Positions 1-61,313 of a stretch of DNA of 61,313 nt are shown in pieces. Under the pieces are notes generated by a model that was not told where the DNA came from, made no database searches, and was given only the letters and a program-made list of their open reading frames with translations. This DNA comes from a virus, in IMG/VR virus record IMGVR_UViG_3300005099_000009, positions 1 to 61,313 of that record. One strand, written 5' to 3'. Positions within the stretch are counted from its first letter, which is position 1. Each line of letters begins with the position of its first letter. The position numbers were made by a program, and so were the translations under genes.

Positions 1-167
1 CGGCGGGCTGGGCCACGGCCGCCGGGCCCGGCTGGGCAGCGAGGCCCGTCGTGCAGGAGATACACTACCATTACCACGAGGCCCCCGGCGTCACGCCGGA
101 GGCGAGGGCCAGCCTGCGGCAGGACTTCGAGGCCATGGAGCTTTACGCCAGGTTGCGCTACAGGTAG
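1..167 (+). CDS. Tape measure protein, C-terminal fragment
   Basis: Open frame entering from the left edge (codons begin at base 3) and stopping at TAG 165-167, about 54 residues. It has an Ala/Gly-rich stretch followed by a charged tail with an HYHYHE cluster. It sits directly before the distal tail gene, where the tape measure gene normally ends. The frame matches that of the tape measure gene cut at the right edge: its last base plus bases 1-2 make one codon. The two pieces are therefore probably one gene on a circular map, giving a product of about 525 residues. The sequence alone is too short to identify by family. Confidence 0.6.
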   Translation, partial: AGWATAAGPGWAARPVVQEIHYHYHEAPGVTPEARASLRQDFEAMELYARLRYR

Positions 168-172
168 GGAAG

Positions 173-976
173 ATGGACTTCTACTGGATCGACCCGGGCG
201 GCAACGTGACGCAGCTGGGCCAGACGTCCAGCACCAAGGTGAAGGAATGGAGCGGGCTGGGAATGGCCCCCTTGGAGCACTTCGTCCAAGGCTTGCCTTG
301 GGAGCACCGCCGCTACCACCGTGGGCTCAAGTTCAAGCCGCGCGTGGTGCAGCTCGCCGTCTGGGACTTTCGGGCTACGGCCAGCGAGCAGGACGCCCGC
401 CAGACGGCGCTGCTCGCGGCCCTCAACCCCGACAGGGGCGAGGGCACGCTCAAGATCGTCCTCGACGACGGCACGATTCGCTATTTGGACTGCTACGTTC
501 AAGAGGGCCCGGACTTCGCCAGTAGCGACAGGCCGCGCTGGGGCGGCTCGCAGTTCTACACCGTGCGCTTCGTGGCCCTCGATCCTTTCCTCTACGATCC
601 CGACCAGAAGAGCGCCAGCGCCAGCTTCAACGGCAGCACGGCGGTGACCTTCACCTGCGCGAACGGCGGGCATATTGATACCTACCCCATTATCACTCTC
701 AGCGGCCCGGTCACTAACCCTAAAGTCACGCTGGTCGCCACGGGCGAATATATCGAGCTCAGCTACGACTTGGCGTCGGGCGACACGATCACCATAGACT
801 GCGAGGCGGGGACGATCTACCTCAACGGCTCGACCGACCTCATTGACAAGCTCACAAAGCCCAGCACGTTCTTCTCCTTGCCGCGCGGCTCGCAGATCTT
901 GAAGCTCACGGCCTCGGCGGGCACCGGCTCGGCTACCGTGGCCTGGTACGATAAATTCTTGGGCTTAGGAGGGTAA
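173..976 (+). CDS. Distal tail protein (Dit-like)
   Basis: 267 residues, about the usual size of siphovirus distal tail proteins (Sipho_tail family). The N-terminal half contains the belt-type sequence with NPDRGEGTLKI near residue 88. The C-terminal half has the galectin-like pattern PIITLSGPVTNPKV, then GDTITID, then FFSLPRGSQIL. Dit forms the hexameric hub joining tail tube to baseplate. It lies right after the tape measure end and upstream of the tail hub gene, the standard siphovirus order. ATG is preceded by GGTAGGGAAG. Confidence 0.85.
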   Translation: MDFYWIDPGGNVTQLGQTSSTKVKEWSGLGMAPLEHFVQGLPWEHRRYHRGLKFKPRVVQLAVWDFRATASEQDARQTALLAALNPDRGEGTLKIVLDDGTIRYLDCYVQEGPDFASSDRPRWGGSQFYTVRFVALDPFLYDPDQKSASASFNGSTAVTFTCANGGHIDTYPIITLSGPVTNPKVTLVATGEYIELSYDLASGDTITIDCEAGTIYLNGSTDLIDKLTKPSTFFSLPRGSQILKLTASAGTGSATVAWYDKFLGLGG

Positions 977-980
977 GGAA

Positions 981-1481
981 ATGCCAGCGACGGTGAAGAT
1001 TTACAGCTACCACGGCTCGACCCCTTCGGGGTCGGACGTGACGGACAGCACCATCCGCTTCAAGACGGCGGACAACGACGCGCAGGATACGTCCAACCCG
1101 ATTGTCATCCCCGATTCGGGCACCAACTACAGCTACATCAAGCAGCTTGCGCTCTACGCCGAGACCTCGCCGAGCGGCACGATAGACAATGTCAAGTTCT
1201 ACGGCCCCGGCAGCTTGGGCTGGACGGGCTGCGGCTGCTACGTGACCACGAGCTCGACCTACACCGACCCGACGACCCAGCAGGACACGGCCCTCTCGGG
1301 TTGGACGGACAACTTCGGCAGCTACACATCATCCAGCCCCCTGAGCGTGGCGGGCAGCATCAGCAACCCCGACACGGGCAGGGTCAGCGACTACGTCGTC
1401 CTGCAGCTCGGCGTGGAGAGCACGGCGGAACCCGGAGTGCAGTCGTCGGTGCAAATTACAATGCGCTACGACGAGACTTAG
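981..1481 (+). CDS. Putative minor tail or virion protein
   Basis: 166 residues, Ser/Thr/Gly/Tyr-rich, no membrane segment and no motif I recognise. The composition, with alternating polar and hydrophobic residues, fits a beta-sandwich virion protein. It starts 4 bases after the Dit stop with AGGAGGGTAAGGA before the ATG, so it is cotranscribed with the tail genes. Its position suggests a tail-tip component, but that is inference from context only. Confidence 0.65.
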   Translation: MPATVKIYSYHGSTPSGSDVTDSTIRFKTADNDAQDTSNPIVIPDSGTNYSYIKQLALYAETSPSGTIDNVKFYGPGSLGWTGCGCYVTTSSTYTDPTTQQDTALSGWTDNFGSYTSSSPLSVAGSISNPDTGRVSDYVVLQLGVESTAEPGVQSSVQITMRYDET

Positions 1482-1526
1482 GCATAGCGAGCCGAATGCC
1501 ATCGGCGGGAGGGAAGACGCAATACA

Positions 1527-1943
1527 ATGCGCGACTGGTACGACTGGGAGGCTTGGGGCGAGGGGGGCTACAGGCTTCCCCGCTTCGGGCCCGATGGGGA
1601 AGAAAACAGTACGGCGCACATTGACCGAGAGCGGGTGCGGGCGGTCGTGGTGAAGCGCCGTCCCGACGGGCGCGTGCTGTTCGTCCAGCATGTTGACCCG
1701 TCGAAGGGCGAGCGCCTGATCGCCTTCGCCCGCGTTTACGTTACTTGCGGGAAAGGCGAGTTCCGCGTGTTCGTCGTCGGCTGGCAGCGCACTGTCGGGG
1801 GCAGGAACGTGAAGGTGCTCAACTATATCCTGCCCGATGGCACAGTGCACTCGTCGAGCAATGATGATTTGCCAGCAATCAATTTGATTGGGTTGATGGC
1901 CGTAAATCGGCCGAAGGAGGATAAATTATGCCAAAGCGCTTGA
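1527..1943 (+). CDS. Hypothetical tail-module protein
   Basis: 138 residues, not recognised. The N-terminus is rich in Trp, Asp and Gly; the middle (VRAVVVKRR to FVVGWQR) looks like beta structure. The last 16 bases overlap the next gene, a sign of translational coupling. No catalytic motif is visible. Confidence 0.6.
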   Translation: MRDWYDWEAWGEGGYRLPRFGPDGEENSTAHIDRERVRAVVVKRRPDGRVLFVQHVDPSKGERLIAFARVYVTCGKGEFRVFVVGWQRTVGGRNVKVLNYILPDGTVHSSSNDDLPAINLIGLMAVNRPKEDKLCQSA

Positions 1944-2416
1944 AGATCGTGAAGGTTCGCATTCGCCGAGGGGGTCCGAGCGAGGACATGATGGTGTATC
2001 CGTCTCGTTACGATGCGCAAGAAGTGGACCGCTGTGGCATCGGCCCGCTCAATCTCCAGAGAGGTGCTGGGGCCTACTCAGGCCACATCGGATTGGGTGG
2101 CGACGAAGAGTGGTGCCTCATTGCTTTGCCGCCCGATCTGGCCGCCGAGTACGCCAAAGATCCCGATATGGAGATCGTTACCGTAGACGAAGCCGATGCC
2201 CTCATGGAGGAGTGGCGGAAGTTTCGGGGCGAACCTGAGATTCTTATCAATGACCCGGACCGCCTGCGCCTGATTCACTTGAAGATAGCGAGGGGCCTCC
2301 AGCCCAGTCAGGAGGACCTGAAAGCGCTTGATCCCGACGACGACACGCCAGGCGTGGTGCGGCGGCTCTGGTCTCTGCGCAGGCTGGCCCAAAAGGCGGG
2401 GATTCAATTTGAGTAG
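1928..2416 (+). CDS. Hypothetical tail-module protein
   Basis: 162 residues, not recognised. ATG follows a strong AAGGAGG at about 1915. Acidic middle region (DEADALMEEW) and a C-terminal basic helix (RRLWSLRRLAQKAG). It overlaps both neighbours by a few bases and is therefore part of one translationally coupled run from the distal tail gene to the tail fibre gene. Confidence 0.65.
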   Translation: MPKRLKIVKVRIRRGGPSEDMMVYPSRYDAQEVDRCGIGPLNLQRGAGAYSGHIGLGGDEEWCLIALPPDLAAEYAKDPDMEIVTVDEADALMEEWRKFRGEPEILINDPDRLRLIHLKIARGLQPSQEDLKALDPDDDTPGVVRRLWSLRRLAQKAGIQFE

Positions 2417-2996
2417 AGTCTGTATTTCTATAGCTACAAAAGGTTACATCCGGGCCGAGACGGTGGAGTGGCTACTGGCCGAGTTCGTGCGGCTGGCCCC
2501 GAACGTTGAGGTGCACATCGTTTGCACCCGCAAGCCGCTCATGCATGCTCGCAACGAGCAGGTGTGGCGCTTCTTGGCCGGCCGTTGCACGCACCTATTC
2601 ATCTTGGACAGCGATTGCCTGCCGCAGCCCGACACCATTCGGCGCTTGCTGGCCTATGGCAAGCCGATCATCTCGGCGCCGCACTCTTGCCTGATTAACG
2701 GCGAGCGCGGCCTGATGGTGGTTGACCCGGCCCCTAACGGGAAGGGTTATGTGCAGCATTATCCCCTACGGGGGCTTCAAGGCCCGAATGTGCGGGTGGG
2801 TTGCGGTGGCCTACTCATTGCGAGAGAAGTTTTTGAGACGTTGGAGCCGCCATGGTTCAAGTTTGAGTACGATAGGCGAGGATGCTTGAAGAAAGGTGAG
2901 GATTTTCACTTCTGCGAGAAAGCTTTGGCTGCCGGCTATGAGATATGGGCGCAGTGCGACCTTTGGCAGAAACACTGGTGTGGGGAGTGGATATAG
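2409..2996 (+). CDS. GT-A type glycosyltransferase-like protein
   Basis: About 195 residues from a TTG start at 2409 that overlaps the upstream stop and has GGCGGGG 6-7 bases before it; an ATG further upstream would add a non-conserved leader. The sequence has the start of a Rossmann-like GT-A fold, MHARNEQVW, then the metal-binding DSD in FILDSDCLP, then VGCGGLLIARE and FKFEYD, a pattern seen in family-2-like glycosyltransferases of phages. It would transfer a nucleotide-sugar unit. The location inside the tail genes suggests a virion protein or host-surface target (inference). Confidence 0.65.
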   Translation: MSRVCISIATKGYIRAETVEWLLAEFVRLAPNVEVHIVCTRKPLMHARNEQVWRFLAGRCTHLFILDSDCLPQPDTIRRLLAYGKPIISAPHSCLINGERGLMVVDPAPNGKGYVQHYPLRGLQGPNVRVGCGGLLIAREVFETLEPPWFKFEYDRRGCLKKGEDFHFCEKALAAGYEIWAQCDLWQKHWCGEWI

Positions 2997-5900
2997 ATGG
3001 GCAATGTAATCAGTGCAGACTTTGATGCCGACAAGCATTACCGACACTCCGGATTTAGTTCGACAATCACGGATAGTTATACCTCGCCAGGGATTCAGCC
3101 TTGGGGTATCACTTGGGACGGCGACAATGTAATCAGCGCGGACCAAGATGCTGCTAAGCATTACAAGCACTCGGGATTCAGTTCTACAATTACTGCCAGC
3201 TATGCGTCCCCTGATATCGCTCCTAACGGTATCACTTGGGATGGCGACAATGTAATCAGCGCCGGCGGGGTCGCTTATAAGCATTACAAGCACTCTGGGT
3301 TCAGTGCGACGATCACCAATAGCTATTCAGCAACTAGATACGACACCGACGGCCTTACTTGGGATGGTAATAATGTAATCGGTACAAGCAGCGCTTATGA
3401 TAAACATTGCAAGCACTCGGGATTCAGCTCTACCATTACGGCCAGCTATTCGACGCCGGCGAAAGAGCCTCGGGGCGTCACTTGGGATGGCGACAATGTA
3501 ATCAGCGCGGACTTGGATGCCGATAAGCATTACAAGCACTCTGGGTTCAGTTCTACTATCACCGACAGCTACACCAGCCCGGGCAGCAGACCCATGGGCA
3601 TCACTTGGGATGAGCGGTATGCAAACGAGCCGCCCTCCTCACCCACCTCCCTCTTGTGCGAGGGGCAGATAAACCCCACAGGCGTAACAGACTTCACGCC
3701 CGAATTCAGCGCCATCTATAATGATCCCGACAGCGGTGATATTGCCACGCACGCCCAAATCCAAGTAGATGATGATTCGAGCTTTGCTAGCCCTATTTGG
3801 GATAGTGGCTGGCTTGATATCTCCGATGTCACCGAGGGCAGCCGTTGTGCTGACATCAGCTACGCGGGGCCCGCGCTCAGCCTCAACGCGCAGAAGTACT
3901 ATTGGCGCATCCGCTTTAAGGACGACGATGGGGCAGAAGGCAGTTGGAGCACCGAGGAAGCTTACTTCATCATGGCAGGGGAGCAGTCTTGCTCCTTGGA
4001 CGCGCTGCTTAAGGGCGTCTACGATAGGCAGGTCCAGCTGGATGCGCTGCTCAAGCTGACGAGCACGCGCCAAGCCCAAGTGGACGCCGGCCTCAAGGGC
4101 ACCTTAACAATTGAAACCAATCTGGACGCCAGCCTCAAGGGCACGCAGGTCCGGCAGGCCAGCTTGGACGTCGTGCTCAAGAAGCAGTACGAGCGCCAGG
4201 CCCAAGTTGACGCCGACCTCAAAGGCACGCTCGCGCGCCAAGCCCAAGTGGACGCCGATCTCAAGGGCACCCTAGCGGCCGGCGCCCTTCTCGACGCCCT
4301 CCTCAAGAAGCGCTATACGCGCCAAGCTGCCCTTGACGCCCAACTGGTCTGGCGGCTGACGGCCCAAGCCTCGCTGGACGCGCTTCTCCAAGCGACCTGC
4401 ACCAAATCGGCCAGCTTGGACGCGCTGCTCAAGACCGTCGTCGCGAAGTCTTGCGCGCTAGACGCGCTCCTCCAGTCGGCCCCGCCTGAGCTTACTTGGG
4501 TCAACGTCTACGACTCCGACGGCAACCTCAAGGCCCGCGTCCGGGAGTGGCAAAGCTTGACCTACACCGTCCGCTCCAACAAGCCTGGCACCTTGGAGCT
4601 TAAGTTACACAAGGATGCTCAAGGCTTCGATTACTTAATGGACGGCAACCAGGTGGAGGTCTGGCGCAACGGGGAGGCAGTCTGGGCGGGGATCATCGTC
4701 TCTGAGGAGTTCGGCTACGACGAGGCAGGCGCGCCCTCGGCCTACCGCGTCATCGGCGCCTACGACTTCAACATCCTGCCCTACAAGCGCATAGTCGAGC
4801 GCCCGGCGGGCCAAGACCTGCGCTCCCACACGGGCAAGGTGGACGACGTGATGCGGCAGTTCGTTCGCGACTGCTTGGAGCCGGGCACCGCTTCGGCCAG
4901 CCGGGCCGTGACGGGCTTCTCCGTGGAGGCCGACCAGAGCCTGCATCCCGACACCAAGACCTTGGCGGGCGGCCCGAAGGATACCCTAGGCGGCCTCCTG
5001 GAGAAGTGGGCCGACGCCTACAGCGTGGATTGGTGGATCGAGGCCAGCTTGGGCACCTCGCCCAGCTACACCTTCAGGTGCAAGTACCCCCAGCGCGGCA
5101 GCGACAGGACCGACAGCGTCGTCTTCACCATCAACCGCAAGAACGTCACCAAGCTGCGCCTCTGGTCGGACAGCGTGGACAAGGCCAACTACGTTTACGT
5201 CGGCGGGCCCGGCGAGGGCGCGGCCCAGACGGTGCAGGGCTACTACAGCGGGAGCAGCGAGCCGACGGGCCTCGACCGCTGGGAGGCCTTCGTGCCCGCG
5301 CCCGACGCCCAATACGCCGACCAGCTCGAGGTTTACGGCGAGGCGTGGCTAGACGCCTACGGCCAACCCGTGACGGGCGTGGAGTTCGAGCTCGCGCCGA
5401 GCGAGGCCGCCAGGTGGCACTCCGATTGGGACGTGGGCGACCTGGTGACGGTCTACGACCCCTGGAGCAATACGACCCGCGAGGCCAAGGTAGAGGAGGT
5501 CACCGTCGCCATCGGCGAAGACGGCGTGGAGCGGATAAGCGTGGTCGTGGGCGACCCCAGGCCCAGCAAGTGGGAGCTCCTGCAGAGCCGCGTCGGGCCT
5601 TACTCCAGCTTCAACGACCAAGCCCCGCCCGACACGCCGACTGGCCTCAGCTACTCGACCGGCACTTACCAAGACGACCAGGGCGTCTGGCACGCCAAAT
5701 TGGAGCTCGACTGGGACGACAACAGCGAGCTCGACTTGGCGGGCTACGTGGCGGAGATCAAGCGCAGCGGCGAGACCAAGTGGCAGGCTCAGCGGGTCAC
5801 CGAAAGCGGGGCCGTCTTCGAGGGCCTGGAGCTGGGCGGCAGCTACTACGCCCGCGTCAAGGCGATTGACCGGGCGGGCAATGAGAGCAGCTACGCCAAT

Positions 5901-6956
5901 TTCGCCGGGGGTTCAGCCATTCAGATGCCTACTGACACCTATGCCCCGGCAACGCCAACCGGCCTGACCGTTACCGCCGCCAAAAAAGCAATCGTTATCA
6001 CAGTCGACAAGAACACCGAAAAAGATTGGGCGGGCAATGAGTTTCATGTTAGCACAACCTCAGGCTTCACACCCAACTCTTCCACCCTTGTATATTCGGG
6101 CAAAGCAACCTCGTATACTTATAATTGTCCAACTTATGACACGTATTACGTGCGCGTGCGGGCTTATGATACGAGCGGCAACTTTAGCGATTACACGGAT
6201 GAGGCATCTGCTACCCCCGAACGGGTGGTCGGGATACAAGGCGACGTTGGCCCCAACACAATTCCTGACTCGGCTATCATCGAATGCGATTGGGCAAAGA
6301 TTACCAATGTGACGATTGTAGACGCCGACATTCAGAATTGCAGCGTGAATAAGCTTACAACGGGAGGCTTGTCGGCAGAAATTACGGTTCAATCAGGAGG
6401 CAAGATTCAAGTCGGTGGCACATTCGTAATTGATGATACGGCGATAAAGGTTTATGGAGAGGGTTCTCTACGATTCTACAGTTCGGACGGAGCAACTTAT
6501 CAGACGATTTATCATGACGGGGCGGAAATCCACGCCCAAGGGATGAGAGTTGACAGCACCATACAGGCCTATGGTGGCTTGGCAACCCACAGCACTGTGC
6601 GGCCCCAAACGGCAGACTCGGAGTATTGCGGGACAGATAGCCTATATTGGTATGTTGTGTCTTGCCATTACCTCCACGCAGATGGAATTGGAAGCCATCT
6701 GGACGGCGACGTGCTCTGTTACGATGACTTTCTTCCGAGCAGCGATAACGCGTATGATTGCGGGAACGCCTCCAGGCGCTGGGCGCTGGTTCGCGGCGTG
6801 ACGGTCACAAGCGGCGACCTTGGGTTTGAGGAGAAGGTATGCCCTATTTGCGGTCGTGCGTTCAAGGAGGGAGACGAACTAGTTCTCCGCGTCAAGAAGG
6901 TCTTAGATGACCAGATTCTTACGGTTCCGATGCATAAGAGCTGCAGGAGGAGTTGA
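2997..6956 (+). CDS. Modular tail hub/fibre protein
   Basis: 1319 residues. Blocks in order: (a) residues 2-205, five repeats of about 41 residues ending in ITWDGD, likely a beta-propeller; (b) residues 207-330, a fibronectin-III-like domain; (c) residues 334-493, twelve 14-residue LDALLK units, probably helical; (d) about 498-880, a tail-hub (Tal/gp37-like) domain starting ELTWVNVYDSDG; (e) two fibronectin-III-like domains, each starting near PTGL; (f) a fibre shaft and a C-terminal zinc-type motif CPICGRAF with distal HKSC. It follows the Dit region and is presumably the baseplate hub fused to receptor-binding parts. ATG directly follows the previous stop, with GGGGAG upstream. Confidence 0.8.
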   Translation: MGNVISADFDADKHYRHSGFSSTITDSYTSPGIQPWGITWDGDNVISADQDAAKHYKHSGFSSTITASYASPDIAPNGITWDGDNVISAGGVAYKHYKHSGFSATITNSYSATRYDTDGLTWDGNNVIGTSSAYDKHCKHSGFSSTITASYSTPAKEPRGVTWDGDNVISADLDADKHYKHSGFSSTITDSYTSPGSRPMGITWDERYANEPPSSPTSLLCEGQINPTGVTDFTPEFSAIYNDPDSGDIATHAQIQVDDDSSFASPIWDSGWLDISDVTEGSRCADISYAGPALSLNAQKYYWRIRFKDDDGAEGSWSTEEAYFIMAGEQSCSLDALLKGVYDRQVQLDALLKLTSTRQAQVDAGLKGTLTIETNLDASLKGTQVRQASLDVVLKKQYERQAQVDADLKGTLARQAQVDADLKGTLAAGALLDALLKKRYTRQAALDAQLVWRLTAQASLDALLQATCTKSASLDALLKTVVAKSCALDALLQSAPPELTWVNVYDSDGNLKARVREWQSLTYTVRSNKPGTLELKLHKDAQGFDYLMDGNQVEVWRNGEAVWAGIIVSEEFGYDEAGAPSAYRVIGAYDFNILPYKRIVERPAGQDLRSHTGKVDDVMRQFVRDCLEPGTASASRAVTGFSVEADQSLHPDTKTLAGGPKDTLGGLLEKWADAYSVDWWIEASLGTSPSYTFRCKYPQRGSDRTDSVVFTINRKNVTKLRLWSDSVDKANYVYVGGPGEGAAQTVQGYYSGSSEPTGLDRWEAFVPAPDAQYADQLEVYGEAWLDAYGQPVTGVEFELAPSEAARWHSDWDVGDLVTVYDPWSNTTREAKVEEVTVAIGEDGVERISVVVGDPRPSKWELLQSRVGPYSSFNDQAPPDTPTGLSYSTGTYQDDQGVWHAKLELDWDDNSELDLAGYVAEIKRSGETKWQAQRVTESGAVFEGLELGGSYYARVKAIDRAGNESSYANFAGGSAIQMPTDTYAPATPTGLTVTAAKKAIVITVDKNTEKDWAGNEFHVSTTSGFTPNSSTLVYSGKATSYTYNCPTYDTYYVRVRAYDTSGNFSDYTDEASATPERVVGIQGDVGPNTIPDSAIIECDWAKITNVTIVDADIQNCSVNKLTTGGLSAEITVQSGGKIQVGGTFVIDDTAIKVYGEGSLRFYSSDGATYQTIYHDGAEIHAQGMRVDSTIQAYGGLATHSTVRPQTADSEYCGTDSLYWYVVSCHYLHADGIGSHLDGDVLCYDDFLPSSDNAYDCGNASRRWALVRGVTVTSGDLGFEEKVCPICGRAFKEGDELVLRVKKVLDDQILTVPMHKSCRRS
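3000..3611 (+). repeat. Five propeller-like 41-residue repeats
   Basis: Each unit reads roughly NVISAD..A.KHYKHSGFSSTIT.SY..P...P.GITWDGD, and the DNA units are also clearly similar. Five units suggest a small beta-propeller at the N-terminus of the tail protein, a common sugar- or surface-binding scaffold. The coding frame is intact throughout. Confidence 0.8.
3996..4475 (+). repeat. Twelve 42-bp (14-residue) tandem units
   Basis: Units follow the pattern LDALLKGxxxRQAQ, repeated 11 full times plus a partial twelfth beginning CTA at 4458. The strict 14-residue period of hydrophobic residues fits a helical or beta-roll spacer. Variation is by substitution, without length changes. Such spacers set reach or mediate trimer contacts in tail fibres (inference). 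Confidence 0.8.
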
Positions 6957-6958
6957 AA

Positions 6959-7189
6959 ATGCGGCAAATTACCATTGCCGACATCGAGCTCTTGAATATC
7001 TGCGTCAGAAAAGTTAAAGAGAGGATAGTTGTAGAGTGTTCCTATCGCTTCCTCGATGAAAAAGGGGCTCCGGTCCCCGTGTTCAACCGGCATCTCCAGT
7101 TGGAGCCGGAGGGCACAAGGCTTGCCCAAATAAAGAAGCTGCTTGAGCAAATCCATATGTGGGTAAAAGAGCGGGAGGAGTTGGCGTGA
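6959..7189 (+). CDS. Small hypothetical protein
   Basis: 76 residues from ATG 6959, preceded by GGAGGAG; a TTG two codons earlier is possible. Not recognised; mixed alpha/beta with a charged C-terminal helix (KKLLEQIHMWVKEREE). It overlaps the next start by one base (TGATG), so the two are translationally coupled. Confidence 0.55.
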   Translation: MRQITIADIELLNICVRKVKERIVVECSYRFLDEKGAPVPVFNRHLQLEPEGTRLAQIKKLLEQIHMWVKEREELA

Positions 7190-7368
7190 TGGCAACACGG
7201 CTGGTTTTGACGATTGTCTGGGAGCAAAATCGGGCGCCGGCGATTTCCATTGTGGAGCCCCAGAAAGCTCGGTTGGGCGACGTCTTGATGGCGCTGGCGG
7301 CAGCGCAAATGGCGTTGCTTTCGGGCTGGCAGCAATCGGATGAAGAGGGGGTTGAAAATGAAGGATAA
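7189..7368 (+). CDS. Small hypothetical protein
   Basis: 59 residues starting at the TGATG junction with the preceding gene, with GGGAGGAG upstream. Contains a hydrophobic helix (DVLMALAAAQMALLSG) that is too short and alanine-rich to be a sure membrane anchor. The 3' end overlaps the next ATG by 11 bases. Function unknown. Confidence 0.5.
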   Translation: MATRLVLTIVWEQNRAPAISIVEPQKARLGDVLMALAAAQMALLSGWQQSDEEGVENEG

Positions 7369-7597
7369 AATCTCAGATGATCAGGCCATCGCATATTTCA
7401 GGAAGATGTGGGGCCTGGATTCTTGGGGCAGGCTGCGCCGCCTATTCAGGCCCTCGGGCTACCTGATTGTAGCTGGCAATCTTGCCAAGCCGCCCGAATG
7501 GTGGCTGAGGGAAATGGAGGCCCGGTCCGAAATCGGGCGCAAGCACTTGGAAGTGCTGAAGAGGTATCTACAGAAAAAGCGGGAGGGAGAGCAATGA
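7358..7597 (+). CDS. Small hypothetical protein
   Basis: 79 residues, not recognised, basic, with predicted helices (WWLREMEARSEIGRKHLEVLKRYLQKK). The start follows GAGGGGG. Its stop overlaps the ATG of the caspase-like gene (ATGA), so the four small genes from 6959 form a coupled unit. Confidence 0.55.
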   Translation: MKDKISDDQAIAYFRKMWGLDSWGRLRRLFRPSGYLIVAGNLAKPPEWWLREMEARSEIGRKHLEVLKRYLQKKREGEQ

Positions 7598-8523
7598 AGA
7601 TCGTGTGCTGTGAGCCGGATTTCGACGTAGCGACCCACTGGTGGTACTACTGGGTGCGGGAGCTTGTCGCCAAGCCTGCGCGGAGGGCGGGCTACGAGGT
7701 TGTTGAGCTGTATGCTGCACAAGACAATCCGAGCACTTTCAGGGCCGAGATGCAGGATGCAATTTGGTTGGCAGGCGTTGGACACGGCAATGCGGATCAG
7801 TTCACGGGGCAAAATACAATGGTGCTGTTGGATGTCGCCAACCCTGCCGATGGCACATTAATGAAGGGGCGATTTTACGCTCCTTGCTCTTGCTCCACGG
7901 GCAAGCGCCTAGCACCTTGGCTGGTTGAGGCGGGCGCGGTCGCGGCTTGGGGCTATGCAGATCTGTTTTGGTTCGTTGTCGATCGCAATAATTGGCCCGA
8001 CGGCCATTGTCATTACTTCGCCGAATCGCACCATGCGGTGGACCGGGCCATGCTAATCGAGGGAAAGACTGTTCGGGAAGCTTACGAGGCGGCTTACGAT
8101 GCCTTCAGCAAGGCGATGCAGGAAGCCCCTGAGCAGTGCCGTCCGTACCTCATGCACGACAGGGACAATCTCGGATGGTGGGGCGACCCCGACGCGACCA
8201 TCACGGAGCCGCCGGAGCCCCCGCCCTCGGATCTGCGCATCACTGCTTTCTACAAATTCCGCGATGAGACGGAATGGACGCCGATTGGCGAAATGGAGCC
8301 GGCGGGTTTTGAATATCAGCTTACCTGGGAAGTGCCTCGGGAAGGTATATGCCGATTGAGATATGTAGCCGAGGAGGCCAGCGAGAGGGCCGAGGCCGAG
8401 ACGGGTGATTTCACGATCAAGTTTCCGCCATCAGGGATCACAATTACACCCGTCTACCCTCAAGGTGGCGAAACTATCGAAAGCCGAGAGATTAGGCTGC
8501 GCGTCAAGGTGGAAAAAGATTAG
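7594..8523 (+). CDS. Caspase-fold (peptidase C25-like) protein
   Basis: 309 residues from ATG 7594, which overlaps the upstream stop and has GGGAGGGAG before it. Residues 1-130 carry the two spaced motifs of caspase-like cysteine peptidases: a histidine in GVGHGNADQFTG (His64) and a cysteine in PCSCSTG (Cys100), after a hydrophobic strand; then AVAAWGYADLFWF. Residues from about 215 form an Ig/Bacteroides-type beta domain (PPPSDLRITAFY to VEKD). Gingipain-type folds cleave after basic residues. In a phage such a protein could be a virion maturation or host-attack protease. The fold call is by motif spacing only. Confidence 0.5.
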   Translation: MKIVCCEPDFDVATHWWYYWVRELVAKPARRAGYEVVELYAAQDNPSTFRAEMQDAIWLAGVGHGNADQFTGQNTMVLLDVANPADGTLMKGRFYAPCSCSTGKRLAPWLVEAGAVAAWGYADLFWFVVDRNNWPDGHCHYFAESHHAVDRAMLIEGKTVREAYEAAYDAFSKAMQEAPEQCRPYLMHDRDNLGWWGDPDATITEPPEPPPSDLRITAFYKFRDETEWTPIGEMEPAGFEYQLTWEVPREGICRLRYVAEEASERAEAETGDFTIKFPPSGITITPVYPQGGETIESREIRLRVKVEKD

Positions 8524-8609
8524 CTGCTGGTACCAAGTCCAAATCATGAGCCGTTAAACTTGGCAGGCATGTTCAGCTTGAGGTGTCATAACTATTCTGT
8601 TGTGGACAA

Positions 8610-9662
8610 ATGGCTAGATCAAAGCTAGGAGTCCAAACCTTAGTGCCGGAGATCAAAGCTCTAAGGTGGGTGCAGGAGTACCGGCCTGGGCTGTTTAAGA
8701 TCGTCGTCTGCCGCCCCGAAGATTACGCGGCTTGGATGCGCGGAATCCCAGATGGCGTTATGCTAATAGCGCGCTACTACGGCGCGGGCGACGTTGATTA
8801 CTGGGAATGGACGGAGGCCAACGCCAACACGCTGGCCGATCTCATGGAGAGGGCCCACGAGGTGCTGCGCGGCCGCGTGGACGCCTGGGAGTGCGTGAAC
8901 GAGCCGGTGGTCAACTCCGTCCCCAGCATGAAGCGCTTGGCCGCTTTCGAACGCGCTTGGGCCGAGCGGATGCGGGCCCGCGGCCTTAAGACCATCGTGG
9001 GCAACTTCGCCGTGGGCAACCCGGAGCCGGAGCTTATGCCTTACTTCCGCCCGGCGCTGGAGGCGGCGGACTACTTTGGTTACCATGGCTACGGCGCGCC
9101 GCGCATCCTGAGCGGCGCGGAGTGGTACGCCCTCCGCTACCGCAGGCTGCTGGAGGCGGCGGGGCTGGAGAAGCCCGTCATCCTCACCGAGGCCGGGGTA
9201 GACGGCGGCGTTTTGGGCGGGAGGCTGCGGGGCTGGCGTACCTTCTGCACCGATGACGAGTACGTGGCCCAGCTCAAGGAGTTCGACCGCGTTCTGCAGG
9301 AAGACGAGCGCGTAGTCGGCGCGACCATCTTCTGTTACGGCAATTGGGACAGCCGCTGGCAGACCTTCGATCTCACTAGCCGGGCGGCCTTGCTCCTGGG
9401 GGAGTACGTCGCCTCGTCCAGCTGGGACGAGGCGGCCTGCGGCGAGTGGCTGCGCAATTTACTCTGGAACGAGCTGGGCGTGCCCTACAACCCCGACGCG
9501 GCCTTCCCAAGGGTCGCCCGCGAACACGGGCTGGGCCGCCCTGTCACGCCCGAAGGCCGGGCCGCCTGGAGGGGCGTGAGGGTGGCCTTCCAGGGCTTCG
9601 CCAACGGCTTCGTGTTCTGCAGGGAAGGCGATTGGGGCAACGTGAGGGTTTGGAAGTGGTGA
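8610..9662 (+). CDS. Glycoside hydrolase-type lysin
   Basis: 350 residues. Residues 1-285 look like a clan-A TIM-barrel glycosidase: acid/base candidate Glu98 in CVNEP and nucleophile candidate Glu194 in VILTEAG, with YFGYHGYG between them. Residues about 300-350 form a small separate domain (GLGRPVT to FCREGDWGNV), likely for binding. It is immediately upstream of a coiled-coil/membrane holin-like gene, so a role in cell-wall cleavage at lysis is likely. The exact family is uncertain. The ribosome site before ATG 8610 is weak; the 86 bases upstream hold no clear promoter. Confidence 0.65.
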   Translation: MARSKLGVQTLVPEIKALRWVQEYRPGLFKIVVCRPEDYAAWMRGIPDGVMLIARYYGAGDVDYWEWTEANANTLADLMERAHEVLRGRVDAWECVNEPVVNSVPSMKRLAAFERAWAERMRARGLKTIVGNFAVGNPEPELMPYFRPALEAADYFGYHGYGAPRILSGAEWYALRYRRLLEAAGLEKPVILTEAGVDGGVLGGRLRGWRTFCTDDEYVAQLKEFDRVLQEDERVVGATIFCYGNWDSRWQTFDLTSRAALLLGEYVASSSWDEAACGEWLRNLLWNELGVPYNPDAAFPRVAREHGLGRPVTPEGRAAWRGVRVAFQGFANGFVFCREGDWGNVRVWKW

Positions 9663-9745
9663 AAACATCGCTAAAGAGCGGTAACCGGCCGCTCTCAACG
9701 GCGAGGGCTGGCATCGGCACCAGAGCGGATGGGGAGGTGAGGAAC

Positions 9746-10027
9746 TTGGCTTCTAACGCCGAAATCCTGCGCTACCTCCAAGAGGCAATAGAGACGAAGA
9801 TCGAGATCAATACCCGGCACCTGGAGCGGCTGAACGGGGTCTTGGAGAAGCACAGCCGCATCTTGGAGGAGCATGACTCGCGGCTGGGGGAGCATGAGGT
9901 GAAGCTGGCCATGCTGAACCAGGAGCAGAGGCATCACAGCGTGAATTGGGACAGGGTGATAAGCATCTGCGTCGCCATTTTGGAAGGGGTGATCATAGCC
10001 CTGCTCCTGGCTTACTTGAGACTATAG
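9746..10027 (+). CDS. Holin-like protein (coiled coil plus one membrane helix)
   Basis: 93 residues from TTG 9746 with GGAGG at optimal distance; GTG 9737 is an alternative, and the longer open frame is out-of-frame noise over the lysin. Residues 1-65 form a coiled coil (ETKIEINTRHLERLNGVLEK and onward), then one membrane segment ISICVAILEGVIIALLLAYL at the C-terminus. This is the XhlA-like arrangement seen in phage lysis modules. It sits directly after the lysin and would permeabilise or anchor lysis proteins at the inner membrane. Confidence 0.65.
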   Translation: MASNAEILRYLQEAIETKIEINTRHLERLNGVLEKHSRILEEHDSRLGEHEVKLAMLNQEQRHHSVNWDRVISICVAILEGVIIALLLAYLRL

Positions 10028-10039
10028 GAGGTGAGCAAG

Positions 10040-11167
10040 ATGGCCGGTGTCTCCTGGACACCGGAAGAGGAGGCCGACTTGAGGGCCACCTTGCCCCCGG
10101 ACGGCTGCCTCACGCAGGCGGCCTACCGGGAGTTCGTGGCCCGCAACCCGGCCCTCAACGCCCGCCGCAGCTATCAGGCCTGGCGGATGAAGGCCAGGGA
10201 GCTCTTGAGCCAGGGCCGGGCCATCGCCCACGCGATGCCCCAATTGAGCTATCCCGATCGGCAGCCTCCGCCCTGGGAGGAGCGGCTGGCGTGGGCGGCG
10301 GAGGCCAAGAAGCAACGGGAGCGGGATGACATCTTCACCTTCTTCGCCACGGCTGAGATCGCCGCCGATTCGCCCGTGGGTGTGCTCTTCACCAGCGATT
10401 GGCAGCTGGGCTACCTCGGCGTGGACTACGAGAGCTGGAGGGCGCACTTGGAGAGGTTCCTCGCCACGCCGAATCTCTATATGCTGCTGAACGGCGACCT
10501 GATACACAACGTGGCCGTGCACCGGACGCTGCGGGCGGCCTTCCAGCAGGTCATGACCCCTGAGCAGCAAATGCTGGCCGTGGCCGACTTGGCGGCGGAG
10601 CTCGTCGAGCGCGGCAAGCTCCTCGCCGTCACCCTCTCGGAGGAGCACGACATGAGGGACGCGCGCCTTACGGGGCATTCCACGCTCATGCAGCTCCTCC
10701 GCGACAAGAAGGTGCCCCTCTTCAACAACCGGGGGTGCCTGGTGCTCAAGGTGGGCGGCTGGCACTACGTCATCTACTGCGTGCACAAGAGCCGATATTA
10801 CTCGTTCCTGAACCAGCTTCATAGCGGGCAGAGGGAGTTCCAGCTGGGCATCCCGGCGAACGTCGTCGTGACTTCGCACACTGACCGGCCCGCTTGGGGG
10901 AAGTATCCCTGGTATCCCGAGCTCCGGCGGCTCTTGGAGTACTTGGGCGAAAGCTTCCCCCTGCCCTTCACGCTGGGGGAGGAGGTCTACCTGGTCCAGA
11001 CCGGGAGCTATGAGGTGGACGCGGAATACGGCGTGAGGCAGTTCGGGCTGCTGCCCAGGCCCAAGCCCATCATCTTGGTCTTCTGGCCCGACCGCTTCAA
11101 GATCGCCGTGGTGGAAAGCTTTGAGGACGCGGAGAGGTATTTGGGGTTGAAATGCGGAGGGGATTGA
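10040..11167 (+). CDS. Metallophosphoesterase with N-terminal HTH
   Basis: 375 residues from ATG 10040 (GGAGGTGAG upstream). Residues 5-55 look like a Myb/HTH module (WTPEEEADLRATLP to SYQAWRMKAR). The calcineurin-like phosphoesterase motifs follow: FTSDWQLG, NGDLIHN, SEEHD and TSHTDRP. The first motif has Gln where the family usually has His, and EEHD replaces GNHD. Such two-domain proteins recur in phages and may act on nucleic acid or nucleotides; the substrate is unknown. Coupled to the next gene by ATGA. Confidence 0.7.
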   Translation: MAGVSWTPEEEADLRATLPPDGCLTQAAYREFVARNPALNARRSYQAWRMKARELLSQGRAIAHAMPQLSYPDRQPPPWEERLAWAAEAKKQRERDDIFTFFATAEIAADSPVGVLFTSDWQLGYLGVDYESWRAHLERFLATPNLYMLLNGDLIHNVAVHRTLRAAFQQVMTPEQQMLAVADLAAELVERGKLLAVTLSEEHDMRDARLTGHSTLMQLLRDKKVPLFNNRGCLVLKVGGWHYVIYCVHKSRYYSFLNQLHSGQREFQLGIPANVVVTSHTDRPAWGKYPWYPELRRLLEYLGESFPLPFTLGEEVYLVQTGSYEVDAEYGVRQFGLLPRPKPIILVFWPDRFKIAVVESFEDAERYLGLKCGGD

Positions 11168-11328
11168 TGCCCAACGACTTGGAAAGCGCCTTGACGAAAA
11201 TCTTAGAGAGGGACCGATGGGGATTGCAATCTGGCCCAATTCGCTGGGAGACGCTCGTGGAGCTGCGCCGCACCTACCGCGACGGCAGGACGAGCTCCGA
11301 GTTCCTTCCCTATAGCTGGCGGGGCTGA
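11167..11328 (+). CDS. Small hypothetical protein
   Basis: 53 residues, ATG overlaps the phosphoesterase stop. Helical and charged (ESALTKILERDRW, WETLVELRRTYRDG). Last gene of the rightward tail/lysis run; a hairpin and a convergent gene follow. Confidence 0.5.
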   Translation: MPNDLESALTKILERDRWGLQSGPIRWETLVELRRTYRDGRTSSEFLPYSWRG

Positions 11329-11410
11329 CCCTTGCGGGCCGTCCCGGAGGGCAAGCCGAACGTGGCGCGGGCGAGAATCATTAGATAGGAATGAAAGAAG
11401 GCGGGCGAAA

Positions 11411-11450
11411 GCACAACCGGGAAAAATTTTCCGGTTCTTGGCCCGTCTGA
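11411..11450. terminator. Bidirectional hairpin between convergent genes
   Basis: The stem AACCGG/CCGGTT flanks an A5T4 core (11416-11437) between the end of the rightward lysis run and the end of the leftward repressor gene. Position and symmetry suit a two-way terminator, though T-runs after the stem are short. The 16-base core recurs exactly at 58850. Confidence 0.45.
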
Positions 11451-11451
11451 G

Positions 11452-11835
11452 TTATGTCGAGCGGCGCCTGCGCTTGCGCCGCCGCCAGCGGAGGTACTCG
11501 GCGTAGTCGCGGACGGCTTCGAGCTCCGCGTCGTCCATGGTGACGATGAGCTCCATCACCTCGGAGTAGAGCCTGTCCGTCTGCGGGGGCCGCTTGAGGT
11601 AGCCCGCCAGCTCCAGCACCCTGGTGAGCGGGGTGTCGGCCCAATCTGCGATGGCGACCAACGTCGCTAAATCCGGCTCGTGGCGTCGGCGGGCGATGTT
11701 GGAGATGGTGCCGGTCGAGATGCCCATCTCCAAGCAGGCCTCCGTCAGGCTGATTCCCCGCTCCAAGCAGCGCTGCTGGACGAAGACGGCCAAGGGGTGG
11801 GGGTTGTCTATGTAAAATCTGCAGCGTGCGCGCAA
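11452..11835 (-). CDS. XRE-type HTH repressor-like regulator
   Basis: 127 residues, TTG start with AGGAGG 8 bases upstream. Residues 18-75 are a Cro/C1-type helix-turn-helix (LERGISLTEACLEMGISTGTISNIARR). The C-terminal half is helical with a very basic tail (RWRRRKRRRRST). It is transcribed leftward, facing an operator-like region and a promoter at 11910. It probably represses the rightward promoters. No protease-like oligomerisation domain is present, so it is smaller than lambda CI-type repressors. Confidence 0.75.
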   Translation of the reverse strand: MRARCRFYIDNPHPLAVFVQQRCLERGISLTEACLEMGISTGTISNIARRRHEPDLATLVAIADWADTPLTRVLELAGYLKRPPQTDRLYSEVMELIVTMDDAELEAVRDYAEYLRWRRRKRRRRST

Positions 11836-11870
11836 GGTAACTTCCTCCTAATGTTAAAATTGCGTGGATT

Positions 11871-11920
11871 TACAAAACGTGAGCGTAACCAATAGCGCTT
11901 CTGTCACGTTATAATAGTAA
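11871..11920 (+). promoter_or_regulatory. Operator-like repeats and rightward promoter
   Basis: A -10 box TATAAT lies at 11910-11915 with a weak -35. The inverted pair AACGTGA (11876-11882) and TCACGTT (11904-11910) brackets the promoter, the second copy overlapping the -10. This layout is expected for autorepression by the adjacent HTH protein. A third AACGTT half-site follows at about 11923. The -35 match is only about 3 of 6. Confidence 0.5.
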
Positions 11921-11946
11921 GAAACGTTAAACGGAGGTAGGGGAAG

Positions 11947-12054
11947 TTGAAGCGCCTGCGGAAAGCGGCCCGGCGTCTTAGCCTTCGCCAGCTCCGAGCC
12001 CTGGTGGTGTTCTTCGAGTCGCTGGCTGCGTGGCTAACGCCTCGATCAAGCTAG
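11947..12054 (+). CDS. Possible small basic protein opposite the broken repressor
   Basis: 35 residues from TTG 11947, behind GGAGGTAGGGG and downstream of the TATAAT at 11910. Very basic N-terminus (KRLRKAARR). It lies antisense to the 3' end of the leftward repressor-like gene. It could be a Cro-like peptide or simply an antisense transcript. Weak evidence. Confidence 0.3.
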   Translation: MKRLRKAARRLSLRQLRALVVFFESLAAWLTPRSS

Positions 12055-12388
12055 CTGCTACGTCCCGCAAATTCGGCGGCAACTTCTTGAGCGCTGCCTC
12101 TAATCTGTGGAGCAAAAGCTCAAATTCCTCGTCTGCCCCGCGTTGCGGAGCGAGGCCGCATAGGGCCAGCATGTACTCGTAGTCGCCGTCCAGCGCCTCG
12201 GCGAGCTTCTTGAGCGTGGTGGCCTTAGGCAACGGCTGGCGCATCTGCCTGAGCTTGGGCAGGTAGGTGCGGTGCAGCCCCGCCGCTATGCTAGCTTGCG
12301 ACTAACTCATGCCTTTCGCCTTCCTGAGCCTGTCAAGGTACTCGATCAGAGTCTCGCCCGGCTGCGCGGCTATGCCCTTTTTCGCCAT
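11978..12388 (-). pseudogene. XRE-type regulator broken by in-frame TAG
   Basis: Read leftward from ATG 12388 (GAGGAGGTAG upstream) the frame runs MAKKGIAAQPGETLIEYL, reaches KAKGMS, then TAG at 12304-12302, then SQASIAAGLHRTYLPKL and on without a break to 11978. Before and after the stop the sequence is one continuous helix-turn-helix domain followed by a helical tail. The stop replaces what would naturally be Gln (CAG to TAG). Other genes here end in TAG, so codon reassignment is unlikely. It looks like a regulator inactivated by one transition, or a conditional amber. A shorter restart at ATG 12244 would lack the DNA-recognition helix. Confidence 0.65.
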
Positions 12389-12438
12389 TCTACCTCCTCA
12401 ATTTCCTCTTACACTTGCTCCGTTTCTATGTCAGCCCC

Positions 12439-12467
12439 ATTATACCCCAAAATTGCTCAAAAGTCCA
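12439..12467 (-). promoter_or_regulatory. Leftward promoter for the amber regulator gene
   Basis: On the minus strand -35 TGGACT and -10 TATAAT are separated by 17 bases, 50 bases upstream of the ATG at 12388. It diverges from the strong rightward promoter at 12527. Confidence 0.55.
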
Positions 12468-12526
12468 GCCCTTGGTAGTTTACAATAAATTACCTTAAAA
12501 TTTTGTAAAATTGAAGAAAAAAACCC

Positions 12527-12555
12527 TTGACAAAACGAAGTTTTTCATGTATAAT
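12527..12555 (+). promoter_or_regulatory. Strong rightward early promoter
   Basis: Perfect consensus: TTGACA 12527-12532, 17-base spacer, TATAAT 12550-12555. The upstream flank is AT-rich and contains CCTTAAAATTTTGT about 20 bases before the -35. The same block stands before the leftward promoter at 34187. It drives the long rightward early operon starting at 12712. Confidence 0.9.
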
Positions 12556-12711
12556 ATAGGCGAAAAATCTCTCAGGTCGCTCCTTGTTCCCATTTTTCTC
12601 GCAAAACTGCTAAGCAACTTATTCAACACATTGAGCCAAGGGCTCTTAGGACAGGGAGCGGAAGGCGGAAAAGAAGATACATAGTGCGAAGTTGAGAGGG
12701 TTTTTAGGCCA
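12556..12711 (+). other. Structured 5' leader of the early operon
   Basis: About 150 untranslated bases after the promoter. It contains a hairpin GAGCC-AAG-GGCTC (12633-12645) enclosed by a longer-range pairing CGCTCC (12578-12583) with GGAGCG (12655-12660). No plausible reading frame. It may affect elongation, as put/nut-type leaders do, or stabilise the RNA. The role is inferred from position only. Confidence 0.35.
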
Positions 12712-13080
12712 ATGACAGAAAAAGCGCTAAATAAAGCAAATCAGTCCCAGAACCCACAAGAAGCGGAGGGCGCTTTTAGAATTAAATCGCGTCCCCGGCG
12801 GGATAACTCCAAGTTGGTCGAGCTCCACGTAGAAGGAAAGTGGCGGCGAAGCAAGTGGTACGATCGGTTCTGTTTCCATTGCGACCGCGAGCGCAGCAGG
12901 GCCGTGGAGCTTGAGTGGTGGGGCAAGATGACCCGCTGGGGGCGCGTTGAGTTTTGGGCGCGGTGCCCTGAGTGCGGATGGCGGAGCCAGCCTTATTGCG
13001 TGGGCTGGCGGCCGCCCAAGCCAGGGACCATCAATCAATGGGGGCACGTACAAGGCGTGAAGCCGCGCCTTGCTTGTTGA
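12712..13080 (+). CDS. Cys-rich early protein, first gene of early operon
   Basis: 122 residues, basic and Trp-rich. Cysteine pairs CFHC and CPEC (about residues 54-92) suggest one zinc-binding ribbon. It is the first gene downstream of the strong early promoter, a place where phages often put host-takeover proteins. No family recognised. The ribosome site before ATG is weak. Confidence 0.6.
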   Translation: MTEKALNKANQSQNPQEAEGAFRIKSRPRRDNSKLVELHVEGKWRRSKWYDRFCFHCDRERSRAVELEWWGKMTRWGRVEFWARCPECGWRSQPYCVGWRPPKPGTINQWGHVQGVKPRLAC

Positions 13081-13127
13081 TTATAACACTCAATACCAAG
13101 ATCGGCAAGAAAAAGGACAGCAAGACG

Positions 13128-13349
13128 ATGAGAAAGTGCGCAGCCGTAAACTGTAACAAAGCAAGATATGTATTGTGGCAGCCCAGTCTTGGCCCTAAAG
13201 CGCTATACCGACCAGGCTATCATATCCGGGGCTTTGGCGCTATCCCTTTATGCAAAGAGCACGCCGAAATCGTGCGAAAAGGGTTACCTGTTGATTTTCA
13301 AGTACGGTGGAAAGGCGCTGTATGGAGCGCCAAAAGCTTAATTGCATAG
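13128..13349 (+). CDS. Small hypothetical protein
   Basis: 73 residues from ATG 13128; the longer upstream frame overlaps the previous gene and lacks a ribosome site. Cys/His residues (CAAVNCNKAR, PLCKEHAE) could bind zinc. Early-operon location; function unknown. Confidence 0.55.
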   Translation: MRKCAAVNCNKARYVLWQPSLGPKALYRPGYHIRGFGAIPLCKEHAEIVRKGLPVDFQVRWKGAVWSAKSLIA

Positions 13350-13364
13350 AAAGGAGGCGCTGGG

Positions 13365-13712
13365 ATGAAACGTGCGGATCGTATTAACATTGATTTCGAT
13401 TTGCGGGCGATGGGCGTGCCGGATGTGCCCCAGATCGTGGTTGGAATGCCTTATAGATGGCCTTACAACGCTGGGCCTTACGGCATCTATCACCAGGAAT
13501 ATGTCCCGCTAGCAAAGATTCCCGGTACACAACTTTTCATTTCTTGGTTTTGCGGTTTCGTGGAGCCTTGCCCGCACCGCAGCCATTATGGTTTCGTGAA
13601 GCCGACCCAAGCAGATTTCGAGAAGGCTGCAGAGGTTGTCGAACAGCTGGCATCGCAGGATCCCATGATGTGGCAAGGCATAGTCCGTAAGGCTTTCAGC
13701 GAGGAGGCTTAA
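13365..13712 (+). CDS. Hypothetical early protein
   Basis: 115 residues, ATG preceded by GAAAGGAGG. Aromatic-rich middle (YRWPYNAGPYGIYHQEY, FISWFCGFVEPC). Not recognised. Directly abuts the pentapeptide-repeat gene. Confidence 0.6.
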   Translation: MKRADRINIDFDLRAMGVPDVPQIVVGMPYRWPYNAGPYGIYHQEYVPLAKIPGTQLFISWFCGFVEPCPHRSHYGFVKPTQADFEKAAEVVEQLASQDPMMWQGIVRKAFSEEA

Positions 13713-14642
13713 ATGGTTATCACAAGACAGCTTCCAAAGGCCGAGGGCGTGGGCCTCAAGTTCTTGCACCCTTCAGGCTGCACCTATTTCGAAGGCAAGC
13801 CGTTCGCTTACTTATTGCCCGCGCCCGGCGAGAAGTGGGGGCCCTGGTTCGAGCACCCGGAGCCTGCCGAACCGGACGGGAAGCCCTGCGGCCCTGGCCG
13901 GTTCCACATCATGCTTAAGCTGGATTCGCATTTCGCGTCGCTTAATTGGTGGCCCTGGTGGGTCCAATGGGCGGGCCGGATCGGGGGCGACGAGCTTAAG
14001 GTGGGGGTACGCTGGGTCAGGTTGCGGCGGATCAGTTTACCAGCGTTCTGTCGCGCCCTGCGGCCCCCATTCAATTGGGGGAGAGGCGCATTCCTTTCTG
14101 GCCTGAATCTGCCTTATGGCGACTTGCGCGATGCCGATTTTGGCCAGGCCACCTTGCGGCGCGCCGATTTGCGTTACGCCGATCTCAGAGGAGCCAATTT
14201 ATGTAAGGCGGACCTCCAACAGGCCAACCTTGAGGGTGCCCGCTTAGAGAGCGTCCGCGCCAGCCAAGCCCAATTCGCGCAGGCGCACTTGGTGGGCGCC
14301 TTGTTACGAGAAGCCGATCTGGAGGGTGCCCATTTGCGCGGCGCCGATCTGGCGGAGGCCCAATTGGCTAGGGCGCGGCTTCAGGACGCCGACTTGGTCG
14401 GGGCCAATCTCATTTTCGCTTACCTGGTCCAAGCCGACCTGCGGAGGAGCGACCTTCGCGGGGCCCGTTTCGCGGAAGCCAACTTAAGCGAGGCCAATCT
14501 TTGGGGAGCCGACCTGCGGGGCGCCGACCTCCGCAAGGCGTATCTGGACGGCGCTGACCTGAGATGGGCCGACCTCAGAGGAGCCAATCTGCAAGGGGCC
14601 TCTCTAAGCAAAGCCAAGCTTGAAGGGGCAAGACTGCCGTAA
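13713..14642 (+). CDS. Pentapeptide-repeat protein
   Basis: 309 residues. Residues 1-125 form a Trp/Pro-rich non-repeat domain of unknown function. From about residue 126 to the end run some 35 pentapeptides of A(D/N)L(R/X)G type, e.g. ADLRGANL, with a few irregular units. Such repeats fold as a right-handed quadrilateral beta-helix. Some members mimic DNA and protect or inhibit gyrase; the phage role here is unknown. Starts immediately after the previous stop. Confidence 0.85.
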   Translation: MVITRQLPKAEGVGLKFLHPSGCTYFEGKPFAYLLPAPGEKWGPWFEHPEPAEPDGKPCGPGRFHIMLKLDSHFASLNWWPWWVQWAGRIGGDELKVGVRWVRLRRISLPAFCRALRPPFNWGRGAFLSGLNLPYGDLRDADFGQATLRRADLRYADLRGANLCKADLQQANLEGARLESVRASQAQFAQAHLVGALLREADLEGAHLRGADLAEAQLARARLQDADLVGANLIFAYLVQADLRRSDLRGARFAEANLSEANLWGADLRGADLRKAYLDGADLRWADLRGANLQGASLSKAKLEGARLP

Positions 14643-14652
14643 GGAGGACAAG

Positions 14653-15000
14653 ATGGGCTTTCGCGAAGAATGCGCAGAAGGATTGCAAGCCGCGCTTGAC
14701 CGCACGGCAGAGATCGTCCAGGCATTGGCCCAAGACCCTGGTGAGGCGAAGATCAACGAGTGGCTGGAGGCGTACGATCCGCGCGGCGACTGGAAAGCCC
14801 TGTGCACAGGGATGTCCTATATTCACGGTCTCGTGACCGCCCGTTATCTAGGTCCTCTCCGCGCGGTGGAGTTCTTGCTGCTCCTGGCCCAAGCGCTTTG
14901 GATCCGGGGCTTCTTGGCGGGCGTGCAGGAAGGCCGACGCCAAGCGAAGGCCGAGCTGCTGACCCGCCGATGGGAGGTGCAAGATGTATCATCCGAATGA
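14653..15000 (+). CDS. Hypothetical protein
   Basis: 115 residues from ATG 14653 (AAGGAGGACAAG upstream). Helical; a hydrophobic helix near residue 78 (AVEFLLLLAQALWIRGFLAG) might be a membrane or buried helix. Its last 17 bases overlap the annealing-protein gene, so the two are coupled. Confidence 0.55.
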   Translation: MGFREECAEGLQAALDRTAEIVQALAQDPGEAKINEWLEAYDPRGDWKALCTGMSYIHGLVTARYLGPLRAVEFLLLLAQALWIRGFLAGVQEGRRQAKAELLTRRWEVQDVSSE

Positions 15001-16381
15001 TTTCCGGGCAGTCTTGGAAAAGCTCGCGCAGCCCTTCCCCGCCGAGGTCATCGAGTGGAGGCCGGGGCAGGTGAAGGGCAACCGCGCCCAAGCTCTACCT
15101 TACGTGGACAGCCGCGTCTACATGGACCGCTTGGACGAGGCAGCGCCCGGTTGGCTCGACGATTACTCCCTCCATATCACCGATGGGAAGCTTATCGTCG
15201 TCTGCGAGCTGGAGGTGGCCGGTGTCCGTCGCTGCGATCTGGGCGAGGCCAGGCTAGACGACGAGAACGCGGCCACCAAAGCGGCGGCCCAAGCGTTCAA
15301 GCGTGCCTGCGCGAAATTCGGCTTGGGGCGGGGGCTCTACGAGTGGCCGCGGATTTGGGCGGACTACGACCCGCAGCGCAAGACCTTCACGCCTGAAGCG
15401 TGGAAGCTGCTGCGCAGCAAAGCCGTCGAGTTTACAAGGGGCAAAGCCGCCACCACTGCGTCTTCCGTGGAAACTAAGCCGGACCATTCAGAAACACAGC
15501 AGCCCCCTCGGCCTTCGCGGGCTCCGCAACCCGACTACACCGCCTTCTGGCGGGAAGTGAGGAAGCGCGGCCTGACTGCGGAGCAGGTCAAGAAGGAGTT
15601 GGGCGCCACTCCGAAAGAGTGGCTGGCCGCGCACCCCGGCAGCACCCTGGACGATGCGCTCGCCATCGTCTTGGCGAGCCAAGAAAGCCAAGCGGGGGCG
15701 GAAGCGGAGGCCGCGACCCCGCTAGATGCCCTGGAGCAGAGCCAAACGGGCCAAGGCGCTTCCCCAGAGGCCTCTCGTCCCGACCTTTTGGCGACGGTCA
15801 AGCGGCCTACCGACCCGCAAACTCTGAAGCGCTGCCTCCAAGGGCTGGCAATGTTCTACCTCCGGCCCGGCAAGAACGGAGGCCGGGGGCTGAAGGGCCC
15901 CGCCACGCCGAAGCAGATCGGCCTCGTCGCGGGGCTGCTTAACGGGGCCCTGAAGGAGTGGGACGACCCCGACGAAGCGCGACACCAAGTCCTGCAGCAC
16001 TTAGTGGACAAGCCTTCTGCTAAGGCCCTGACCAAATACGAGGCCGCCGCCCTGCTCGACTGGCTGACGGGCGGGGAGGGCAGCGAGCTGGACTCCCTCG
16101 CCGCGACGGAGGCCCGCGCCGTCGCGAAGGCGGTTGCCGGGAGCGAGAAGGAGGCTGAGGAGCCGACAGGCGGGGACGGCGACGGTGACCCGTTCGCCAA
16201 CGCGGAGAGCTTCCGAGCGCTCGTTCGGAGGTCCTTCGGGGACGAGCGGGCGTTCTTGCAAGCCGCGGGGCGTTCCCAGTGGACCTTGGAAAAATACTTT
16301 GAGCACTATGGGCCGGTAGGCTGCGCCAGCAATTTCGCCACAATCCTGGCCCGACAAGTGGCAGAAAAGAGAAAAGCTTAA
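14984..16381 (+). CDS. Rad52/DdrA-like single-strand annealing protein
   Basis: 465 residues. Residues 1-130 match the Rad52/22 fold: FPAEVIEWRPG, YVDSRVYMDRLDE, then RRCDLGEA, DDENAATKAAAQAFKRACAKFGLGR and LYEWPRIWADYD. This family (with Deinococcus DdrA) binds single-strand DNA and anneals complementary strands in recombination-dependent replication. The rest (150-465) is a low-complexity linker and helical domains, including a resolvase-unlike module with TPKQIGLVAGLLNG, often seen after such domains in phages. It likely works with the RecU- and Cas4-like proteins of the same operon. Confidence 0.8.
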   Translation: MYHPNDFRAVLEKLAQPFPAEVIEWRPGQVKGNRAQALPYVDSRVYMDRLDEAAPGWLDDYSLHITDGKLIVVCELEVAGVRRCDLGEARLDDENAATKAAAQAFKRACAKFGLGRGLYEWPRIWADYDPQRKTFTPEAWKLLRSKAVEFTRGKAATTASSVETKPDHSETQQPPRPSRAPQPDYTAFWREVRKRGLTAEQVKKELGATPKEWLAAHPGSTLDDALAIVLASQESQAGAEAEAATPLDALEQSQTGQGASPEASRPDLLATVKRPTDPQTLKRCLQGLAMFYLRPGKNGGRGLKGPATPKQIGLVAGLLNGALKEWDDPDEARHQVLQHLVDKPSAKALTKYEAAALLDWLTGGEGSELDSLAATEARAVAKAVAGSEKEAEEPTGGDGDGDPFANAESFRALVRRSFGDERAFLQAAGRSQWTLEKYFEHYGPVGCASNFATILARQVAEKRKA

Positions 16382-16525
16382 ATGCCCAAGGAGCTATTGG
16401 AGAATCTCTGCCCCGTTCGTGACGCAATTATTAAGGCGGCCAAGAATCCTAGGCTATTGGCTAGGCGGCGGGGCGGAGACTATCAAGCTGCAGGAGAGCA
16501 CTCATGTGGGCTTGGATCATCTTGA
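16382..16525 (+). CDS. Possible small hypothetical protein
   Basis: 47 residues, ATG overlaps the last base of the previous stop codon region, charged and helical (KELLENLCPVRDAIIKAAKN). Weak own ribosome site, so it would depend on coupling. Overlaps the next small gene by 22 bases. Confidence 0.4.
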   Translation: MPKELLENLCPVRDAIIKAAKNPRLLARRRGGDYQAAGEHSCGLGSS

Positions 16526-16632
16526 TTGTAGGGTTATTCTTCGCGGCCTTGCAGGGCCAATGGTGGCTGGCAGCCGTCTGTATCGCAGCGGCTTTTGCCT
16601 TGGCTTGTAATAGTTCAGACACAAAGCGCTAG
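16504..16632 (+). CDS. Small membrane protein
   Basis: 42 residues with two hydrophobic segments (WIILIVGLFFAAL and WLAAVCIAAAFALAC) separated by QGQWW, and a short polar tail. GCAGGAG precedes the ATG. It is too small to assign; a two-helix hairpin membrane protein is the simplest reading. Confidence 0.5.
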   Translation: MWAWIILIVGLFFAALQGQWWLAAVCIAAAFALACNSSDTKR

Positions 16633-16650
16633 CCTAGAAAGGAGGCAACT

Positions 16651-17568
16651 ATGCTTCCCGACCTGAAGGGCTTGAGCGGGCCGGAGAAAGAAGCCTGCTT
16701 GGAATATTTCAAGGCCATGCAGAAGGCGATCAATCTCGCGCCGCTGCCCTGTTCGGAAGCGACGCTAAACTCCAAGCCGCGTGGCTGGAAGGCCATACAG
16801 AAAGCCAAAGCCCGATGGCTTCTGGCGCGCGGCTGGGAGTGGCTAGGAGAAGGCGAGCCCGAATTTGGGAAAGGCATGTTTGGACACGGAGATAGCTGCT
16901 ACGATACACGGGAATCTTATAAACCTTCTTATGTCCGAGTGATGGTTATTCCCCCTGAGATGGCCGCCGACTTTCAAGAGCTGAACCGGCGCGTGCTGCC
17001 CGCGCTAGAGTTGGGAAGCATCAAGAAGCCGTCTCTATTTAAGAGGGAATGGCCGCAAGGCGTCAAGCCTCGCCCAAAGAGGGAGCTGAAGGAGTGGATC
17101 GAGCGCTTCTCCCGCGAACCGGGAGACAAGAGGCCTGTGCGCTTCGCGGGCGAGACTGATGAAGTCTATAGGCTACGCTGCCGATTTGCCGAGTTTAGCG
17201 TCTATTGGCTTGCTGGCGAATTGGAGGATTGGCTGCATTTGGGCGAGGAACTCAAGGCGGCATATGCAGCCTATCGGAACCGGCTTCGCGACTTAAGCTT
17301 TTGGGAGAAACGCCTTGAAATGGCCGCGAGCGCTGAGGACCGCGATGAGGTATTAAACTGGATGCGTTGCGTCAAGCAAGACCTTGAGGAGCTTTGGCAT
17401 CGAATCCAAGAGTTACGCGAAGAGCGGAGGGCGCTTTTCGGGCGGGCAAAGACCCGTAAGAGGGAAGAGCTGCCGGGAGGGAAGCTGTCCGAGTTCAGGC
17501 CAGTCACCTTGCCGAAGGCAACTTGGCCCAAGCGCTGGACGGCGCAGCAGATGGCGTTCGCTTTATAG
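16651..17568 (+). CDS. Hypothetical early protein with coiled coil
   Basis: 305 residues, preceded by AAAGGAGG. Highly charged; residues about 195-270 form a coiled coil rich in Arg/Glu. No catalytic motif recognised. Long and well-formed, so surely a gene; it stands between the annealing protein and a ParB-like protein. Confidence 0.7.
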   Translation: MLPDLKGLSGPEKEACLEYFKAMQKAINLAPLPCSEATLNSKPRGWKAIQKAKARWLLARGWEWLGEGEPEFGKGMFGHGDSCYDTRESYKPSYVRVMVIPPEMAADFQELNRRVLPALELGSIKKPSLFKREWPQGVKPRPKRELKEWIERFSREPGDKRPVRFAGETDEVYRLRCRFAEFSVYWLAGELEDWLHLGEELKAAYAAYRNRLRDLSFWEKRLEMAASAEDRDEVLNWMRCVKQDLEELWHRIQELREERRALFGRAKTRKREELPGGKLSEFRPVTLPKATWPKRWTAQQMAFAL

Positions 17569-17577
17569 GAGGTTAGC

Positions 17578-18120
17578 ATGGGTTGGGCAAACCTCGACGA
17601 GGCGCTGGCGGATTTGGCCGAGGCCACAGGGACGATGCGACACGACCTTTGGCGCATCGCCGACCTCTGCCGCAATATCATAGACGATTTCGGGGCTTAC
17701 GGCACTTACAAGGCGATGGCAGGCGTGACGGGCTACACCACCCGCCGCCTACGCACCTTCGTGAAGGTGGCGCGGGCCTTCCCGGAGGAGTGGCGCTTTC
17801 CCGATGTGCCATTCCATCTCTACGAGGTGGCATCGGAGACCGAGCGGCCCAGGGAGTGGTTGAGGTTGGCCTTGGATAGCGGCTGGTCGGCCCGCGAGTT
17901 GGCCGACGCCATCGCCGAAAGCCAGGGCAAGCGCCTCAGCCCGGTCAAGCTCTTCGACGGGGAAGCGACGCTCATTGCCCACGACTCGGTGTGGACGGTG
18001 ACGATCGCGGCGGGCCGCGACTGGCCCGACGGGGACGGTGAATGGCCGGTGCACGTAATTTTGAAACGGATTTTAAAGCCGGAGGACCGCGAAGGTACGA
18101 AAGGAGGCAGGTGTAAATGA
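17578..18120 (+). CDS. ParB-like HTH DNA-binding protein
   Basis: 180 residues, ATG after ATAGGAGGTTAGC. The central part (AYGTYKAMAGVTGYTTRRLRTFVKVARAFP to WSARELADAIAES) resembles the helical DNA-binding half of ParB-type proteins, with the ArELAdAI helix. The N-terminal nuclease-type domain of full ParB is absent. It could regulate early transcription or mark the origin. The stop overlaps the next ATG. Confidence 0.5.
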   Translation: MGWANLDEALADLAEATGTMRHDLWRIADLCRNIIDDFGAYGTYKAMAGVTGYTTRRLRTFVKVARAFPEEWRFPDVPFHLYEVASETERPREWLRLALDSGWSARELADAIAESQGKRLSPVKLFDGEATLIAHDSVWTVTIAAGRDWPDGDGEWPVHVILKRILKPEDREGTKGGRCK

Positions 18121-18638
18121 GCACGCGGGCGTTTGTCTTGATAGGAGCTCTTCTCGGCGCTATGACGTGTATTATCGGCACCACGACGGGTACCCGACGG
18201 GGCTTGGCGTGGGGAATAATCAAGGTGCTCAAAGCTGGGGCCAGAACGCCGGGCAAGATAGCCGAGCATTTGGACCTAGAAGATTATCGCAGAGTAGTTT
18301 CGACAATCGAAGAGGCTTTCCCCTCGATCCAAGCCGACATTGAGTGGATATATAAGATAGATATCGAGGGTGATACGAAATTCACACAATTAACGATTTA
18401 CAGAACCAGCGTACCAAAGCGCATGCCAGCCTTACTTTTTAAGGTTTGGGGCTCCTATGCACATTACTTCCCGCCAGACATTGAAACCATCCGCAAATGC
18501 TTAGAGCAAGGCCATCTCCCTGATTCCTATGACCTTTTCTTCTTGCCAAATGTCGAAACCGAAATGTATATCGTGGAGCGAATTGCCGGTATTGTTCTTA
18601 ATGCCTTAACAGCTTTCTTTAATAATCCTTGGATTTAG
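18117..18638 (+). CDS. Hypothetical protein, possible winged helix
   Basis: 173 residues. N-terminal hydrophobic segment (FVLIGALLGAMTCIIG) then a segment resembling a winged-helix recognition unit (GIIKVLKAGARTPGKIAEHLDLEDYRR). AT-richer than its neighbours. Function not assignable. Confidence 0.55.
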   Translation: MSTRAFVLIGALLGAMTCIIGTTTGTRRGLAWGIIKVLKAGARTPGKIAEHLDLEDYRRVVSTIEEAFPSIQADIEWIYKIDIEGDTKFTQLTIYRTSVPKRMPALLFKVWGSYAHYFPPDIETIRKCLEQGHLPDSYDLFFLPNVETEMYIVERIAGIVLNALTAFFNNPWI

Positions 18639-18675
18639 ACATCACTTCTGATATAAATTTAATTGAGAGAAGCTT

Positions 18676-18894
18676 ATGGCACGCAAACACCCGCACAGTC
18701 ACGCGACGCCGGACTGGGAGCGTCACAAAGAAAAAGAAACGGCAAAGCGGCGGCGCCGCAATAAGGAGCGTCGGTCGCTACTGCAGAAGCTGAGGCGGCT
18801 GGGCAAGCGCCCAAGGTCTCCCAGCAAGAAGCACCGCACGCGGCGCCACCACCGCAACCGCCGCAGCCGCTTCAGCATTCTGGGCTGGAGGTAA
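18676..18894 (+). CDS. Very basic small protein
   Basis: 72 residues with about half Arg, Lys or His (e.g. KRRRRNKERRS, RRHHRNRRSR). Probably binds nucleic acid through charge alone. GAGAGAAGC precedes the ATG. Cotranscribed with the next two genes. Confidence 0.5.
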   Translation: MARKHPHSHATPDWERHKEKETAKRRRRNKERRSLLQKLRRLGKRPRSPSKKHRTRRHHRNRRSRFSILGWR

Positions 18895-18899
18895 GGTCA

Positions 18900-18998
18900 A
18901 TGGCGAAAGGCAGCGCTGCGAAGCCCAATCCCAAAGCGGGCAAGCCGGGCGGCCCACCCAAGCGCTGGTCCCCGCCCGGCAGGAGGGGCAAGGCATGA
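18900..18998 (+). CDS. Small basic Pro/Gly-rich peptide
   Basis: 32 residues, GGAGGTAAGG upstream, ATGA overlap with the next gene. Composition Lys/Pro/Gly (AKPNPKAGKPGGPPKRW), probably disordered. Supported by ribosome site and overlap, not by similarity. Confidence 0.45.
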   Translation: MAKGSAAKPNPKAGKPGGPPKRWSPPGRRGKA

Positions 18999-19339
18999 GC
19001 TGGTGGGTAAGCTTGGAGCAGGATGGCAAGCCCGTCGAGGTGGAACGCCATTGGGAAGGCGGCACCTTTACGGTTGGCGGCTCCACCCTGGCGGAGATCA
19101 ACATTACCTACAACTACGGGTTCTTTTACCGCCATTGCTTGCACCCGGACGGCCTATGGTGGCTCGACGGCAAGCGCGCCAGAGATTGCGTCGGGCGATT
19201 GGAGGCGGCGATAAAGGAGCTGGGCGCGAGCCGCTATAGGGACTATTGGACGCCCACGCCAAGCAACGCGGGCTTCGCTTTAAGCATCTTGCTGGCGTGG
19301 GCGAAGGAGCATCCTGAAGCGACATTCCGGGTGAGATAG
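18995..19339 (+). CDS. Hypothetical phage protein
   Basis: 114 residues. The pattern GGTFTVGGSTLAEINITYNY then DCVGRLEAAIKELG and YWTPTPSNAGFALSILLAWA is one I associate with a small family found across phage genomes, of unknown role. ATG overlaps the preceding stop; GGAGGGGC lies upstream. Confidence 0.65.
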   Translation: MSWWVSLEQDGKPVEVERHWEGGTFTVGGSTLAEINITYNYGFFYRHCLHPDGLWWLDGKRARDCVGRLEAAIKELGASRYRDYWTPTPSNAGFALSILLAWAKEHPEATFRVR

Positions 19340-19637
19340 CGACGCTGGCCCGGCATGAAGGGCACCCGGCCACGGGGTCGGGCGAGCCGCGGCGGGGCCC
19401 CGTGGCGCAACCCCGCCTGCTGGTCCCTCTTTGGCCTATTGGCGGAGCTTTCCGCTCCGCCGGGTGGGCTGGTATATATATGAGCAGCTCCGACCGGACA
19501 CGTTATGTGGCTCCGGGAGTAAACTTACCAAAGGTGAGGGCCCGAGTGGCCGACTAGCCGCCAGCCCACTTGGGGGCGCGGAAAGTAACCCAAGATCGCC
19601 CAATTGCCTTGGCCAGCACATTTCACGCTATAGAAAG
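19340..19637 (+). other. 298-base gap with strong hairpins
   Basis: No convincing gene. Two perfect inverted repeats stand out: GCCACGGGG (19369-19377) with CCCCGTGGC (19398-19406), and GGCGGAGC (19441) with GCTCCGCC ending 19461. A TATATATATG tract follows near 19472. No T-run follows either stem. It may be a small structured RNA or a long 5' leader for the gene at 19638. Confidence 0.4.
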
Positions 19638-20048
19638 ATGTTCAAGGATTACCGAGGAAAAATCCAAAAACGCTATATTGCCTTTACGCGACGCGACGTG
19701 GACGAGCTGATCGAGCGGCGCCGCAGCCTGTACCGGGGCAAGCCCCGCAAGCGCGACCCCGAATGGCTGCGGAGGGCCCACGCGCTCGCCAGCGAGGTCA
19801 TGGGCCTGCGGCAGGCCATCGGGGAGCTGCGGCGCTTGGCCGACCTGATCGAGAGCGGCAGGGAAATCGAGGACTACTTGGAGAGGGGGCAGCCGCTGCC
19901 ATCGCCCCGGATCAAGGCCAAAAGCGGAACGCTCTACTACCTGCAAGAGCGGGACGCCGCGCTCTGCGAGCGGCTCAGGCGCTTGGAGCGGGAGCTTGGC
20001 TCGATCTGGAAAGAAAGAAGGGCCACTCTGCCAAGCTGGATGCGGTAA
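19638..20048 (+). CDS. Hypothetical coiled-coil protein
   Basis: 136 residues from ATG 19638. The frame is open further upstream but that part is not protein-like. Strongly charged helices (DVDELIERRRSLYRGK; LRQAIGELRRLADLIESGREIEDYLERG). No family recognised. Confidence 0.55.
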   Translation: MFKDYRGKIQKRYIAFTRRDVDELIERRRSLYRGKPRKRDPEWLRRAHALASEVMGLRQAIGELRRLADLIESGREIEDYLERGQPLPSPRIKAKSGTLYYLQERDAALCERLRRLERELGSIWKERRATLPSWMR

Positions 20049-20062
20049 GAGGGAGAAAGGGC

Positions 20063-20302
20063 ATGGGCTTGGACATCTACTTCAAGGAGGATATTGCGAA
20101 CATTCTGGCGGCTGTCTCGCAAGCGGCCTCGTCCGCAGGGGCCTACTCTGACGACGCCGAGGCGGCGGCCTTCCGGCAAGGTTGGCAAGCGTGCATAGCT
20201 GCCCTAGTTACCGCCTTCGGACTCGGAGATGAGTGGCCCGCGTCGAAGGTTGAGGTTGTGGTCATCGAGCGGCCACGCTTAACCGTTCATGAGACTAAAT
20301 AG
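20063..20302 (+). CDS. Small hypothetical protein
   Basis: 79 residues from ATG 20063 (GAGGGAGAAAGG upstream). Ala-rich helical middle (AAVSQAASSAGAYSDDAEAAAFRQGW). Not recognised. Confidence 0.5.
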   Translation: MGLDIYFKEDIANILAAVSQAASSAGAYSDDAEAAAFRQGWQACIAALVTAFGLGDEWPASKVEVVVIERPRLTVHETK

Positions 20303-20318
20303 CAGGGAGGTGTAGGGT

Positions 20319-20567
20319 ATGAAAGACGAATATGTGCTGGAGGACATGGAGGGCAACTTCGTTTGCGTCATCTTCGCGCCGCCCGATGAAAATGAGCTCG
20401 TTCGGCGCGGCTACCGCCTATTTGGGCCCGTGCCCTGCTTGCCTTATCCTGTGCTGCGGTGGCGGGACGACGAATGGGTAATGGACGCGCCGTATGCGGG
20501 GGGCTACTACGTTTGGCGGCTCAAACGGAAAAATCTTCCGAATTACGATTGCTTCACGAAACAATGA
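20319..20567 (+). CDS. Small hypothetical protein
   Basis: 82 residues, GCAGGGAGGTG before ATG. Beta-rich N-terminus and an aromatic C-terminus (GGYYVWRLKRKNLPNYDCF). The 3' end contains the palindrome CGGAAAAATCTTCCG (20526-20540). Confidence 0.5.
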   Translation: MKDEYVLEDMEGNFVCVIFAPPDENELVRRGYRLFGPVPCLPYPVLRWRDDEWVMDAPYAGGYYVWRLKRKNLPNYDCFTKQ

Positions 20568-20649
20568 GCGCAAACTTGCCCAAAATCGAATTCCAATTTG
20601 AGGGTTTAGCTAAATTGGCCGAAATAGCACAAATAAGAGGAGGTATAAA

Positions 20650-21084
20650 ATGTTGGATAATGAAGAAGTTTTACGCCGTGAGTTCGCTGAAGTCCAAGCG
20701 GAGTATAAAGATGATTCGCCTGAAAGATTTATTGCGCGCCGCCGAGTCCGTGCCATTATCTGGGAGAAGACAAAGGGAAGATGTTGGTACTGCGGCTGCG
20801 AAATGAATCCCTTTGTAGAATTTACCGTAGACCATGTTATTCCGATTTGCCGAGGTGGCACAAACGATTACGATAATCTTGTGCCTTGCTGCCGCAGCTG
20901 TAATCGCAGTAAGGGCAAAGCAACTTTGGAGCGCTTTAGAGAGCGGATGGCAGTACGCCAAGCTGGGATCCCGGCCTTTACCGACGAACAATTAGAATAT
21001 CTATATTCTATTGGTGTCAACGTGCCCTCTGTACGAGCAAGCGAGTTTAAATTCTACTTTGAGCGTATACAGAAAACTCAATAG
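20650..21084 (+). CDS. HNH endonuclease
   Basis: 144 residues, GAGGAGG upstream. Classical HNH module: CWYCGC, then FTVDHVIPICRGGTNDYDNLVPCCRSCNRSKG, giving two zinc Cys pairs, the DH dyad and the Asn. Nicks or cleaves DNA. Free-standing HNH genes in early operons are often homing-type elements. AT-richer than flanking genes, which fits recent arrival. Confidence 0.85.
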   Translation: MLDNEEVLRREFAEVQAEYKDDSPERFIARRRVRAIIWEKTKGRCWYCGCEMNPFVEFTVDHVIPICRGGTNDYDNLVPCCRSCNRSKGKATLERFRERMAVRQAGIPAFTDEQLEYLYSIGVNVPSVRASEFKFYFERIQKTQ

Positions 21085-21142
21085 TGAAGGTTGAGAGGAA
21101 TCCACCCGATTCAAGAAATGGTAATGGAGAGAAGGGAGGCTA

Positions 21143-22210
21143 ATGACCCAAGGCGGCGTTCTAGAAGTTATCCGCAAAGAAGGAATAGGTTACACCCAAG
21201 ATGGCAGATCCATCCCTTGGACAGAGGTTTATATCAAGATCAAGGTTGCCTTTCGTCAGAAAGCCTTAGCTTTGCTGAAGGGGCCTAAGCTATCCTGTTT
21301 CCTCTGCATAGCCTTACATATAGGCGAGGATGGCACCGCCAACCCAAGCATTGATACTATTGTGAGGGAAACTGGCTACAAGCGCCCTACCGTCTGCAAG
21401 GCCTTGGCCGAGCTGGAAGCCCTCGGTTTCATAGAGAAAACCAGGCGGCGGCATGACACAACCCTATATCGGGTTAGGGGCTATGCCTGGTTCGGAAAGA
21501 GCGGTAAAAGTAAAGCTAATTTACTTTTAGACGAAGAACGCCGTCTAAAAGTTGGGTCAAGTAAAAGTTCACTAAGTAAACGTTTACGAAATGAACCCAA
21601 AGATTATCCAAATATTAAAGATAAACCAGAGTATAAAGATTATAAGCCCCGCTCTCAAAAACAAAACGATTCATCTTTACTTTCCGAGAAGGATTCGCCG
21701 GACGATTGGCTCCCTCCTGCGGAGGAACAGATGAAGGTCTTGGCCGCGGGCAGCTTGAAGGCCAAGGAGCTTGAGGCCTACCGCCGGCTCGACGAGCTTT
21801 ACGCTCGGCTCAAGGGCATCGAGGTGCCTGAAGACGAGTGGCGCTCGGAGCGCTGGCACCTGGCTTGGAAGCGGGTCCTCAACCCCTTGCGCTGGGATAC
21901 GGGGAAGGCGCTTGAGGCATTGCGCCTCATGGCGACCGACCCCAAGAAGGCGGACTGGCTGGGTCAGACTAGCTCGCCCTTGGCCATCGTGGAGGACCTG
22001 ATTGACATCGCCCAGTCAGGACGCTTGAGCAGCCGGGACGACGAGCTGAGGGAAGAGGCCAAGCTTTGCAACGCTACCGCTTTCCCCAGGGATGTCTGCC
22101 CCTATCAAGGGGCGCCGACGTGGCCCTTCCCGAAGTGCCGGTTTTGCCCGCGTTTTCAAGGCAATAAGCAAAGTGCTAAGGAGCGCGCCCTTCTTGCCGA
22201 AGCCGCTTAA
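21143..22210 (+). CDS. Winged-helix replication initiator/primosome protein
   Basis: 355 residues. Residues 20-115 are a winged helix of replication-protein type (LSCFLCIALHIGEDGTANPSIDTIVRETGYKRPTV), the helix-turn-helix found in phage O-like and DnaD-like organisers. Residues 120-190 form a polar AT-rich linker, and 220-300 a helical DnaD/primosome-type domain. A Cys cluster (CPYQGAPTWPFPKCRFCPRF) near the C-terminus may bind zinc. As in lambda O, the linker DNA contains repeats that could be the origin. No helicase or DNA polymerase gene is seen, so the phage likely recruits the host replisome. Confidence 0.7.
   Translation: MTQGGVLEVIRKEGIGYTQDGRSIPWTEVYIKIKVAFRQKALALLKGPKLSCFLCIALHIGEDGTANPSIDTIVRETGYKRPTVCKALAELEALGFIEKTRRRHDTTLYRVRGYAWFGKSGKSKANLLLDEERRLKVGSSKSSLSKRLRNEPKDYPNIKDKPEYKDYKPRSQKQNDSSLLSEKDSPDDWLPPAEEQMKVLAAGSLKAKELEAYRRLDELYARLKGIEVPEDEWRSERWHLAWKRVLNPLRWDTGKALEALRLMATDPKKADWLGQTSSPLAIVEDLIDIAQSGRLSSRDDELREEAKLCNATAFPRDVCPYQGAPTWPFPKCRFCPRFQGNKQSAKERALLAEAA
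21503..21690 (+). other. Candidate replication origin inside initiator gene
   Basis: An AT-rich stretch in a GC-rich gene. It contains a perfect 11-base inverted repeat ACTTTTAGACG (21523-21533) / CGTCTAAAAGT (21542-21552) and repeated AGTAAA units on both strands at about 21508, 21520, 21560 and 21574. Iterons within the initiator gene are the lambda-O arrangement. No experimental support. Confidence 0.4.
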
Positions 22211-22259
22211 GCCGGGGCGAGGAGGCAGGCTTAAAGAATTCCTATGGAGGTGATGGAAG

Positions 22260-22607
22260 ATGGAGTGGGTAATCGAGAATTGGCATTGGATCCGAGAGGT
22301 GCTTTGGGTCACGGTTGGCATCTTGGTCTTCGCCTACAGGGTTTGGCGCAACCGCGAGGTGGACAAGTACATAGGCATCGTCCTCGACTGGGTGAAGAAG
22401 TTCGCGGGAGAGAGCCTGGAGGCCGTGACCGAGGAGGAGGTCTACGCCCTTGCGGGTGCCGTTTACGACAAGTACATCGCAGCTACCCTGCTTGGCATGG
22501 TAGTATCTCGCAAACGCTTCCAGGAGCTAAGCTGGGCAGCCTGGCGTTGGTTCGTAGAACTGGAAGCTGAGCGGGCAATAACCTTTAAGGCCCTGGGCCG
22601 TTACTGA
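22260..22607 (+). CDS. Small membrane protein, LLH-holin-like layout
   Basis: 115 residues, GGAGGTGATGG before ATG. One N-terminal membrane segment (IREVLWVTVGILVFAYRVW) followed by a cytosolic helical part with TEEEVYALAGAVYDKYIA, similar in layout to LL-H type holins. It lies in the early operon, not the lysis module, so another membrane role is equally possible. Confidence 0.5.
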   Translation: MEWVIENWHWIREVLWVTVGILVFAYRVWRNREVDKYIGIVLDWVKKFAGESLEAVTEEEVYALAGAVYDKYIAATLLGMVVSRKRFQELSWAAWRWFVELEAERAITFKALGRY

Positions 22608-22988
22608 TGGAAAACCCCGCCCCATTCGTGACGCCCGAGGCTCGGCGGATGATGCAGGAGGGGCATCTTGGCTTAGGCGTGGGGAGAATAGCGCGGCCTT
22701 GGATATATCCCACGCTGAAGTGCGGTGCCGTGCTCGCTCTATTGCCAGGTAGACGGCGGGGCGGGGCTGGGACGGGCGCAGTAGGAGGCTGCAATAAGTG
22801 GTCAAGTTCATGGACCTGCCCGGCCTCGTTTGAAGGGCGTGAGAGCCCCGCGGCGACGTGTCCGGCAAGGAAGCCTCCTCGCCCTGGCGCCGGCTTTGGC
22901 CGCGGGGCCACGCCTGCTTTTCCTGACAGAATAATACTTGAATAATTGGCCTTAGATACTCGGGATTTCGGGTTCAAGGAGGTATAGC
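22608..22988 (+). other. 381-base gap with long hairpin
   Basis: A 112-codon frame starts at the TGATG junction at 22607, but after about 45 codons it becomes low-complexity Gly/Arg/Pro and does not look like protein. The stronger signal is structure: GCCCCGCGGC (22845-22854) pairs perfectly with GCCGCGGGGC (22899-22908), with an inner CCGGC/GCCGG stem. Probably a structured RNA, terminator or gene remnant. Confidence 0.35.
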
Positions 22989-23606
22989 ATGTTACTAACA
23001 ATGGATGAATTGCGATTTCGATTCAAGCGCGCTTGCTCGGTTGTCGAGGAGCTGCGCGACGAATACGAGGAGGCGGTGATGCGTCGCTACGAGCGCGCTT
23101 TGCGGGAGATGGAGGAGATCATCCCTGAACTTCGTCGCTTGGCTTGGGAGGAATCCCAGCGCAATCGCGAGGCCTGGCTTCAGGAAAAGCGGGAGCTGGA
23201 GGAGGACGTCGCCGCCGCCAAGGAGCTTCTAGTCCGCAAGGAGAACGAGCTCAAGCTCGCCAAGGCGGAGGGACGGACGGAGGAGGTCAAGAAGCTGGCG
23301 GGCGAGGTGGAGGACGTGAAAGCCCGGCTTGCCCAACTTAATGAACGCTACCGCGCCGTTTTGGGCCGCGAAATCAACTATCGCCCCGATGCCGAATTCG
23401 TCGGCACGCTGGGCGAGCTCAAGTTGGCCTTGCTGCGTCCCGATTTCCTTTTGAGCCGCCAATGGGCTAAAGCTCTCCTTAAGGGTCCTTGGCGTTGGGC
23501 CTTGGAGGACCAGCCGATTCGCGTCAAGTTTAGCTTAGAAACGGGCGAGCCGATCGAATGGTGGCCCAAAGAACCGACGCATTTGCCTTGGAGGAGATGG
23601 CCGTAG
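22989..23606 (+). CDS. Coiled-coil protein of unknown function
   Basis: 205 residues, CAAGGAGGTATAGC before ATG. Residues 10-125 are a long charged coiled coil (RREL/EEDVAAAKELLVRKENELKLA type). The C-terminal 60 residues are compact with Trp (RQWAKALLKGPWRWALEDQ). No enzyme motif. Structural or scaffold role possible. Confidence 0.65.
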   Translation: MLLTMDELRFRFKRACSVVEELRDEYEEAVMRRYERALREMEEIIPELRRLAWEESQRNREAWLQEKRELEEDVAAAKELLVRKENELKLAKAEGRTEEVKKLAGEVEDVKARLAQLNERYRAVLGREINYRPDAEFVGTLGELKLALLRPDFLLSRQWAKALLKGPWRWALEDQPIRVKFSLETGEPIEWWPKEPTHLPWRRWP

Positions 23607-23678
23607 ATAAAAGGCTAATTAATATATTCTTGAAATGGATAGTGAATTAGCAATCCTCAGAGAGGGAGGGATTTTTAA

Positions 23679-23978
23679 ATGAGCAATGAATTTATCTCCA
23701 AGCTTAGTGCTTTGGTGAATGCTGCTATGCAGTTTGGGGCCGATCCGACTGGGCCCAATAGCAAGAATTTAGGTGAGCGCGTCAACGGGCTCACGGTAGA
23801 ACTTGAGCGTTATGTGGAGAGGTTAGAGGCCGTAGCAAAGGCGGCCAAGGAATACATCCACGATTGCAACGCGCTCTGGCGGGGCGAGCTCACGATCCAC
23901 GAGTACGCGCCCGGCGAAGACCCGAAGTGGCGATTGCGAAAGGTGGTTGACCAGCTTAACCAAATCTTGTCATCTTGA
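23679..23978 (+). CDS. Small hypothetical helical protein
   Basis: 99 residues, GAGGGAGGG upstream. Central helix ELERYVERLEAVAKAAKEYI. The stop codon lies inside a 10-base hairpin. Not recognised. Confidence 0.55.
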   Translation: MSNEFISKLSALVNAAMQFGADPTGPNSKNLGERVNGLTVELERYVERLEAVAKAAKEYIHDCNALWRGELTIHEYAPGEDPKWRLRKVVDQLNQILSS

Positions 23979-23985
23979 CAAGATT
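23963..23985 (+). terminator. Hairpin at gene end
   Basis: AATCTTGTCA - TCT - TGACAAGATT, a perfect 10-base stem over the stop codon at 23976. It lacks a clear T-run, so attenuation or RNA-end protection is as likely as termination. Confidence 0.4.
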
Positions 23986-24059
23986 CGTGAGCCTTATTTC
24001 CTCGTTGCTGGCAAGATGCATAGAATTATTGTCTTAGCAAGATGCTGAGAGGGTGTTCA

Positions 24060-24353
24060 ATGCAACAGTACCAAGCATCTAGAAAGCAGATTGCAGACCA
24101 AATGCGAGCCCACTATAAAGAATTATCGGGAGAGTGTAGTGATTGGCTCTCTGCCATGCCAGAGGCCATTGACGCTTGGGAGCGAGAGCCGGTGCTTCTT
24201 GAAAGAATTGCCCGGTTGGAGGCTCGAGTTGGGGCGCTGGAAAAGGCTCTTCTGACCATTCGTGACTGGGCAGAGCACAATCCGGATTTCAATATCGCAC
24301 ATTGGCTATATAGCGTGGCATACACAGCCCTTAGCGCTGGTAATTTGAAATAG
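24060..24353 (+). CDS. Small hypothetical helical protein
   Basis: 97 residues from ATG 24060 with GAGAGGG upstream. Coiled-coil middle (LLERIARLEARVGALEKALLTIRDWAE) resembling small phage leucine-zipper proteins. Function unknown. Confidence 0.5.
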   Translation: MQQYQASRKQIADQMRAHYKELSGECSDWLSAMPEAIDAWEREPVLLERIARLEARVGALEKALLTIRDWAEHNPDFNIAHWLYSVAYTALSAGNLK

Positions 24354-24368
24354 TAGCGGAAGAGAGTC

Positions 24369-24935
24369 ATGAGTTCAGGCGCTTGGCGGATTTTAGAGAA
24401 TACCATTCACATTCTGGGCGTAGCTGATCCCGCAAACTCTTTTGAGGCTGAGCTTATCGAGACGCACCGCTGGTATCTGCGGATGGGCTTGGCCGTGGTC
24501 TTCAAGCTGGGCGTGGCGAAAGGGTTTCATAAGCTGGGGCGGGGCTTGGGCTATTGGTTCCCGAAGGCCCCGACGCCCTGCGACTTCGTGGGCTGGCTGT
24601 CGGACGGGCGCGTGGTGGCCTTCGACGCCAAAATGCGCCGCGTCCGCTCGGAGAGGGACTGGCGCTGGCGCTACAGCGACGCCCCGGCGCACCAGGTAGC
24701 TGCCCTGCAGCTCGCGGAGGAGGCCGGGGGCTGGGGCTTCTTCCTGGTGGCCATCTTGGGCGGCAACTTGGAGGAGGCGCGTGTCGTGCGCGCCAGCCTT
24801 CTCGCGCCGCGCCGATCAGTTGACCTGCGGGAGTGTCCTCGTATAGAGTGGAGGTTGAGCGCCCCGCAGTGGGACTGGCTAAGCGCTCTTAACGAGCTTC
24901 TCGGCAAGGAGGCTGGCCATGGTTCGACAGCTTAG
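24369..24935 (+). CDS. RecU-like Holliday junction resolvase
   Basis: 188 residues. Contains the PD-(D/E)XK-type core of RecU/PBP-related factor A: CDFVGWLSDGRVVAFDAKMR (Asp, then Asp-Ala-Lys) and HQVAALQLAEEAGGWGFFLV. RecU cuts four-way junctions symmetrically; in phage it would resolve replicative recombination intermediates before packaging. The operon also encodes an annealing protein and a Cas4/RecB-like nuclease. Confidence 0.75.
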   Translation: MSSGAWRILENTIHILGVADPANSFEAELIETHRWYLRMGLAVVFKLGVAKGFHKLGRGLGYWFPKAPTPCDFVGWLSDGRVVAFDAKMRRVRSERDWRWRYSDAPAHQVAALQLAEEAGGWGFFLVAILGGNLEEARVVRASLLAPRRSVDLRECPRIEWRLSAPQWDWLSALNELLGKEAGHGSTA

Positions 24936-25155
24936 CTTAGACGCAATGCTGAGGGAAGTGAAACCGCGCCCCGACGGTCGGGCGTGGCTCGTGGTGAGCG
25001 GCGACGAAAACGAGGCGCAGGCCATCGAGCGCTACAGAGAGCGCTTCGGCGCCCCGCCCCAAATGGTGCGGAGGGGCAAGCCAGACGGGGCCTGGTGGCT
25101 TGGGCCCGTACCCGAAAGGGGGGAAGCTGGCGATGAAAGCCTTCGAAATATTTGA
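24919..25155 (+). CDS. Small hypothetical protein
   Basis: 78 residues overlapping the resolvase 3' end by 17 bases; GCAAGGAGG precedes the ATG. Compact mixed fold with a Trp-rich C-terminus (GKPDGAWWLGPVP). Possibly a partner of the resolvase; no direct evidence. Confidence 0.55.
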   Translation: MVRQLSLDAMLREVKPRPDGRAWLVVSGDENEAQAIERYRERFGAPPQMVRRGKPDGAWWLGPVPERGEAGDESLRNI

Positions 25156-25231
25156 CCGCTATTGCTGGGTGATAATCGCTTTATCCGCATTATATTTCGC
25201 GGGCCATATTTTGCGGGCCTGCGCGCGCTAA
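25133..25231 (+). CDS. Small single-helix membrane protein
   Basis: 32 residues, one membrane helix (YCWVIIALSALYFAGHIL), preceded by AAGGGGGGAAG. Overlaps the previous gene by 23 bases. Not classifiable. Confidence 0.45.
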   Translation: MKAFEIFDRYCWVIIALSALYFAGHILRACAR

Positions 25232-25255
25232 GCAGGTCTGCGTTAGATTTAAGGG

Positions 25256-26110
25256 ATGGCAAAGATGAAGCCGCAGGGGATCAAGGCGAGATTAAAATCA
25301 TTCGTCCTGAGCGATTTAGGCTTGTTCGACGTAGATCAATGGATCATCTATACCCTCATGTTTGCCACATTGGGGCAGGAAGGCCGCTACCTGGAATCCC
25401 TGCTCCAGGGCCAAGGTTGGGGCTTGGGCTTCCTCCAGGCGGCGGTGATTGACGCCGCCGTCTGGCGGTGCAGCGTATGGCTGCGGCGCTTCACGGGGGC
25501 CAAGCAGAGGCGGGCAGCCTTGGCGGGCGTGCTCTTCTTTTCGCTGGCCTCGGTAGTGTTCAATTACGGATACTACACGCGCTTTACTGCTGAGCCGCCG
25601 CTGATTTGCGCTGCTCTGGCGATTTTTCTGCCTTCTGCGATCGGCCTTCTGAGCTATCTGCGCGGAGTGCGCCTGTCCAGCGCAAAGTTCGGCGATGAAT
25701 TCGCCGAAAGGCGGCGTTCGGCACCTCATCGTGCCGAGAAAGCTGAAGAGTCCAGCGCAATTATATCAAGGCCTGTGCAACCGGCAGTGTTGGGCGCGCT
25801 ACCTACGACAATCAGCATGACGGAATCGGTGTTGAGCGGCGATGGTCGTGACGAGAATATGATGAAAGTCTTGGAGAAGCTGAGGAATGCAGTGGGCGGC
25901 GACGATTTTGTGGTCAGCAAGGTGCTTCCGCAGCTGGGCTGGGGCGAGACTTACGTGAGGGAAGCGTTGCGCTGGGGCCTGCGGCGGGGCCTGGTGGAGC
26001 ATCCCCGCCACGGGCGCTGGCGCTTGAGGACTGACAAGTGGCCGGGAGGTGATGGACATGGCAAGACGCGGGAGACCGAAGCATCCGGCGACGTTCTGCC
26101 GTCCGCTTGA
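25256..26110 (+). CDS. Membrane protein with C-terminal winged helix
   Basis: 284 residues. Residues 28-140 contain three or four hydrophobic segments (WIIYTLMFATL; AALAGVLFFSLASVVFNYGY; PPLICAALAIFLPSAIGLLSYL). After a polar linker, residues about 210-265 form a small DNA-binding-like domain (VVSKVLPQLGWGETYVREALRWGLRRGLVEHP). A membrane anchor linked to a winged helix could tether DNA to the membrane or sense a membrane signal. No family recognised. Confidence 0.55.
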   Translation: MAKMKPQGIKARLKSFVLSDLGLFDVDQWIIYTLMFATLGQEGRYLESLLQGQGWGLGFLQAAVIDAAVWRCSVWLRRFTGAKQRRAALAGVLFFSLASVVFNYGYYTRFTAEPPLICAALAIFLPSAIGLLSYLRGVRLSSAKFGDEFAERRRSAPHRAEKAEESSAIISRPVQPAVLGALPTTISMTESVLSGDGRDENMMKVLEKLRNAVGGDDFVVSKVLPQLGWGETYVREALRWGLRRGLVEHPRHGRWRLRTDKWPGGDGHGKTRETEASGDVLPSA

Positions 26111-26369
26111 CGGCTGCCGGTTTTGCGAGCGGCGGATGGAGGTGTTGCGGGCCCTTGGGGCTTATCACGAGGCCTACGGTTGCTGGCCCACGGCCAGCAA
26201 GCTGGCGCAGCAGTTAGGCCTCACGCCGGGCTCCATCGCGCCGCTGCTGGGCTGGCTGGAGGCTGGCGGCTATGTGGAGCGCTTCCGGTATGCGGCGGGC
26301 CGCCGCCTGACGGAGAAGGGTTGGGACGCCCTGAGGGAGAGCAACGATGCGGAGGCTGTTGCGGCGTAG
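26058..26369 (+). CDS. Winged-helix DNA-binding protein
   Basis: 103 residues from ATG 26058 (GGGAGGTGATGG upstream). Starts with an AT-hook-like RRGRPKHP, a CRFC pair, then a winged helix (GCWPTASKLAQQLGLTPGSIAPLLGWLEAGGYVERF). Likely a transcription regulator. Coupled to both neighbours by overlaps. Confidence 0.65.
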   Translation: MARRGRPKHPATFCRPLDGCRFCERRMEVLRALGAYHEAYGCWPTASKLAQQLGLTPGSIAPLLGWLEAGGYVERFRYAAGRRLTEKGWDALRESNDAEAVAA

Positions 26370-26877
26370 CTTTGAGGGGGGCGCGAGGGAGGCCGACGGC
26401 CTCTGGCACGAGCGCTGGGGGCGCAGGGCCTTCTTGGCCGTCTGCGCCGCGGCGGGACCGTTGGCTCTCCGCTACGGCCCCTGGCCGGTGTGGTTCGCGC
26501 TGGGCTTCTGGATCGGCGTTTACCTGGTCACGCCCGACTGCGACTTCCTCTCAATCACCAGGGCAGAGAGCCGCTGGTTCCGCGACCCCCGGCGGGGCGA
26601 TCCCTTGAGCTGGGTCGGGGCCGTCGTCCGCTTCCCGGTGGGGCTGGCGGCCCTGGCTTTGGGGTTCCTTCCTGGCCTGATCTTATCGCATCGGGGCGTT
26701 TCCCACACGCCGGTCTTGGGCGCGGCGGTGATCGCGGTCTTGGCCCTGCCCATCCCTGCAGCGCTCTTGGCTTGGGCGGGGAAGCTGGACTGGCTCGTCA
26801 GGGCCGAGGCGGGCGTAGTGTGGCTGGGCTTCGCCGCGGCCCACTTGCTTCATATCTTGCTCGATAAATTGGGATGA
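26347..26877 (+). CDS. YdjM-like membrane metal-dependent hydrolase
   Basis: 176 residues with four to five membrane helices. Conserved polar residues inside helices match the YdjM/DUF2227 family: VTPDCD, SHRGVSHTPVLG and HLLHILLD, giving His and Asp metal ligands. YdjM-type proteins are LexA-regulated inner-membrane hydrolases of unclear substrate. The coupled DNA-binding gene upstream may control it. Confidence 0.75.
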   Translation: MRRLLRRSFEGGAREADGLWHERWGRRAFLAVCAAAGPLALRYGPWPVWFALGFWIGVYLVTPDCDFLSITRAESRWFRDPRRGDPLSWVGAVVRFPVGLAALALGFLPGLILSHRGVSHTPVLGAAVIAVLALPIPAALLAWAGKLDWLVRAEAGVVWLGFAAAHLLHILLDKLG

Positions 26878-26903
26878 GCAGAAGTCGAAAGGAGAGATAC
26901 AAG

Positions 26904-27125
26904 ATGACTAGAGACGAGAGGAGACTGCTCGAGGCCCTGAAGAGCCTGCCGCACGTGACTGAATTTCAAGCCCATGCAGCATACGTACTGCTTCAAGTCA
27001 ATGGCATAGACAACGCGCTGGAATACGTTGACAGGTTACGTCAGGGTATCCAACCCACATTACCTCTGGAAGCCGCATGGGAAATTTGGCTTGAGGAGAA
27101 TTCTGCTGAATTGGCGAGGAGATAG
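26904..27125 (+). CDS. Small hypothetical protein
   Basis: 73 residues from ATG 26904 with AAAGGAGAG upstream; the ATG at 26874 lacks a site. Helical (DERRLLEALKSLPHVTEFQAHAAYVLL). Not recognised. Confidence 0.5.
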   Translation: MTRDERRLLEALKSLPHVTEFQAHAAYVLLQVNGIDNALEYVDRLRQGIQPTLPLEAAWEIWLEENSAELARR

Positions 27126-27127
27126 AG

Positions 27128-27379
27128 ATGAACGATGGAATAGCGATTGAGATACGCGTCACGGGCCAAGAACCCTTGCGCCGCGTTAGCGAAGGCGCCT
27201 TCCTGCTGGTGCTGGTGACGGACGCGGGGGAGCGCTGGGAGACGGCGGTATACAGCTACCATCAGCCCCTTAACCTGCTGGAGATGGCGACAGCGGCCTC
27301 CAAGGGCTTAAAGCAGCATATTATCGAAGCATTGGGCGAGCTTGCTAATGCTGCAGGCGAAATAGAAATAGCCGACTAG
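27128..27379 (+). CDS. Small hypothetical protein
   Basis: 83 residues, beta-rich first half (IAIEIRVTG, AFLLVLVTDAGERWETAVYSY) and a C-terminal helix. Two bases after the previous stop, with GGCGAGGAGATAGAG upstream. Confidence 0.5.
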   Translation: MNDGIAIEIRVTGQEPLRRVSEGAFLLVLVTDAGERWETAVYSYHQPLNLLEMATAASKGLKQHIIEALGELANAAGEIEIAD

Positions 27380-27387
27380 TGGGATAA

Positions 27388-28143
27388 ATGCATGCCGAAA
27401 CTAGTGTCGAGCTCCAGCTCCAAGATGAAATGACTGAGCCTGCTTGGGGCATAGCCGCGCTGGTTGACCAGTGGATCGCCGACCGCCGCGCCCAGGAGCA
27501 GGCGGGGCGTCCCAGGGGCGGCTCGATCTGGCCCTCCAGCGTGGGCCTGTGCCTGCGGAAGGCCATCTACCAATACCGGGGCTGCGAGCCGACCAACCCG
27601 CCCCCGCCGCGCCTGCTGCGGATATTCGAGGTGGGCAAGCTTTTCGAGAAGTTCATCCTGGAGATGCTAGAGGAGCGCGGCGTGCTGGTGGCGGCCCAAC
27701 TCGAAGTCAAGTCACTATTCTTCTCAGGCCGCATTGACGCCCTCGTGCGGCAGGGCACGCAGCTCTACGTGGTGGAGCTCAAGACGATTCATTCGAAAGG
27801 GTTTATCTACCGCGATTTGCCTTATGCCCATCACGAAGTACAGGCCTTGGTCTACCACATCTTGGCCGAGCTCAATGGCTGGGCCCCGCTCGCGCCGCCC
27901 CACCTCGTCTACATCTCCAAAGACGATTTGCTGATTGACGAGTACGTGGTCAGCCTGCAGAAGAAGGTCGAGGTGGAGCGGCTGATGCGGGAGGCGGCGG
28001 CCTACGCCCGCGACGGGAGGCTTCCCCCGCGTTTGGAGGGAGGGCCCAGGCGCTGGGAGTGCTGGCACGAGGCGGGACAGAGGCCCGCTTGCGAGTATTT
28101 TGATTTGTGTTGGGGAGGCAAGGAGAGAGGTTATGAAGCGTAA
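27388..28143 (+). CDS. Cas4/RecB-like PD-(D/E)XK exonuclease
   Basis: 251 residues. The SSVGLCLRKAIY motif resembles the first Cys region of Cas4. The nuclease core FSGRIDALV (Asp) and YVVELKTIHS (Glu-x-Lys) follows, and a QALVYHI helix. C-terminal cysteines (WECW, ACEYFDLCW) could complete an iron-sulphur cluster. It would resect DNA ends for the annealing protein. Confidence 0.75.
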   Translation: MHAETSVELQLQDEMTEPAWGIAALVDQWIADRRAQEQAGRPRGGSIWPSSVGLCLRKAIYQYRGCEPTNPPPPRLLRIFEVGKLFEKFILEMLEERGVLVAAQLEVKSLFFSGRIDALVRQGTQLYVVELKTIHSKGFIYRDLPYAHHEVQALVYHILAELNGWAPLAPPHLVYISKDDLLIDEYVVSLQKKVEVERLMREAAAYARDGRLPPRLEGGPRRWECWHEAGQRPACEYFDLCWGGKERGYEA

Positions 28144-28420
28144 AAATCTAAGCGATAAAATATATCATGCTATTAAGACTGAATTGGAGACTTGGGGCCA
28201 TCCCTATCTTCAGTTCCGAGTCAGTGCATTGCCTAATTCATATTGCTTTGAGGCTTGGCATTACGGTCATCGTGTTCTATGGCGCATAGTTCCTCGTGAG
28301 ATTATAGCCGCTTATAAAGGTGACATTATTCGAGCTATTCTTAGAGAATTCGCAAGCGACTGGTCTCTCTCTTTATTGCGGAGACGTGACCGATCTTGCG
28401 AAACTTCAGATAGCGACTAG
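28133..28420 (+). CDS. Small hypothetical protein
   Basis: 95 residues from ATG 28133, overlapping the nuclease stop, with AAGGAGAGAGG upstream. AT-rich. Not recognised. Confidence 0.5.
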   Translation: MKRKNLSDKIYHAIKTELETWGHPYLQFRVSALPNSYCFEAWHYGHRVLWRIVPREIIAAYKGDIIRAILREFASDWSLSLLRRRDRSCETSDSD

Positions 28421-28496
28421 GCTCCAGGGTTGTCAATTGGGTGTATCAACGCTTCAAATTCGCAGGAAGATATTGAGCCGCAAGCCGGGAAGGGCG

Positions 28497-29720
28497 ATGG
28501 CTAGTCTTTTGTCCGAATTCCAGGCCCGGCGGAACGCGCTCTTGGCGGCGCTGGACGCCAACAACCTCCGGGGGCGCCTGGTGAAGAGCGCCGTCGGCTC
28601 TCAGCTCATCGCCTTCCGCTTCCGGTTGTGGCGTCCGCTCCGCAAGGACGTGATGGAGGCGCTGAACCTGGCCTCGACCCTGGATTACGCTCTGCGGGTG
28701 AGCGGCGTGCGGGTGGCCCTGGAGGGCGGGGACATCGTGATAGAGGTTCCCCGCCGAGGGTTCACGCCCGTGCTCGCCGCCCCGCTCAGGGGCAGGGGAT
28801 TGAAGGTGCCGCTGGGCCGGGACGTCTGGCTCAGGCCGGTGCTGCTGGACTTCGCCAGCCCCTCCAGCCCCCACGCGCTCATCGTGGGAGCCAGCGGCGC
28901 GGGCAAGAGCGAGCTCTTGGCGGCCATCATCTTCGGCTTGGCGCGGCAGAATTCCCCCGAAAGGGTGCGCATCGCCCTGGTGGACACGCGCCGGGCCGAA
29001 CCTCTGGCGAGGTTCGGGCGTCTGGCCCATCTGGCCTTCCGGCCCGCCAGGACGCCAGAGGAGGCGGCCTCGCTTTGCCGCTGGGCAGTGGAGGAGCTGG
29101 AGCGCAGGGAGCGGAACGGGGCGACGCGCCCGGCTATCTTCTTGGCGATAGATGAGGCATTTGACGTCCGAGCCCGCCATAAGGACGTCGAGGAGCTGCT
29201 CATGAGGCTCGCCAGCGGGGGCCGGGCCAAGGGCATACACCTGATCCTCGCCACCCAGCGCACCACGCGGGAGGCATTGGGCAGCCCCCTCATACAGGGC
29301 AACGTCCTGGTGAGGCTGGTGGCGAGGGTGGCGAGCTCCAGCGACTCGTTCCTCGCCACGACCGTCGCCAAGGCGGGGGCGGAGAGGCTCTTGGGCCGGG
29401 GCGATTTCTTGGCCGTGAGCCCCTTGGGCAGGGTAGTGCGCTTCCAGGGCGCGCTGGTGAGGCCGCGCGACGTGCGGGAGCTGCCGTCGGCCAGCCCCGC
29501 GCCCATTCCCGCCCAGGAGCCCCCTGCGAAACCGAAGCGCTCTTGGGGCGGGCACAATCGCGTGCCCGACGAGGAGCTGGGCCCCATCGTGGAGTATTTC
29601 CTGACCGATCCGGGGGCCAGCATCCTGGGAGCCAAGCGGAGGTTCCGGCGCGGCGACGGGCCGGTCTACCGGGCGAGGGAGATCGCTTTAAGGAGGCTTG
29701 AGCATGCGGGAGACGGATAG
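28497..29720 (+). CDS. FtsK/HerA-like DNA translocase ATPase
   Basis: 407 residues from ATG 28497 (GGGAAGGG upstream); a TTG at 28473 is possible. Walker A GASGAGKSE and Walker B AIFLAIDEA, then ATQRTTRE, the FtsK/SpoIIIE sensor motif. A short C-terminal domain (EELGPIVEYFLTDPGASILGAKRRF) resembles the gamma/winged helix of FtsK. It probably pumps or positions DNA. It is not the packaging terminase, which is at 39672. Confidence 0.75.
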   Translation: MASLLSEFQARRNALLAALDANNLRGRLVKSAVGSQLIAFRFRLWRPLRKDVMEALNLASTLDYALRVSGVRVALEGGDIVIEVPRRGFTPVLAAPLRGRGLKVPLGRDVWLRPVLLDFASPSSPHALIVGASGAGKSELLAAIIFGLARQNSPERVRIALVDTRRAEPLARFGRLAHLAFRPARTPEEAASLCRWAVEELERRERNGATRPAIFLAIDEAFDVRARHKDVEELLMRLASGGRAKGIHLILATQRTTREALGSPLIQGNVLVRLVARVASSSDSFLATTVAKAGAERLLGRGDFLAVSPLGRVVRFQGALVRPRDVRELPSASPAPIPAQEPPAKPKRSWGGHNRVPDEELGPIVEYFLTDPGASILGAKRRFRRGDGPVYRAREIALRRLEHAGDG

Positions 29721-30099
29721 GGTTAAATCGTTCTTGATGCTGGTCCTTGCTTTGGCCGTAGTGGCCGGGGCGGGCGCGGTGGGCTACTGGTTCACGCATA
29801 ATCTGTCCCGCGACGCCCAGATAGTTCTGGTGACGCTGCTGGTGGGCGTCCTCCCGGTCATTTTGGCCTTCAGTCTGGTGAGCCTCTGGCTCATCAAGGC
29901 CATCGTCCGCGACCGGGAGGCGGACATGACGGAGACGCGGGCGCTCTACCACAGCCTGTTCCAGCAGGCGCAGCGCCAGACGCCGGTCAACTTGCACATC
30001 GGTAAGGGGCAGCCCGCCGCGCTGGAGACGCCGCTGGCGAGCCAGCAACCCGCCCCGGAGCAGCTCGTGATTTTGGGGCAGGAGGAGCTTGAGCAATAA
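29704..30099 (+). CDS. Two-helix membrane protein
   Basis: 131 residues from ATG 29704 (AGGAGGCTTGAG upstream). Two membrane helices (FLMLVLALAVVAGAGAVGYW; IVLVTLLVGVLPVILAFSLV) and a polar tail with NLHIGKG. Coupled to the translocase gene, so it might anchor that ATPase, by context only. Confidence 0.6.
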   Translation: MRETDRVKSFLMLVLALAVVAGAGAVGYWFTHNLSRDAQIVLVTLLVGVLPVILAFSLVSLWLIKAIVRDREADMTETRALYHSLFQQAQRQTPVNLHIGKGQPAALETPLASQQPAPEQLVILGQEELEQ

Positions 30100-30112
30100 G
30101 GAGGTGTGGAGA

Positions 30113-30412
30113 ATGGACCGTCTGTTGCGCCCCAAAGAGAAGGCGCTCATCGCTTGGGTGCGCAAATTAGGGAACGCTGAGACGGCAGAACCCTTGGTGG
30201 TCCATGACCTTCCCGAAGCCGATGTCCTAGGCGTGGAGCGCCTGAGCGACCTTTCGCCGATAGAGAAGCGATTCTTGAAGGCGATCGAGCAGTTGTGCTA
30301 TCCGCCGCTGAAGCTGACGGTACGCAACGGCCGGGTGGTCAAGTTCAGTTGGCTGGAAAAGACTTTTGCGGGGCCGGTTTGGCACTTGGAGGTGCTGAGC
30401 GAGCGGGGATAG
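30113..30412 (+). CDS. Small hypothetical protein
   Basis: 99 residues from ATG 30113 with AAGGAGG 7 bases upstream. Mixed fold, no motif recognised. Confidence 0.5.
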   Translation: MDRLLRPKEKALIAWVRKLGNAETAEPLVVHDLPEADVLGVERLSDLSPIEKRFLKAIEQLCYPPLKLTVRNGRVVKFSWLEKTFAGPVWHLEVLSERG

Positions 30413-30429
30413 GTCGAGGAGGAGGCGTC

Positions 30430-30726
30430 ATGAGGTGGTTCTTTGCTTTCCTAATGATATTGGGCGCCGCAGTGCTCTGCTATGGCTGCGGCAGGCTCGT
30501 GGTATTGGCCATGGCATTCCTATCGCCTTTTGGCCAAGGCCTGGCTATCGGAGGCTTTGTTGGCTTCATAGCGGGCTGGGCCAGTTTTTTGGCGTACGGC
30601 TCATGGGTTGTCCGCAGGGAGCGGCGCGCCCGGCTGCGCCAAGTAAGGCAGAAGTTGGAGAGGCTCAATAGCCAGTTGGATGAGGTTCTGGCGGACGCCT
30701 TGCGGAGGCAGAGTCAAATGGATTAG
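30430..30726 (+). CDS. Two-helix membrane protein with coiled-coil tail
   Basis: 98 residues from ATG 30430 (GGAGGAGG upstream). Two membrane helices (FAFLMILGAAVLCYGCG; IGGFVGFIAGWASFLAYG), then a basic coiled coil (RLRQVRQKLERLNSQLDEVL). Similar in layout to phage holins, but placed in the early operon. Confidence 0.55.
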   Translation: MRWFFAFLMILGAAVLCYGCGRLVVLAMAFLSPFGQGLAIGGFVGFIAGWASFLAYGSWVVRRERRARLRQVRQKLERLNSQLDEVLADALRRQSQMD

Positions 30727-30737
30727 CAGGGGTAGAT

Positions 30738-30866
30738 ATGAGACGCAAGCGCAAATAATCGAGGCTCCAGCGCCAAATCGTGGTTTGGCTTGATTCTCCT
30801 GAATTTGGCTTGGCTGAGCTGCTGAGCGCGGGCGCTTGGCTGGGCTTTTGCGCCGGACCATGGTAA
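30738..30866 (+). pseudogene. Possible small gene split by in-frame TAA
   Basis: ATG 30738 opens MRRKRK then TAA (30756-30758); the same frame continues 35 codons as SRLQRQIVVWLDSPEFGLAE to CAGPW. Both halves look like one small phage protein, and the downstream part ends inside the next small ORF. Could equally be chance in a 325-base gap. Confidence 0.3.
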
Positions 30867-30946
30867 CGCTGTCGACGGCGCTGGGCTCTGTGAAGCTGGT
30901 GCTGAGCGCCTTAAGGGGCAAGTACCGCCGGGTAAAAAAAGAATAA
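30860..30946 (+). CDS. Possible very small protein
   Basis: 28 residues (LSTALGSVKLVLSALRGKYRR core), overlapping the end of the preceding frame at CCATGGTAA. No good ribosome site. Rest of the 30727-31051 gap holds only the inverted repeat CTGCGCC/GGCGCAG (30954-30974) and the terminator. Confidence 0.25.
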   Translation: MVTLSTALGSVKLVLSALRGKYRRVKKE

Positions 30947-30995
30947 GCGTAAGCTGCGCCCTGAGCCGGCGCAGGGCTGATAAAGCCTGAGCGGA

Positions 30996-31045
30996 AGCAG
31001 GGGCGTTTAAGGTATATCATTCCTTAGCGCCCCTGCTACTTTTTC
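30996..31045 (+). terminator. Intrinsic terminator ending the early operon
   Basis: AGCAGGGGCG (30996-31005) pairs perfectly with CGCCCCTGCT (31028-31037), extended by TTAAGG/CCTTAG, followed by ACTTTTTCC. It separates the rightward operon from the convergent leftward one. Confidence 0.85.
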
Positions 31046-31051
31046 CTTGTT

Positions 31052-31297
31052 TCAGATTTTGCGCCGAAAGATGCTTTTCCAGTCCCTGTCTGTCAAGTGA
31101 GGCCCCCAAATCTCCCCCCATCCTTGGGCCTCCAGCGCTTGCTTGTTGTCGGGATAGCACGGATCGCACCAGGGGTGCGAGAAGTGATCATTGGAAAAGC
31201 AGCAAGCGTCAACCTCGATGTACTCATATCCGGGCTCGGCGCGAAGCCCGTACGGATACATCTCAAGCTCTTCCTTTGTGATAGTTATACCGATCAT
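31052..31297 (-). CDS. Hypothetical protein
   Basis: 81 residues, Cys/His/Asp-rich middle (VDACCFSNDHFSHPWCDPCYP) that could bind a metal. Last gene of the leftward operon; its start directly follows the previous stop. Function unknown. Confidence 0.55.
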   Translation of the reverse strand: MIGITITKEELEMYPYGLRAEPGYEYIEVDACCFSNDHFSHPWCDPCYPDNKQALEAQGWGEIWGPHLTDRDWKSIFRRKI

Positions 31298-31651
31298 CTA
31301 AGCTTTACTCCTTTCTAGAAATCGCTTGACGGCCTTCCGGCTTACCAACCAAGTGGAGCTCGACTGCCTGGCGGCGAGCCGCCCTTCGCGGACGGCGCTC
31401 ATTAGCGTCTGGTAAGGGACGTTGAACTCTTGGGCAGCTTCCCTTAGAGTGAGTTCAAACCAGTCGTTAGCCAGAAAAGCTTCCGCGGGGATTTCCGCGA
31501 CTTCGTCGCCCAAACAGCGGACATGGCGGGACACGAAATTGTTGGGCAGGTTGTCAACCCTGACCCAGAACCCTGTGGCGGGATCGAAGTAAATTTCGCA
31601 GGTTTTGGCTAGCTCGCCCGCTCTTGCGTGGCTTACACTGATGCCCTGCAT
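31298..31651 (-). CDS. Excisionase/MerR-type HTH protein
   Basis: 117 residues from ATG 31651 with AAGGAGGTGATAG upstream; the longer frame is unlikely. C-terminal 60 residues form an excisionase-like helix-turn-helix (LTLREAAQEFNVPYQTLMSAVREGRLAARQ to VSRKAVKRFL). It probably binds DNA as regulator or architectural factor. No integrase is present, so an excision role is unlikely. Confidence 0.65.
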   Translation of the reverse strand: MQGISVSHARAGELAKTCEIYFDPATGFWVRVDNLPNNFVSRHVRCLGDEVAEIPAEAFLANDWFELTLREAAQEFNVPYQTLMSAVREGRLAARQSSSTWLVSRKAVKRFLERSKA

Positions 31652-31685
31652 TCTTCTATCACCTCCTTCTTTAGATTTGATAGCC

Positions 31686-31886
31686 TCATACTCGAGATCT
31701 TGTGACCCCATTACGGCACGCCAGCCATTGCACCCACGGGATAATGCGATAGGGATGCGGATACTGACGGAGTGCGCGCTCTAGCCGCAGGGCGCTAGGG
31801 GAGTAATGGCTGGTTGAATACCAGCGAATCTTGTCTTGGCGTCGGAATGCGACCCTGATCCCCCGTAGGATCAATGAAGTAGCCAA
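31686..31886 (-). CDS. Small hypothetical protein
   Basis: 66 residues from a TTG at 31886. Arg- and Tyr-rich (IRWYSTSHYSPSALRLERAL). A competing frame from ATG 31909 (GGAGAAGG upstream) gives 36 residues. I prefer the longer one on composition. Confidence 0.4.
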   Translation of the reverse strand: MATSLILRGIRVAFRRQDKIRWYSTSHYSPSALRLERALRQYPHPYRIIPWVQWLACRNGVTRSRV

Positions 31887-31904
31887 TCATAAGCAGGCCA
31901 GTCA

Positions 31905-32321
31905 TTAGGCCTTCTCCTGTTCTTTATCGGGGCGTTTCCATTCCATGACGATTCGGAGACTGGGCCCAATATTCCAACGAGCGATCCTTGATCGCTTATT
32001 AATTATCAGGGCGGGCCCGATGGTATAGCGGTTTAGATTTGATTTGTAAATTATCCATATGGAAAACGGGCCTAGTCTTACCTTGTGTTTGTTGCAGTCC
32101 TTGCCTTTTGAGTGTGTAAGCCTCAATTCCGCCCTTGTTGCGTAGGCTTGCCCAGCACATTGGTTCAGGAATAGCGTCCACCCCTTGAGCGTCAATACAG
32201 CGTGGGCGGCACCGGCATCAAGCAAGGAATTGGCAAGGCTAGCGATGCGCTGCTTATTGGCGCTCGATGGGTAGGGGTAAATGCGATCGGAGTAGATGTC
32301 AGCGCCCCGGCGAGAGATCAT
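31905..32321 (-). CDS. Hypothetical protein, start uncertain
   Basis: 138 residues from ATG 32321 (GAAGGTG upstream). The frame continues naturally upstream as TKAYIGYITYSEGAI to an ACG at 32366-32364 that sits 5 bases after AAAGGAGG, so translation may begin at that ACG. No family recognised; the gene is AT-richer than the phage average. Confidence 0.55.
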   Translation of the reverse strand: MISRRGADIYSDRIYPYPSSANKQRIASLANSLLDAGAAHAVLTLKGWTLFLNQCAGQAYATRAELRLTHSKGKDCNKHKVRLGPFSIWIIYKSNLNRYTIGPALIINKRSRIARWNIGPSLRIVMEWKRPDKEQEKA

Positions 32322-32404
32322 AATGGCACCTTCGCTATAGGTGATATAGCCTATATAGGCTTTCGTTGTGTCCTCCTTTCTATCGGGCTGGGCTTGTCCC
32401 GGTT

Positions 32405-32467
32405 GGCTTCTGCCCCTGCCTGGCCCGGAGGACGCTCCGAGGCGGGGGGCAGGCCGGAAGCCCTGCT
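32405..32467 (-). repeat. Structured GC-rich intergenic repeat, copy 1
   Basis: Shares with copies 2 and 3 the core GGAGGACGCTC..AGG.GGG and the end GAAGCCCTGCT. Inverted parts GGCTTC/GAAGCC and CTGCC/GGCAG can form a branched hairpin. It stands between two genes of the leftward operon, just before the ribosome site of the next gene. Confidence 0.7.
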
Positions 32468-32474
32468 GGGCGGC

Positions 32475-32684
32475 TTATTCCCAAGCCTCTTTTATGGCTT
32501 CTATCCGATCAATGGCCGCCTCAAGGCTACGGCCTGCGTACCAAGCTGTCTTTCCGAATGGCTTGATCCACCACCCGTAGGGGCGTTGACCGAAAGGGCC
32601 GTAGCCCTTCCAAATGCGGGCGGCATTGGCTGCTTGGCCGACCAATTTAGCATAAGCTTCCCTAATTCTCTCTTCGGCTTTCAT
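32475..32684 (-). CDS. Small hypothetical protein
   Basis: 69 residues from ATG 32684, AAGGAGGCAAG upstream. Gly/Tyr/Trp segment KGYGPFGQRPYGWWIKPFGK suggests a small globular or cell-surface-like module. Its leader duplicates that of the first gene of the operon. Confidence 0.55.
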   Translation of the reverse strand: MKAEERIREAYAKLVGQAANAARIWKGYGPFGQRPYGWWIKPFGKTAWYAGRSLEAAIDRIEAIKEAWE

Positions 32685-32698
32685 TCTTGCCTCCTTCA

Positions 32699-32726
32699 TT
32701 GGCTTGCTCTTTAAATTGGATTTTCT
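32699..32726 (-). repeat. Duplicated operon leader
   Basis: 28 bases nearly identical to 34130-34157 (TTGGCTTGCTCTTT, then TTGGATTTTCT on the plus strand). Both copies end just before a ribosome site, so a promoter-proximal leader seems to have been copied inside the operon. Confidence 0.65.
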
Positions 32727-32766
32727 ATCTTTTGCCGGACCTCTCACCCCGGCGTATTCGCTGTGT

Positions 32767-32820
32767 GGGTTCTGGCCCCGGAGGACGCTCTGAGGTGGGC
32801 AGCAGGGTGGGAGCCCTGCT
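32767..32820 (-). repeat. Structured GC-rich intergenic repeat, copy 2
   Basis: Shorter copy of the element at 32405: it keeps CCGGAGGACGCTC, GGGCAGCAGGG and AGCCCTGCT but lacks about ten bases after GGGTTCT. Located between the genes at 32836 and 32684. Confidence 0.7.
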
Positions 32821-32835
32821 CAGAGGCTCGCTCTT

Positions 32836-33447
32836 TCAACCGAAGGAGATTCCATATTCCTCCAATTCTTGGCGCTGTAGTTTGCGCGCCAATTTGATCT
32901 TCTCGGCCATGCAGGTGCCCCTAGGCCAATCCAGCCTATACCCTTTGTTATTGGCCGGGGCATCGGGAGGGAGGTCTGGGCGGTGTAGCATCGGGGGCAG
33001 AGATCGTCGAAGTCCCCGCACCTCCACCGCCCATATCTCGATGTCGCCGGGCTCCTCGGTTAAGAATTCGCTAAGGCAGCTCAGGGAGTCGAACACCGTG
33101 AGATCATAGCCCGCTTGGGCTAGGCGGGGTGGAGCCGAGACCCACTCGCCCGGCTTGTAAATGACACGGGCCTCCCCTTGCGCGAGGCAGGAGGTGAGCT
33201 CACCATCCTCCCCACGTTTTACGACTTTGTAGTAATATGAGATGAATTCATCGAGGGCGGCGGAGATGGCAGATTTATACATATTGAGCTCTGCACTCTC
33301 ACTTATATGGCTCTGTAGCTCATCGAGGAATTGGGCATAAATTTCCCTGCCCTTATCGGGTTCTTGCCGAATGGCCCTGGCAAGAACTTGGGCGGTATCC
33401 TCGACCTGAATATTCGCTCGCTCGTTCACTTTTAGATATTTATACAT
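32836..33447 (-). CDS. Hypothetical protein with DUF7666-like part
   Basis: 203 residues. N-terminal 70 residues helical; the middle (YYYKVVKRGEDGELTSCLAQG to YKPGEWVSAPP and LTVFDSLSCLSEFL to IEIWAVEV) resembles a small phage domain of unknown role. The ribosome site GGAAGGGGGACAC is strong. Confidence 0.55.
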   Translation of the reverse strand: MYKYLKVNERANIQVEDTAQVLARAIRQEPDKGREIYAQFLDELQSHISESAELNMYKSAISAALDEFISYYYKVVKRGEDGELTSCLAQGEARVIYKPGEWVSAPPRLAQAGYDLTVFDSLSCLSEFLTEEPGDIEIWAVEVRGLRRSLPPMLHRPDLPPDAPANNKGYRLDWPRGTCMAEKIKLARKLQRQELEEYGISFG

Positions 33448-33486
33448 TGTGTCCCCCTTCCTAATTGGGCCGGGCTTCTCCTAGCT

Positions 33487-33551
33487 GGCTTCTACTCTCG
33501 TGCCTGCCCGGGAGGATGCTCCAAGGCGGGCAGCAAGGCGGAAGCCCTGCT
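33487..33551 (-). repeat. Structured GC-rich intergenic repeat, copy 3
   Basis: Full-length copy: GGCTTCT, GCCTGCCCGGGAGGATGCTCC, GGCGGGCAGCAAGG, GGAAGCCCTGCT in order. GCCCG/CGGGC and GGCTTC/GAAGCC can pair. It overlaps the stop codon of the gene ending at 33550. Confidence 0.7.
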
Positions 33552-33816
33552 AGCGACAAGGGATATGATTAATGCAGCCAGCGATATAATTAGCCGCCTC
33601 GAAAGCCCGTCCAGGATGTTTGTGATCAAGGAGAATCTCCTTGTAATAATATCCGCCATTGTGATAGCTCCATCTTTCGGGGATTTTGATTTTTAAGCCG
33701 GGGATGGCTTGCTGCACTTCCCGGAGGGCTTTTTCAGCTGCCGGCCATTGGCGCTCAGCCACGGACACGCCAGCACAATAGAATCCTTCGGCTACAAGAT
33801 TATCTCGATTGATCAT
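33550..33816 (-). CDS. Small hypothetical protein
   Basis: 88 residues, AGAGGAGGCATC before ATG. Contains a Tyr-rich loop (WSYHNGGYYYKEILLDH). Not recognised. Confidence 0.55.
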   Translation of the reverse strand: MINRDNLVAEGFYCAGVSVAERQWPAAEKALREVQQAIPGLKIKIPERWSYHNGGYYYKEILLDHKHPGRAFEAANYIAGCINHIPCR

Positions 33817-33828
33817 GATGCCTCCTCT

Positions 33829-34110
33829 CTATGCCTTCAAATGGGCTGCGACTCGCTTGGCGTCTTCTAAGGAGCCCTTCACCGCGCAGCCGAGCCACTT
33901 CCCGCCCGGCCAATTCATTGTGACATCCCAACTCTTGAAGCGATTGAGTTCTACGCGGATCGTGTAATTGCCCGTATCGGCTTCGGCTCCCTTGCGGGTA
34001 TCGCGCCAAGCCAATTCGCGAGATTCGTTGGAGAAGCTGGGCCACCCCCACGGGCTCTTTTGGGGAATGATTTGGATTCCAAGCTTCTGGGCCAATTCTT
34101 TCGCTTTCAT
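33829..34110 (-). CDS. Small hypothetical protein, first of leftward operon
   Basis: 93 residues, AAGGAGGAAAGAG before ATG. Mixed fold (GNYTIRVELNRFKSWDVTMNWPGG). First gene after the strong leftward promoter, the position typical for early host-interaction proteins. Confidence 0.6.
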   Translation of the reverse strand: MKAKELAQKLGIQIIPQKSPWGWPSFSNESRELAWRDTRKGAEADTGNYTIRVELNRFKSWDVTMNWPGGKWLGCAVKGSLEDAKRVAAHLKA

Positions 34111-34129
34111 CGCTCTTTCCTCCTTTTAT

Positions 34130-34157
34130 TTGGCTTGCTCTTTTAGTTGGATTTTCT
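34130..34157 (-). repeat. Operon leader (copy of 32699-32726)
   Basis: Near-identical 28-base match to the leader at 32699, lying between the leftward promoter and the first ribosome site. Confidence 0.65.
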
Positions 34158-34163
34158 GCTAAT

Positions 34164-34192
34164 ATTATACCAGAAAAATCTCTTTTTGTCAA
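34164..34192 (-). promoter_or_regulatory. Strong leftward promoter
   Basis: Minus strand TTGACA (34192-34187), 17-base spacer, TATAAT (34169-34164). Its flank AAACCCTTGACAAAA and the upstream CCTTAAAATTTTGT block are shared with the rightward promoter at 12527, so both are probably controlled together. Confidence 0.9.
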
Positions 34193-34238
34193 GGGTTTTT
34201 AGGCAAATTCACAAAATTTTAAGGTTTGTTATGTTAGT

Positions 34239-34454
34239 ATGAAAAACTTGGACTACGAGGACAGCGAGCTGGTGCTGAAGGCGCTGGGCCAGCTGACCGA
34301 AAGGCAGCTGCTGGTATTCGCGCTCTGGCTCGCAGGTTTCGGGGCCAAAGAGATAGCCCGGTTATTGGGTTTGTCAGAAGGCACGGTGAAGCGCCATTTA
34401 AATCGGGCTCGGCAAAAAATGCGACAATTCGCCGAAGCTTATCTAATCTGTTAA
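34239..34454 (+). CDS. Sigma region 4-only protein
   Basis: 71 residues. The sequence TERQLLVFALWLAGFGAKEIARLLGLSEGTVKRHLNRARQKM is a textbook sigma-70 region 4 (ECF type) helix-turn-helix, which binds -35 DNA. Nothing of region 2 is attached; a region 2 protein is encoded next. It has almost no leader and lies opposite the leftward promoter. Likely redirects host RNA polymerase to late genes. Confidence 0.8.
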   Translation: MKNLDYEDSELVLKALGQLTERQLLVFALWLAGFGAKEIARLLGLSEGTVKRHLNRARQKMRQFAEAYLIC

Positions 34455-34506
34455 GGAAACTCATGTCAACCAGAAACGCCTTATCGCCGTCTTAGTAAGT
34501 AGAGAG

Positions 34507-34833
34507 ATGACTTTTCAAGAATTCGATAAGTTATACGAGAACTACTGGCGCTTAGTGCGCGCTATGGCGGCGGACTACGCCCACAGTCCGCTCGACGCTG
34601 AGGACATCGTCCAAGCGGTCTGGGAGCGAGTCTGGGCAGGGGCGCCGACGCCGTCGGAGTTGGCGAACCCCAAGGCTTACCTGAGACAGGTGGTGCGGCG
34701 CGTCGCGGACGACTACTATGGCGCCAGCCCCCAAGCGGTCTCCTGGGAGTGGCTGACGGAGGCCGACTTGGGCGGTCGGCTCCCGCTGGAGGAGATGGGT
34801 TTGGTGGCCGACCTGCGCGGCAGGAGGTCGTGA
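34507..34833 (+). CDS. Sigma region 2-only protein
   Basis: 108 residues. LYENYWRLVRAMAADYAHSPLDAEDIVQAVWERVW and NPKAYLRQVVRRVADDYY match sigma region 2, which binds the polymerase clamp and melts the -10. The C-terminal 30 residues do not contain region 4. With the gene at 34239 it would form a two-piece sigma factor in reversed gene order. Confidence 0.8.
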   Translation: MTFQEFDKLYENYWRLVRAMAADYAHSPLDAEDIVQAVWERVWAGAPTPSELANPKAYLRQVVRRVADDYYGASPQAVSWEWLTEADLGGRLPLEEMGLVADLRGRRS

Positions 34834-35231
34834 TGGGGCGCGGGCTGCAGGAGCTTTCGACCGAGCACGAGCTGCATGGCTGGGCGCGTCACGTGGGCAA
34901 GGCGGCGCTTCGGTTGGCCTTGGCGATCTTGGCCCAGGCCGCCTGCGATTGGCGCGCCGCGAGGGAAGGCCGCCTGAGCAACGAGCATAGGCGGTTCTTG
35001 GAGCTGGCGGGCTTCGGCGACGCGCGGGAGGAGCTGCGGGAGTTCTTCTTGGGCGGCTGGTGCGAGTTTCTGGCCGACTCGCTCGCCTGCGAGCGCTGGG
35101 AATTGGAGCGCTGCTACAAGCACGGGATGTTCGCCGGGCTCAAGGCGGTGCAGCGGCGCTGCTCTTGGGGCTTAGTTAAGGGTGAGTACTTGGACTATCT
35201 TGCGCTTTTAAGAGTTCTGGAAATAGAGTGA
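34833..35231 (+). CDS. Hypothetical protein near sigma genes
   Basis: 132 residues from ATG 34833 (GCAGGAGGTCG upstream; overlaps the sigma gene stop). Helical, with Trp/Cys residues (FFLGGWCEFLADSLACERWELERCYKHG). Might be an accessory of the sigma pair; not recognised. Confidence 0.5.
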   Translation: MGRGLQELSTEHELHGWARHVGKAALRLALAILAQAACDWRAAREGRLSNEHRRFLELAGFGDAREELREFFLGGWCEFLADSLACERWELERCYKHGMFAGLKAVQRRCSWGLVKGEYLDYLALLRVLEIE

Positions 35232-35289
35232 GGGCGGGTGGCGGCGGGGAGTTGGGGACGCGCGCGGATTAGTCGCCTCCGCCCGAATT

Positions 35290-35304
35290 CGGAAGAATTT
35301 TCGG
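35290..35304. promoter_or_regulatory. Palindrome before the deazaguanine cassette
   Basis: CGGAAGAATTTTCGG resembles the palindromes at 11418, 20526 and 58850. It follows a GC-rich hairpin (GGGCGG..., CCGCCC, 35232-35284) in the 104-base gap before the cassette. Possibly a terminator/regulator site. Confidence 0.35.
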
Positions 35305-35335
35305 AATTTGTAAGTGGACCAACCTTGCTGGCCAG

Positions 35336-35542
35336 ATGACCAAGTTTCGCGTGTACCAGCTCAGGCTGCGCGGCGAGCCGCGAATAGTGGAGCTGCTCAA
35401 GTGTTACGTTCCGGCCCAGCCCGCTACCTTGGCGGAGGCCAGGGAGTACCGGCGGGCCGTGGAAACGCTCTTTGGCAATGCCGTGCAAGTGGAGATATTA
35501 AGTGTGGAGCGGCGAACACGTCCTATCGTTCGTTCACTTTGA
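35336..35542 (+). CDS. Small hypothetical protein
   Basis: 68 residues, no strong ribosome site. Basic, mixed fold (KFRVYQLRLRGEPRIVELLKCYV). Immediately precedes queD and may be the first gene of that operon. Confidence 0.5.
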   Translation: MTKFRVYQLRLRGEPRIVELLKCYVPAQPATLAEAREYRRAVETLFGNAVQVEILSVERRTRPIVRSL

Positions 35543-35550
35543 GGTTTAAG

Positions 35551-35907
35551 ATGTTTAGTGTGATTGTGGAGCAGACCTTTAGCGCAGCGCATCGCCTGCC
35601 GGGGGTGCCGGTTTGCGAGCGACTACACGGCCACAACTTCAGGGTTGTAGTAGAGTTAGGCTCAGCTCAGCTAAATGAGCAAGGTATGGTTATAGACTTC
35701 CGCGAAGTTAAGCAGGCTTTGCGCGAGATACTCCCTGACCATACTTACCTTAATGAGCTACTCTCGGAGCCTCCTACTTCCGAAGTCTTATCTCGATGGA
35801 TTTTCAGTCAACTAAGAGATCGTGGCTTGCCTGTTTTGCGGGTTACGGTATGGGAGGGCGAGAAATCGGGTGCTAGCTACTGGGAAGATGGAGTATTACC
35901 TTGCTGA
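35551..35907 (+). CDS. queD: 6-carboxytetrahydropterin synthase QueD
   Basis: 118 residues from ATG 35551 (GAGG upstream). Zinc histidines in FSAAHRLPG and LHGHNF, the catalytic cysteine in VCERLHGH, and WEGEKSG near the end are all in place, as is the FREVK segment. QueD turns dihydroneopterin triphosphate into 6-carboxytetrahydropterin, step two of preQ0 synthesis. The stop overlaps queE by 20 bases. Codon use is AT-richer than in neighbouring phage genes. Confidence 0.9.
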   Translation: MFSVIVEQTFSAAHRLPGVPVCERLHGHNFRVVVELGSAQLNEQGMVIDFREVKQALREILPDHTYLNELLSEPPTSEVLSRWIFSQLRDRGLPVLRVTVWEGEKSGASYWEDGVLPC

Positions 35908-36502
35908 GCCGCCTTTCTGGTCAATCCAAGGCGAAGGCTTGAGATCAGGCTGCCCCACTATATTCATTCGGCTGGCGGGCTGTAATGCTACTCCCGATTT
36001 CTGGTGTTGGGAGTGGTGTGACACGAAGTACGCACGTCACCGTCAGGGATCAGCGAAGCTTAGCTTAGACGAACTTATATACTTAGTAGAGGCGCGAGCT
36101 AATGAGAGTAAGACGGATTGGGTCTGTATTACAGGAGGTGAACCTCTATGTCAAGCGTTACGCCCTTTGATTGATGCCCTCAAGGCTCGGCGCTTTAAGA
36201 TTCAAATCGAGACCAATGGCACTCTGTTTCAGCCTCATCTGAGGGTGGATCATTGGACAGTCTCGCCCAAGACGGAGCAAGTAGTGGAATTCTATTGGGG
36301 TGTGGCGAAAGAGTTTAAGTGGGTTGTAGCTCGTCCTAGCGATCTAAAGCGCGTTCGTATTCCTTCGTATTTCTGGGGCGCTACTATTTTACAGCCCGAA
36401 AGTAATCGTCCCGATGCTATTTGTTGGTGCTTAGATTACATCAAGAAGCACCCGCGTTGTCGGCTGGGCTTACAGCTACATAAAATCATAGGAGTGCGAT
36501 AA
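35888..36502 (+). CDS. queE: 7-carboxy-7-deazaguanine synthase QueE
   Basis: 204 residues from ATG 35888. Radical-SAM enzyme: FWSIQGEGLRSGCPTIFIRLAGC, then the cluster cysteines, then ITGGEPL, QIETNGTL and VSPK. Converts 6-carboxytetrahydropterin to 7-carboxy-7-deazaguanine. The cysteines are spaced C-x7-C-x3-C (GCNATPDFWCWEWCDT), not the common CX3CX2C or the CX14CX2C known from some QueE. The stop overlaps the folE start. Confidence 0.9.
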   Translation: MEYYLAEPPFWSIQGEGLRSGCPTIFIRLAGCNATPDFWCWEWCDTKYARHRQGSAKLSLDELIYLVEARANESKTDWVCITGGEPLCQALRPLIDALKARRFKIQIETNGTLFQPHLRVDHWTVSPKTEQVVEFYWGVAKEFKWVVARPSDLKRVRIPSYFWGATILQPESNRPDAICWCLDYIKKHPRCRLGLQLHKIIGVR

Positions 36503-37059
36503 TGGGACAATTCAATCAACTAGCGGTAGAGCGAGCGGTTTATGATTTACTCATTGCGATAGGCGAAGACCCTTCCCGGCCAGGGCTACGGGATACCCCA
36601 CGGCGTGTAGCAGAGATGTACTATGAGCTCTTACACTACCAAGACACGCACCTTACTGCTTTCCCCAACGAAGAGAAATATGACCAGATGATCATTGTGC
36701 GTCACATCCCCTTCTGGAGCTTATGCGAGCATCACTTGCTTCCTTTCGGGGGTTATGTGAGCGTGGGGTATATTCCTACCAATAAGCTATTAGGCTTATC
36801 CAAGCTCATTCGTATTGTAGAGGTATTCGCGCATCGCCTACAGCTCCAAGAGCGGATGACCCAACAGATTGCTAATACGATTCAGCAGCACATTAACCCA
36901 TTAGGCTGTGGTGTATTAGTTGAGGCCGAGCATTTATGCATGAGTGCTAGAGGAGTCAAGAAGCAAGGGCACAGGACTATCACTAGTGCTCTGAAGGGAG
37001 TTTTATTGGACAAACCAGAGGCTCGGATGGAGTTCTTGAGATTGTGTGGGTATAAATGA
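36502..37059 (+). CDS. folE: GTP cyclohydrolase I FolE
   Basis: 185 residues, the usual length. Zinc ligands in SLCEHHLLPF and in CMSARGV, the substrate loop GRTITS-like segment HRTITSALKG, and DTPRRVAEMY at the start are intact. Makes dihydroneopterin triphosphate from GTP, the first step of the pathway. Lies inside the cassette with one-base overlap to queE and four to the next gene, so it is made for preQ0 rather than folate. Confidence 0.95.
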   Translation: MGQFNQLAVERAVYDLLIAIGEDPSRPGLRDTPRRVAEMYYELLHYQDTHLTAFPNEEKYDQMIIVRHIPFWSLCEHHLLPFGGYVSVGYIPTNKLLGLSKLIRIVEVFAHRLQLQERMTQQIANTIQQHINPLGCGVLVEAEHLCMSARGVKKQGHRTITSALKGVLLDKPEARMEFLRLCGYK

Positions 37060-37784
37060 AAATTTACTTTGTAGACAGCGGTTCATGGGCATGCGTATTT
37101 ATAGAGGAGCGTGTTAATCGAATCCTTATTAGCTTCGCGGAATTCAATACCCGCAAAGCTCTTGAATCTTACATTAGTCAGTTTGACTACCCCCTTGACA
37201 TCTTCTTCGATAGCGGGGCTTTCTCAGCTTATTCTAGAGGCTACCGTATAGACCTGGAGGACTACGGGCGCTTCCTCTTAGAGAATCAGCACTTCTTCAC
37301 AGTATACGCCAACTTAGACGTTATTGGTGATTGGCGCGCTACTTGGGATAATCAACAAAAGCTGGAAGCGATGGGCTTGTCGCCTTTACCTGTGTTCCAC
37401 TATGGCGAGCCTTGGGAGTACTTAGAGCAACTAGTTCGGCGCTACGACTACTTGGCTTTGGGAGGTATGGCAGGTGTCCGTTCCAAAACTAAGCTTGTTC
37501 CATGGATAGCTCAATGTTTCTGTATTATTCGATCAATTAAGCCACATTGTAGAGTGCACGGCTTTGCCTTGACCTCACCGTTTTTATTGCGGCTGTTCCC
37601 ATGGTATAGCGTAGATAGCTCTTCGTATGCAGCTAGCCGCTACGGCCAAATATTTCTGTGGGGATGGGTGTCGTTGTGTGAGTTGGGATTTAGACCGCTG
37701 CAATCCATTTTCTCCGCGTATCTTGGCGTTATTGCGAAAGAACGGCTTAAACCTGCAAATGGTTCTCCGGGCATTGAGGACTGA
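37056..37784 (+). CDS. dpdA: DpdA-like DNA deazaguanine transglycosylase
   Basis: 242 residues. TGT-superfamily barrel motifs as in phage DpdA: FFDSGAFSAY (Asp52), YANLDVIGD (Asp88), PLPVFHYGEPWEYL, DYLALGGMAG, then HGFAL and YSVDSSSY. It swaps guanine in DNA for preQ0. It lacks the tRNA-binding PUA domain and zinc site of tRNA enzymes and stands with all preQ0 genes, so DNA is the likely target. It is shorter than the bacterial DpdA. Confidence 0.85.
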   Translation: MKIYFVDSGSWACVFIEERVNRILISFAEFNTRKALESYISQFDYPLDIFFDSGAFSAYSRGYRIDLEDYGRFLLENQHFFTVYANLDVIGDWRATWDNQQKLEAMGLSPLPVFHYGEPWEYLEQLVRRYDYLALGGMAGVRSKTKLVPWIAQCFCIIRSIKPHCRVHGFALTSPFLLRLFPWYSVDSSSYAASRYGQIFLWGWVSLCELGFRPLQSIFSAYLGVIAKERLKPANGSPGIED

Positions 37785-37858
37785 GCGAACCAGCTCTGCA
37801 TACCTACCTCTCTTTAAATGCAATGTTCGTACGTTTCTTAGACTAGAGGAGCAAATCA

Positions 37859-38515
37859 ATGCAAATCAAAGACATTCCCATCGAGCTAATTGAACCTAAC
37901 CCTTGGAATGCGAGGCGTTTATCGCGTGACGACCCTCGCTTTCGATCCATTGTTAACGCAATTCAGATGGATGGCGAGCTTTCCTCTATTCCTATCGTCC
38001 GTCCTCTGCCCAATGGACGCTACCAGATGGTGGGAGGTTGGCATCGTACTTTAGCGGCTAAGGAAGCAGGTCTTAAATCTATTCCCTGTATTGTGCGCGA
38101 GATGAGCGAGCAGAGGGCGCGCGAGCTTACATTGCTGCTAAACAAGGCGGAGGGCGATGATGATTGGGAAGCGCTACGCGAAGCTTTACGAGCGCTAGAG
38201 GAAGACTTTAACCTAACGCGGGAAGAAATTAGCGATCTCACCGCTTTTGATCTTAATGAGATTGATGACTTACTTACCTTTAGCTTAGACGACTTAGCGT
38301 CTCTAGCTCAACTTGCCAAGGAAGCGCCCGAACCGGATGATGAAGAGATGCAATGGGTTAGGCGCAGTTTTCGCTTGCCAGCCTCGGCAGCGCGAGTCGT
38401 AGACGAGGCCATTCAGCGAGTGGAGCAACAAGAAGGGGTGCAAGCTTGGCGCGCCTTAGAACTAATCTGCGCTGACTTCTTAGCGGGAGCAGAGCAGGAT
38501 GTCTCGGTGGCCTAA
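37859..38515 (+). CDS. ParB/sulfiredoxin-fold protein, possible DpdA partner
   Basis: 218 residues, GAGGAGC upstream. ParB/Srx N-terminal domain: IPIELIEPNPWNARRL, IPIVRPLPNGRYQMVGGWHRTLAAKEAG and LLLNKAEGDDDW. The remainder is acidic and helical. Bacterial Dpd islands use DpdB, also with a ParB/Srx-type ATPase domain, together with DpdA; this gene sits between dpdA and queC. Equally it may be one of the ParB-like nucleases common before terminase genes. Confidence 0.75.
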   Translation: MQIKDIPIELIEPNPWNARRLSRDDPRFRSIVNAIQMDGELSSIPIVRPLPNGRYQMVGGWHRTLAAKEAGLKSIPCIVREMSEQRARELTLLLNKAEGDDDWEALREALRALEEDFNLTREEISDLTAFDLNEIDDLLTFSLDDLASLAQLAKEAPEPDDEEMQWVRRSFRLPASAARVVDEAIQRVEQQEGVQAWRALELICADFLAGAEQDVSVA

Positions 38516-39197
38516 AGCCGTTGTGCTACTTTCGGGAGGCATTGACTCAACGACCTTGGCTACTTATTTACTGTCCCTTGACTTTGAGGTCTATGCTCTT
38601 ACAGTCGCATATCAGCAACGCCACCAGCGAGAAATCGAGGCGGCCCGCACTATTGCGCAGAGCTTAGGCATAGAGCATCGAGTTATCCAAGTCCCTCTAC
38701 AAGGCATAGCACGCAGTGCTCTCTTGGGCGATTCGCCAATTCCTCATACCCAATATAATCAAGAGACGCAGAGGCAAACCGTAGTGCCCAATCGCAATAT
38801 GATTTTGTTAAGTTTAGCTGTTGCCTGGGCGGTTTCTCTTAAGGCAGAAGTTGTGGCTTATGCAGCGCATCGTTCAGACTATGCAGTTTACCCTGATTGC
38901 CGGGATGTGTTCGTGAGGCCCTTGCGCCAAGCGATTCAAGCTGGTAATTACTCTGCTCCTACTCTCCTTGCCCCATTCCTCTATTACACCAAAGCGCAGA
39001 TAGTGGCCCTAGGCTTAAAGTTGGGCGCGCCGTATCATCTTACTTGGTCGTGCTATGAAGGTGACGAGCGTCCTTGCTTGGAGTGCGGGACGTGTCGTGA
39101 GCGTACGGAGGCGTTTGCTCTCAATCAAGTGCCTGACCCTGTGCTCACTCCGGAGGAGTGGCAGCAAGCTTTGCAGATCATTGGTTGGAAGGAATGA
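38499..39197 (+). CDS. queC: 7-cyano-7-deazaguanine synthase QueC
   Basis: 232 residues. PP-loop ATP site LLSGGIDSTTLATYLL, the substrate segment PNRNMILLSLAVAWA, and zinc cysteines in SCYEGDERPCLECGTCRER are present. Makes preQ0 from 7-carboxy-7-deazaguanine, ammonia and ATP. No QueF or glutamine-amidotransferase domain follows, so preQ0 is the expected final base. The stop overlaps the terminase small subunit ATG. Confidence 0.95.
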   Translation: MSRWPKAVVLLSGGIDSTTLATYLLSLDFEVYALTVAYQQRHQREIEAARTIAQSLGIEHRVIQVPLQGIARSALLGDSPIPHTQYNQETQRQTVVPNRNMILLSLAVAWAVSLKAEVVAYAAHRSDYAVYPDCRDVFVRPLRQAIQAGNYSAPTLLAPFLYYTKAQIVALGLKLGAPYHLTWSCYEGDERPCLECGTCRERTEAFALNQVPDPVLTPEEWQQALQIIGWKE

Positions 39198-39712
39198 CAG
39201 AACCTTGGGAACGTCAACCTGGCGAGAGTTCTAAAGCGTTCTATGCTTTTACTATATATCGCGACCTCGGCCCCAAACGGTCATTGCGCAGGGCCGCGGA
39301 GATATACTATTCGGGCAAATCCAAGGTAAATCTGGGGCAGATCGAGTACTGGTCTTACAAGTATCATTGGGTTGAGCGCGTCCAAGCTTGGGACGACTAC
39401 CAGGACCGGCTCAAGCGGGAGGCGCATCTCAAGGCCGTGGAGGAGATGGCCGACCGCCATGTCAGGTTGGCGCTGGCCCTCCAGGCCAAGGCCGCCGAGA
39501 GGCTAAAGCAGCTGCCCGCCGAGAAGATTGGCCCCGCGCAACTGGTGCGCATGATTCGGGCGGGCGTGGAGATCGAGCGCAAGGCGAGGGGCCTGCCCGA
39601 CTGGCTTATCGAGATAGCCGACCTGAGCGATGAGGAGCTTGTCGCCCGCTACAAGGAGCTGCTTGAGAGAATTGGCGGCGCTGCGGCTGATAGCGCGGAG
39701 GAGGGGGATTGA
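39194..39712 (+). CDS. Terminase small subunit
   Basis: 172 residues from ATG 39194 (GGAAGG upstream). N-terminal helix-turn-helix-like part (FTIYRDLGPKRSLRRAAEIYY, then YWSYKYHWVERVQAWDDY), as in TerS proteins that choose the packaging site, and a long helical oligomerisation region. Lies directly before the large subunit. It would bind phage DNA that is probably deazaguanine-modified. Confidence 0.8.
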   Translation: MTEPWERQPGESSKAFYAFTIYRDLGPKRSLRRAAEIYYSGKSKVNLGQIEYWSYKYHWVERVQAWDDYQDRLKREAHLKAVEEMADRHVRLALALQAKAAERLKQLPAEKIGPAQLVRMIRAGVEIERKARGLPDWLIEIADLSDEELVARYKELLERIGGAAADSAEEGD

Positions 39713-41168
39713 GCTCCCGGAGCCGGCCAGCCGCCGCTACGAGCGGTTCTGCGAGCGCTACCGGGACGACCCGGTGGCCTTCCGCCACGACATCATACGG
39801 GACTCCAAGGATATACCTTACCAAGATGAAATACTAGCTGCATTGGTGGAGCGCAAGCGGGCGGCCGTGCGCTCGCCCCACGGAGTGGGCAAGACGGCTG
39901 TCGCGGCTTGGGCCGTGCTGTGGTTCGTGCTCACCCGCCCGGAGGACACCAAGGTGGTCACCACGGCCACGGCTTGGCGGCAGCTCACCAAGTACCTCTG
40001 GCCGGAGATGCACAAGTGGGCCCCCAAGCTCCGCTGGGACCTGGTCGGCCTCCCGCCTTGGCAGAGGGACAGGCAGCTCCTGGACCTCGCCATCAGGCAC
40101 GGGCCCACCTGCGAGGCGTTCGCCGTGGCCTGCTCCGACCCCGACACGATAGAAGGGGCGCACGCGGCCAACCTGCTGTACGTGTTCGACGAGGCTAAGG
40201 GCATCCCGCCCGCCACTTGGGACGCGGCCTTCGGAGCCTTCGCCTACGGTGATGCGTACGCGCTGGCGATCTCCACGCCGGGCCCCCCTGTGGGGCGCTT
40301 CTACGAGATACACGCCCGCAAGCCGGGCTACGAGCGCTGGTGGACGCGCCACGTCACGCTGGAGGAGGCGCTGGCCGCGGGCATGGTCAGCCCGGAGTGG
40401 GTGGAGGACTGCCGGAAGGCCTGGGGCGAGGATAGCGCCGTGTTCCGCCAGCGCGTGCTGGGGGAGTTCGCCGCCGACGAGGAGGCCGCTGTCATCCCCC
40501 TGGCCCTGGTGGAGGCAGCCATCGAGCGCTGGCGGGCCTGGGACGCGGCGGGCCGCCCACTGGAGGGCAAGCGCGTGCTGGGGGTGGACGTGGCGCGTTA
40601 CGGGCGGGACCGCTCGTGTATAGCCGAGCGGGTGGGCAACGTAGTGGTGGGCTTGGAGAAGTGGGGGCAGGCCGACCTCATGGAGACTACGGGTCGAGTG
40701 AGGGCGCGGCTGGGGGATGGCGTCGCCCACGTGGACGTGATAGGCTTGGGCGCAGGCGTGGTGGACAGGCTCCGCGAGCAGGGCTGCAGGGTAGTCGGCG
40801 TGAACTTCGCCGCCAAGACGGAGGCCGCCGACCGCAGCGGCGAGCTTCAATTCCTGAACGTGCGGGCTGCCGCCTGGTGGGGCCTGCGGGAGAGGCTAGA
40901 GGCCGGGGAGGTGGCCTTGCCGCCCGACGATGAGCTGATAGGCGACCTGGTGGCCCCGCGTTACTCCTATACTTCCGCCGGCAGGCTGAAGGTGGAGAGC
41001 AAGGAGAATGTCAGGGCCAGGCTGGGCCGCAGCCCCGACGTGGGCGACGCGGTCGTCCTGGCCTTCTGGGAGCCGGGGCTGGCCTTGGAGCCTGCCCTGG
41101 CGCGGGTGGAGTTCGACCCCCGTGAGCTAAGACGAGGGAGTTATGGGCTGGCGAGATCGCGTTATTGA
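39672..41168 (+). CDS. Terminase large subunit
   Basis: About 498 residues from TTG 39672; an ATT at 39708 directly after GGAGGAGGGGG is another possible start. ATPase domain: Walker A SPHGVGKTAV and Walker B LYVFDEAKG, with STPGPPVG as coupling motif. Nuclease domain: GVDVARYGRDRS, then VIGLGAGVVDRL and a final Asp region SPDVGDAVVLAFW. Drives genome packaging and cuts concatemers. Overlaps the portal gene by 26 bases. Confidence 0.9.
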   Translation: MAALRLIARRRGIELPEPASRRYERFCERYRDDPVAFRHDIIRDSKDIPYQDEILAALVERKRAAVRSPHGVGKTAVAAWAVLWFVLTRPEDTKVVTTATAWRQLTKYLWPEMHKWAPKLRWDLVGLPPWQRDRQLLDLAIRHGPTCEAFAVACSDPDTIEGAHAANLLYVFDEAKGIPPATWDAAFGAFAYGDAYALAISTPGPPVGRFYEIHARKPGYERWWTRHVTLEEALAAGMVSPEWVEDCRKAWGEDSAVFRQRVLGEFAADEEAAVIPLALVEAAIERWRAWDAAGRPLEGKRVLGVDVARYGRDRSCIAERVGNVVVGLEKWGQADLMETTGRVRARLGDGVAHVDVIGLGAGVVDRLREQGCRVVGVNFAAKTEAADRSGELQFLNVRAAAWWGLRERLEAGEVALPPDDELIGDLVAPRYSYTSAGRLKVESKENVRARLGRSPDVGDAVVLAFWEPGLALEPALARVEFDPRELRRGSYGLARSRY

Positions 41169-42798
41169 GTGGCTGGGCGGGGTCCCCCTATCCCGCCACT
41201 CGCAGGAAGTCAAGAGGGCCTTCGAGAGCGGCGCTTGGTGGGCGGGCGAGGACGAGCCGCCTCCGGGCGGCGGGCCGGGCGGCTATCGCTGGGGCTACCG
41301 CCGCTTGGGGGCAGGCTTGCGGGACGTGGCCGAGGTGGACTACCACGAGGCCATCGAGCGCGTGTGGCGCCTGTACCGCACGAACCCCCTGGCCCGGCGG
41401 CTGATCCTCACCCAGCGCGACCAGGTCGTGGACACGGGCATCCGGCCCGTCGCCAGGGACGAGCGCGTGCAGGCCGTCTTGGACGAGTTCTGGGACGACC
41501 CCGTCAACCGGATGGGCGAGTTCGTCTACATGGCCGCCTTGCAGCTCTCCATCTTCGGCACGCAGGTGTACGTGGCCTTTCCCGACTTGGAGTGGAAGGA
41601 CGGCGGCGTGGTGGGCACGGGCCGGGTGAGGCTGGGCTACGTCGACCCGGCGGAGATCGAGGACATCGAGCTCGACCCCGACAACGCCCGCATCCCCGTG
41701 GCCGTCCGCCAGCGCAGGGAGACGGGCGAGACGCGGGTGTACCGCGTGATACACTTGGACGAGCGGCCCGACAGCCCCACGCGCGGCCTGCTCATAGGGG
41801 CCATGCCCGACCTCAGGGAGGACAGCCCCACCTACGGCAAGCTGGTGGACGAGAAGGGCCGGGTGTACGACGGGAGCTGCTTCCTCTTCCGGGTGAACCA
41901 CGTGATGAACGGGAAGTGGGGCTGGCCCGACATCCTGCACTTGGTGGACTGGCTGGAGCAGGCCGACCTCTTCTTCTTCGACATAGCGGAGCGGATTTAC
42001 TGGCTCACGACCTTCGTCTGGGACGTCCTCCTGCAGGGGGCGACCCCGGAGCAGTGCAAGGCGCGGGCCAAGGAGATCGCCACCTACCCGCCGCGCCGAG
42101 CCAGCGTCCAGGTGCACAACGAGAAGGAGGTCTGGACGCCCATCTCGCCTAGCCTCGGCCAGGCGGACATAGAACGCGCCGCGCGGGTGCTGGTCTGGTG
42201 GATCGCGGGGATAGGCTTCGCCGTCCCGGAGACCTGGCTGGGCTGGGGCAAGGGCACGACCTTCGCCTCGGCGAAGGAGCTGGGCGTGGTGACCCGCAAG
42301 GTCTTGGCCAGCCGCCAGAGCGTCATCCGGGAGATGGTGGAGCGGATGTGCCGCTTCCAGATAGACCAGGCTATCATCGCCCGCCGCCTGCCGCCGGACG
42401 TGGACAAGGCGGTTGACGTGCCCATGCCCAGCTTGGACGTCCGCGATTTGGGCGGGGCGGCGGCCAGCCTCCGCACCGTGGCCCAGGCGCTGGCGTTGGC
42501 CGTCTCGGCCAACGTGATGAGCCGGGAGGCGGCCGTCCAAGTTCTGGCCTACGCCGTCAAGGAGTTCGGCGTGGAGCTGGACGCGGAGCAGCTCAGGCCC
42601 GCGCAGGAGCAGTCGCTGGAGCAGATTCGGAAGAATCTTCAGGATTTGGAGCAGTGGGATAAGGTGCCGCTTGGCGAGCCGCTGCCGAAGGGCGAGGCCC
42701 TCGCGGGCTGGAAGGTGACGCCGGAGGACATCGAGCGCGCCAGGCGCGAGTTCGACGAGGTCTTGGAGCTGATGGGCGTTGAGCGGGCAGAGCGTTAG
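41143..42798 (+). CDS. Portal protein
   Basis: 551 residues. Portal core: RLYRTNPLARRLILTQRDQVVDTG, LQLSIFGTQVYVAFPDL, LGYVDPAEIEDIELDPDN, FLFRVNHVMNGKWGWPDI and LVWWIAGIGFAVPETWLG. Forms the dodecameric DNA gate at one capsid vertex. Follows the terminase, as usual. Contains by chance the palindrome-like CGGAAGAATCTTC at 42628. Confidence 0.9.
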   Translation: MGWRDRVIEWLGGVPLSRHSQEVKRAFESGAWWAGEDEPPPGGGPGGYRWGYRRLGAGLRDVAEVDYHEAIERVWRLYRTNPLARRLILTQRDQVVDTGIRPVARDERVQAVLDEFWDDPVNRMGEFVYMAALQLSIFGTQVYVAFPDLEWKDGGVVGTGRVRLGYVDPAEIEDIELDPDNARIPVAVRQRRETGETRVYRVIHLDERPDSPTRGLLIGAMPDLREDSPTYGKLVDEKGRVYDGSCFLFRVNHVMNGKWGWPDILHLVDWLEQADLFFFDIAERIYWLTTFVWDVLLQGATPEQCKARAKEIATYPPRRASVQVHNEKEVWTPISPSLGQADIERAARVLVWWIAGIGFAVPETWLGWGKGTTFASAKELGVVTRKVLASRQSVIREMVERMCRFQIDQAIIARRLPPDVDKAVDVPMPSLDVRDLGGAAASLRTVAQALALAVSANVMSREAAVQVLAYAVKEFGVELDAEQLRPAQEQSLEQIRKNLQDLEQWDKVPLGEPLPKGEALAGWKVTPEDIERARREFDEVLELMGVERAER

Positions 42799-43378
42799 GG
42801 AGCAGCAGGCGCCTCTGCGCACGGCGGAGCAAAGGCGGCAGTTTGTTGCCCTGCGCCAGCAGCTTTTCCGGCGCGACGCGTCCAACTTGGCGCAGCGGCT
42901 CGTGGAGGGCCACATCTCGCTGGCCGACTGGCAGCGCGAGATGAAGCTGCTCATCAAGGACCTCCACGTGACCTGCGCCGTGGCGGCCAAGGGCGGCGAC
43001 TGGCGCGCTATGACGCCTCGTGACTGGGGCAGGGTGGGCGCGGAGTGCAGGAAGCAGTACAAGTTCCTGGCGCGCTTCGCGCAGGATATCTTCAAGCGCG
43101 CGCAAGAGGGCAAGCCGCTTACCTCGGCCATAGCCGCCCGCGCGAGGCTCTACGCTGGGGCGGCGAGGGCGACCTTCAGCCGCATCGAGCAGCTGGTGGA
43201 GAAGGCCCTGGGCCGGACAGAGGTGCGCTGGGTGACCGACCCGCTCGTGGAGAGCTGCCCCGACTGCTTGGAGCTGGAGGCCAGAGGCTGGATGCCCATC
43301 GAGGAGCTCACGCAGTTCCCCGGCGACGGAAGCACGCAGTGCGACGGGAACTGCCATTGCCACTTGGAGTATCGTTAG
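42779..43378 (+). CDS. Minor head / capsid morphogenesis protein
   Basis: 199 residues from TTG 42779 overlapping the portal end. The C-terminal motif WVTDPLVESCPDCLELEARGW and FPGDGSTQCDGNCHCHLEY, a Cys-rich zinc-type signature, is common to minor head proteins located after portal genes. N-terminal half helical (FVALRQQLFRRDASNLAQRLV). Confidence 0.7.
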   Translation: MSGQSVREQQAPLRTAEQRRQFVALRQQLFRRDASNLAQRLVEGHISLADWQREMKLLIKDLHVTCAVAAKGGDWRAMTPRDWGRVGAECRKQYKFLARFAQDIFKRAQEGKPLTSAIAARARLYAGAARATFSRIEQLVEKALGRTEVRWVTDPLVESCPDCLELEARGWMPIEELTQFPGDGSTQCDGNCHCHLEYR

Positions 43379-43379
43379 A

Positions 43380-44117
43380 ATGCTTTGGAAACTGGCGGCT
43401 GAGGCGATCGCCCAAGAGATGAAGCTTTCGGAAATCACCCTGCAAGCGCTCAGGGCCCTGGGCGAGGGCAAGCGGGCCCGGCAGGAGATTGGCTCGCTTC
43501 ACCGCCGCTGCCATCAGCTTTGGGGCCTATTGAAGCGGGGCGCGCAAGTCAACAAGGAGGACGTCGTCAACGCCCACGCCATCTTGGTGCGAAGGATGAA
43601 GGAGCTGGGGCTTAATCATAATATGGTAGATGACTTAGATAGAATCAGCAAGCGCTTCGAGGCCATTTCCTTGCCCGACTTGGACGGCTTGCCGGAGCGC
43701 ATCCTGGTGACCGAGGACTTCGTCTCCATCGTGGGCAGCGTGGCTCAGGGCGGGCAGGGCCACGACTTGGACGTGCTCATCCGGGCCGTGTTGGACGGAC
43801 GGGATTTCCGCATCCAGGCGGAGAATGTGCACCTGCCCTTGCGCAAGGCGCTCGACCCAGAAAAGCGCGGCTACCTGCACTTTATTGCGAATCCAAGCGG
43901 TCCGCACGCAGATTGTATACCATTATACGACTTAATGCTTGTTCGGAAGTCGCAAATTAAAGTGAGGCGCGTAGGCGAGGCAGACGGCGAGTATAAGGCA
44001 GACAGCGAGTATAAGGTAGACAGCGAAGACGAAGCTAGGGTCAGCGACGAGGAGCTGGTTCGCCGCTGGGCCGAGCTTGCCTTCTCGCCCGGGCGGCACT
44101 CCGAGCAGAAGCAGTAG
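43380..44117 (+). CDS. Pol-beta-type nucleotidyltransferase domain protein
   Basis: 245 residues. Residues 1-95 helical with LHRRCHQLWGLLKRG and VNAHAILVRRM. Residues 105-190 have the nucleotidyltransferase signature VGSVAQGGQGHDLDVLIRA (Gly-Ser, then Asp-x-Asp) and a later acidic site (ADCIPLYDLML). A tandem-repeat tail follows. The gene precedes a methyltransferase-ligase fusion, so the two may be parts of one repair-like system. Substrate unknown. Its 3' end overlaps an antisense HNH gene. Confidence 0.6.
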   Translation: MLWKLAAEAIAQEMKLSEITLQALRALGEGKRARQEIGSLHRRCHQLWGLLKRGAQVNKEDVVNAHAILVRRMKELGLNHNMVDDLDRISKRFEAISLPDLDGLPERILVTEDFVSIVGSVAQGGQGHDLDVLIRAVLDGRDFRIQAENVHLPLRKALDPEKRGYLHFIANPSGPHADCIPLYDLMLVRKSQIKVRRVGEADGEYKADSEYKVDSEDEARVSDEELVRRWAELAFSPGRHSEQKQ

Positions 44118-44374
44118 CGAGGAGGAGGGTCGCGGTACTGGCTGACGTACCAGCGCCAGTTGCCGAGAATCTCCAGTGCGGCTTCGCGGCGGGTGATCAG
44201 GCCCTTGCGCACGGCAACCTCAAGCTTGATCTCGCCGCGCCGCTTGGCCCAGTGACACGTCCAGCAGAGTAGGTGCGTGCCGAACTGATTGGAGTACTCA
44301 TTGCCTAGCCACTTGCGGGGCACATAGTGGTCTACGGTCAAATGGCTGGTGGCGCCGCAGTAATCGCACTGCAT
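43871..44374 (-). CDS. HNH endonuclease, antisense to head genes
   Basis: 167 residues by the open frame from ATG 44374 (GAAAGGAGACCGG upstream). HNH core: CDYCGATSHLTVDHYVPRKW and LLCWTCHWAKRRGE. The Ser/Leu-rich last 60 residues simply read the opposite strand of the upstream gene, so functional protein probably ends near residue 105. Has its own promoter. Likely a selfish insertion between two cooperating genes. Confidence 0.7.
   Translation of the reverse strand: MQCDYCGATSHLTVDHYVPRKWLGNEYSNQFGTHLLCWTCHWAKRRGEIKLEVAVRKGLITRREAALEILGNWRWYVSQYRDPPPRYCFCSECRPGEKASSAQRRTSSSSLTLASSSLSTLYSLSALYSPSASPTRLTLICDFRTSIKSYNGIQSACGPLGFAIKCR
43980..44033 (+). repeat. Three tandem 18-bp units in coding tail
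   Basis: Units of GCAGACGGCGAGTATAAG type encode ADGEYK, ADSEYK, VDSEDE. The first two differ by one base. The region is the likely slippage-expanded end of the upstream gene, lying under the antisense HNH frame. Confidence 0.75.
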
Positions 44375-44410
44375 AATCCGGTCTCCTTTCGGCGATTAAT
44401 TTCGTCAAAT

Positions 44411-44439
44411 ATTATACCAAAAAATGTCAAGTTTGTCAA
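44411..44439 (-). promoter_or_regulatory. Leftward promoter for HNH gene
   Basis: Minus strand TTGACA (44439-44434), 17-base spacer, TATAAT (44416-44411). It overlaps the start of the rightward fusion gene at 44424, so the two could interfere. Confidence 0.85.
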
Positions 44440-46685
44440 GGATAGAGCAGGAGATTAGGCGCAGGGGCATCGAGCTCAAGCTCGACTTGGGCTGCGGCGA
44501 CCGCAAGCCCCCTGGCTACATCGGCATTGACAAGAAACCGGGGCCGGGAGTGGACATCGTTTGGGACTTGGAGCGGGGCATCCCGTTCCCCGACAACAAG
44601 TTCGACGTGGTCAGGGCGTGGCACTTCTTGGAGCACATGCCCGATCCCATCTTCATCATGGACGAGGCCTGGCGCGTGCTCAAGCCGAGCGGCGTCTTGG
44701 AGCTGGAGGTGCCCGCCACGCCGGGCGACGGGGCCTTCGCCAACCCTACCCACAAGTCGTACTGGAACAGGCTCTCGTTTCAGTTTTACAGCGACGACAC
44801 GTTGCGCCAGAGCTGCGGCGTCCGAGCCAAGTTCAGCATCGAGGAGCTGGAGGAGCGGGACGACCCGGAGTGGAGGTGCCGGTACGTCCGCGCCAGGCTT
44901 AGGGCGGTCAAACCCCGCGCCAACGAGGCCATCAGGCCGTTCAGCCGCTTTATCCCACCCAAGCCCGCCATGGCATTTTACACCGAGTTTTTCTCGGCGG
45001 AGGAGGCGTGGGAGAAGTGGGCCAAGGACAGGATCGCCGACGGCATCCAAGTCGAGCCGAAGTTCAACGGCTTCCGCGCCATCGTCGAGAAGGCGGGCAG
45101 CCGGGCCCGCATGTGGATCGAGGACTCGCCCGGCAAGAACATCTTGCCGAAGTTCCCCGATGTCGAGAAGGCCGTCAAGTCCATCGCCGACGACTTCATT
45201 TTGGACTGCGACTTGGGCATTGAGGAGAATGGTCACCGCCTGCCCCGCATAAGGCTGATGACGCTGACCGCCGACAAGCCGGAGCTGGCCCCCGGCCAGC
45301 GCGTGGTGGTGACGGCGTTTGACCTGCCTTACTGGAACGGGCCGCTGGACGAGACGCCGCTGTCCGAACGGCGGGCCAAGCTGGAAAGCTTTTTCGGTAA
45401 GCGCCTGAAGCCATCACCTAACTTCCGGTTGTCGCCCAAGCGCGTCGCGCGCGACAAGGCGAGCTTCTTGGCTGCCAGCAAATGGGCCGCGTCGCAGGAG
45501 ATGAGCGAGGGCATGGTCGCCAAGACGCTGTCGTCGCCGTACGCGCTTAGCGGCGCCACGTCGGAGTGGGCGAAGGTCAAGCACGTGGTCGAGGTCAAGG
45601 CGATCGTCCTCGGCAAGCAGGCCAACAAGAACGGCACGTGGAGCTACCGCTGCGGCCTTCTGTTGGGCGATGCTGATTACGCCAATACTGTCGAGGTAGA
45701 CGGCCAGAAATACGTGGACTTGGGCAAGACGTTTGCTACCAAGATAAAGGCCGACGTGGGCGACATCGTGACGGTCGAGGTGGAGGAGATTATCGAGAAG
45801 GAGAACTCGCTCCACTGGCTGGGCCCCAAGGTGGTGGACGTGGACAAGGCCCGCAGGCAACCGTACTTCGCCAAGCAGGTGATTGACTTGGCGAAGCGGG
45901 GCCGCGTTTACCAGCGGGCAGCCGAGGCCCTGGGCGACGAGGGCGAAACGCGGGGCGAGCGGGCGGCGAAGTGGTGGGCAGAGCACTGGCACGAGGTCTT
46001 CCCGGCGTCGGGGCGCGGGCGCTTCGTCTACCAGCACCACTACAGGCACTTACCCAAGAAGGAGCAGAAGCTGGGCGAGGACGAGCTGCTGGGGCTCCCG
46101 CGCGGCGTCAGCGTCCACGGCGACCTGCGCTTGGAGGGCGACGACGCGCTTTGGGGCGTATCCGTCTTCCTCGGCAAGGCGGAGGATGTGCGCAAGGCGG
46201 GCGGCTGCCGCCTGTGCAGCTTGCCTCCCGACGACAATTTGCAAATCGCGTTCAAGCTGCCGCAGCCCAAGGGCTGGCTCGACGTCGGGAAGCGCAAGCC
46301 GATGATGTGGGACCCCGGCGACGCCGTCGAGGGCAAGTTGGACAAGTTCTTCGCCGTGGACTGGGGCACCTACGACATGGGCGTAGCGCGGGAGCACATG
46401 ATCGAGATATTCCTGCGCGGCAACAAGCTGAAAGGCCGCTACCTGTTGGAGTACGCCCCCATAGGCGGCAGGCGCGTCTGGATCATAGACAGGCCGCGCG
46501 ACCAGACGCCCTACGCCGAGAGCCACAAATTGGAGGACGTGGTGCGCGAGCTCAGACGTAAGGGACAAAAGTGGCTCATTTGGGCCAAGCCGGGCGCGAG
46601 GCCGCGCAAGATTGACGTGACCAAGTTTAAGGCAGAGAGCGTGCGCGAGGTGATTTGGCGGTGGGCCAGCCAAACCTTAAGTTGA
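44424..46685 (+). CDS. Methyltransferase-DNA ligase-phosphoesterase-like fusion
   Basis: 753 residues. Residues 15-120: class I SAM methyltransferase (LKLDLGCGDRKPPGYIGID, FDVVRAWHFLEHM). Residues 205-500: ATP-dependent DNA ligase, with nucleotidyl lysine 213 in VEPKFNGFR, DFILDCDLG, Glu362 in EGMVAK, EWAKVKH, then an OB-type segment. Residues 530-690 contain FVYQHHYR and VHGDLRLEGDDALWGVSVFLG, resembling the LigD 3'-phosphoesterase signature (Q-x-H, H-x-DLRLE). ATG 44424 lacks a good ribosome site. Probably heals and seals DNA ends; no chromosomal-type LigD polymerase domain is present. Confidence 0.7.
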   Translation: MSSLSRIEQEIRRRGIELKLDLGCGDRKPPGYIGIDKKPGPGVDIVWDLERGIPFPDNKFDVVRAWHFLEHMPDPIFIMDEAWRVLKPSGVLELEVPATPGDGAFANPTHKSYWNRLSFQFYSDDTLRQSCGVRAKFSIEELEERDDPEWRCRYVRARLRAVKPRANEAIRPFSRFIPPKPAMAFYTEFFSAEEAWEKWAKDRIADGIQVEPKFNGFRAIVEKAGSRARMWIEDSPGKNILPKFPDVEKAVKSIADDFILDCDLGIEENGHRLPRIRLMTLTADKPELAPGQRVVVTAFDLPYWNGPLDETPLSERRAKLESFFGKRLKPSPNFRLSPKRVARDKASFLAASKWAASQEMSEGMVAKTLSSPYALSGATSEWAKVKHVVEVKAIVLGKQANKNGTWSYRCGLLLGDADYANTVEVDGQKYVDLGKTFATKIKADVGDIVTVEVEEIIEKENSLHWLGPKVVDVDKARRQPYFAKQVIDLAKRGRVYQRAAEALGDEGETRGERAAKWWAEHWHEVFPASGRGRFVYQHHYRHLPKKEQKLGEDELLGLPRGVSVHGDLRLEGDDALWGVSVFLGKAEDVRKAGGCRLCSLPPDDNLQIAFKLPQPKGWLDVGKRKPMMWDPGDAVEGKLDKFFAVDWGTYDMGVAREHMIEIFLRGNKLKGRYLLEYAPIGGRRVWIIDRPRDQTPYAESHKLEDVVRELRRKGQKWLIWAKPGARPRKIDVTKFKAESVREVIWRWASQTLS

Positions 46686-46984
46686 GCGATCTTTGGCCTG
46701 AGGAAATTCGCGTTGAGTTAAGTAGGGAGCAGGCGATCGTGATCCGTTCCGACGGACGGGTGAAGCTACCCGAAGGCGTTAGCCCGGAGACGGCGGCGTC
46801 GCTCTTCTGGGAAGCTCTGGCCCGGCAGTTCGGCGGCGCCTACCGCCAATGGTGGCGTTACAAGCCGCTTCTGGACAAGCTCGACGAGGCGGGCTTCGGC
46901 CTGTTCTTGGTGCAGGTGCACGGCAAGCGGCCCGTGGGCGTGACGCCCAAGCTTAAAATCGAGAGGTTGGGAATCTACCGTTAG
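46655..46984 (+). CDS. Hypothetical protein after ligase fusion
   Basis: 109 residues from TTG 46655 (GAGGTGAT upstream; GTG 46661 also possible), overlapping the ligase stop. Small mixed fold (DLWPEEIRVELSREQAIVIRSDG). Not recognised; ends before a large hairpin. Confidence 0.5.
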   Translation: MAVGQPNLKLSDLWPEEIRVELSREQAIVIRSDGRVKLPEGVSPETAASLFWEALARQFGGAYRQWWRYKPLLDKLDEAGFGLFLVQVHGKRPVGVTPKLKIERLGIYR

Positions 46985-47027
46985 CTCAATTCAGCTAGCA
47001 AATCTTTAGGCCGGGCCCGCCGGAAGG

Positions 47028-47100
47028 AAGGCCGACGGGAAGGCATATCAGGCGAGAGCTGGTTCGCCGTGACGTGCTTTCCCGTCGGCCTTTCTGCTAG
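47028..47100 (+). terminator. Branched hairpin before capsid gene
   Basis: AAGGCCGACGGGAA (47028-47041) pairs perfectly with TTCCCGTCGGCCTT (47079-47092); the loop holds GGCGA/TCGCC (47051-47067). A short T-run follows. Terminator or RNA-processing/stability element ahead of the highly expressed capsid gene. Confidence 0.6.
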
Positions 47101-47124
47101 TACGCCGAAAAGGAGGTGAGAAGC

Positions 47125-49527
47125 GTGGAGGAGAAAGAGCAGCAGAGGGGCAACGCGCTCCTCAACGCCGCCAAGCGGGCGCTCAAGTTGATGGCCGACG
47201 GCCTCGCCGCGCTGGAGGAGGACGCCGACAAGGCCAAGGGCCTCTTCGAGAAGGCGGGCGACGTGCTGGCCGCGGCCTTGGGCTACCCCTCGCCCGAGGC
47301 CCAAGAGGAGATGGCCGAGGCGCTGCGGAAGGCGCTCCAGGGCGTGATGGACGCGCTCAACCGCAAGGACTACGCCAAGGCCAAGGACCTCTTGGAGAAG
47401 CTGTTGGGGCAGTACTACGGCTACTCGTACGGCTATCCCTATGCCAAGCCGAAGGAGGGCGAGGAGGCCGAGGGCGGCGAGAGTGAGCCCGGCAAGGTGA
47501 CCGAGACCGTGCGGGCCTTCGAGGCCATGCGCAAGGAGGGTAAGGTCTGGGAGGTCACCATCATCCGGGCGGGGCTCTCGCTCAACAACAACTACTACCC
47601 GCCCGAGGTGCTGCAGGAGGCCGCGCCGCTTTTCGAGGGGGTCAAGGTCTTCGACAGCCACCTGAACGACGAGGAGTGGCGCGCCCGCCGACAGCGCAAG
47701 GTCAAGGAGGAGTACCTGGGCTGGATTGACCAGGTGCGCTTCGACGAGGCGGCCCAGGCGCTCAGGGGCCTGTTCCACGTGGTTGACCCAATCCTGCGGG
47801 AGAAGATGAAGAGCGTCTGGGAAGCCGGTCGGCGGGACGAGTTCGGCTTCTCCATTGACGCGGGCGTGGACGCCGAGCCGCGTCTGGTGGAGAACCAGCG
47901 CGTCAACTTCATCAAGAAGATTTTGGCCGTCAACAGCGTGGACGTCGTCTTCGACCCCGCGGCTGGCGGCAGGATGGAGCGCATGGTAGAGAACAAGGCA
48001 AAGGAGGTGAAGGAGATGACCAAGGATGAGCTTCTGGAGGCGCTCAAGGAGCTCTCGGACGAGGAGCGGAAAGAGCTTCTGGAGGGCTTGACGCCCGCCG
48101 AGGAGGAGGCCGAGGCCGGGGAGGCCGAGCCGCAGGCGGAGGAGGCGGAGGCCGAGGCCCAAGCCGAGGCGGAGACCCAAGAGGAGGCCGGGGAGGCCGA
48201 GGCGGAAGAGGAGCAGCCCGTGACGGAGGAGCTGGAGCTGCGCCTTTACCGGCTGGAGCTCAAGGAGGAGCTGGCCGAGAGCGGCTTGCCCAAGGCGGCC
48301 CGCGACTTCCTCTGGGAGCAGTTCAGCGGCAGGCCCTGGCCCATGGAGGAGGTGCGCAAGGCCATCGAGGGCCAGCGGCAGGTGCTGTCGAGCGTGACCC
48401 AGGCGGGCCAGGTGAGGGGCATGGGCGGCCTGCGGATCACGGCCAGGCCGGTCATCGAGCTCGACGGCTTCCAGCTCGCCCTGGAGCGGATGCTGGGCGT
48501 GCTGGACGAGGACCAGAGGGGCAAGGCGCCCAAGATCTACAGCCTGCGGGAGTGGTACGTGGCCCTCACCGGCGACGACCAGTTCCTGGGCGTGGTCGCT
48601 CCTGAGCGCGTGACCGAGGCCAACGTGACGACGAGCTCCGTCACCAGCATCGTCAAGAACGTGCTGAACAAGCGCATCCTCAAGCAGTGGGAGACGCTGG
48701 AGAGCAAGCGCTGGTGGGAGCCCATCGTGACCCACTACGACGAGGACACCATCAACGACGTCACGGTCTATCAGACTTACGGCATCGGCGCGCTCGACAC
48801 CGTGAACGAGGGGGCGGCCTATACCGAGGTGAGCTGGGGCGATTACGAGGAGACGGCGAGCTTTTCGAAGAAGGGCAACTACATCGGCATCACGCTGGAG
48901 ACCTTCATGAGGGATAACCTCAACGCCCTGCGGCGCATTCCCGACGCCCTGACCCGCGCCTTCTTGTACACCGTGAGCGACCTGGTGAGCACGGTGTTTA
49001 CCTCGAATAGCGGGGAGGGCGTGACGCTGGGGACCACGAGCCGCCACCTGTGCAACAGCACGGACGGCAACCTCGGCTCCAGCGCGTTGAGCTACGCCGC
49101 CTTCGACGCCGCGCAGACCGCCCTGGCGAAGCTGACCGAGGCCGGCAGCGGCAGGCGGCTGGGCATCTACGCCAAGTACCTGTTGGTGCCCATTGACCTG
49201 CGGTCCACGGCCTACCAGATCAGGGACAGCGAACGCGATCCGGACAACGCCGAGAATGGCGTAAACGTTTGGCGCGGCCAGTTCGAGGTCATCGTCGTCC
49301 CGCAGTGGACGGACACCAACAACTGGTACCTGATCGTTGACCCGAAAGACATGCCCATCATCGGCCTGCACTGGTACCGCGGCCAAAGGACGCCTCAGCT
49401 CTTCCAGGCCGAGAACGAGACCACCGGGGCGCTCTTTACAAATGACGAAATAAGGTACAAGGTACGCTTCTGGGTGGCTCGCTCGGTGGCGGACTACCGG
49501 GGCGTCTACGGCAGCGTGGTGAGCTAA
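47125..49527 (+). CDS. Fused prohead protease-scaffold-major capsid protein
   Basis: About 800 residues from GTG 47125 with AAAGGAGGTGAG upstream. Residues 1-120: helical and Tyr-rich leader. 135-300: prohead protease, with NNNYYPPEVLQEAAPLF, VKVFDSHL (His) and FGFSIDAG (Ser). 300-385: Glu/Ala-rich scaffold (EEAEAEAQAEAETQEEAG). 430-800: HK97-fold capsid (SVTSIVKNVLNKRILKQW, ETASFSKKGNYIGITLETF). Self-cleavage would release the capsid domain. One gene thus replaces the usual three. Confidence 0.85.
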   Translation: MEEKEQQRGNALLNAAKRALKLMADGLAALEEDADKAKGLFEKAGDVLAAALGYPSPEAQEEMAEALRKALQGVMDALNRKDYAKAKDLLEKLLGQYYGYSYGYPYAKPKEGEEAEGGESEPGKVTETVRAFEAMRKEGKVWEVTIIRAGLSLNNNYYPPEVLQEAAPLFEGVKVFDSHLNDEEWRARRQRKVKEEYLGWIDQVRFDEAAQALRGLFHVVDPILREKMKSVWEAGRRDEFGFSIDAGVDAEPRLVENQRVNFIKKILAVNSVDVVFDPAAGGRMERMVENKAKEVKEMTKDELLEALKELSDEERKELLEGLTPAEEEAEAGEAEPQAEEAEAEAQAEAETQEEAGEAEAEEEQPVTEELELRLYRLELKEELAESGLPKAARDFLWEQFSGRPWPMEEVRKAIEGQRQVLSSVTQAGQVRGMGGLRITARPVIELDGFQLALERMLGVLDEDQRGKAPKIYSLREWYVALTGDDQFLGVVAPERVTEANVTTSSVTSIVKNVLNKRILKQWETLESKRWWEPIVTHYDEDTINDVTVYQTYGIGALDTVNEGAAYTEVSWGDYEETASFSKKGNYIGITLETFMRDNLNALRRIPDALTRAFLYTVSDLVSTVFTSNSGEGVTLGTTSRHLCNSTDGNLGSSALSYAAFDAAQTALAKLTEAGSGRRLGIYAKYLLVPIDLRSTAYQIRDSERDPDNAENGVNVWRGQFEVIVVPQWTDTNNWYLIVDPKDMPIIGLHWYRGQRTPQLFQAENETTGALFTNDEIRYKVRFWVARSVADYRGVYGSVVS

Positions 49528-49537
49528 GAAGACTGAC

Positions 49538-49587
49538 GGCGGAAGGGCTTTGAAGCCTGCCTGATAGGTTTCCGCCTTTCCCTCTTT
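49538..49587 (+). terminator. Hairpin after capsid gene
   Basis: GGCGGAA (49538-49544) pairs with TTCCGCC (49570-49576), enclosing GGCTT-TG-AAGCC, then TTTCCCTCTTT. Good intrinsic-terminator or partial-terminator candidate between capsid and decoration genes. Confidence 0.6.
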
Positions 49588-49611
49588 AAATGATTGAAGG
49601 GAGGTTGCAAT

Positions 49612-50262
49612 ATGGGCACGACTAGGTGGAAGAGCAAGCTCAAGTTCAACGGCAGCGCCTGGTGTCCCGACGACACCTACCTTTACTTCGGCGACGACAA
49701 CGACGTCTCGGTTACTTGGGACGGGACGAACCTCATCGTGGCCGCCGCCGCGGACGACACCCTCATCGAGATCGGCGACGCAGCGGCCACTCAAAAGTCG
49801 TTCGACGTGAAGATTTACGGCGACGGGGCCAACGGCGCCGACTACCTGCATTGGGATGCCTCGGCCAACGAGCTCAAGCTGGTAGGCGACGCGAACATCG
49901 TTCGGGAGGAGTCGGCGAGCCAGGCCGTGTTCCAGAGCCGGGCCACGGTGAGCTACACCGATACGTCGGCCAAGACGCTGTTCACCATCCCGGCGGGGGC
50001 CGACATCATCGGGATAATCGTTGATGTCACCACGGCCTTCAACGACAGCGGCACCGACCTCTTGGACATCGGCACCAGCTCGGACGGCGACTACTTCAAG
50101 AACGACTTGGACGTGAGCTCGGTCGGGCAGACCATGACCGGTTGGAGCCACTTGGGGGACGTGGGCTCTAGCGACATCACGGTGACGGCGACCTATACAG
50201 GCCAGAACGGCGACGCCAGCGCGGGCCAAGCGACCGTCATCTTCCTGTGGACGGTGAGCTAG
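49612..50262 (+). CDS. Putative head decoration/fibre protein
   Basis: 216 residues, GAAGGGAGG upstream. Gly/Asp/Thr-rich beta protein; residues 20-105 resemble a fibre-shaft module (YLYFGDDNDVSVTWDGTNLIV, FDVKIYGDGANGADYLHWDA), then an Ig-like part. Directly after the capsid gene, so head decoration is likely, by position. Confidence 0.65.
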   Translation: MGTTRWKSKLKFNGSAWCPDDTYLYFGDDNDVSVTWDGTNLIVAAAADDTLIEIGDAAATQKSFDVKIYGDGANGADYLHWDASANELKLVGDANIVREESASQAVFQSRATVSYTDTSAKTLFTIPAGADIIGIIVDVTTAFNDSGTDLLDIGTSSDGDYFKNDLDVSSVGQTMTGWSHLGDVGSSDITVTATYTGQNGDASAGQATVIFLWTVS

Positions 50263-50263
50263 C

Positions 50264-50485
50264 ATGGCTGACTTGGAGCGCAGGCTGGCCGAGGTGCGAG
50301 CCGCGCTTCTCCGGGCGCGGGCCAAGCTCCAGCGCTTGGAGGAGCTGCGCGACCAGGCCGAGTACGAGGTGGGCTACTTGGAGGGCCAAGTAGCGCTTCT
50401 GGAAGAACTGACTCAAGAGGAGGAAAGCGATGCAGGAGAAGGCAGTGATCTACACTTTCCACGCGCCGGGGACGATGAGCGCTGA
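50264..50485 (+). CDS. Small coiled-coil protein
   Basis: 73 residues, nearly all coiled coil (LERRLAEVRAALLRARAKLQ...). Starts two bases after the previous stop. The last 56 bases overlap the next gene in another frame. Confidence 0.5.
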   Translation: MADLERRLAEVRAALLRARAKLQRLEELRDQAEYEVGYLEGQVALLEELTQEEESDAGEGSDLHFPRAGDDER

Positions 50486-50786
50486 CCTCGACATCCGCTT
50501 CAAGCTCCCCTTCGGCGCGACCCTGATCCACGTAAGCGCGGTAGGCAGCAACAGCAACGACGCCACCATTAAGGTCGGCACAAGCTCGGATGACGACGCC
50601 GCCATGACGGCTAAGTCGTTCGGCGACAGCGGTACGCCCGCCGAGTATGACGAGGACGACTTCGTCGGCTCCGAGTTTTACCACTTCGACGACGGCGACA
50701 CCGTGGTCGTCACGATAGACTACGACGGCAATAGTGGCACGGCGGTGGACGACCCCACCGTGGTTCTCACTTTCCTGACCGGCTAG
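50430..50786 (+). CDS. Putative virion protein
   Basis: 118 residues, GAGGAAAGCG before ATG. Asp/Gly-rich beta protein (SADLDIRFKLPFGATLIHVSA, IKVGTSSDDDAAM), sharing the KVGTSSD segment with the C-terminal part of the 49612 product, so the two are probably related decoration proteins. Confidence 0.6.
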   Translation: MQEKAVIYTFHAPGTMSADLDIRFKLPFGATLIHVSAVGSNSNDATIKVGTSSDDDAAMTAKSFGDSGTPAEYDEDDFVGSEFYHFDDGDTVVVTIDYDGNSGTAVDDPTVVLTFLTG

Positions 50787-50872
50787 TCCGGCTGCGCGAG
50801 GCGCGTATAGCGGCGCAGTCTCGACGGGCGAACCGCGCCTCATAGCCCGTCACTCGCAGCTGGGAGGTTGCC

Positions 50873-51253
50873 ATGGACCTGGTGAAGCTCGCCGTCGCCA
50901 CTACGGGGTCGGACGGGTCGGCCACGGGCAGCGCCACCTCGGTGATGGTATCGGGCGTGATTTATGCTATCTACTTGGACTACCACGCCTCTGCTCCGGC
51001 CACCACGGACGTGACGCTGCGCATGGCGGGGACGCCTTATGAGAGCATCCTCAGCATCTCGAACAGCAACTCGGACGGCTGGTACTACCCACGCCGGCAG
51101 GTCTGCGGCGCGGACGGGACGGGCCTGACCTACGACGGCACCCACGCCGTGGCCGAGCCCTTCGTGGTGCACGACCGGCTGACGCTCAGCGTGGCGGGAT
51201 GCAACGCCCTCAGCCCGGCGGTGACGGCCTACATTTACGTCAAGAGGTGCTAA
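50873..51253 (+). CDS. Putative virion protein
   Basis: 126 residues, GGGAGGTTGCC before ATG. Ser/Thr/Gly/Tyr-rich. Beta-type pattern (VMVSGVIYAIYLDYHASA). Structural by context; not recognised. Confidence 0.6.
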   Translation: MDLVKLAVATTGSDGSATGSATSVMVSGVIYAIYLDYHASAPATTDVTLRMAGTPYESILSISNSNSDGWYYPRRQVCGADGTGLTYDGTHAVAEPFVVHDRLTLSVAGCNALSPAVTAYIYVKRC

Positions 51254-51964
51254 ATGTCCATCGCCTTGACGACCTTCCGGGCCACGGTCGCCAACCTGAT
51301 ACAGGACTCGGAGGGCATACTCTCCAACGACCAGATCGACGAGCAAATCAAGAACGCCCTCGCCAAGTACAGCCGCGAGAAGCCGGACGAGGTGGTGGCC
51401 GAGTTCTCCGGCGACGGCGGCAAGTACTACTCCGTCGCCAGCAAGCTGAGCCGCTGGGAGGACGGCTTCTCCGTCGTCCTAAGGGTGGAGTATCCCGCGG
51501 CGGACGTCTCCGGCGACGAGGAGCCGCAGATGCTCGAGGACAACGAGTGGACGGTCTTCGAGGACGCCAATGGCAAGTGGCTCTACTTCCCCAACTACTC
51601 TCCTAAATCTACGGAGAACGTCCGAGTGTGGTACACCGCGCCCTACCAGTTCAGCGGCTCGCCGGAGGCTGTGGACGTGCCCTCCGAGGACTTCTACGCC
51701 ATCTGCGAGCTGGCGGCCTCGCTCTGCTGCTGGCTCTTGGCCTCCTACTGCGTGCAGAAGAAGTTCGACTTCGAGGCCGACGGCCAGCGGGTCAAGCGCG
51801 GCGAGATGGCGAAGATGTACCGCGACCTGGCCCAGCGCTACGAGGCCAGCTACCGCAAGCACCTCAAGCTGCAGGAGGGCTTGAGCCCCGGCGCGGCCAC
51901 CGCCGACTGGGACGTGACGCCGCGCGGCTTGGAGTACCTGTTTCACCCGTCCTGGAGGAGGTAA
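51254..51964 (+). CDS. Head-tail connector (adaptor) protein
   Basis: 236 residues. Helical N-terminus (LTTFRATVANLIQDSEGILSNDQIDEQIKNALAKYSREKPDEV) and central DVPSEDFYAICELAASLCCWLLASYCVQKK resemble the gp6/gp15-like adaptors that extend the portal channel. Ends one base into the next start (TAATG). Confidence 0.7.
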   Translation: MSIALTTFRATVANLIQDSEGILSNDQIDEQIKNALAKYSREKPDEVVAEFSGDGGKYYSVASKLSRWEDGFSVVLRVEYPAADVSGDEEPQMLEDNEWTVFEDANGKWLYFPNYSPKSTENVRVWYTAPYQFSGSPEAVDVPSEDFYAICELAASLCCWLLASYCVQKKFDFEADGQRVKRGEMAKMYRDLAQRYEASYRKHLKLQEGLSPGAATADWDVTPRGLEYLFHPSWRR

Positions 51965-52329
51965 TGGCGCTGACCGCTTCGGAGCTGTCGAGCATGAGGG
52001 AGGCGGTCGAGGACCTGCTTCCCGACACCTGCGTCATACAGAGCCGATCTTGGCAAAGCGACGGGATGGGGGGCGGCTCTTACATTTGGACGGACGCCTA
52101 CACCGACGTGCCCTGCCGCTTGGCCCCGCGCCGCTTTCGGGAGAGGGAGGCGGTCGTGGGCGACAAGCTCAGTGTGCACAGCTTCTGGGTGCTGACGCTC
52201 CCCCACGACCAGGAGATTGACGAGACGATGCGGGTTGTCGTGGGCGGCGAGACCTACGAAGTGGTCAGCGTCAACCGGGCCCAGAGCGAGCGCGTGGCGG
52301 TGAGGGCCGACTTGGTGAAGGTCAGTTAA
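51964..52329 (+). CDS. Head closure (stopper) protein
   Basis: 121 residues from ATG 51964 (CTGGAGGAGGTA upstream). Beta-barrel pattern of SPP1 gp16-like stoppers: PDTCVIQSRSWQSDGMGGGSYIWTDAYTDVPCRLAP, and GETYEVVSVNRAQ near the end. It plugs the connector after packaging. Confidence 0.75.
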   Translation: MALTASELSSMREAVEDLLPDTCVIQSRSWQSDGMGGGSYIWTDAYTDVPCRLAPRRFREREAVVGDKLSVHSFWVLTLPHDQEIDETMRVVVGGETYEVVSVNRAQSERVAVRADLVKVS

Positions 52330-52385
52330 TCTGTGCGGAGATTGTTACTTAATTGGCAACTTTCTGCAACGAAAGTAGGAGCGAG

Positions 52386-53552
52386 ATGTCCTTAAGGCTG
52401 CTCTTCATGGCGAATTCGCCGTGGTGCCCCACGGGCTACGGCGTGCAGGGCAAGCACATCGTGCGGGGCTTCCGCAAGCTGGGGCACGAGGTGGCCTACT
52501 TCAGCTTCTACGGCCTCCAGGGGGCGAAGCTGGAGGTCAACGGCCTCACGATGTATCCCTTGGCCTACTCCCAGTGGGGCGACGACGTCGTGCGGGCCCA
52601 CATGGACGACTTCCGGGCCGACGCGCTCATCACCCTGCTCGACATCTGGGTGCTGCCGGAGCGGTTCTTCGAGCAGGCCCGGCCGCTCTGCCCCTGGTTC
52701 CCCGTAGACCAGTATCCTGCCCCGCCGCTTATAGTGCGGAACGCCAAGCGCTGCTACCGGCCCATCGTCTACAGCCGCTTTGCCCGGAGGGCCATGGCCG
52801 AGCAGGGCGTGGAGTGCGCCTACATCCCGCACGGCGTGGACACGAAGGTCTTTAGCCCCGGCGACAAGCTGGAGGCCCGCAAGAGATTGGGCCTGCCGGA
52901 GGACGCCTTCGTCATCGCCATGGTGGCGGCCAACAAGGGCTACCCCAGCCGGAAGGCCTTGCCGGAGGCGCTGCTCGCCTTCCGGCGCTTCCGCGAGAGG
53001 CACAAGGACGCGGTGATTTACCTCCACACCCTGGCGGGCGACCAGATGGGCGGCGTGGACTTGGTGGCCGTCGCCGAAAGTCTAGGGCTCCCGCCCAGCG
53101 CGGTGCGCTTCGTCGACCAGTACCGCTACACGTGCGGCCTGCCCGCGAGCTACGTGGCGGACGTGTACCGGGCGGCCAACTTGCTCCACGCGGCCAGCTA
53201 CGGCGAGGGCTTCGGCCTACCCCTAATCGAGGCTCAGGCTTGCGGGACGCGGGTGGTGACGGCCGCTTGGAGCTCCATGCCGGAGCTCACCTTCGACGGG
53301 ATAGCCACCGAGCCCGCCCAGCGCTTCTGGACGCCGCTCAACTCGTGGGCGGCCGTGCCCTCGGTGGACGCCATCGTGGAGGCGTGGGAGGCGATCTACC
53401 GGGGCGGGCTGGGCGACCCTTGGGCGCCCAGCGAGAGGGCCGTGCGGGCGGCCCAAGCTTATGACTGGGACAGGGTGATGGACGAGTACTGGCGTCCCTT
53501 CTTGGACGACTTGGAAAAGAGGCTGATCGCCGATGGACTTAAGCGGAGCTGA
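52386..53552 (+). CDS. GT4-type glycosyltransferase
   Basis: 388 residues from ATG 52386 (TAGGAGCGAG upstream). GT-B fold: N-terminal MANSPWCPTGYGVQGKHIVRGF; C-terminal donor-site motifs VAANKGYPSRKALPEAL, FGLPLIEAQACGTRVV with the EGFGLPLIEA Glu pair. Transfers a sugar from a nucleotide donor. It lies among connector genes with a methyltransferase and a second glycosyltransferase; the acceptor could be a capsid/tail protein or modified DNA base. Confidence 0.8.
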   Translation: MSLRLLFMANSPWCPTGYGVQGKHIVRGFRKLGHEVAYFSFYGLQGAKLEVNGLTMYPLAYSQWGDDVVRAHMDDFRADALITLLDIWVLPERFFEQARPLCPWFPVDQYPAPPLIVRNAKRCYRPIVYSRFARRAMAEQGVECAYIPHGVDTKVFSPGDKLEARKRLGLPEDAFVIAMVAANKGYPSRKALPEALLAFRRFRERHKDAVIYLHTLAGDQMGGVDLVAVAESLGLPPSAVRFVDQYRYTCGLPASYVADVYRAANLLHAASYGEGFGLPLIEAQACGTRVVTAAWSSMPELTFDGIATEPAQRFWTPLNSWAAVPSVDAIVEAWEAIYRGGLGDPWAPSERAVRAAQAYDWDRVMDEYWRPFLDDLEKRLIADGLKRS

Positions 53553-54201
53553 GTGCCGGGCCCTGCGGATCGGGAAGGTGCCCAGCCCCAAGCAATTACG
53601 GGCCTTCTACAACGCCATCGCCAAGGAGCCCGGCTACCAGGAGGCGATGTGCCGCGAGCCCCACCAGAAGGCGCGGCTGGCTCGCATCAAGGAGCTTTTG
53701 ACCGTCATCCTGCCCTTCGCGCCGAGGGTGCTGGAGTGGGGCTGCGCGGACGGGCTGCTGACGCGCTGGCTGGCGGAGCGCGCCGACTGGGTGGTGGCCA
53801 TAGACTGGGCCAGGCCCTGCATCGAGCGCTGCCGGAAGCTGGGGCTGAGGAACGTGGGGTGGTTCTGCGGCTCGCTGGAGGCTTATGAGAGGAAGGCGTT
53901 GGCCGAGGAGTACGACGGCTTCGACTTGGCGGTGGCGAGCCAAGTCTTGGAGCACTGCCTCGACCCCGTGGCCGAGGTGAGGAGGCTGGCTAGGCTGGCG
54001 GGCGGGATACTCGCCAGCGTGCCCATCGCCGAGGAGCCCAACCCGGACGCCTTCAGCTTGGAGGCGCGCCGCAACCCCAAGAAGCCGGGCGACGGCAGCG
54101 GCCACATCTGGTGCTTCCGGCCCGACACGTTCAGGGCGCTGTTCAGGGAGGTCTGGTGGTACGAGGACAACGGGATAGACGCCATCATCCTTGGAAGATG
54201 A
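53533..54201 (+). CDS. Class I SAM-dependent methyltransferase
   Basis: 222 residues overlapping the glycosyltransferase end by 20 bases. Motif I VLEWGCADGLLTRWLA, acidic DWA, VASQVLEHCLDP and GGILASVPI, typical of small-molecule or sugar methyltransferases. No DNA-methyltransferase motif (DPPY) is present. Likely finishes a glycan made by its neighbours. Confidence 0.75.
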   Translation: MDLSGAECRALRIGKVPSPKQLRAFYNAIAKEPGYQEAMCREPHQKARLARIKELLTVILPFAPRVLEWGCADGLLTRWLAERADWVVAIDWARPCIERCRKLGLRNVGWFCGSLEAYERKALAEEYDGFDLAVASQVLEHCLDPVAEVRRLARLAGGILASVPIAEEPNPDAFSLEARRNPKKPGDGSGHIWCFRPDTFRALFREVWWYEDNGIDAIILGR

Positions 54202-54202
54202 G

Positions 54203-55015
54203 ATGCGCATAGGCTGGCTGCACGACTGGCGGCTGGAGGAGAGGCCGGGCGGGGCCCAGCTCACCAACGAGCTCATGATACGGGCCGCGCCGCCCTGGGC
54301 GGAGGTGGTGCGTTGCTGGCCCGGCGGGATGAGGCCCGCCGACGCCTACATCCTCAACAACGTCAAGCGCTTCTCGCAGGAGGAGCTGGAGGCGGCCTGC
54401 TCCCGGCCTTACGTCAAGTACGAGCACGACTACTGGGACTGCCCGCAGCCTTGGCAGCGGGAGTGGATCGGGCCGGTCTACGCCGGGGCGCGGGGCGCGC
54501 TGTTCCTCTCGCCGCTGCACAGGGACAGCTTCTTGAGGCTGAGCGGGGTGCGGCCCAAGCGCATGGCCTGCGTGCCTTCGCCGATAGACGTGGAAACTTT
54601 CCGAGCCGCCCGGCGGAGAGCGGGCAAGCGGCGCGGCGTGGTCTGGCTGGGCGAGTTCCAGCCCCACAAGGGCGTGATGGAGGCTTGCCGCTGGGCGGCG
54701 CGCCACGAGCCGGTGGACTTCTACGGCTGGGGGCCGCTGAAGCCCTTCGGGCCGGGCGTGAGGTTCCTGGGGCGTTTGCCCTGCGAAAGGGTGCCCGGCG
54801 TTCTGGCGCGCTACGAGAAGCTGTTGTTCTTGCCCAGGTGGCCGGAGCCTTTCGGCAGGGTAGTGGCGGAGGCAAAGCTGGCGGGCTGCGAGCTAATCTG
54901 CAGCCCGAACGTGGGCGCTCTTTCTTGGGGCTGGAGGACGCTGGAGGAGTGGGAGGAGGGCGTGGGCGAGGCCCCACAGCGCTTCTGGCAGGTCATGAAG
55001 GAATGGCTGTCCTGA
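54203..55015 (+). CDS. Second GT-B glycosyltransferase-like protein
   Basis: 270 residues from ATG 54203 (GGAAGATGAG upstream). WLHDWRLEERPGGAQLTNELM opening, then VVWLGEFQPHKGVMEA and PEPFGRVVAEAKLAGCEL, the donor-site glutamates of GT4. Shorter than the 52386 product. Part of the three-gene glycosylation insert between head closure and tail-completion genes. Confidence 0.75.
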   Translation: MRIGWLHDWRLEERPGGAQLTNELMIRAAPPWAEVVRCWPGGMRPADAYILNNVKRFSQEELEAACSRPYVKYEHDYWDCPQPWQREWIGPVYAGARGALFLSPLHRDSFLRLSGVRPKRMACVPSPIDVETFRAARRRAGKRRGVVWLGEFQPHKGVMEACRWAARHEPVDFYGWGPLKPFGPGVRFLGRLPCERVPGVLARYEKLLFLPRWPEPFGRVVAEAKLAGCELICSPNVGALSWGWRTLEEWEEGVGEAPQRFWQVMKEWLS

Positions 55016-55308
55016 AGGAGCTGAGGCGGTTCTTGGCTTGGCTGGACGCTCGCATGGCGCGGGAGCGCGACGCCGACGTGGTCGCCGCGTTGAGCGAGGT
55101 CTACGCCTGGCTGGCGAGGCTGATCTATGAGGCGCAACTGGAGCAAGCACAGGGTCAAGGTCGAGCTCGACTTGGGCAAGCTGAGGCAGGTGAAGGGCGC
55201 GGCGAGGGAGCTCGTCGCCGAGCGCCTGGAGGAGGGCGCGGAGCGCATAAAGCAGGGGGCCAGGCGCCTCTGCCCCAAGCGCACGGGCCGCACGGCGCGC
55301 TCCATTGA
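55003..55308 (+). CDS. Possible small overlapping protein
   Basis: 101 residues from ATG 55003, overlapping the stop of the previous gene. First 50 residues are a good amphipathic helix (VLKELRRFLAWLDARM to YAWLARLIYEAQLEQ); the rest is Gly/Arg-rich because it reads the next gene out of frame. Probably a short real gene; its true extent is unclear. Confidence 0.4.
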   Translation: MAVLKELRRFLAWLDARMARERDADVVAALSEVYAWLARLIYEAQLEQAQGQGRARLGQAEAGEGRGEGARRRAPGGGRGAHKAGGQAPLPQAHGPHGALH

Positions 55309-55501
55309 CAAGATCAGGGAGGGCGATCTTAGCTGGGTCGTAACGCATGGCGTCGGCGATCCCGAGCGTGGCCCCATCGGCATGTTCTTGGAGCTGGGTA
55401 CGCGCCGCATGGCTCCCCGGCCCCACTTGGTTCCCGCCCTTGAAGCCGAGAAGCCGGAGCTAATCAAGGACATTGAGACGGTGTTCGAGATGATGCGCTG
55501 A
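55127..55501 (+). CDS. Tail completion protein (HK97 gp10-like)
   Basis: 124 residues. VKVELDLGKLRQVKGAARELVAERLEEGAERIKQGARRLCPKRTGRTARSI and FLELGTRRMAPRPHLVPALE are the HK97-gp10 signature, including RTGR and the PRPHL-type end. It joins head closure to tail terminator. Its stop codon overlaps the first base of a tRNA. Confidence 0.85.
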   Translation: MRRNWSKHRVKVELDLGKLRQVKGAARELVAERLEEGAERIKQGARRLCPKRTGRTARSIDKIREGDLSWVVTHGVGDPERGPIGMFLELGTRRMAPRPHLVPALEAEKPELIKDIETVFEMMR

Positions 55502-55573
55502 GGGCGTAGCTCAATCCGGCAGAGCGCCGGTCTCCAAAACCGGCGGTTGCAGGTTCGAGTCCTGCCGCCCTTG
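55500..55573 (+). tRNA. tRNA-Trp (CCA)
   Basis: Full cloverleaf: acceptor GAGGGCG/CGCCCTT with one G-U, D-arm GCTC/GAGC, anticodon stem CCGGT/ACCGG with loop CTCCAAA (anticodon CCA at 55534-55536), five-base variable loop, T-arm GCAGG-TTCGAGT-CCTGC, discriminator G. The terminal CCA is not encoded. It sits in the connector cluster with one-base overlap to the gp10-like gene. Confidence 0.95.
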
Positions 55574-55609
55574 CTCATCGAATCCAAAGAGTGTAGGGAG
55601 GCTAAAGCA

Positions 55610-57457
55610 TTGAAAGGCTTATTGTTGCGAGCGCTGCTTGTGTTTCTGTTGACTGTGGGATCGTTCATAGCTCAGGGGCTCACCGTGGTCAGGCCGAACG
55701 AAATCAGCGTCTTGACCTACCGCACCCTTCCGGCCTATCAGGAGGAAATGGGCTACATCGCCGAGCCGGGCATCTATTTGACCGACCCCTTTGCGGAGCG
55801 GATCACCCTGAAGTCCAGCATCCGATGGCCCACGACCCGCGACTACCTCGACGCCGCGCTGCTGGCCGACGGGCTGCGGGACTTCTGGTACGAGGAAGAG
55901 GGGCCGCAAAACCCGCAGTCCAAGGAGGAGGTCCTCCAGATGGTGGAGGACGTCAAGCCCTACATCAACGCTTACACCGAGGCCATCGGAAGGCCCGTGG
56001 CGGTGGACGAGGTAGTCTTCTTCTGGCCCGAGAAGGGAAGCGGCAGGTACGACTTGCCGATCGCGTATTACTGCTACATCCGCCGCCATATCGCCGTCAA
56101 CATGGCCTTCTTCCGGGAGTACATGAGGGGCGACGACAGCTTCTTGGCCACCCTCGTCCACGAGATGTCGCACTCTGCCCTGAACTTCATGACGGGGGAG
56201 AGCCTCTGCCAGCTCCTGACGTTGCAGGTGCTCTACGACATGGCGGAGGACGGGTATCCCGGCGCCCGCTTCGCCTTCTGGGACGAGCTGCGCTCCTGGT
56301 TCATCTGCGCGGCCCGCTACCGCGTATACTACAACCACGGCTGGCGGGCGCTGAGCATCGGGCAGGCGCGCGCCATCGGCCAAGAGCTCAGGTGGTACCA
56401 CGAGAAGCAAGAAGAGAGGCTTCCCGTCGGCTGGGCGACGCACGATTTCGGCTTGTATTTGCCCTCCATAGGTCGCCAGCTTTACTGGGCATTGACGGGG
56501 CATCCCTACATCCTCGACCTCGAAAGCCTCGACAGGAGCCCCTTCGTGGCCCTGACGAAGGCTGTGGTGAATTGGGAGTATGGCTTGCGCGTTGAGGGCT
56601 TCCACATTCGCCCCGCCAGGCTGCTGCGCAAGATGGGCGTCAGCTATGGCCTTTTGCGCCGGATATTCGGCCCGAATTACTGGAGCATCGACTGGGCAAT
56701 CGTTCGGGGTGAAAGGGATGACTTAGATTTCTATCTCAACCTGATTTATAAGGGCGAATACGTTCACAAGAGGGAGTTCGAGGCCAAGCTGAGGGAGGAT
56801 TTCGAGCACTTTGCCCCGATCTGGTGGGAGTACCTGTACGGCCCGCTCCAAGTGATCGAGATGAAGGGCGCGGGGATGCCTTGCAGGTACGTCACTTGGA
56901 CGACCGACATCAACGACATTTTGGCAGGAGGGGACTTCGCCATCATTCTCTCTTTCTACTTCGGCTTCGGGGCCAAGATTTCGGAGATGACCTTCGAGGA
57001 CGTTGGGCCCGTCATCTGGCGGCTTTTGGACGTCAAGCTGACGCCGCAGGTCGAAAGGCGCGAGGGCGGATATGAGGAGATCGTGCCCTTCATCGTCGAG
57101 ATGCCCCCTGAGCAGCCGCGCGTCCGAGTGTTCCCTACTGCTCCGCTGGTGGGCCTTGTTGTTGTGTCCGTGGACTGGAAGTTGAGGAAGCGGAGATGGA
57201 ACAAGGCCATGAAGGAACTCCTCTGGCATTACTTCATCAATGTCTGCATTGCGGTTGACCAATTCTTCAACGCGCTGTTCTTCGGCGACCCAGACGAGAC
57301 CATTTCCAGCAGGCTGGGGAAGTTCAAGAATCGCGTTGCTCCCTACGGCTGGATTTGCTGGCTGTTGGACTTCATTGACCCTGGGCATTGCGAGAAGGCG
57401 ATCGAGCCGGATGAGGGCAAGGACCAACTTGCGCCGTTCAAGCGAGAAGAGCATTAG
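55610..57457 (+). CDS. Membrane-anchored HExxH metalloprotease-like protein
   Basis: 615 residues from TTG 55610 (AGGGAGG upstream); the longer frame would start inside the tRNA. Residues 5-25 form a membrane anchor (LLLRALLVFLLTVGSFIAQG). Zinc-protease motif LVHEMSHSALNFMTGE near residue 183. The last 85 residues (VDQFFNALFFGDPDETISSRLG and PGHCEKAIEPDEG) match a small phage protein family found on its own elsewhere. Likely a late-acquired fusion with role at the host membrane; peptide substrate unknown. Confidence 0.6.
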   Translation: MKGLLLRALLVFLLTVGSFIAQGLTVVRPNEISVLTYRTLPAYQEEMGYIAEPGIYLTDPFAERITLKSSIRWPTTRDYLDAALLADGLRDFWYEEEGPQNPQSKEEVLQMVEDVKPYINAYTEAIGRPVAVDEVVFFWPEKGSGRYDLPIAYYCYIRRHIAVNMAFFREYMRGDDSFLATLVHEMSHSALNFMTGESLCQLLTLQVLYDMAEDGYPGARFAFWDELRSWFICAARYRVYYNHGWRALSIGQARAIGQELRWYHEKQEERLPVGWATHDFGLYLPSIGRQLYWALTGHPYILDLESLDRSPFVALTKAVVNWEYGLRVEGFHIRPARLLRKMGVSYGLLRRIFGPNYWSIDWAIVRGERDDLDFYLNLIYKGEYVHKREFEAKLREDFEHFAPIWWEYLYGPLQVIEMKGAGMPCRYVTWTTDINDILAGGDFAIILSFYFGFGAKISEMTFEDVGPVIWRLLDVKLTPQVERREGGYEEIVPFIVEMPPEQPRVRVFPTAPLVGLVVVSVDWKLRKRRWNKAMKELLWHYFINVCIAVDQFFNALFFGDPDETISSRLGKFKNRVAPYGWICWLLDFIDPGHCEKAIEPDEGKDQLAPFKREEH

Positions 57458-57472
57458 GATTTAACCTTTGGA

Positions 57473-57712
57473 ATGGCTTATGTCAGGATTGACTTGGACA
57501 GGATCGGCGAGCTGCACAGGCAGGGCGCGGTGCGCAAGCTGGTCACGGAGGAGCAGCGCCGCGCCAACCGCGAGCGCTCCTTGGCGGCCCGGAGGAAGTA
57601 CTTGGCCCAGGGCAACGCTTGGGGATACCGCACGCTCGACCTGATGCAGAAGCGCGAGGCCAAGCGCCGCCAAAGGCGCGCCCAGCGCCGCCATAAGCGG
57701 AAGATGCGATGA
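57473..57712 (+). CDS. Small basic protein
   Basis: 79 residues, no clear ribosome site. Extremely basic C-terminal half (KREAKRRQRRAQRRHKRKMR). Overlaps the next gene by ATGA. Possibly a connector-linked DNA-binding peptide. Confidence 0.5.
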   Translation: MAYVRIDLDRIGELHRQGAVRKLVTEEQRRANRERSLAARRKYLAQGNAWGYRTLDLMQKREAKRRQRRAQRRHKRKMR

Positions 57713-58113
57713 ACGCTTTGGAGAAAGCCCTTTACAGCAAGCTGACGAGCGACGCCGACCTCGTGAACAAGCTGGGGGGGACTCGCGTCTACAACCAGAT
57801 CATCCCGCAGGAGGCCTCGCTGCCCGCCGTGGTCTTCAGCCTGGCGGGAGGGGGCTACGAGAACGTCGCCCCCAAGGACGCCCAGAACGTGCTCTACCTC
57901 GTCAAGGCCGTCTCGAAATCTAGCCTGAAGGAGGCGGGCGAGATAGACGAGCTCGTTTCGGATTGCCTGCATAGGCAGTCGCTCGACGTCGAGGGCTGGG
58001 GCGTGTTCTGGCTGAGGCGGGAGGCCGCCGTGCGCTACGTGGAGGTCGGACCGGGCGGCGAGACGTACTACCACGCAGGGGCCAACTACCGTATTCGGAT
58101 GGAGAAGGAGTGA
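57709..58113 (+). CDS. Tail terminator protein
   Basis: 134 residues. LEKALYSKLTSDADLVNKLGGTRVYNQIIPQEASLPAVVFSLAGG is the DUF3168/tail-terminator opening, and the C-terminus ends with a typical beta strand pair. Caps the tail tube at the head end. Position between gp10-like and tail tube genes agrees. Confidence 0.8.
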   Translation: MNALEKALYSKLTSDADLVNKLGGTRVYNQIIPQEASLPAVVFSLAGGGYENVAPKDAQNVLYLVKAVSKSSLKEAGEIDELVSDCLHRQSLDVEGWGVFWLRREAAVRYVEVGPGGETYYHAGANYRIRMEKE

Positions 58114-58422
58114 ATGGATTGGTTACTTTCAGCGATGAGTGCCTTGATGCTTTGGCTTATGGGCAACCATAGCCGGTGGGGGCCCGCTCTAGGACTCTGC
58201 AATCAGGTTCTCTGGATGTTCTATGCAGTCTCTAGGCGTCAATGGGGGCTTTTGCCAGGGATTGCACTTTATACGCTGATTCATTTGAGGAATCTTAAGC
58301 GTTGGTGGCAGGGGGGGAAGAGAGTTAATGAGGTCAACGGCGAGCGCGTACCAATTGCACAAAGCGGTCAAAAAGCGCATGCGTCAAAGAAATCCTTCTC
58401 TCAGTGCGCAGCTTTCTCATGA
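58114..58422 (+). CDS. Small membrane protein
   Basis: 102 residues beginning directly after the terminator gene. Membrane segments WLLSAMSALMLWLMG, WGPALGLCNQVLWMFYAVS and LLPGIALYTLIHLRNL. A small phage membrane family with QVLWMFYAVSRRQWG. The C-terminal 31 residues overlap the next gene. AT-richer than neighbours. Confidence 0.55.
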   Translation: MDWLLSAMSALMLWLMGNHSRWGPALGLCNQVLWMFYAVSRRQWGLLPGIALYTLIHLRNLKRWWQGGKRVNEVNGERVPIAQSGQKAHASKKSFSQCAAFS

Positions 58423-58525
58423 GAAGATAATCGAGTTGATGGATAGGCTTTCAAAGAAGATAGCCGACAGAGTTCCTTTTGAGACTTGGCAAGAGGCGAT
58501 GGCTTCCATCCGAGATAGGACATAG
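58328..58525 (+). CDS. Small hypothetical helical protein
   Basis: 65 residues, GGGGGGAAGAGAG before ATG. Helical (KIIELMDRLSKKIADRV). Overlaps the membrane protein end in another frame. Not recognised. Confidence 0.45.
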   Translation: MRSTASAYQLHKAVKKRMRQRNPSLSAQLSHEKIIELMDRLSKKIADRVPFETWQEAMASIRDRT

Positions 58526-58542
58526 CATAAGGAGGTGGAGCT

Positions 58543-58665
58543 ATGGAGCCAGCGGTGCGCAAGAGGCTGGAGGAGCTGGAGCGCAAGGTCGAGGAACTGG
58601 AGCGACAGCTGAAGGAGATGAGGGCCAAGTGCGCGCGCAAGCGCAAGGCCAAGGAGGGGAAGTGA
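58543..58665 (+). CDS. Small coiled-coil peptide
   Basis: 40 residues, strong AAGGAGGTGGAG site. Heptad coiled coil (RKRLEELERKVEELERQLKEM) with basic tail. Similar layout to the 50264 product. Confidence 0.5.
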   Translation: MEPAVRKRLEELERKVEELERQLKEMRAKCARKRKAKEGK

Positions 58666-58838
58666 CGGACTGGGCCGGCGATGACTGGAGATACTGGTAT
58701 CCCGCTGAAGCCCAGACCACTTCAGCGGAACGAGGCCCCCGCCCTAGGGGGACGCCCCGAAGAGCGGAGACCCCGCGCCGCTTGGGCGGGGGCCTGACGG
58801 GAAGGCGGGTTGGTGGCATCGCGGGGGCCACGGGCTAA
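58662..58838 (+). CDS. Possible small protein
   Basis: 58 residues from GTG 58662, with AAGGAGGGG and a GTGA overlap. N-terminal WAGDDWRYWYP then Arg/Gly/Pro-rich. Ribosome site is convincing, sequence is not. Confidence 0.35.
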   Translation: MTDWAGDDWRYWYPAEAQTTSAERGPRPRGTPRRAETPRRLGGGLTGRRVGGIAGATG

Positions 58839-58849
58839 TTCGGCGGAAT

Positions 58850-58865
58850 CGGGAAAAATTTTCCG
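58850..58865. promoter_or_regulatory. Palindromic site before tail tube gene
   Basis: 16 bases identical to 11418-11433 (CGGGAAAAATTTTCCG), 20 bases before the tail tube start. A candidate transcription-factor, attenuator or processing site. Confidence 0.4.
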
Positions 58866-58885
58866 CTTTCAAGGAGGTGTGAGAG

Positions 58886-59281
58886 ATGGCTCGCTATACG
58901 GGCAAGGATCTGCACGTGGAATTCGGCGGCACCGACCTTTCGGGCGACTTCCGTACCTTGGAGGTGACCGAGAGCATCGACATCGTGGACGCCAGCGCCG
59001 GGAGCGACACCCACAAGGAGAAGCTCACCGGCCAAGAGGACTGGACGGCCACCCTCACCATCTTGGACACCACGGACGGTTCGACCATCTGGGAGGCCGT
59101 GGACAAGGGCACCGAGGGCACGCTGACTTGGTACCCGCAGGGCACGGCCAGCGGCAAGCCCAAGCACTACGGCAAGTGCATCGTCAGCGAGCGGAGCCGC
59201 AACTTCCCCTACAACGACGTGGTGGAGATCACGGTCACCTTCGAGGGCAACGGGGTGGTAACCGACACGACGGTCTCCTAA
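58886..59281 (+). CDS. Major tail (tube) protein
   Basis: 131 residues, CAAGGAGGTGTGAGAG before ATG. GKDLHVEFGGTDLSGDFRTLEVTESIDIVDASAGSDT, then a central WTATLTILDTTDGSTIW and terminal VVEITVTFEGNGVV, the small tail-tube fold (YSD1_22/gpV-like). Forms stacked hexameric rings around DNA. Located between tail terminator and chaperone genes. Confidence 0.85.
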   Translation: MARYTGKDLHVEFGGTDLSGDFRTLEVTESIDIVDASAGSDTHKEKLTGQEDWTATLTILDTTDGSTIWEAVDKGTEGTLTWYPQGTASGKPKHYGKCIVSERSRNFPYNDVVEITVTFEGNGVVTDTTVS

Positions 59282-59306
59282 ACCGTGACGTAGGAGGCAA
59301 CGGGAC

Positions 59307-59669
59307 ATGACTGAGAAGAAGCTCCTCACCAGGGAGGAGATACTCTCCCTCGACGACAGACCCACAGAGCTCGTCTATGTGGAGGAGTGGGGCGGCTGGG
59401 TGCGCGTCCGGGGGATGGGCGCGGGCGAGCGCTTCGACTTCCTGCAGGAGGTGCGGCGCCCCGATGGCCAAGTGGACGCCAAGGCCCTCAGCATCAAGGC
59501 CGTCCTGCGCTACGTGGTGGACGAGGAGGGCCGGCCCCTCTTCAAGGAGGAGGACTACGACGCCCTCTGCCAGAAGTCGCCCCAAGCCATAGATACCATC
59601 GTGGCGGTTTGGGGCCGGCTTTCGGGCATACAGCCCGGCGCGGTGGCCGAGGCGCGAAAAAACTCCTGA
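59307..59669 (+). CDS. Tail assembly chaperone, short form
   Basis: 120 residues, AGGAGGCAACGGGAC before ATG. LTREEILSLDDRPTELVYVEEWGGWVRVRGMGAGER is the chaperone opening seen across siphoviruses (lambda gpG equivalent). It ends just after a slippery site that yields the longer form. Helps the tape measure and tube assemble; absent from virions. Confidence 0.85.
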   Translation: MTEKKLLTREEILSLDDRPTELVYVEEWGGWVRVRGMGAGERFDFLQEVRRPDGQVDAKALSIKAVLRYVVDEEGRPLFKEEDYDALCQKSPQAIDTIVAVWGRLSGIQPGAVAEARKNS

Positions 59670-59893
59670 ACGAGGGCGAGCTGTACCTGCAGTTCGCCCT
59701 AGCCGAGATCCTAGGCATGACCGTGGGCGAGCTCCGGCGGCGCATGAGCAGCTTGGAGTTCACCTACTGGCAGGCCTACCTCGACTTGCGCCAGAGGGTG
59801 ATGGAGCAGAAGTCTCGCAAGCCCAAGTGGAGTATAGCCCAAATCTTAGAGTGGCTGCGCGAGGCGGAGAAGCTGAGCAGGAGCAAGGCTTAG
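59307..59893 (+). CDS. Tail assembly chaperone, -1 frameshift fusion
   Basis: The heptamer A-AAA-AAC (59657-59663) lies six bases before the zero-frame stop. Slipping back one base continues into KKLLNEGELYLQFALAEILGM and LEWLREAEKLSRSKA, stopping at 59893: a chaperone GT-type extension of about 77 residues. This is the conserved lambda G/GT device. The zero-frame and -1-frame relation was checked by base count. Confidence 0.85.
59657..59663 (+). promoter_or_regulatory. -1 ribosomal slippery heptamer
   Basis: AAAAAAC read in zero frame as CGA-AAA-AAC, directly upstream of TCC-TGA. Matches the X-XXY-YYZ rule. Confidence 0.85.
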
Positions 59894-59902
59894 GAGCGTA
59901 AT

Positions 59903-61313
59903 GTGGTCGGGACGGAGATCGCCAGGCTTTACGCCAGCATAGGGGCGGACATAAGCGGCTTGGAGCGCGGCTTGGAGCGGGCCGAGACGCGCCTGCAGAA
60001 GGCGGCCGCGGCCATGCAGGGCACGGGCGCGGTCCTGAGCGGGGCCCTGACCGCGCCCCTCATGGCCGCCAGCGGCGCGGCGGCCAAGCTGGCCGTGGAT
60101 TTCGACGCCCAGCTGCGCAACATACAGTCCATCGGACGCCAGACGGAGGCCCAGCTGCAGGCTTTGGGCCAAACCTTCATCACGATGTCCGCCGACATCA
60201 CCAAGACGACCGACTCGGCCGTCAACCTGGCTGCGGCCTTCTACGACATCCAGGGCTCCGGCTTCGCCGGGGCGGACGCGATGAAGGTCCTGGAAGCCAG
60301 CACCAAGGCCGCCAGCGCGGGCCTCACCACCACCGAGGTGGCGGCGGGGGCCCTGTGCGCCTCGCTCAACGCTTACGGCGAGAGCGCCGACCGGGCGCGG
60401 GCCTTCTCGGACGTGCTCTTCCGCGTGGTGGACGTGGGCGTGGGCACCTTCGAGGAGCTGAGCCACTCGCTGGGCTACGTGGTCGGCTCGGCTGCCCAGG
60501 CGGGCGTGAGCTTCGAGGAGGTGGGCGCGGCCCTCGCCACCATGTCGAAGCAGGGCATCGAGTTCTACAAGGGCGCCCGGGCCTTGAACATGCTCATCTT
60601 GGCGCTCATAGATCCCTCGGATGAGCTCGCGGACGCGCTCAAGTCCATCGGCTACGAGTCGGGCCAAGCGGCCATAGACGCCCTTGGCCTGGCGGGCACG
60701 CTCCAAGCCTTGGAGGAGGCGGGCTACGGCGGCACGGAGCAGATGGCGAAGCTGGGCTTCTCCTCCATGGCCCTGCGTGCCGCACTGGCGCTCACGGGCA
60801 AGGGCGCGGAGATGTTCGCTGGGGACTTAGAGGCCATGCGCCGCGCCAGCGAGGGCGCTGGGGCCACCCAGGAGGCCTTCGCTATCCAGACCCAGAGCGT
60901 GGCCGCGCAAATGGCGAACGCGCGCAACAAGCTGGAAGCCTTGGCCTTGGGCTTCGGTCAGCTGCTCCTCCCGGCCATCACCGACGCGTTGGACTGGGCC
61001 GGGCGCTGGCTGGACTACCTCAACAGCCTGGACGAGTCCACCAAGCGCTGGGTCGCGACCACGGCGGGGATTGCCGCCGCCGTCGGCCCCGGCCTCATCG
61101 CCCTGGGCAAGCTCGCAAGCGCCGCGGACAGGCTGAGCAGCCTCTTCCGTAGCGCCCAAGAGCGCGCCCTGGAGAAGATAGGGGCCATCAAGCGGGAGGC
61201 CGACGTGGACCTCGCCGCGGCCTCCAGCGCCGGCAAGCTCGCCGCGGCCCTGGGCGGCGCGGGAGGGCTGGCCGCGGCCTTCGGGGCCGTGGGCGCGGCC
61301 GCGGCCTATCTCA
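59903..61313 (+). CDS. Tape measure protein, N-terminal part
   Basis: 470 residues from GTG 59903 (TTAGGAGCGTA upstream), open at the right edge. N-terminal coiled coil LERGLERAETRLQKAAAAM, then the phage-tail TP901/core tape-measure domain: DFDAQLRNIQSIGRQTEAQLQALG, GFAGADAMKVLEASTKAASAGLTTTEVAAGALCASLNAYGES, ASKQGIEF-like segments. Sets tail length and is ejected with DNA. Continues in frame at base 1 if the map is circular. Confidence 0.9.
   Translation, partial: MVGTEIARLYASIGADISGLERGLERAETRLQKAAAAMQGTGAVLSGALTAPLMAASGAAAKLAVDFDAQLRNIQSIGRQTEAQLQALGQTFITMSADITKTTDSAVNLAAAFYDIQGSGFAGADAMKVLEASTKAASAGLTTTEVAAGALCASLNAYGESADRARAFSDVLFRVVDVGVGTFEELSHSLGYVVGSAAQAGVSFEEVGAALATMSKQGIEFYKGARALNMLILALIDPSDELADALKSIGYESGQAAIDALGLAGTLQALEEAGYGGTEQMAKLGFSSMALRAALALTGKGAEMFAGDLEAMRRASEGAGATQEAFAIQTQSVAAQMANARNKLEALALGFGQLLLPAITDALDWAGRWLDYLNSLDESTKRWVATTAGIAAAVGPGLIALGKLASAADRLSSLFRSAQERALEKIGAIKREADVDLAAASSAGKLAAALGGAGGLAAAFGAVGAAAAYL

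Follow-up and report, generated by a model that had tools for sequence, protein, structure and literature searches.

The 61,313-base linear IMG/VR virus record IMGVR_UViG_3300005099_000009, analysed over its full length and referred to here as the window, carries a tight operon of six genes on its plus strand between positions 35551 and 39197, in the order queD-queE-folE-dpdA-ParB-superfamily gene-queC (Table 1). Most neighbors overlap, by 20, 1, 4 and 17 bp, and the sole spacer is a stretch of 74 bp between the stop codon of the annotated dpdA frame and the ParB gene. The terminase subunits come directly after queC with no gap, which places the cassette just upstream of the terminase.

Table 1. 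Genes and reading frames of the operon, with family matches
Feature	Size	Position	Strand	Match
QueD (6-carboxytetrahydropterin synthase)	118 aa	35551..35907	+	PF01242 4.3e-28; TIGR03367 7e-24
QueE (7-carboxy-7-deazaguanine synthase, radical SAM)	204 aa	35888..36502	+	phrog_2076 1.7e-29
FolE (GTP cyclohydrolase I)	185 aa	36502..37059	+	PF01227 4.1e-65; NF006826 over cut-off
DpdA, annotated frame	242 aa	37056..37784	+	phrog_887 2.2e-49, residues 1-204
DpdA C-terminal part, +1 frame	76 open codons	37663..37893	+	junction matching relatives' LWD(G)
ParB/Srx-superfamily protein, candidate phage DpdB	218 aa	37859..38515	+	PF02195 3.2e-15
QueC (7-cyano-7-deazaguanine synthase)	232 aa	38499..39197	+	PF06508 2.9e-64; TIGR00364 over cut-off

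All four preQ0 synthesis enzymes are encoded together. FolE and QueC score above the curated cut-offs, while QueD and QueE are clear family members, yet fall under the equivalog cut-offs. QueD contains the C-x3-HGH motif (as CERLHGH), together with the DHxxLN and WEG motifs. FolE contains the zinc-site motifs CEHH and HLCM; its matches to QueF models were discarded as a consequence of the shared T-fold. QueC possesses the SGGIDS motif and the cysteine pattern C-x7-C-x2-C-x2-C.

QueE is read from the ATG at 35888, although a GTG at 35822 is also a possible start. It matches TIGR04508, the model of the Cx14CxxC-type enzymes, at 6.7e-29, which is below the cut-off, and its closest solved protein is QueE from Burkholderia multivorans (PDB code 4NJG, 4e-20). 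The QGEG, GGEP and ETNG motifs are present. The cluster motif is C-x7-C-x3-C, in which all three cysteines are kept, and it does not conform to the radical SAM pattern CX3CX2C. It also differs from the B. multivorans enzyme, whose cluster loop contains an insert and whose motif is CX14CX2C. Several unusual cysteine spacings also occur in the QueEs of viral loci L021, L027, L030, L079 and L092; those seen among phage QueEs include CX14CX2C, and CX18CX3C in L030. Because other phage enzymes vary too, the spacing in the window probably reflects a cluster loop that tolerates such variation.

The initial annotation of this DNA had placed FolE, QueD, QueE and QueC here in one overlapping operon, and both the family matches and the gene overlaps bear this out. 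It had also described the active-site motifs of all four enzymes as intact, which holds for QueD, FolE and QueC, the cluster motif of QueE being non-canonical.

DpdA and its ParB-superfamily neighbor

The dpdA gene is disrupted in frame as assembled, and the two frames were joined into a read-through protein for searching and folding only. Its annotated frame contains the motifs FDSGA, LDVIGD, GGM, HGF and VDSS; the aspartates D52, D88 and D187 are invariant and the conserved His168 is present. The AlphaFold model of the read-through protein (mean pLDDT 93) has the TGT fold, and its best matches in the PDB are tRNA-guanine transglycosylases, including a complex with preQ1. The modeled fold and the conserved aspartates are those of a DpdA-type transglycosylase. 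By tblastn the protein is 31-46% identical to CAjan-type and mycobacteriophage DpdA, the upper value being reached among phage DpdAs that include that of CAjan, which assigns it to the DpdA1 subfamily. The solved DNA-guanine transglycosylase 7UI4 is a distant relative (E 0.03).

The gene between dpdA and queC, absent from the initial annotation, encodes a ParB/Srx-superfamily domain. Its product has a ParB N-domain, which bears a GGWHR motif, and is helical in its C-terminal part. The AlphaFold model of the protein is closest to CTP- or CDP-bound ParB, Noc and KorB, while its core is closest to sulfiredoxin. In bacterial dpd islands DpdB is a ParB-superfamily ATPase and the partner of DpdA (PMC12839542, PMC11888242), and a ParB gene beside phage dpdA was proposed as a dpdB homolog in mycobacteriophages (PMC6392294).

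A ParB gene is present in 41 of 80 viral dpdA loci and in 38 of these it is the immediate same-strand neighbor of dpdA, upstream in 24 and downstream in 14. On the DpdA tree, in a clade with a support of 98 ParB lies upstream at 26 loci and is absent from no scorable locus, and a clade with a support of 96 contains 36 scorable loci without ParB, including CAjan and EC151. The 17 loci with ParB downstream, the window among them, group loosely and with weak support, with one ParB-less neighbor, L064. The three ParB labels require 4 changes on this tree as opposed to 36 in shuffles, and the presence of ParB follows the DpdA lineages.

The linkage to dpdA and the published partnership of DpdB are the reasons for reading this protein as a DpdB-like partner, probably equivalent in phages to the bacterial DpdB. 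It seems unlikely that the gene instead has a role in partition or regulation or encodes a nuclease, with no connection to dpdA beyond its position. Such a gene would be in line with the lack of a match to any DpdB-named model in the NCBIfam and PADLOC results, libraries that may hold none, and with the fact that phage ParB domains also occur fused to, or next to, modification enzymes such as DNA methyltransferases (PMC12783734). The direct adjacency in 38 of the 41 ParB-bearing loci, in either order, the distribution over the DpdA tree and the action of the bacterial ParB-superfamily ATPase together with DpdA (PMC12839542; PMC6392294) argue against it.

More tentatively, the DpdA lineages may divide into those always accompanied by ParB, upstream in one and downstream in another, and one that never is, with the partner acting as a nucleotide-driven DNA clamp or loader. 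If so, the ParB partner would let a small transglycosylase modify whole genomes, while DpdAs that lack ParB would have become independent of such a partner. This raises the testable question of whether some phage DpdA lineages need a ParB-type partner for base insertion.

Predicted modification and related systems

Judging from their families, FolE, QueD, QueE and QueC would convert GTP to preQ0. The DpdA1-type DNA guanine transglycosylase would then exchange guanines in the replicated phage DNA for preQ0, the adjacent DpdB-like protein would bind DNA and nucleotide and load or license DpdA, and the resulting cyano-deazaguanines would block host restriction enzymes. Phage-encoded synthesis of preQ0 with insertion into DNA is an already known strategy, and its role is probably the escape from such enzymes. 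A 2023 study of further phage 7-deazaguanines is said to include the genes DpdL/M/N.

Escherichia phage CAjan (Seuratvirus) contains, as does the window, FolE, QueD, QueE, QueC and DpdA1 and no amidotransferase (PMC6884629). In CAjan and Rosebush, both with these five proteins and no amidotransferase, dPreQ0 amounts to ~32% and 28% of G, respectively, and DpdA is essential for dPreQ0 in CAjan (PMC6884629). The window contains no QueF above the cut-off, no GATase_7, no DpdC-type DUF6884, no Gat-QueC fusion and no YhhQ transporter, these being the families covered by the search, and the single QueF match is FolE, below the cut-off. Since the gene set is that of CAjan and Rosebush and since QueF, GATase_7 and DUF6884 are lacking, dPreQ0 is the best prediction for the end product by analogy with these phages. 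The initial annotation had made the same prediction from the presence of QueC without QueF, amidotransferase or DpdC-like genes. That gene content is confirmed within the window and the prediction fits the published gene set, but the product cannot be read from gene content alone, since DNA of phage MED16 contains dADG though dpdA is the sole pathway gene detected there (PMC8306585).

The end product could accordingly be a derivative such as dADG or dG+ instead, if the host, or a phage gene that escaped recognition, supplied a further step, but this is considered improbable. Besides MED16, the traces of dADG in Rosebush (PMC6884629) would fit it, as would sequence missing from the contig. The linear record is not closed, with open frames at 1-976 and 59903-61312 running off its ends, so that the absence of a gene here is no proof of its absence from the phage. 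Against a derivative stand the lack of the tailoring genes listed above and the size of QueC, which at 232 residues has no fused GAT domain.

Mycobacteriophages Knocker and Cracklewink resemble the window in that the genes for DpdA, QueD, QueE, FolE and a ParB-like protein form a single run that precedes the terminase; Knocker also has QueC. In the mycobacteriophage modules, however, ParB is located upstream of dpdA rather than downstream, and their DpdAs are only about 31-36% identical to that of the window. Rosebush represents the mycobacteriophage preQ0/DpdA module for which dPreQ0 was measured. CAjan has no ParB beside dpdA, in contrast to the window, and its DpdA falls in a different clade; its module adjoins the DNA polymerase and includes a putative preQ0 transporter, whereas the module of the window adjoins the terminase.

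In Streptomyces prophages (L101, L102 and L106) a related terminase is directly preceded by ParB-DpdA-QueD-QueE-FolE, but with ParB upstream and with no QueC in the stretch examined. One of them (L102:4596-7186) shows two adjacent DpdA matches beside ParB-like genes. The order QueD-QueE-FolE-DpdA-ParB-TerL of viral locus L037 is the same as in the window. The bacterial dpd islands (DpdA-DpdB-DpdC) likewise combine a TGT homolog with a ParB-superfamily protein (PMC12839542, PMC11888242), while in the window no DpdC and no sign of restriction genes were found.

The reading frame of dpdA

The annotated dpdA frame is homologous to DpdA1 only for residues 1 to ~202, the profile match stopping at 202-206, just past the conserved VDSSS motif. 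Homology resumes in the +1 frame and extends up to 37893, so that this frame overlaps the ParB gene much as other cassette neighbors overlap, and the annotated frame closes with ~40 unrelated residues. The disruption is located at ~37659-37666, in a short G run, and no single intact frame spans the gene, whereas in the relatives aligned the region is uninterrupted and in one frame.

With a profile of 12 relatives the +1 tail gains +10.7 bits, as opposed to -0.3 for the annotated tail, a gain that 2 of 1000 shuffles also attained; against a broader profile built from 82 relatives, 1% of shuffles scored as well as the tail. Within the +1 tail, Glu E264 is almost invariant across 30 aligned sequences, and most of the 10-residue blocks of the tail have a pLDDT of 80-95 in the read-through model, the last block having 68. 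Pairwise comparison of the tail with single relatives was weak, with p about 0.04 at best, and around the break neither frame was favored by codon-usage likelihood; the decision came from the many-relative profiles and the structure model. When DpdA and QueE of the window were each scanned as single proteins against viral_contigs, no relatives emerged, and an exact 24-mer adjoining the break had no second copy there.

The relatives, the profile test and the AlphaFold model agree in indicating that dpdA is not intact as assembled, and the sequence as given may encode no working transglycosylase. The likeliest cause is an error in the contig, and in our view dpdA is intact in the living phage. 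If the break were instead real and dpdA were decaying, preQ0 would be made and not inserted, and would feed queuosine in host tRNA or be lost. This appears quite unlikely: the out-of-frame position of the conserved C-terminal part, an annotated tail whose 54 residues past the motif fall short of the length found in all scorable relatives, and the lack of an intact-frame copy in viral_contigs would all suit a decaying gene, but the +1 frame remains open with its homology and confident fold retained, the other cassette genes are open with catalytic motifs intact or all cysteines kept, and more stops would be expected had the gene been lost in the distant past. Programmed +1 frameshifting, which would join both frames and set the level of full-length DpdA, finds some footing in the G run and in a second frame open as far as the ParB-gene overlap, but is highly improbable in view of the single uninterrupted frame in the relatives aligned and of a junction with no stop and, to our knowledge, no known +1 slip signal.

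The description of this locus in the initial annotation as a complete cassette with a DpdA-like transglycosylase stands for preQ0 synthesis and for the position of a DpdA1-type relative, but only tentatively for insertion, the frame of the latter being disrupted. That annotation identified the pathway and the likely product correctly, but it overlooked the ParB partner and wrongly took every part to be intact. As a caution, reading a "complete cassette" by eye can leave a frame break in its key gene unnoticed.

Origin, host and genomic surroundings

The cassette has a G+C content of 0.50 as compared to a mean of 0.60 for the window, which is in the lowest 0.5% of equal-length windows, and it was skipped by a gene finder whose training sequence was mostly the remainder of the phage. 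Both features suggest acquisition from elsewhere, probably by horizontal transfer, and the cassette is seen as modular and mobile. With a probability of roughly 75%, the phage acquired the operon horizontally and carries it as a dPreQ0-type module for hypermodifying its DNA with 7-deazaguanine, in which insertion by DpdA would be aided by the ParB partner and would block restriction, the break in dpdA being likeliest a contig error.

The closest matches of the large terminase, at about 53%, are proteins from Anaerolineales/Chloroflexota MAG contigs, followed by those of Streptomyces prophages, and from these relatives the host is perhaps a member of Chloroflexota or Actinobacteria. A phage with such a terminase is thereby added to the viruses that likely bear deazaguanine DNA.

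Several other genes of the window were recorded. Just upstream of the cassette, Sigma-70 region 4 and then region 2 are encoded as separate small genes (34239-34454 and 34507-34833), a pair suggestive of a sigma factor split into two proteins. Within the head-gene region, a 750-residue protein (44433-46685) contains an N-terminal SAM methyltransferase domain and an ATP-dependent DNA ligase domain. An FtsK/HerA-like ATPase (28497-29720; PF01580 1e-25) also matched the PADLOC models SspH and mad8. A Cas4-like PD-(D/E)XK nuclease is encoded at 27388-28143, and at 14984-16381 lies the gene for a Rad52-like recombination protein. The gene at 13713-14642 encodes a pentapeptide-repeat-like protein with many ADLRGADL-type repeats, which matches PHROG families of unknown function at up to 3e-41.
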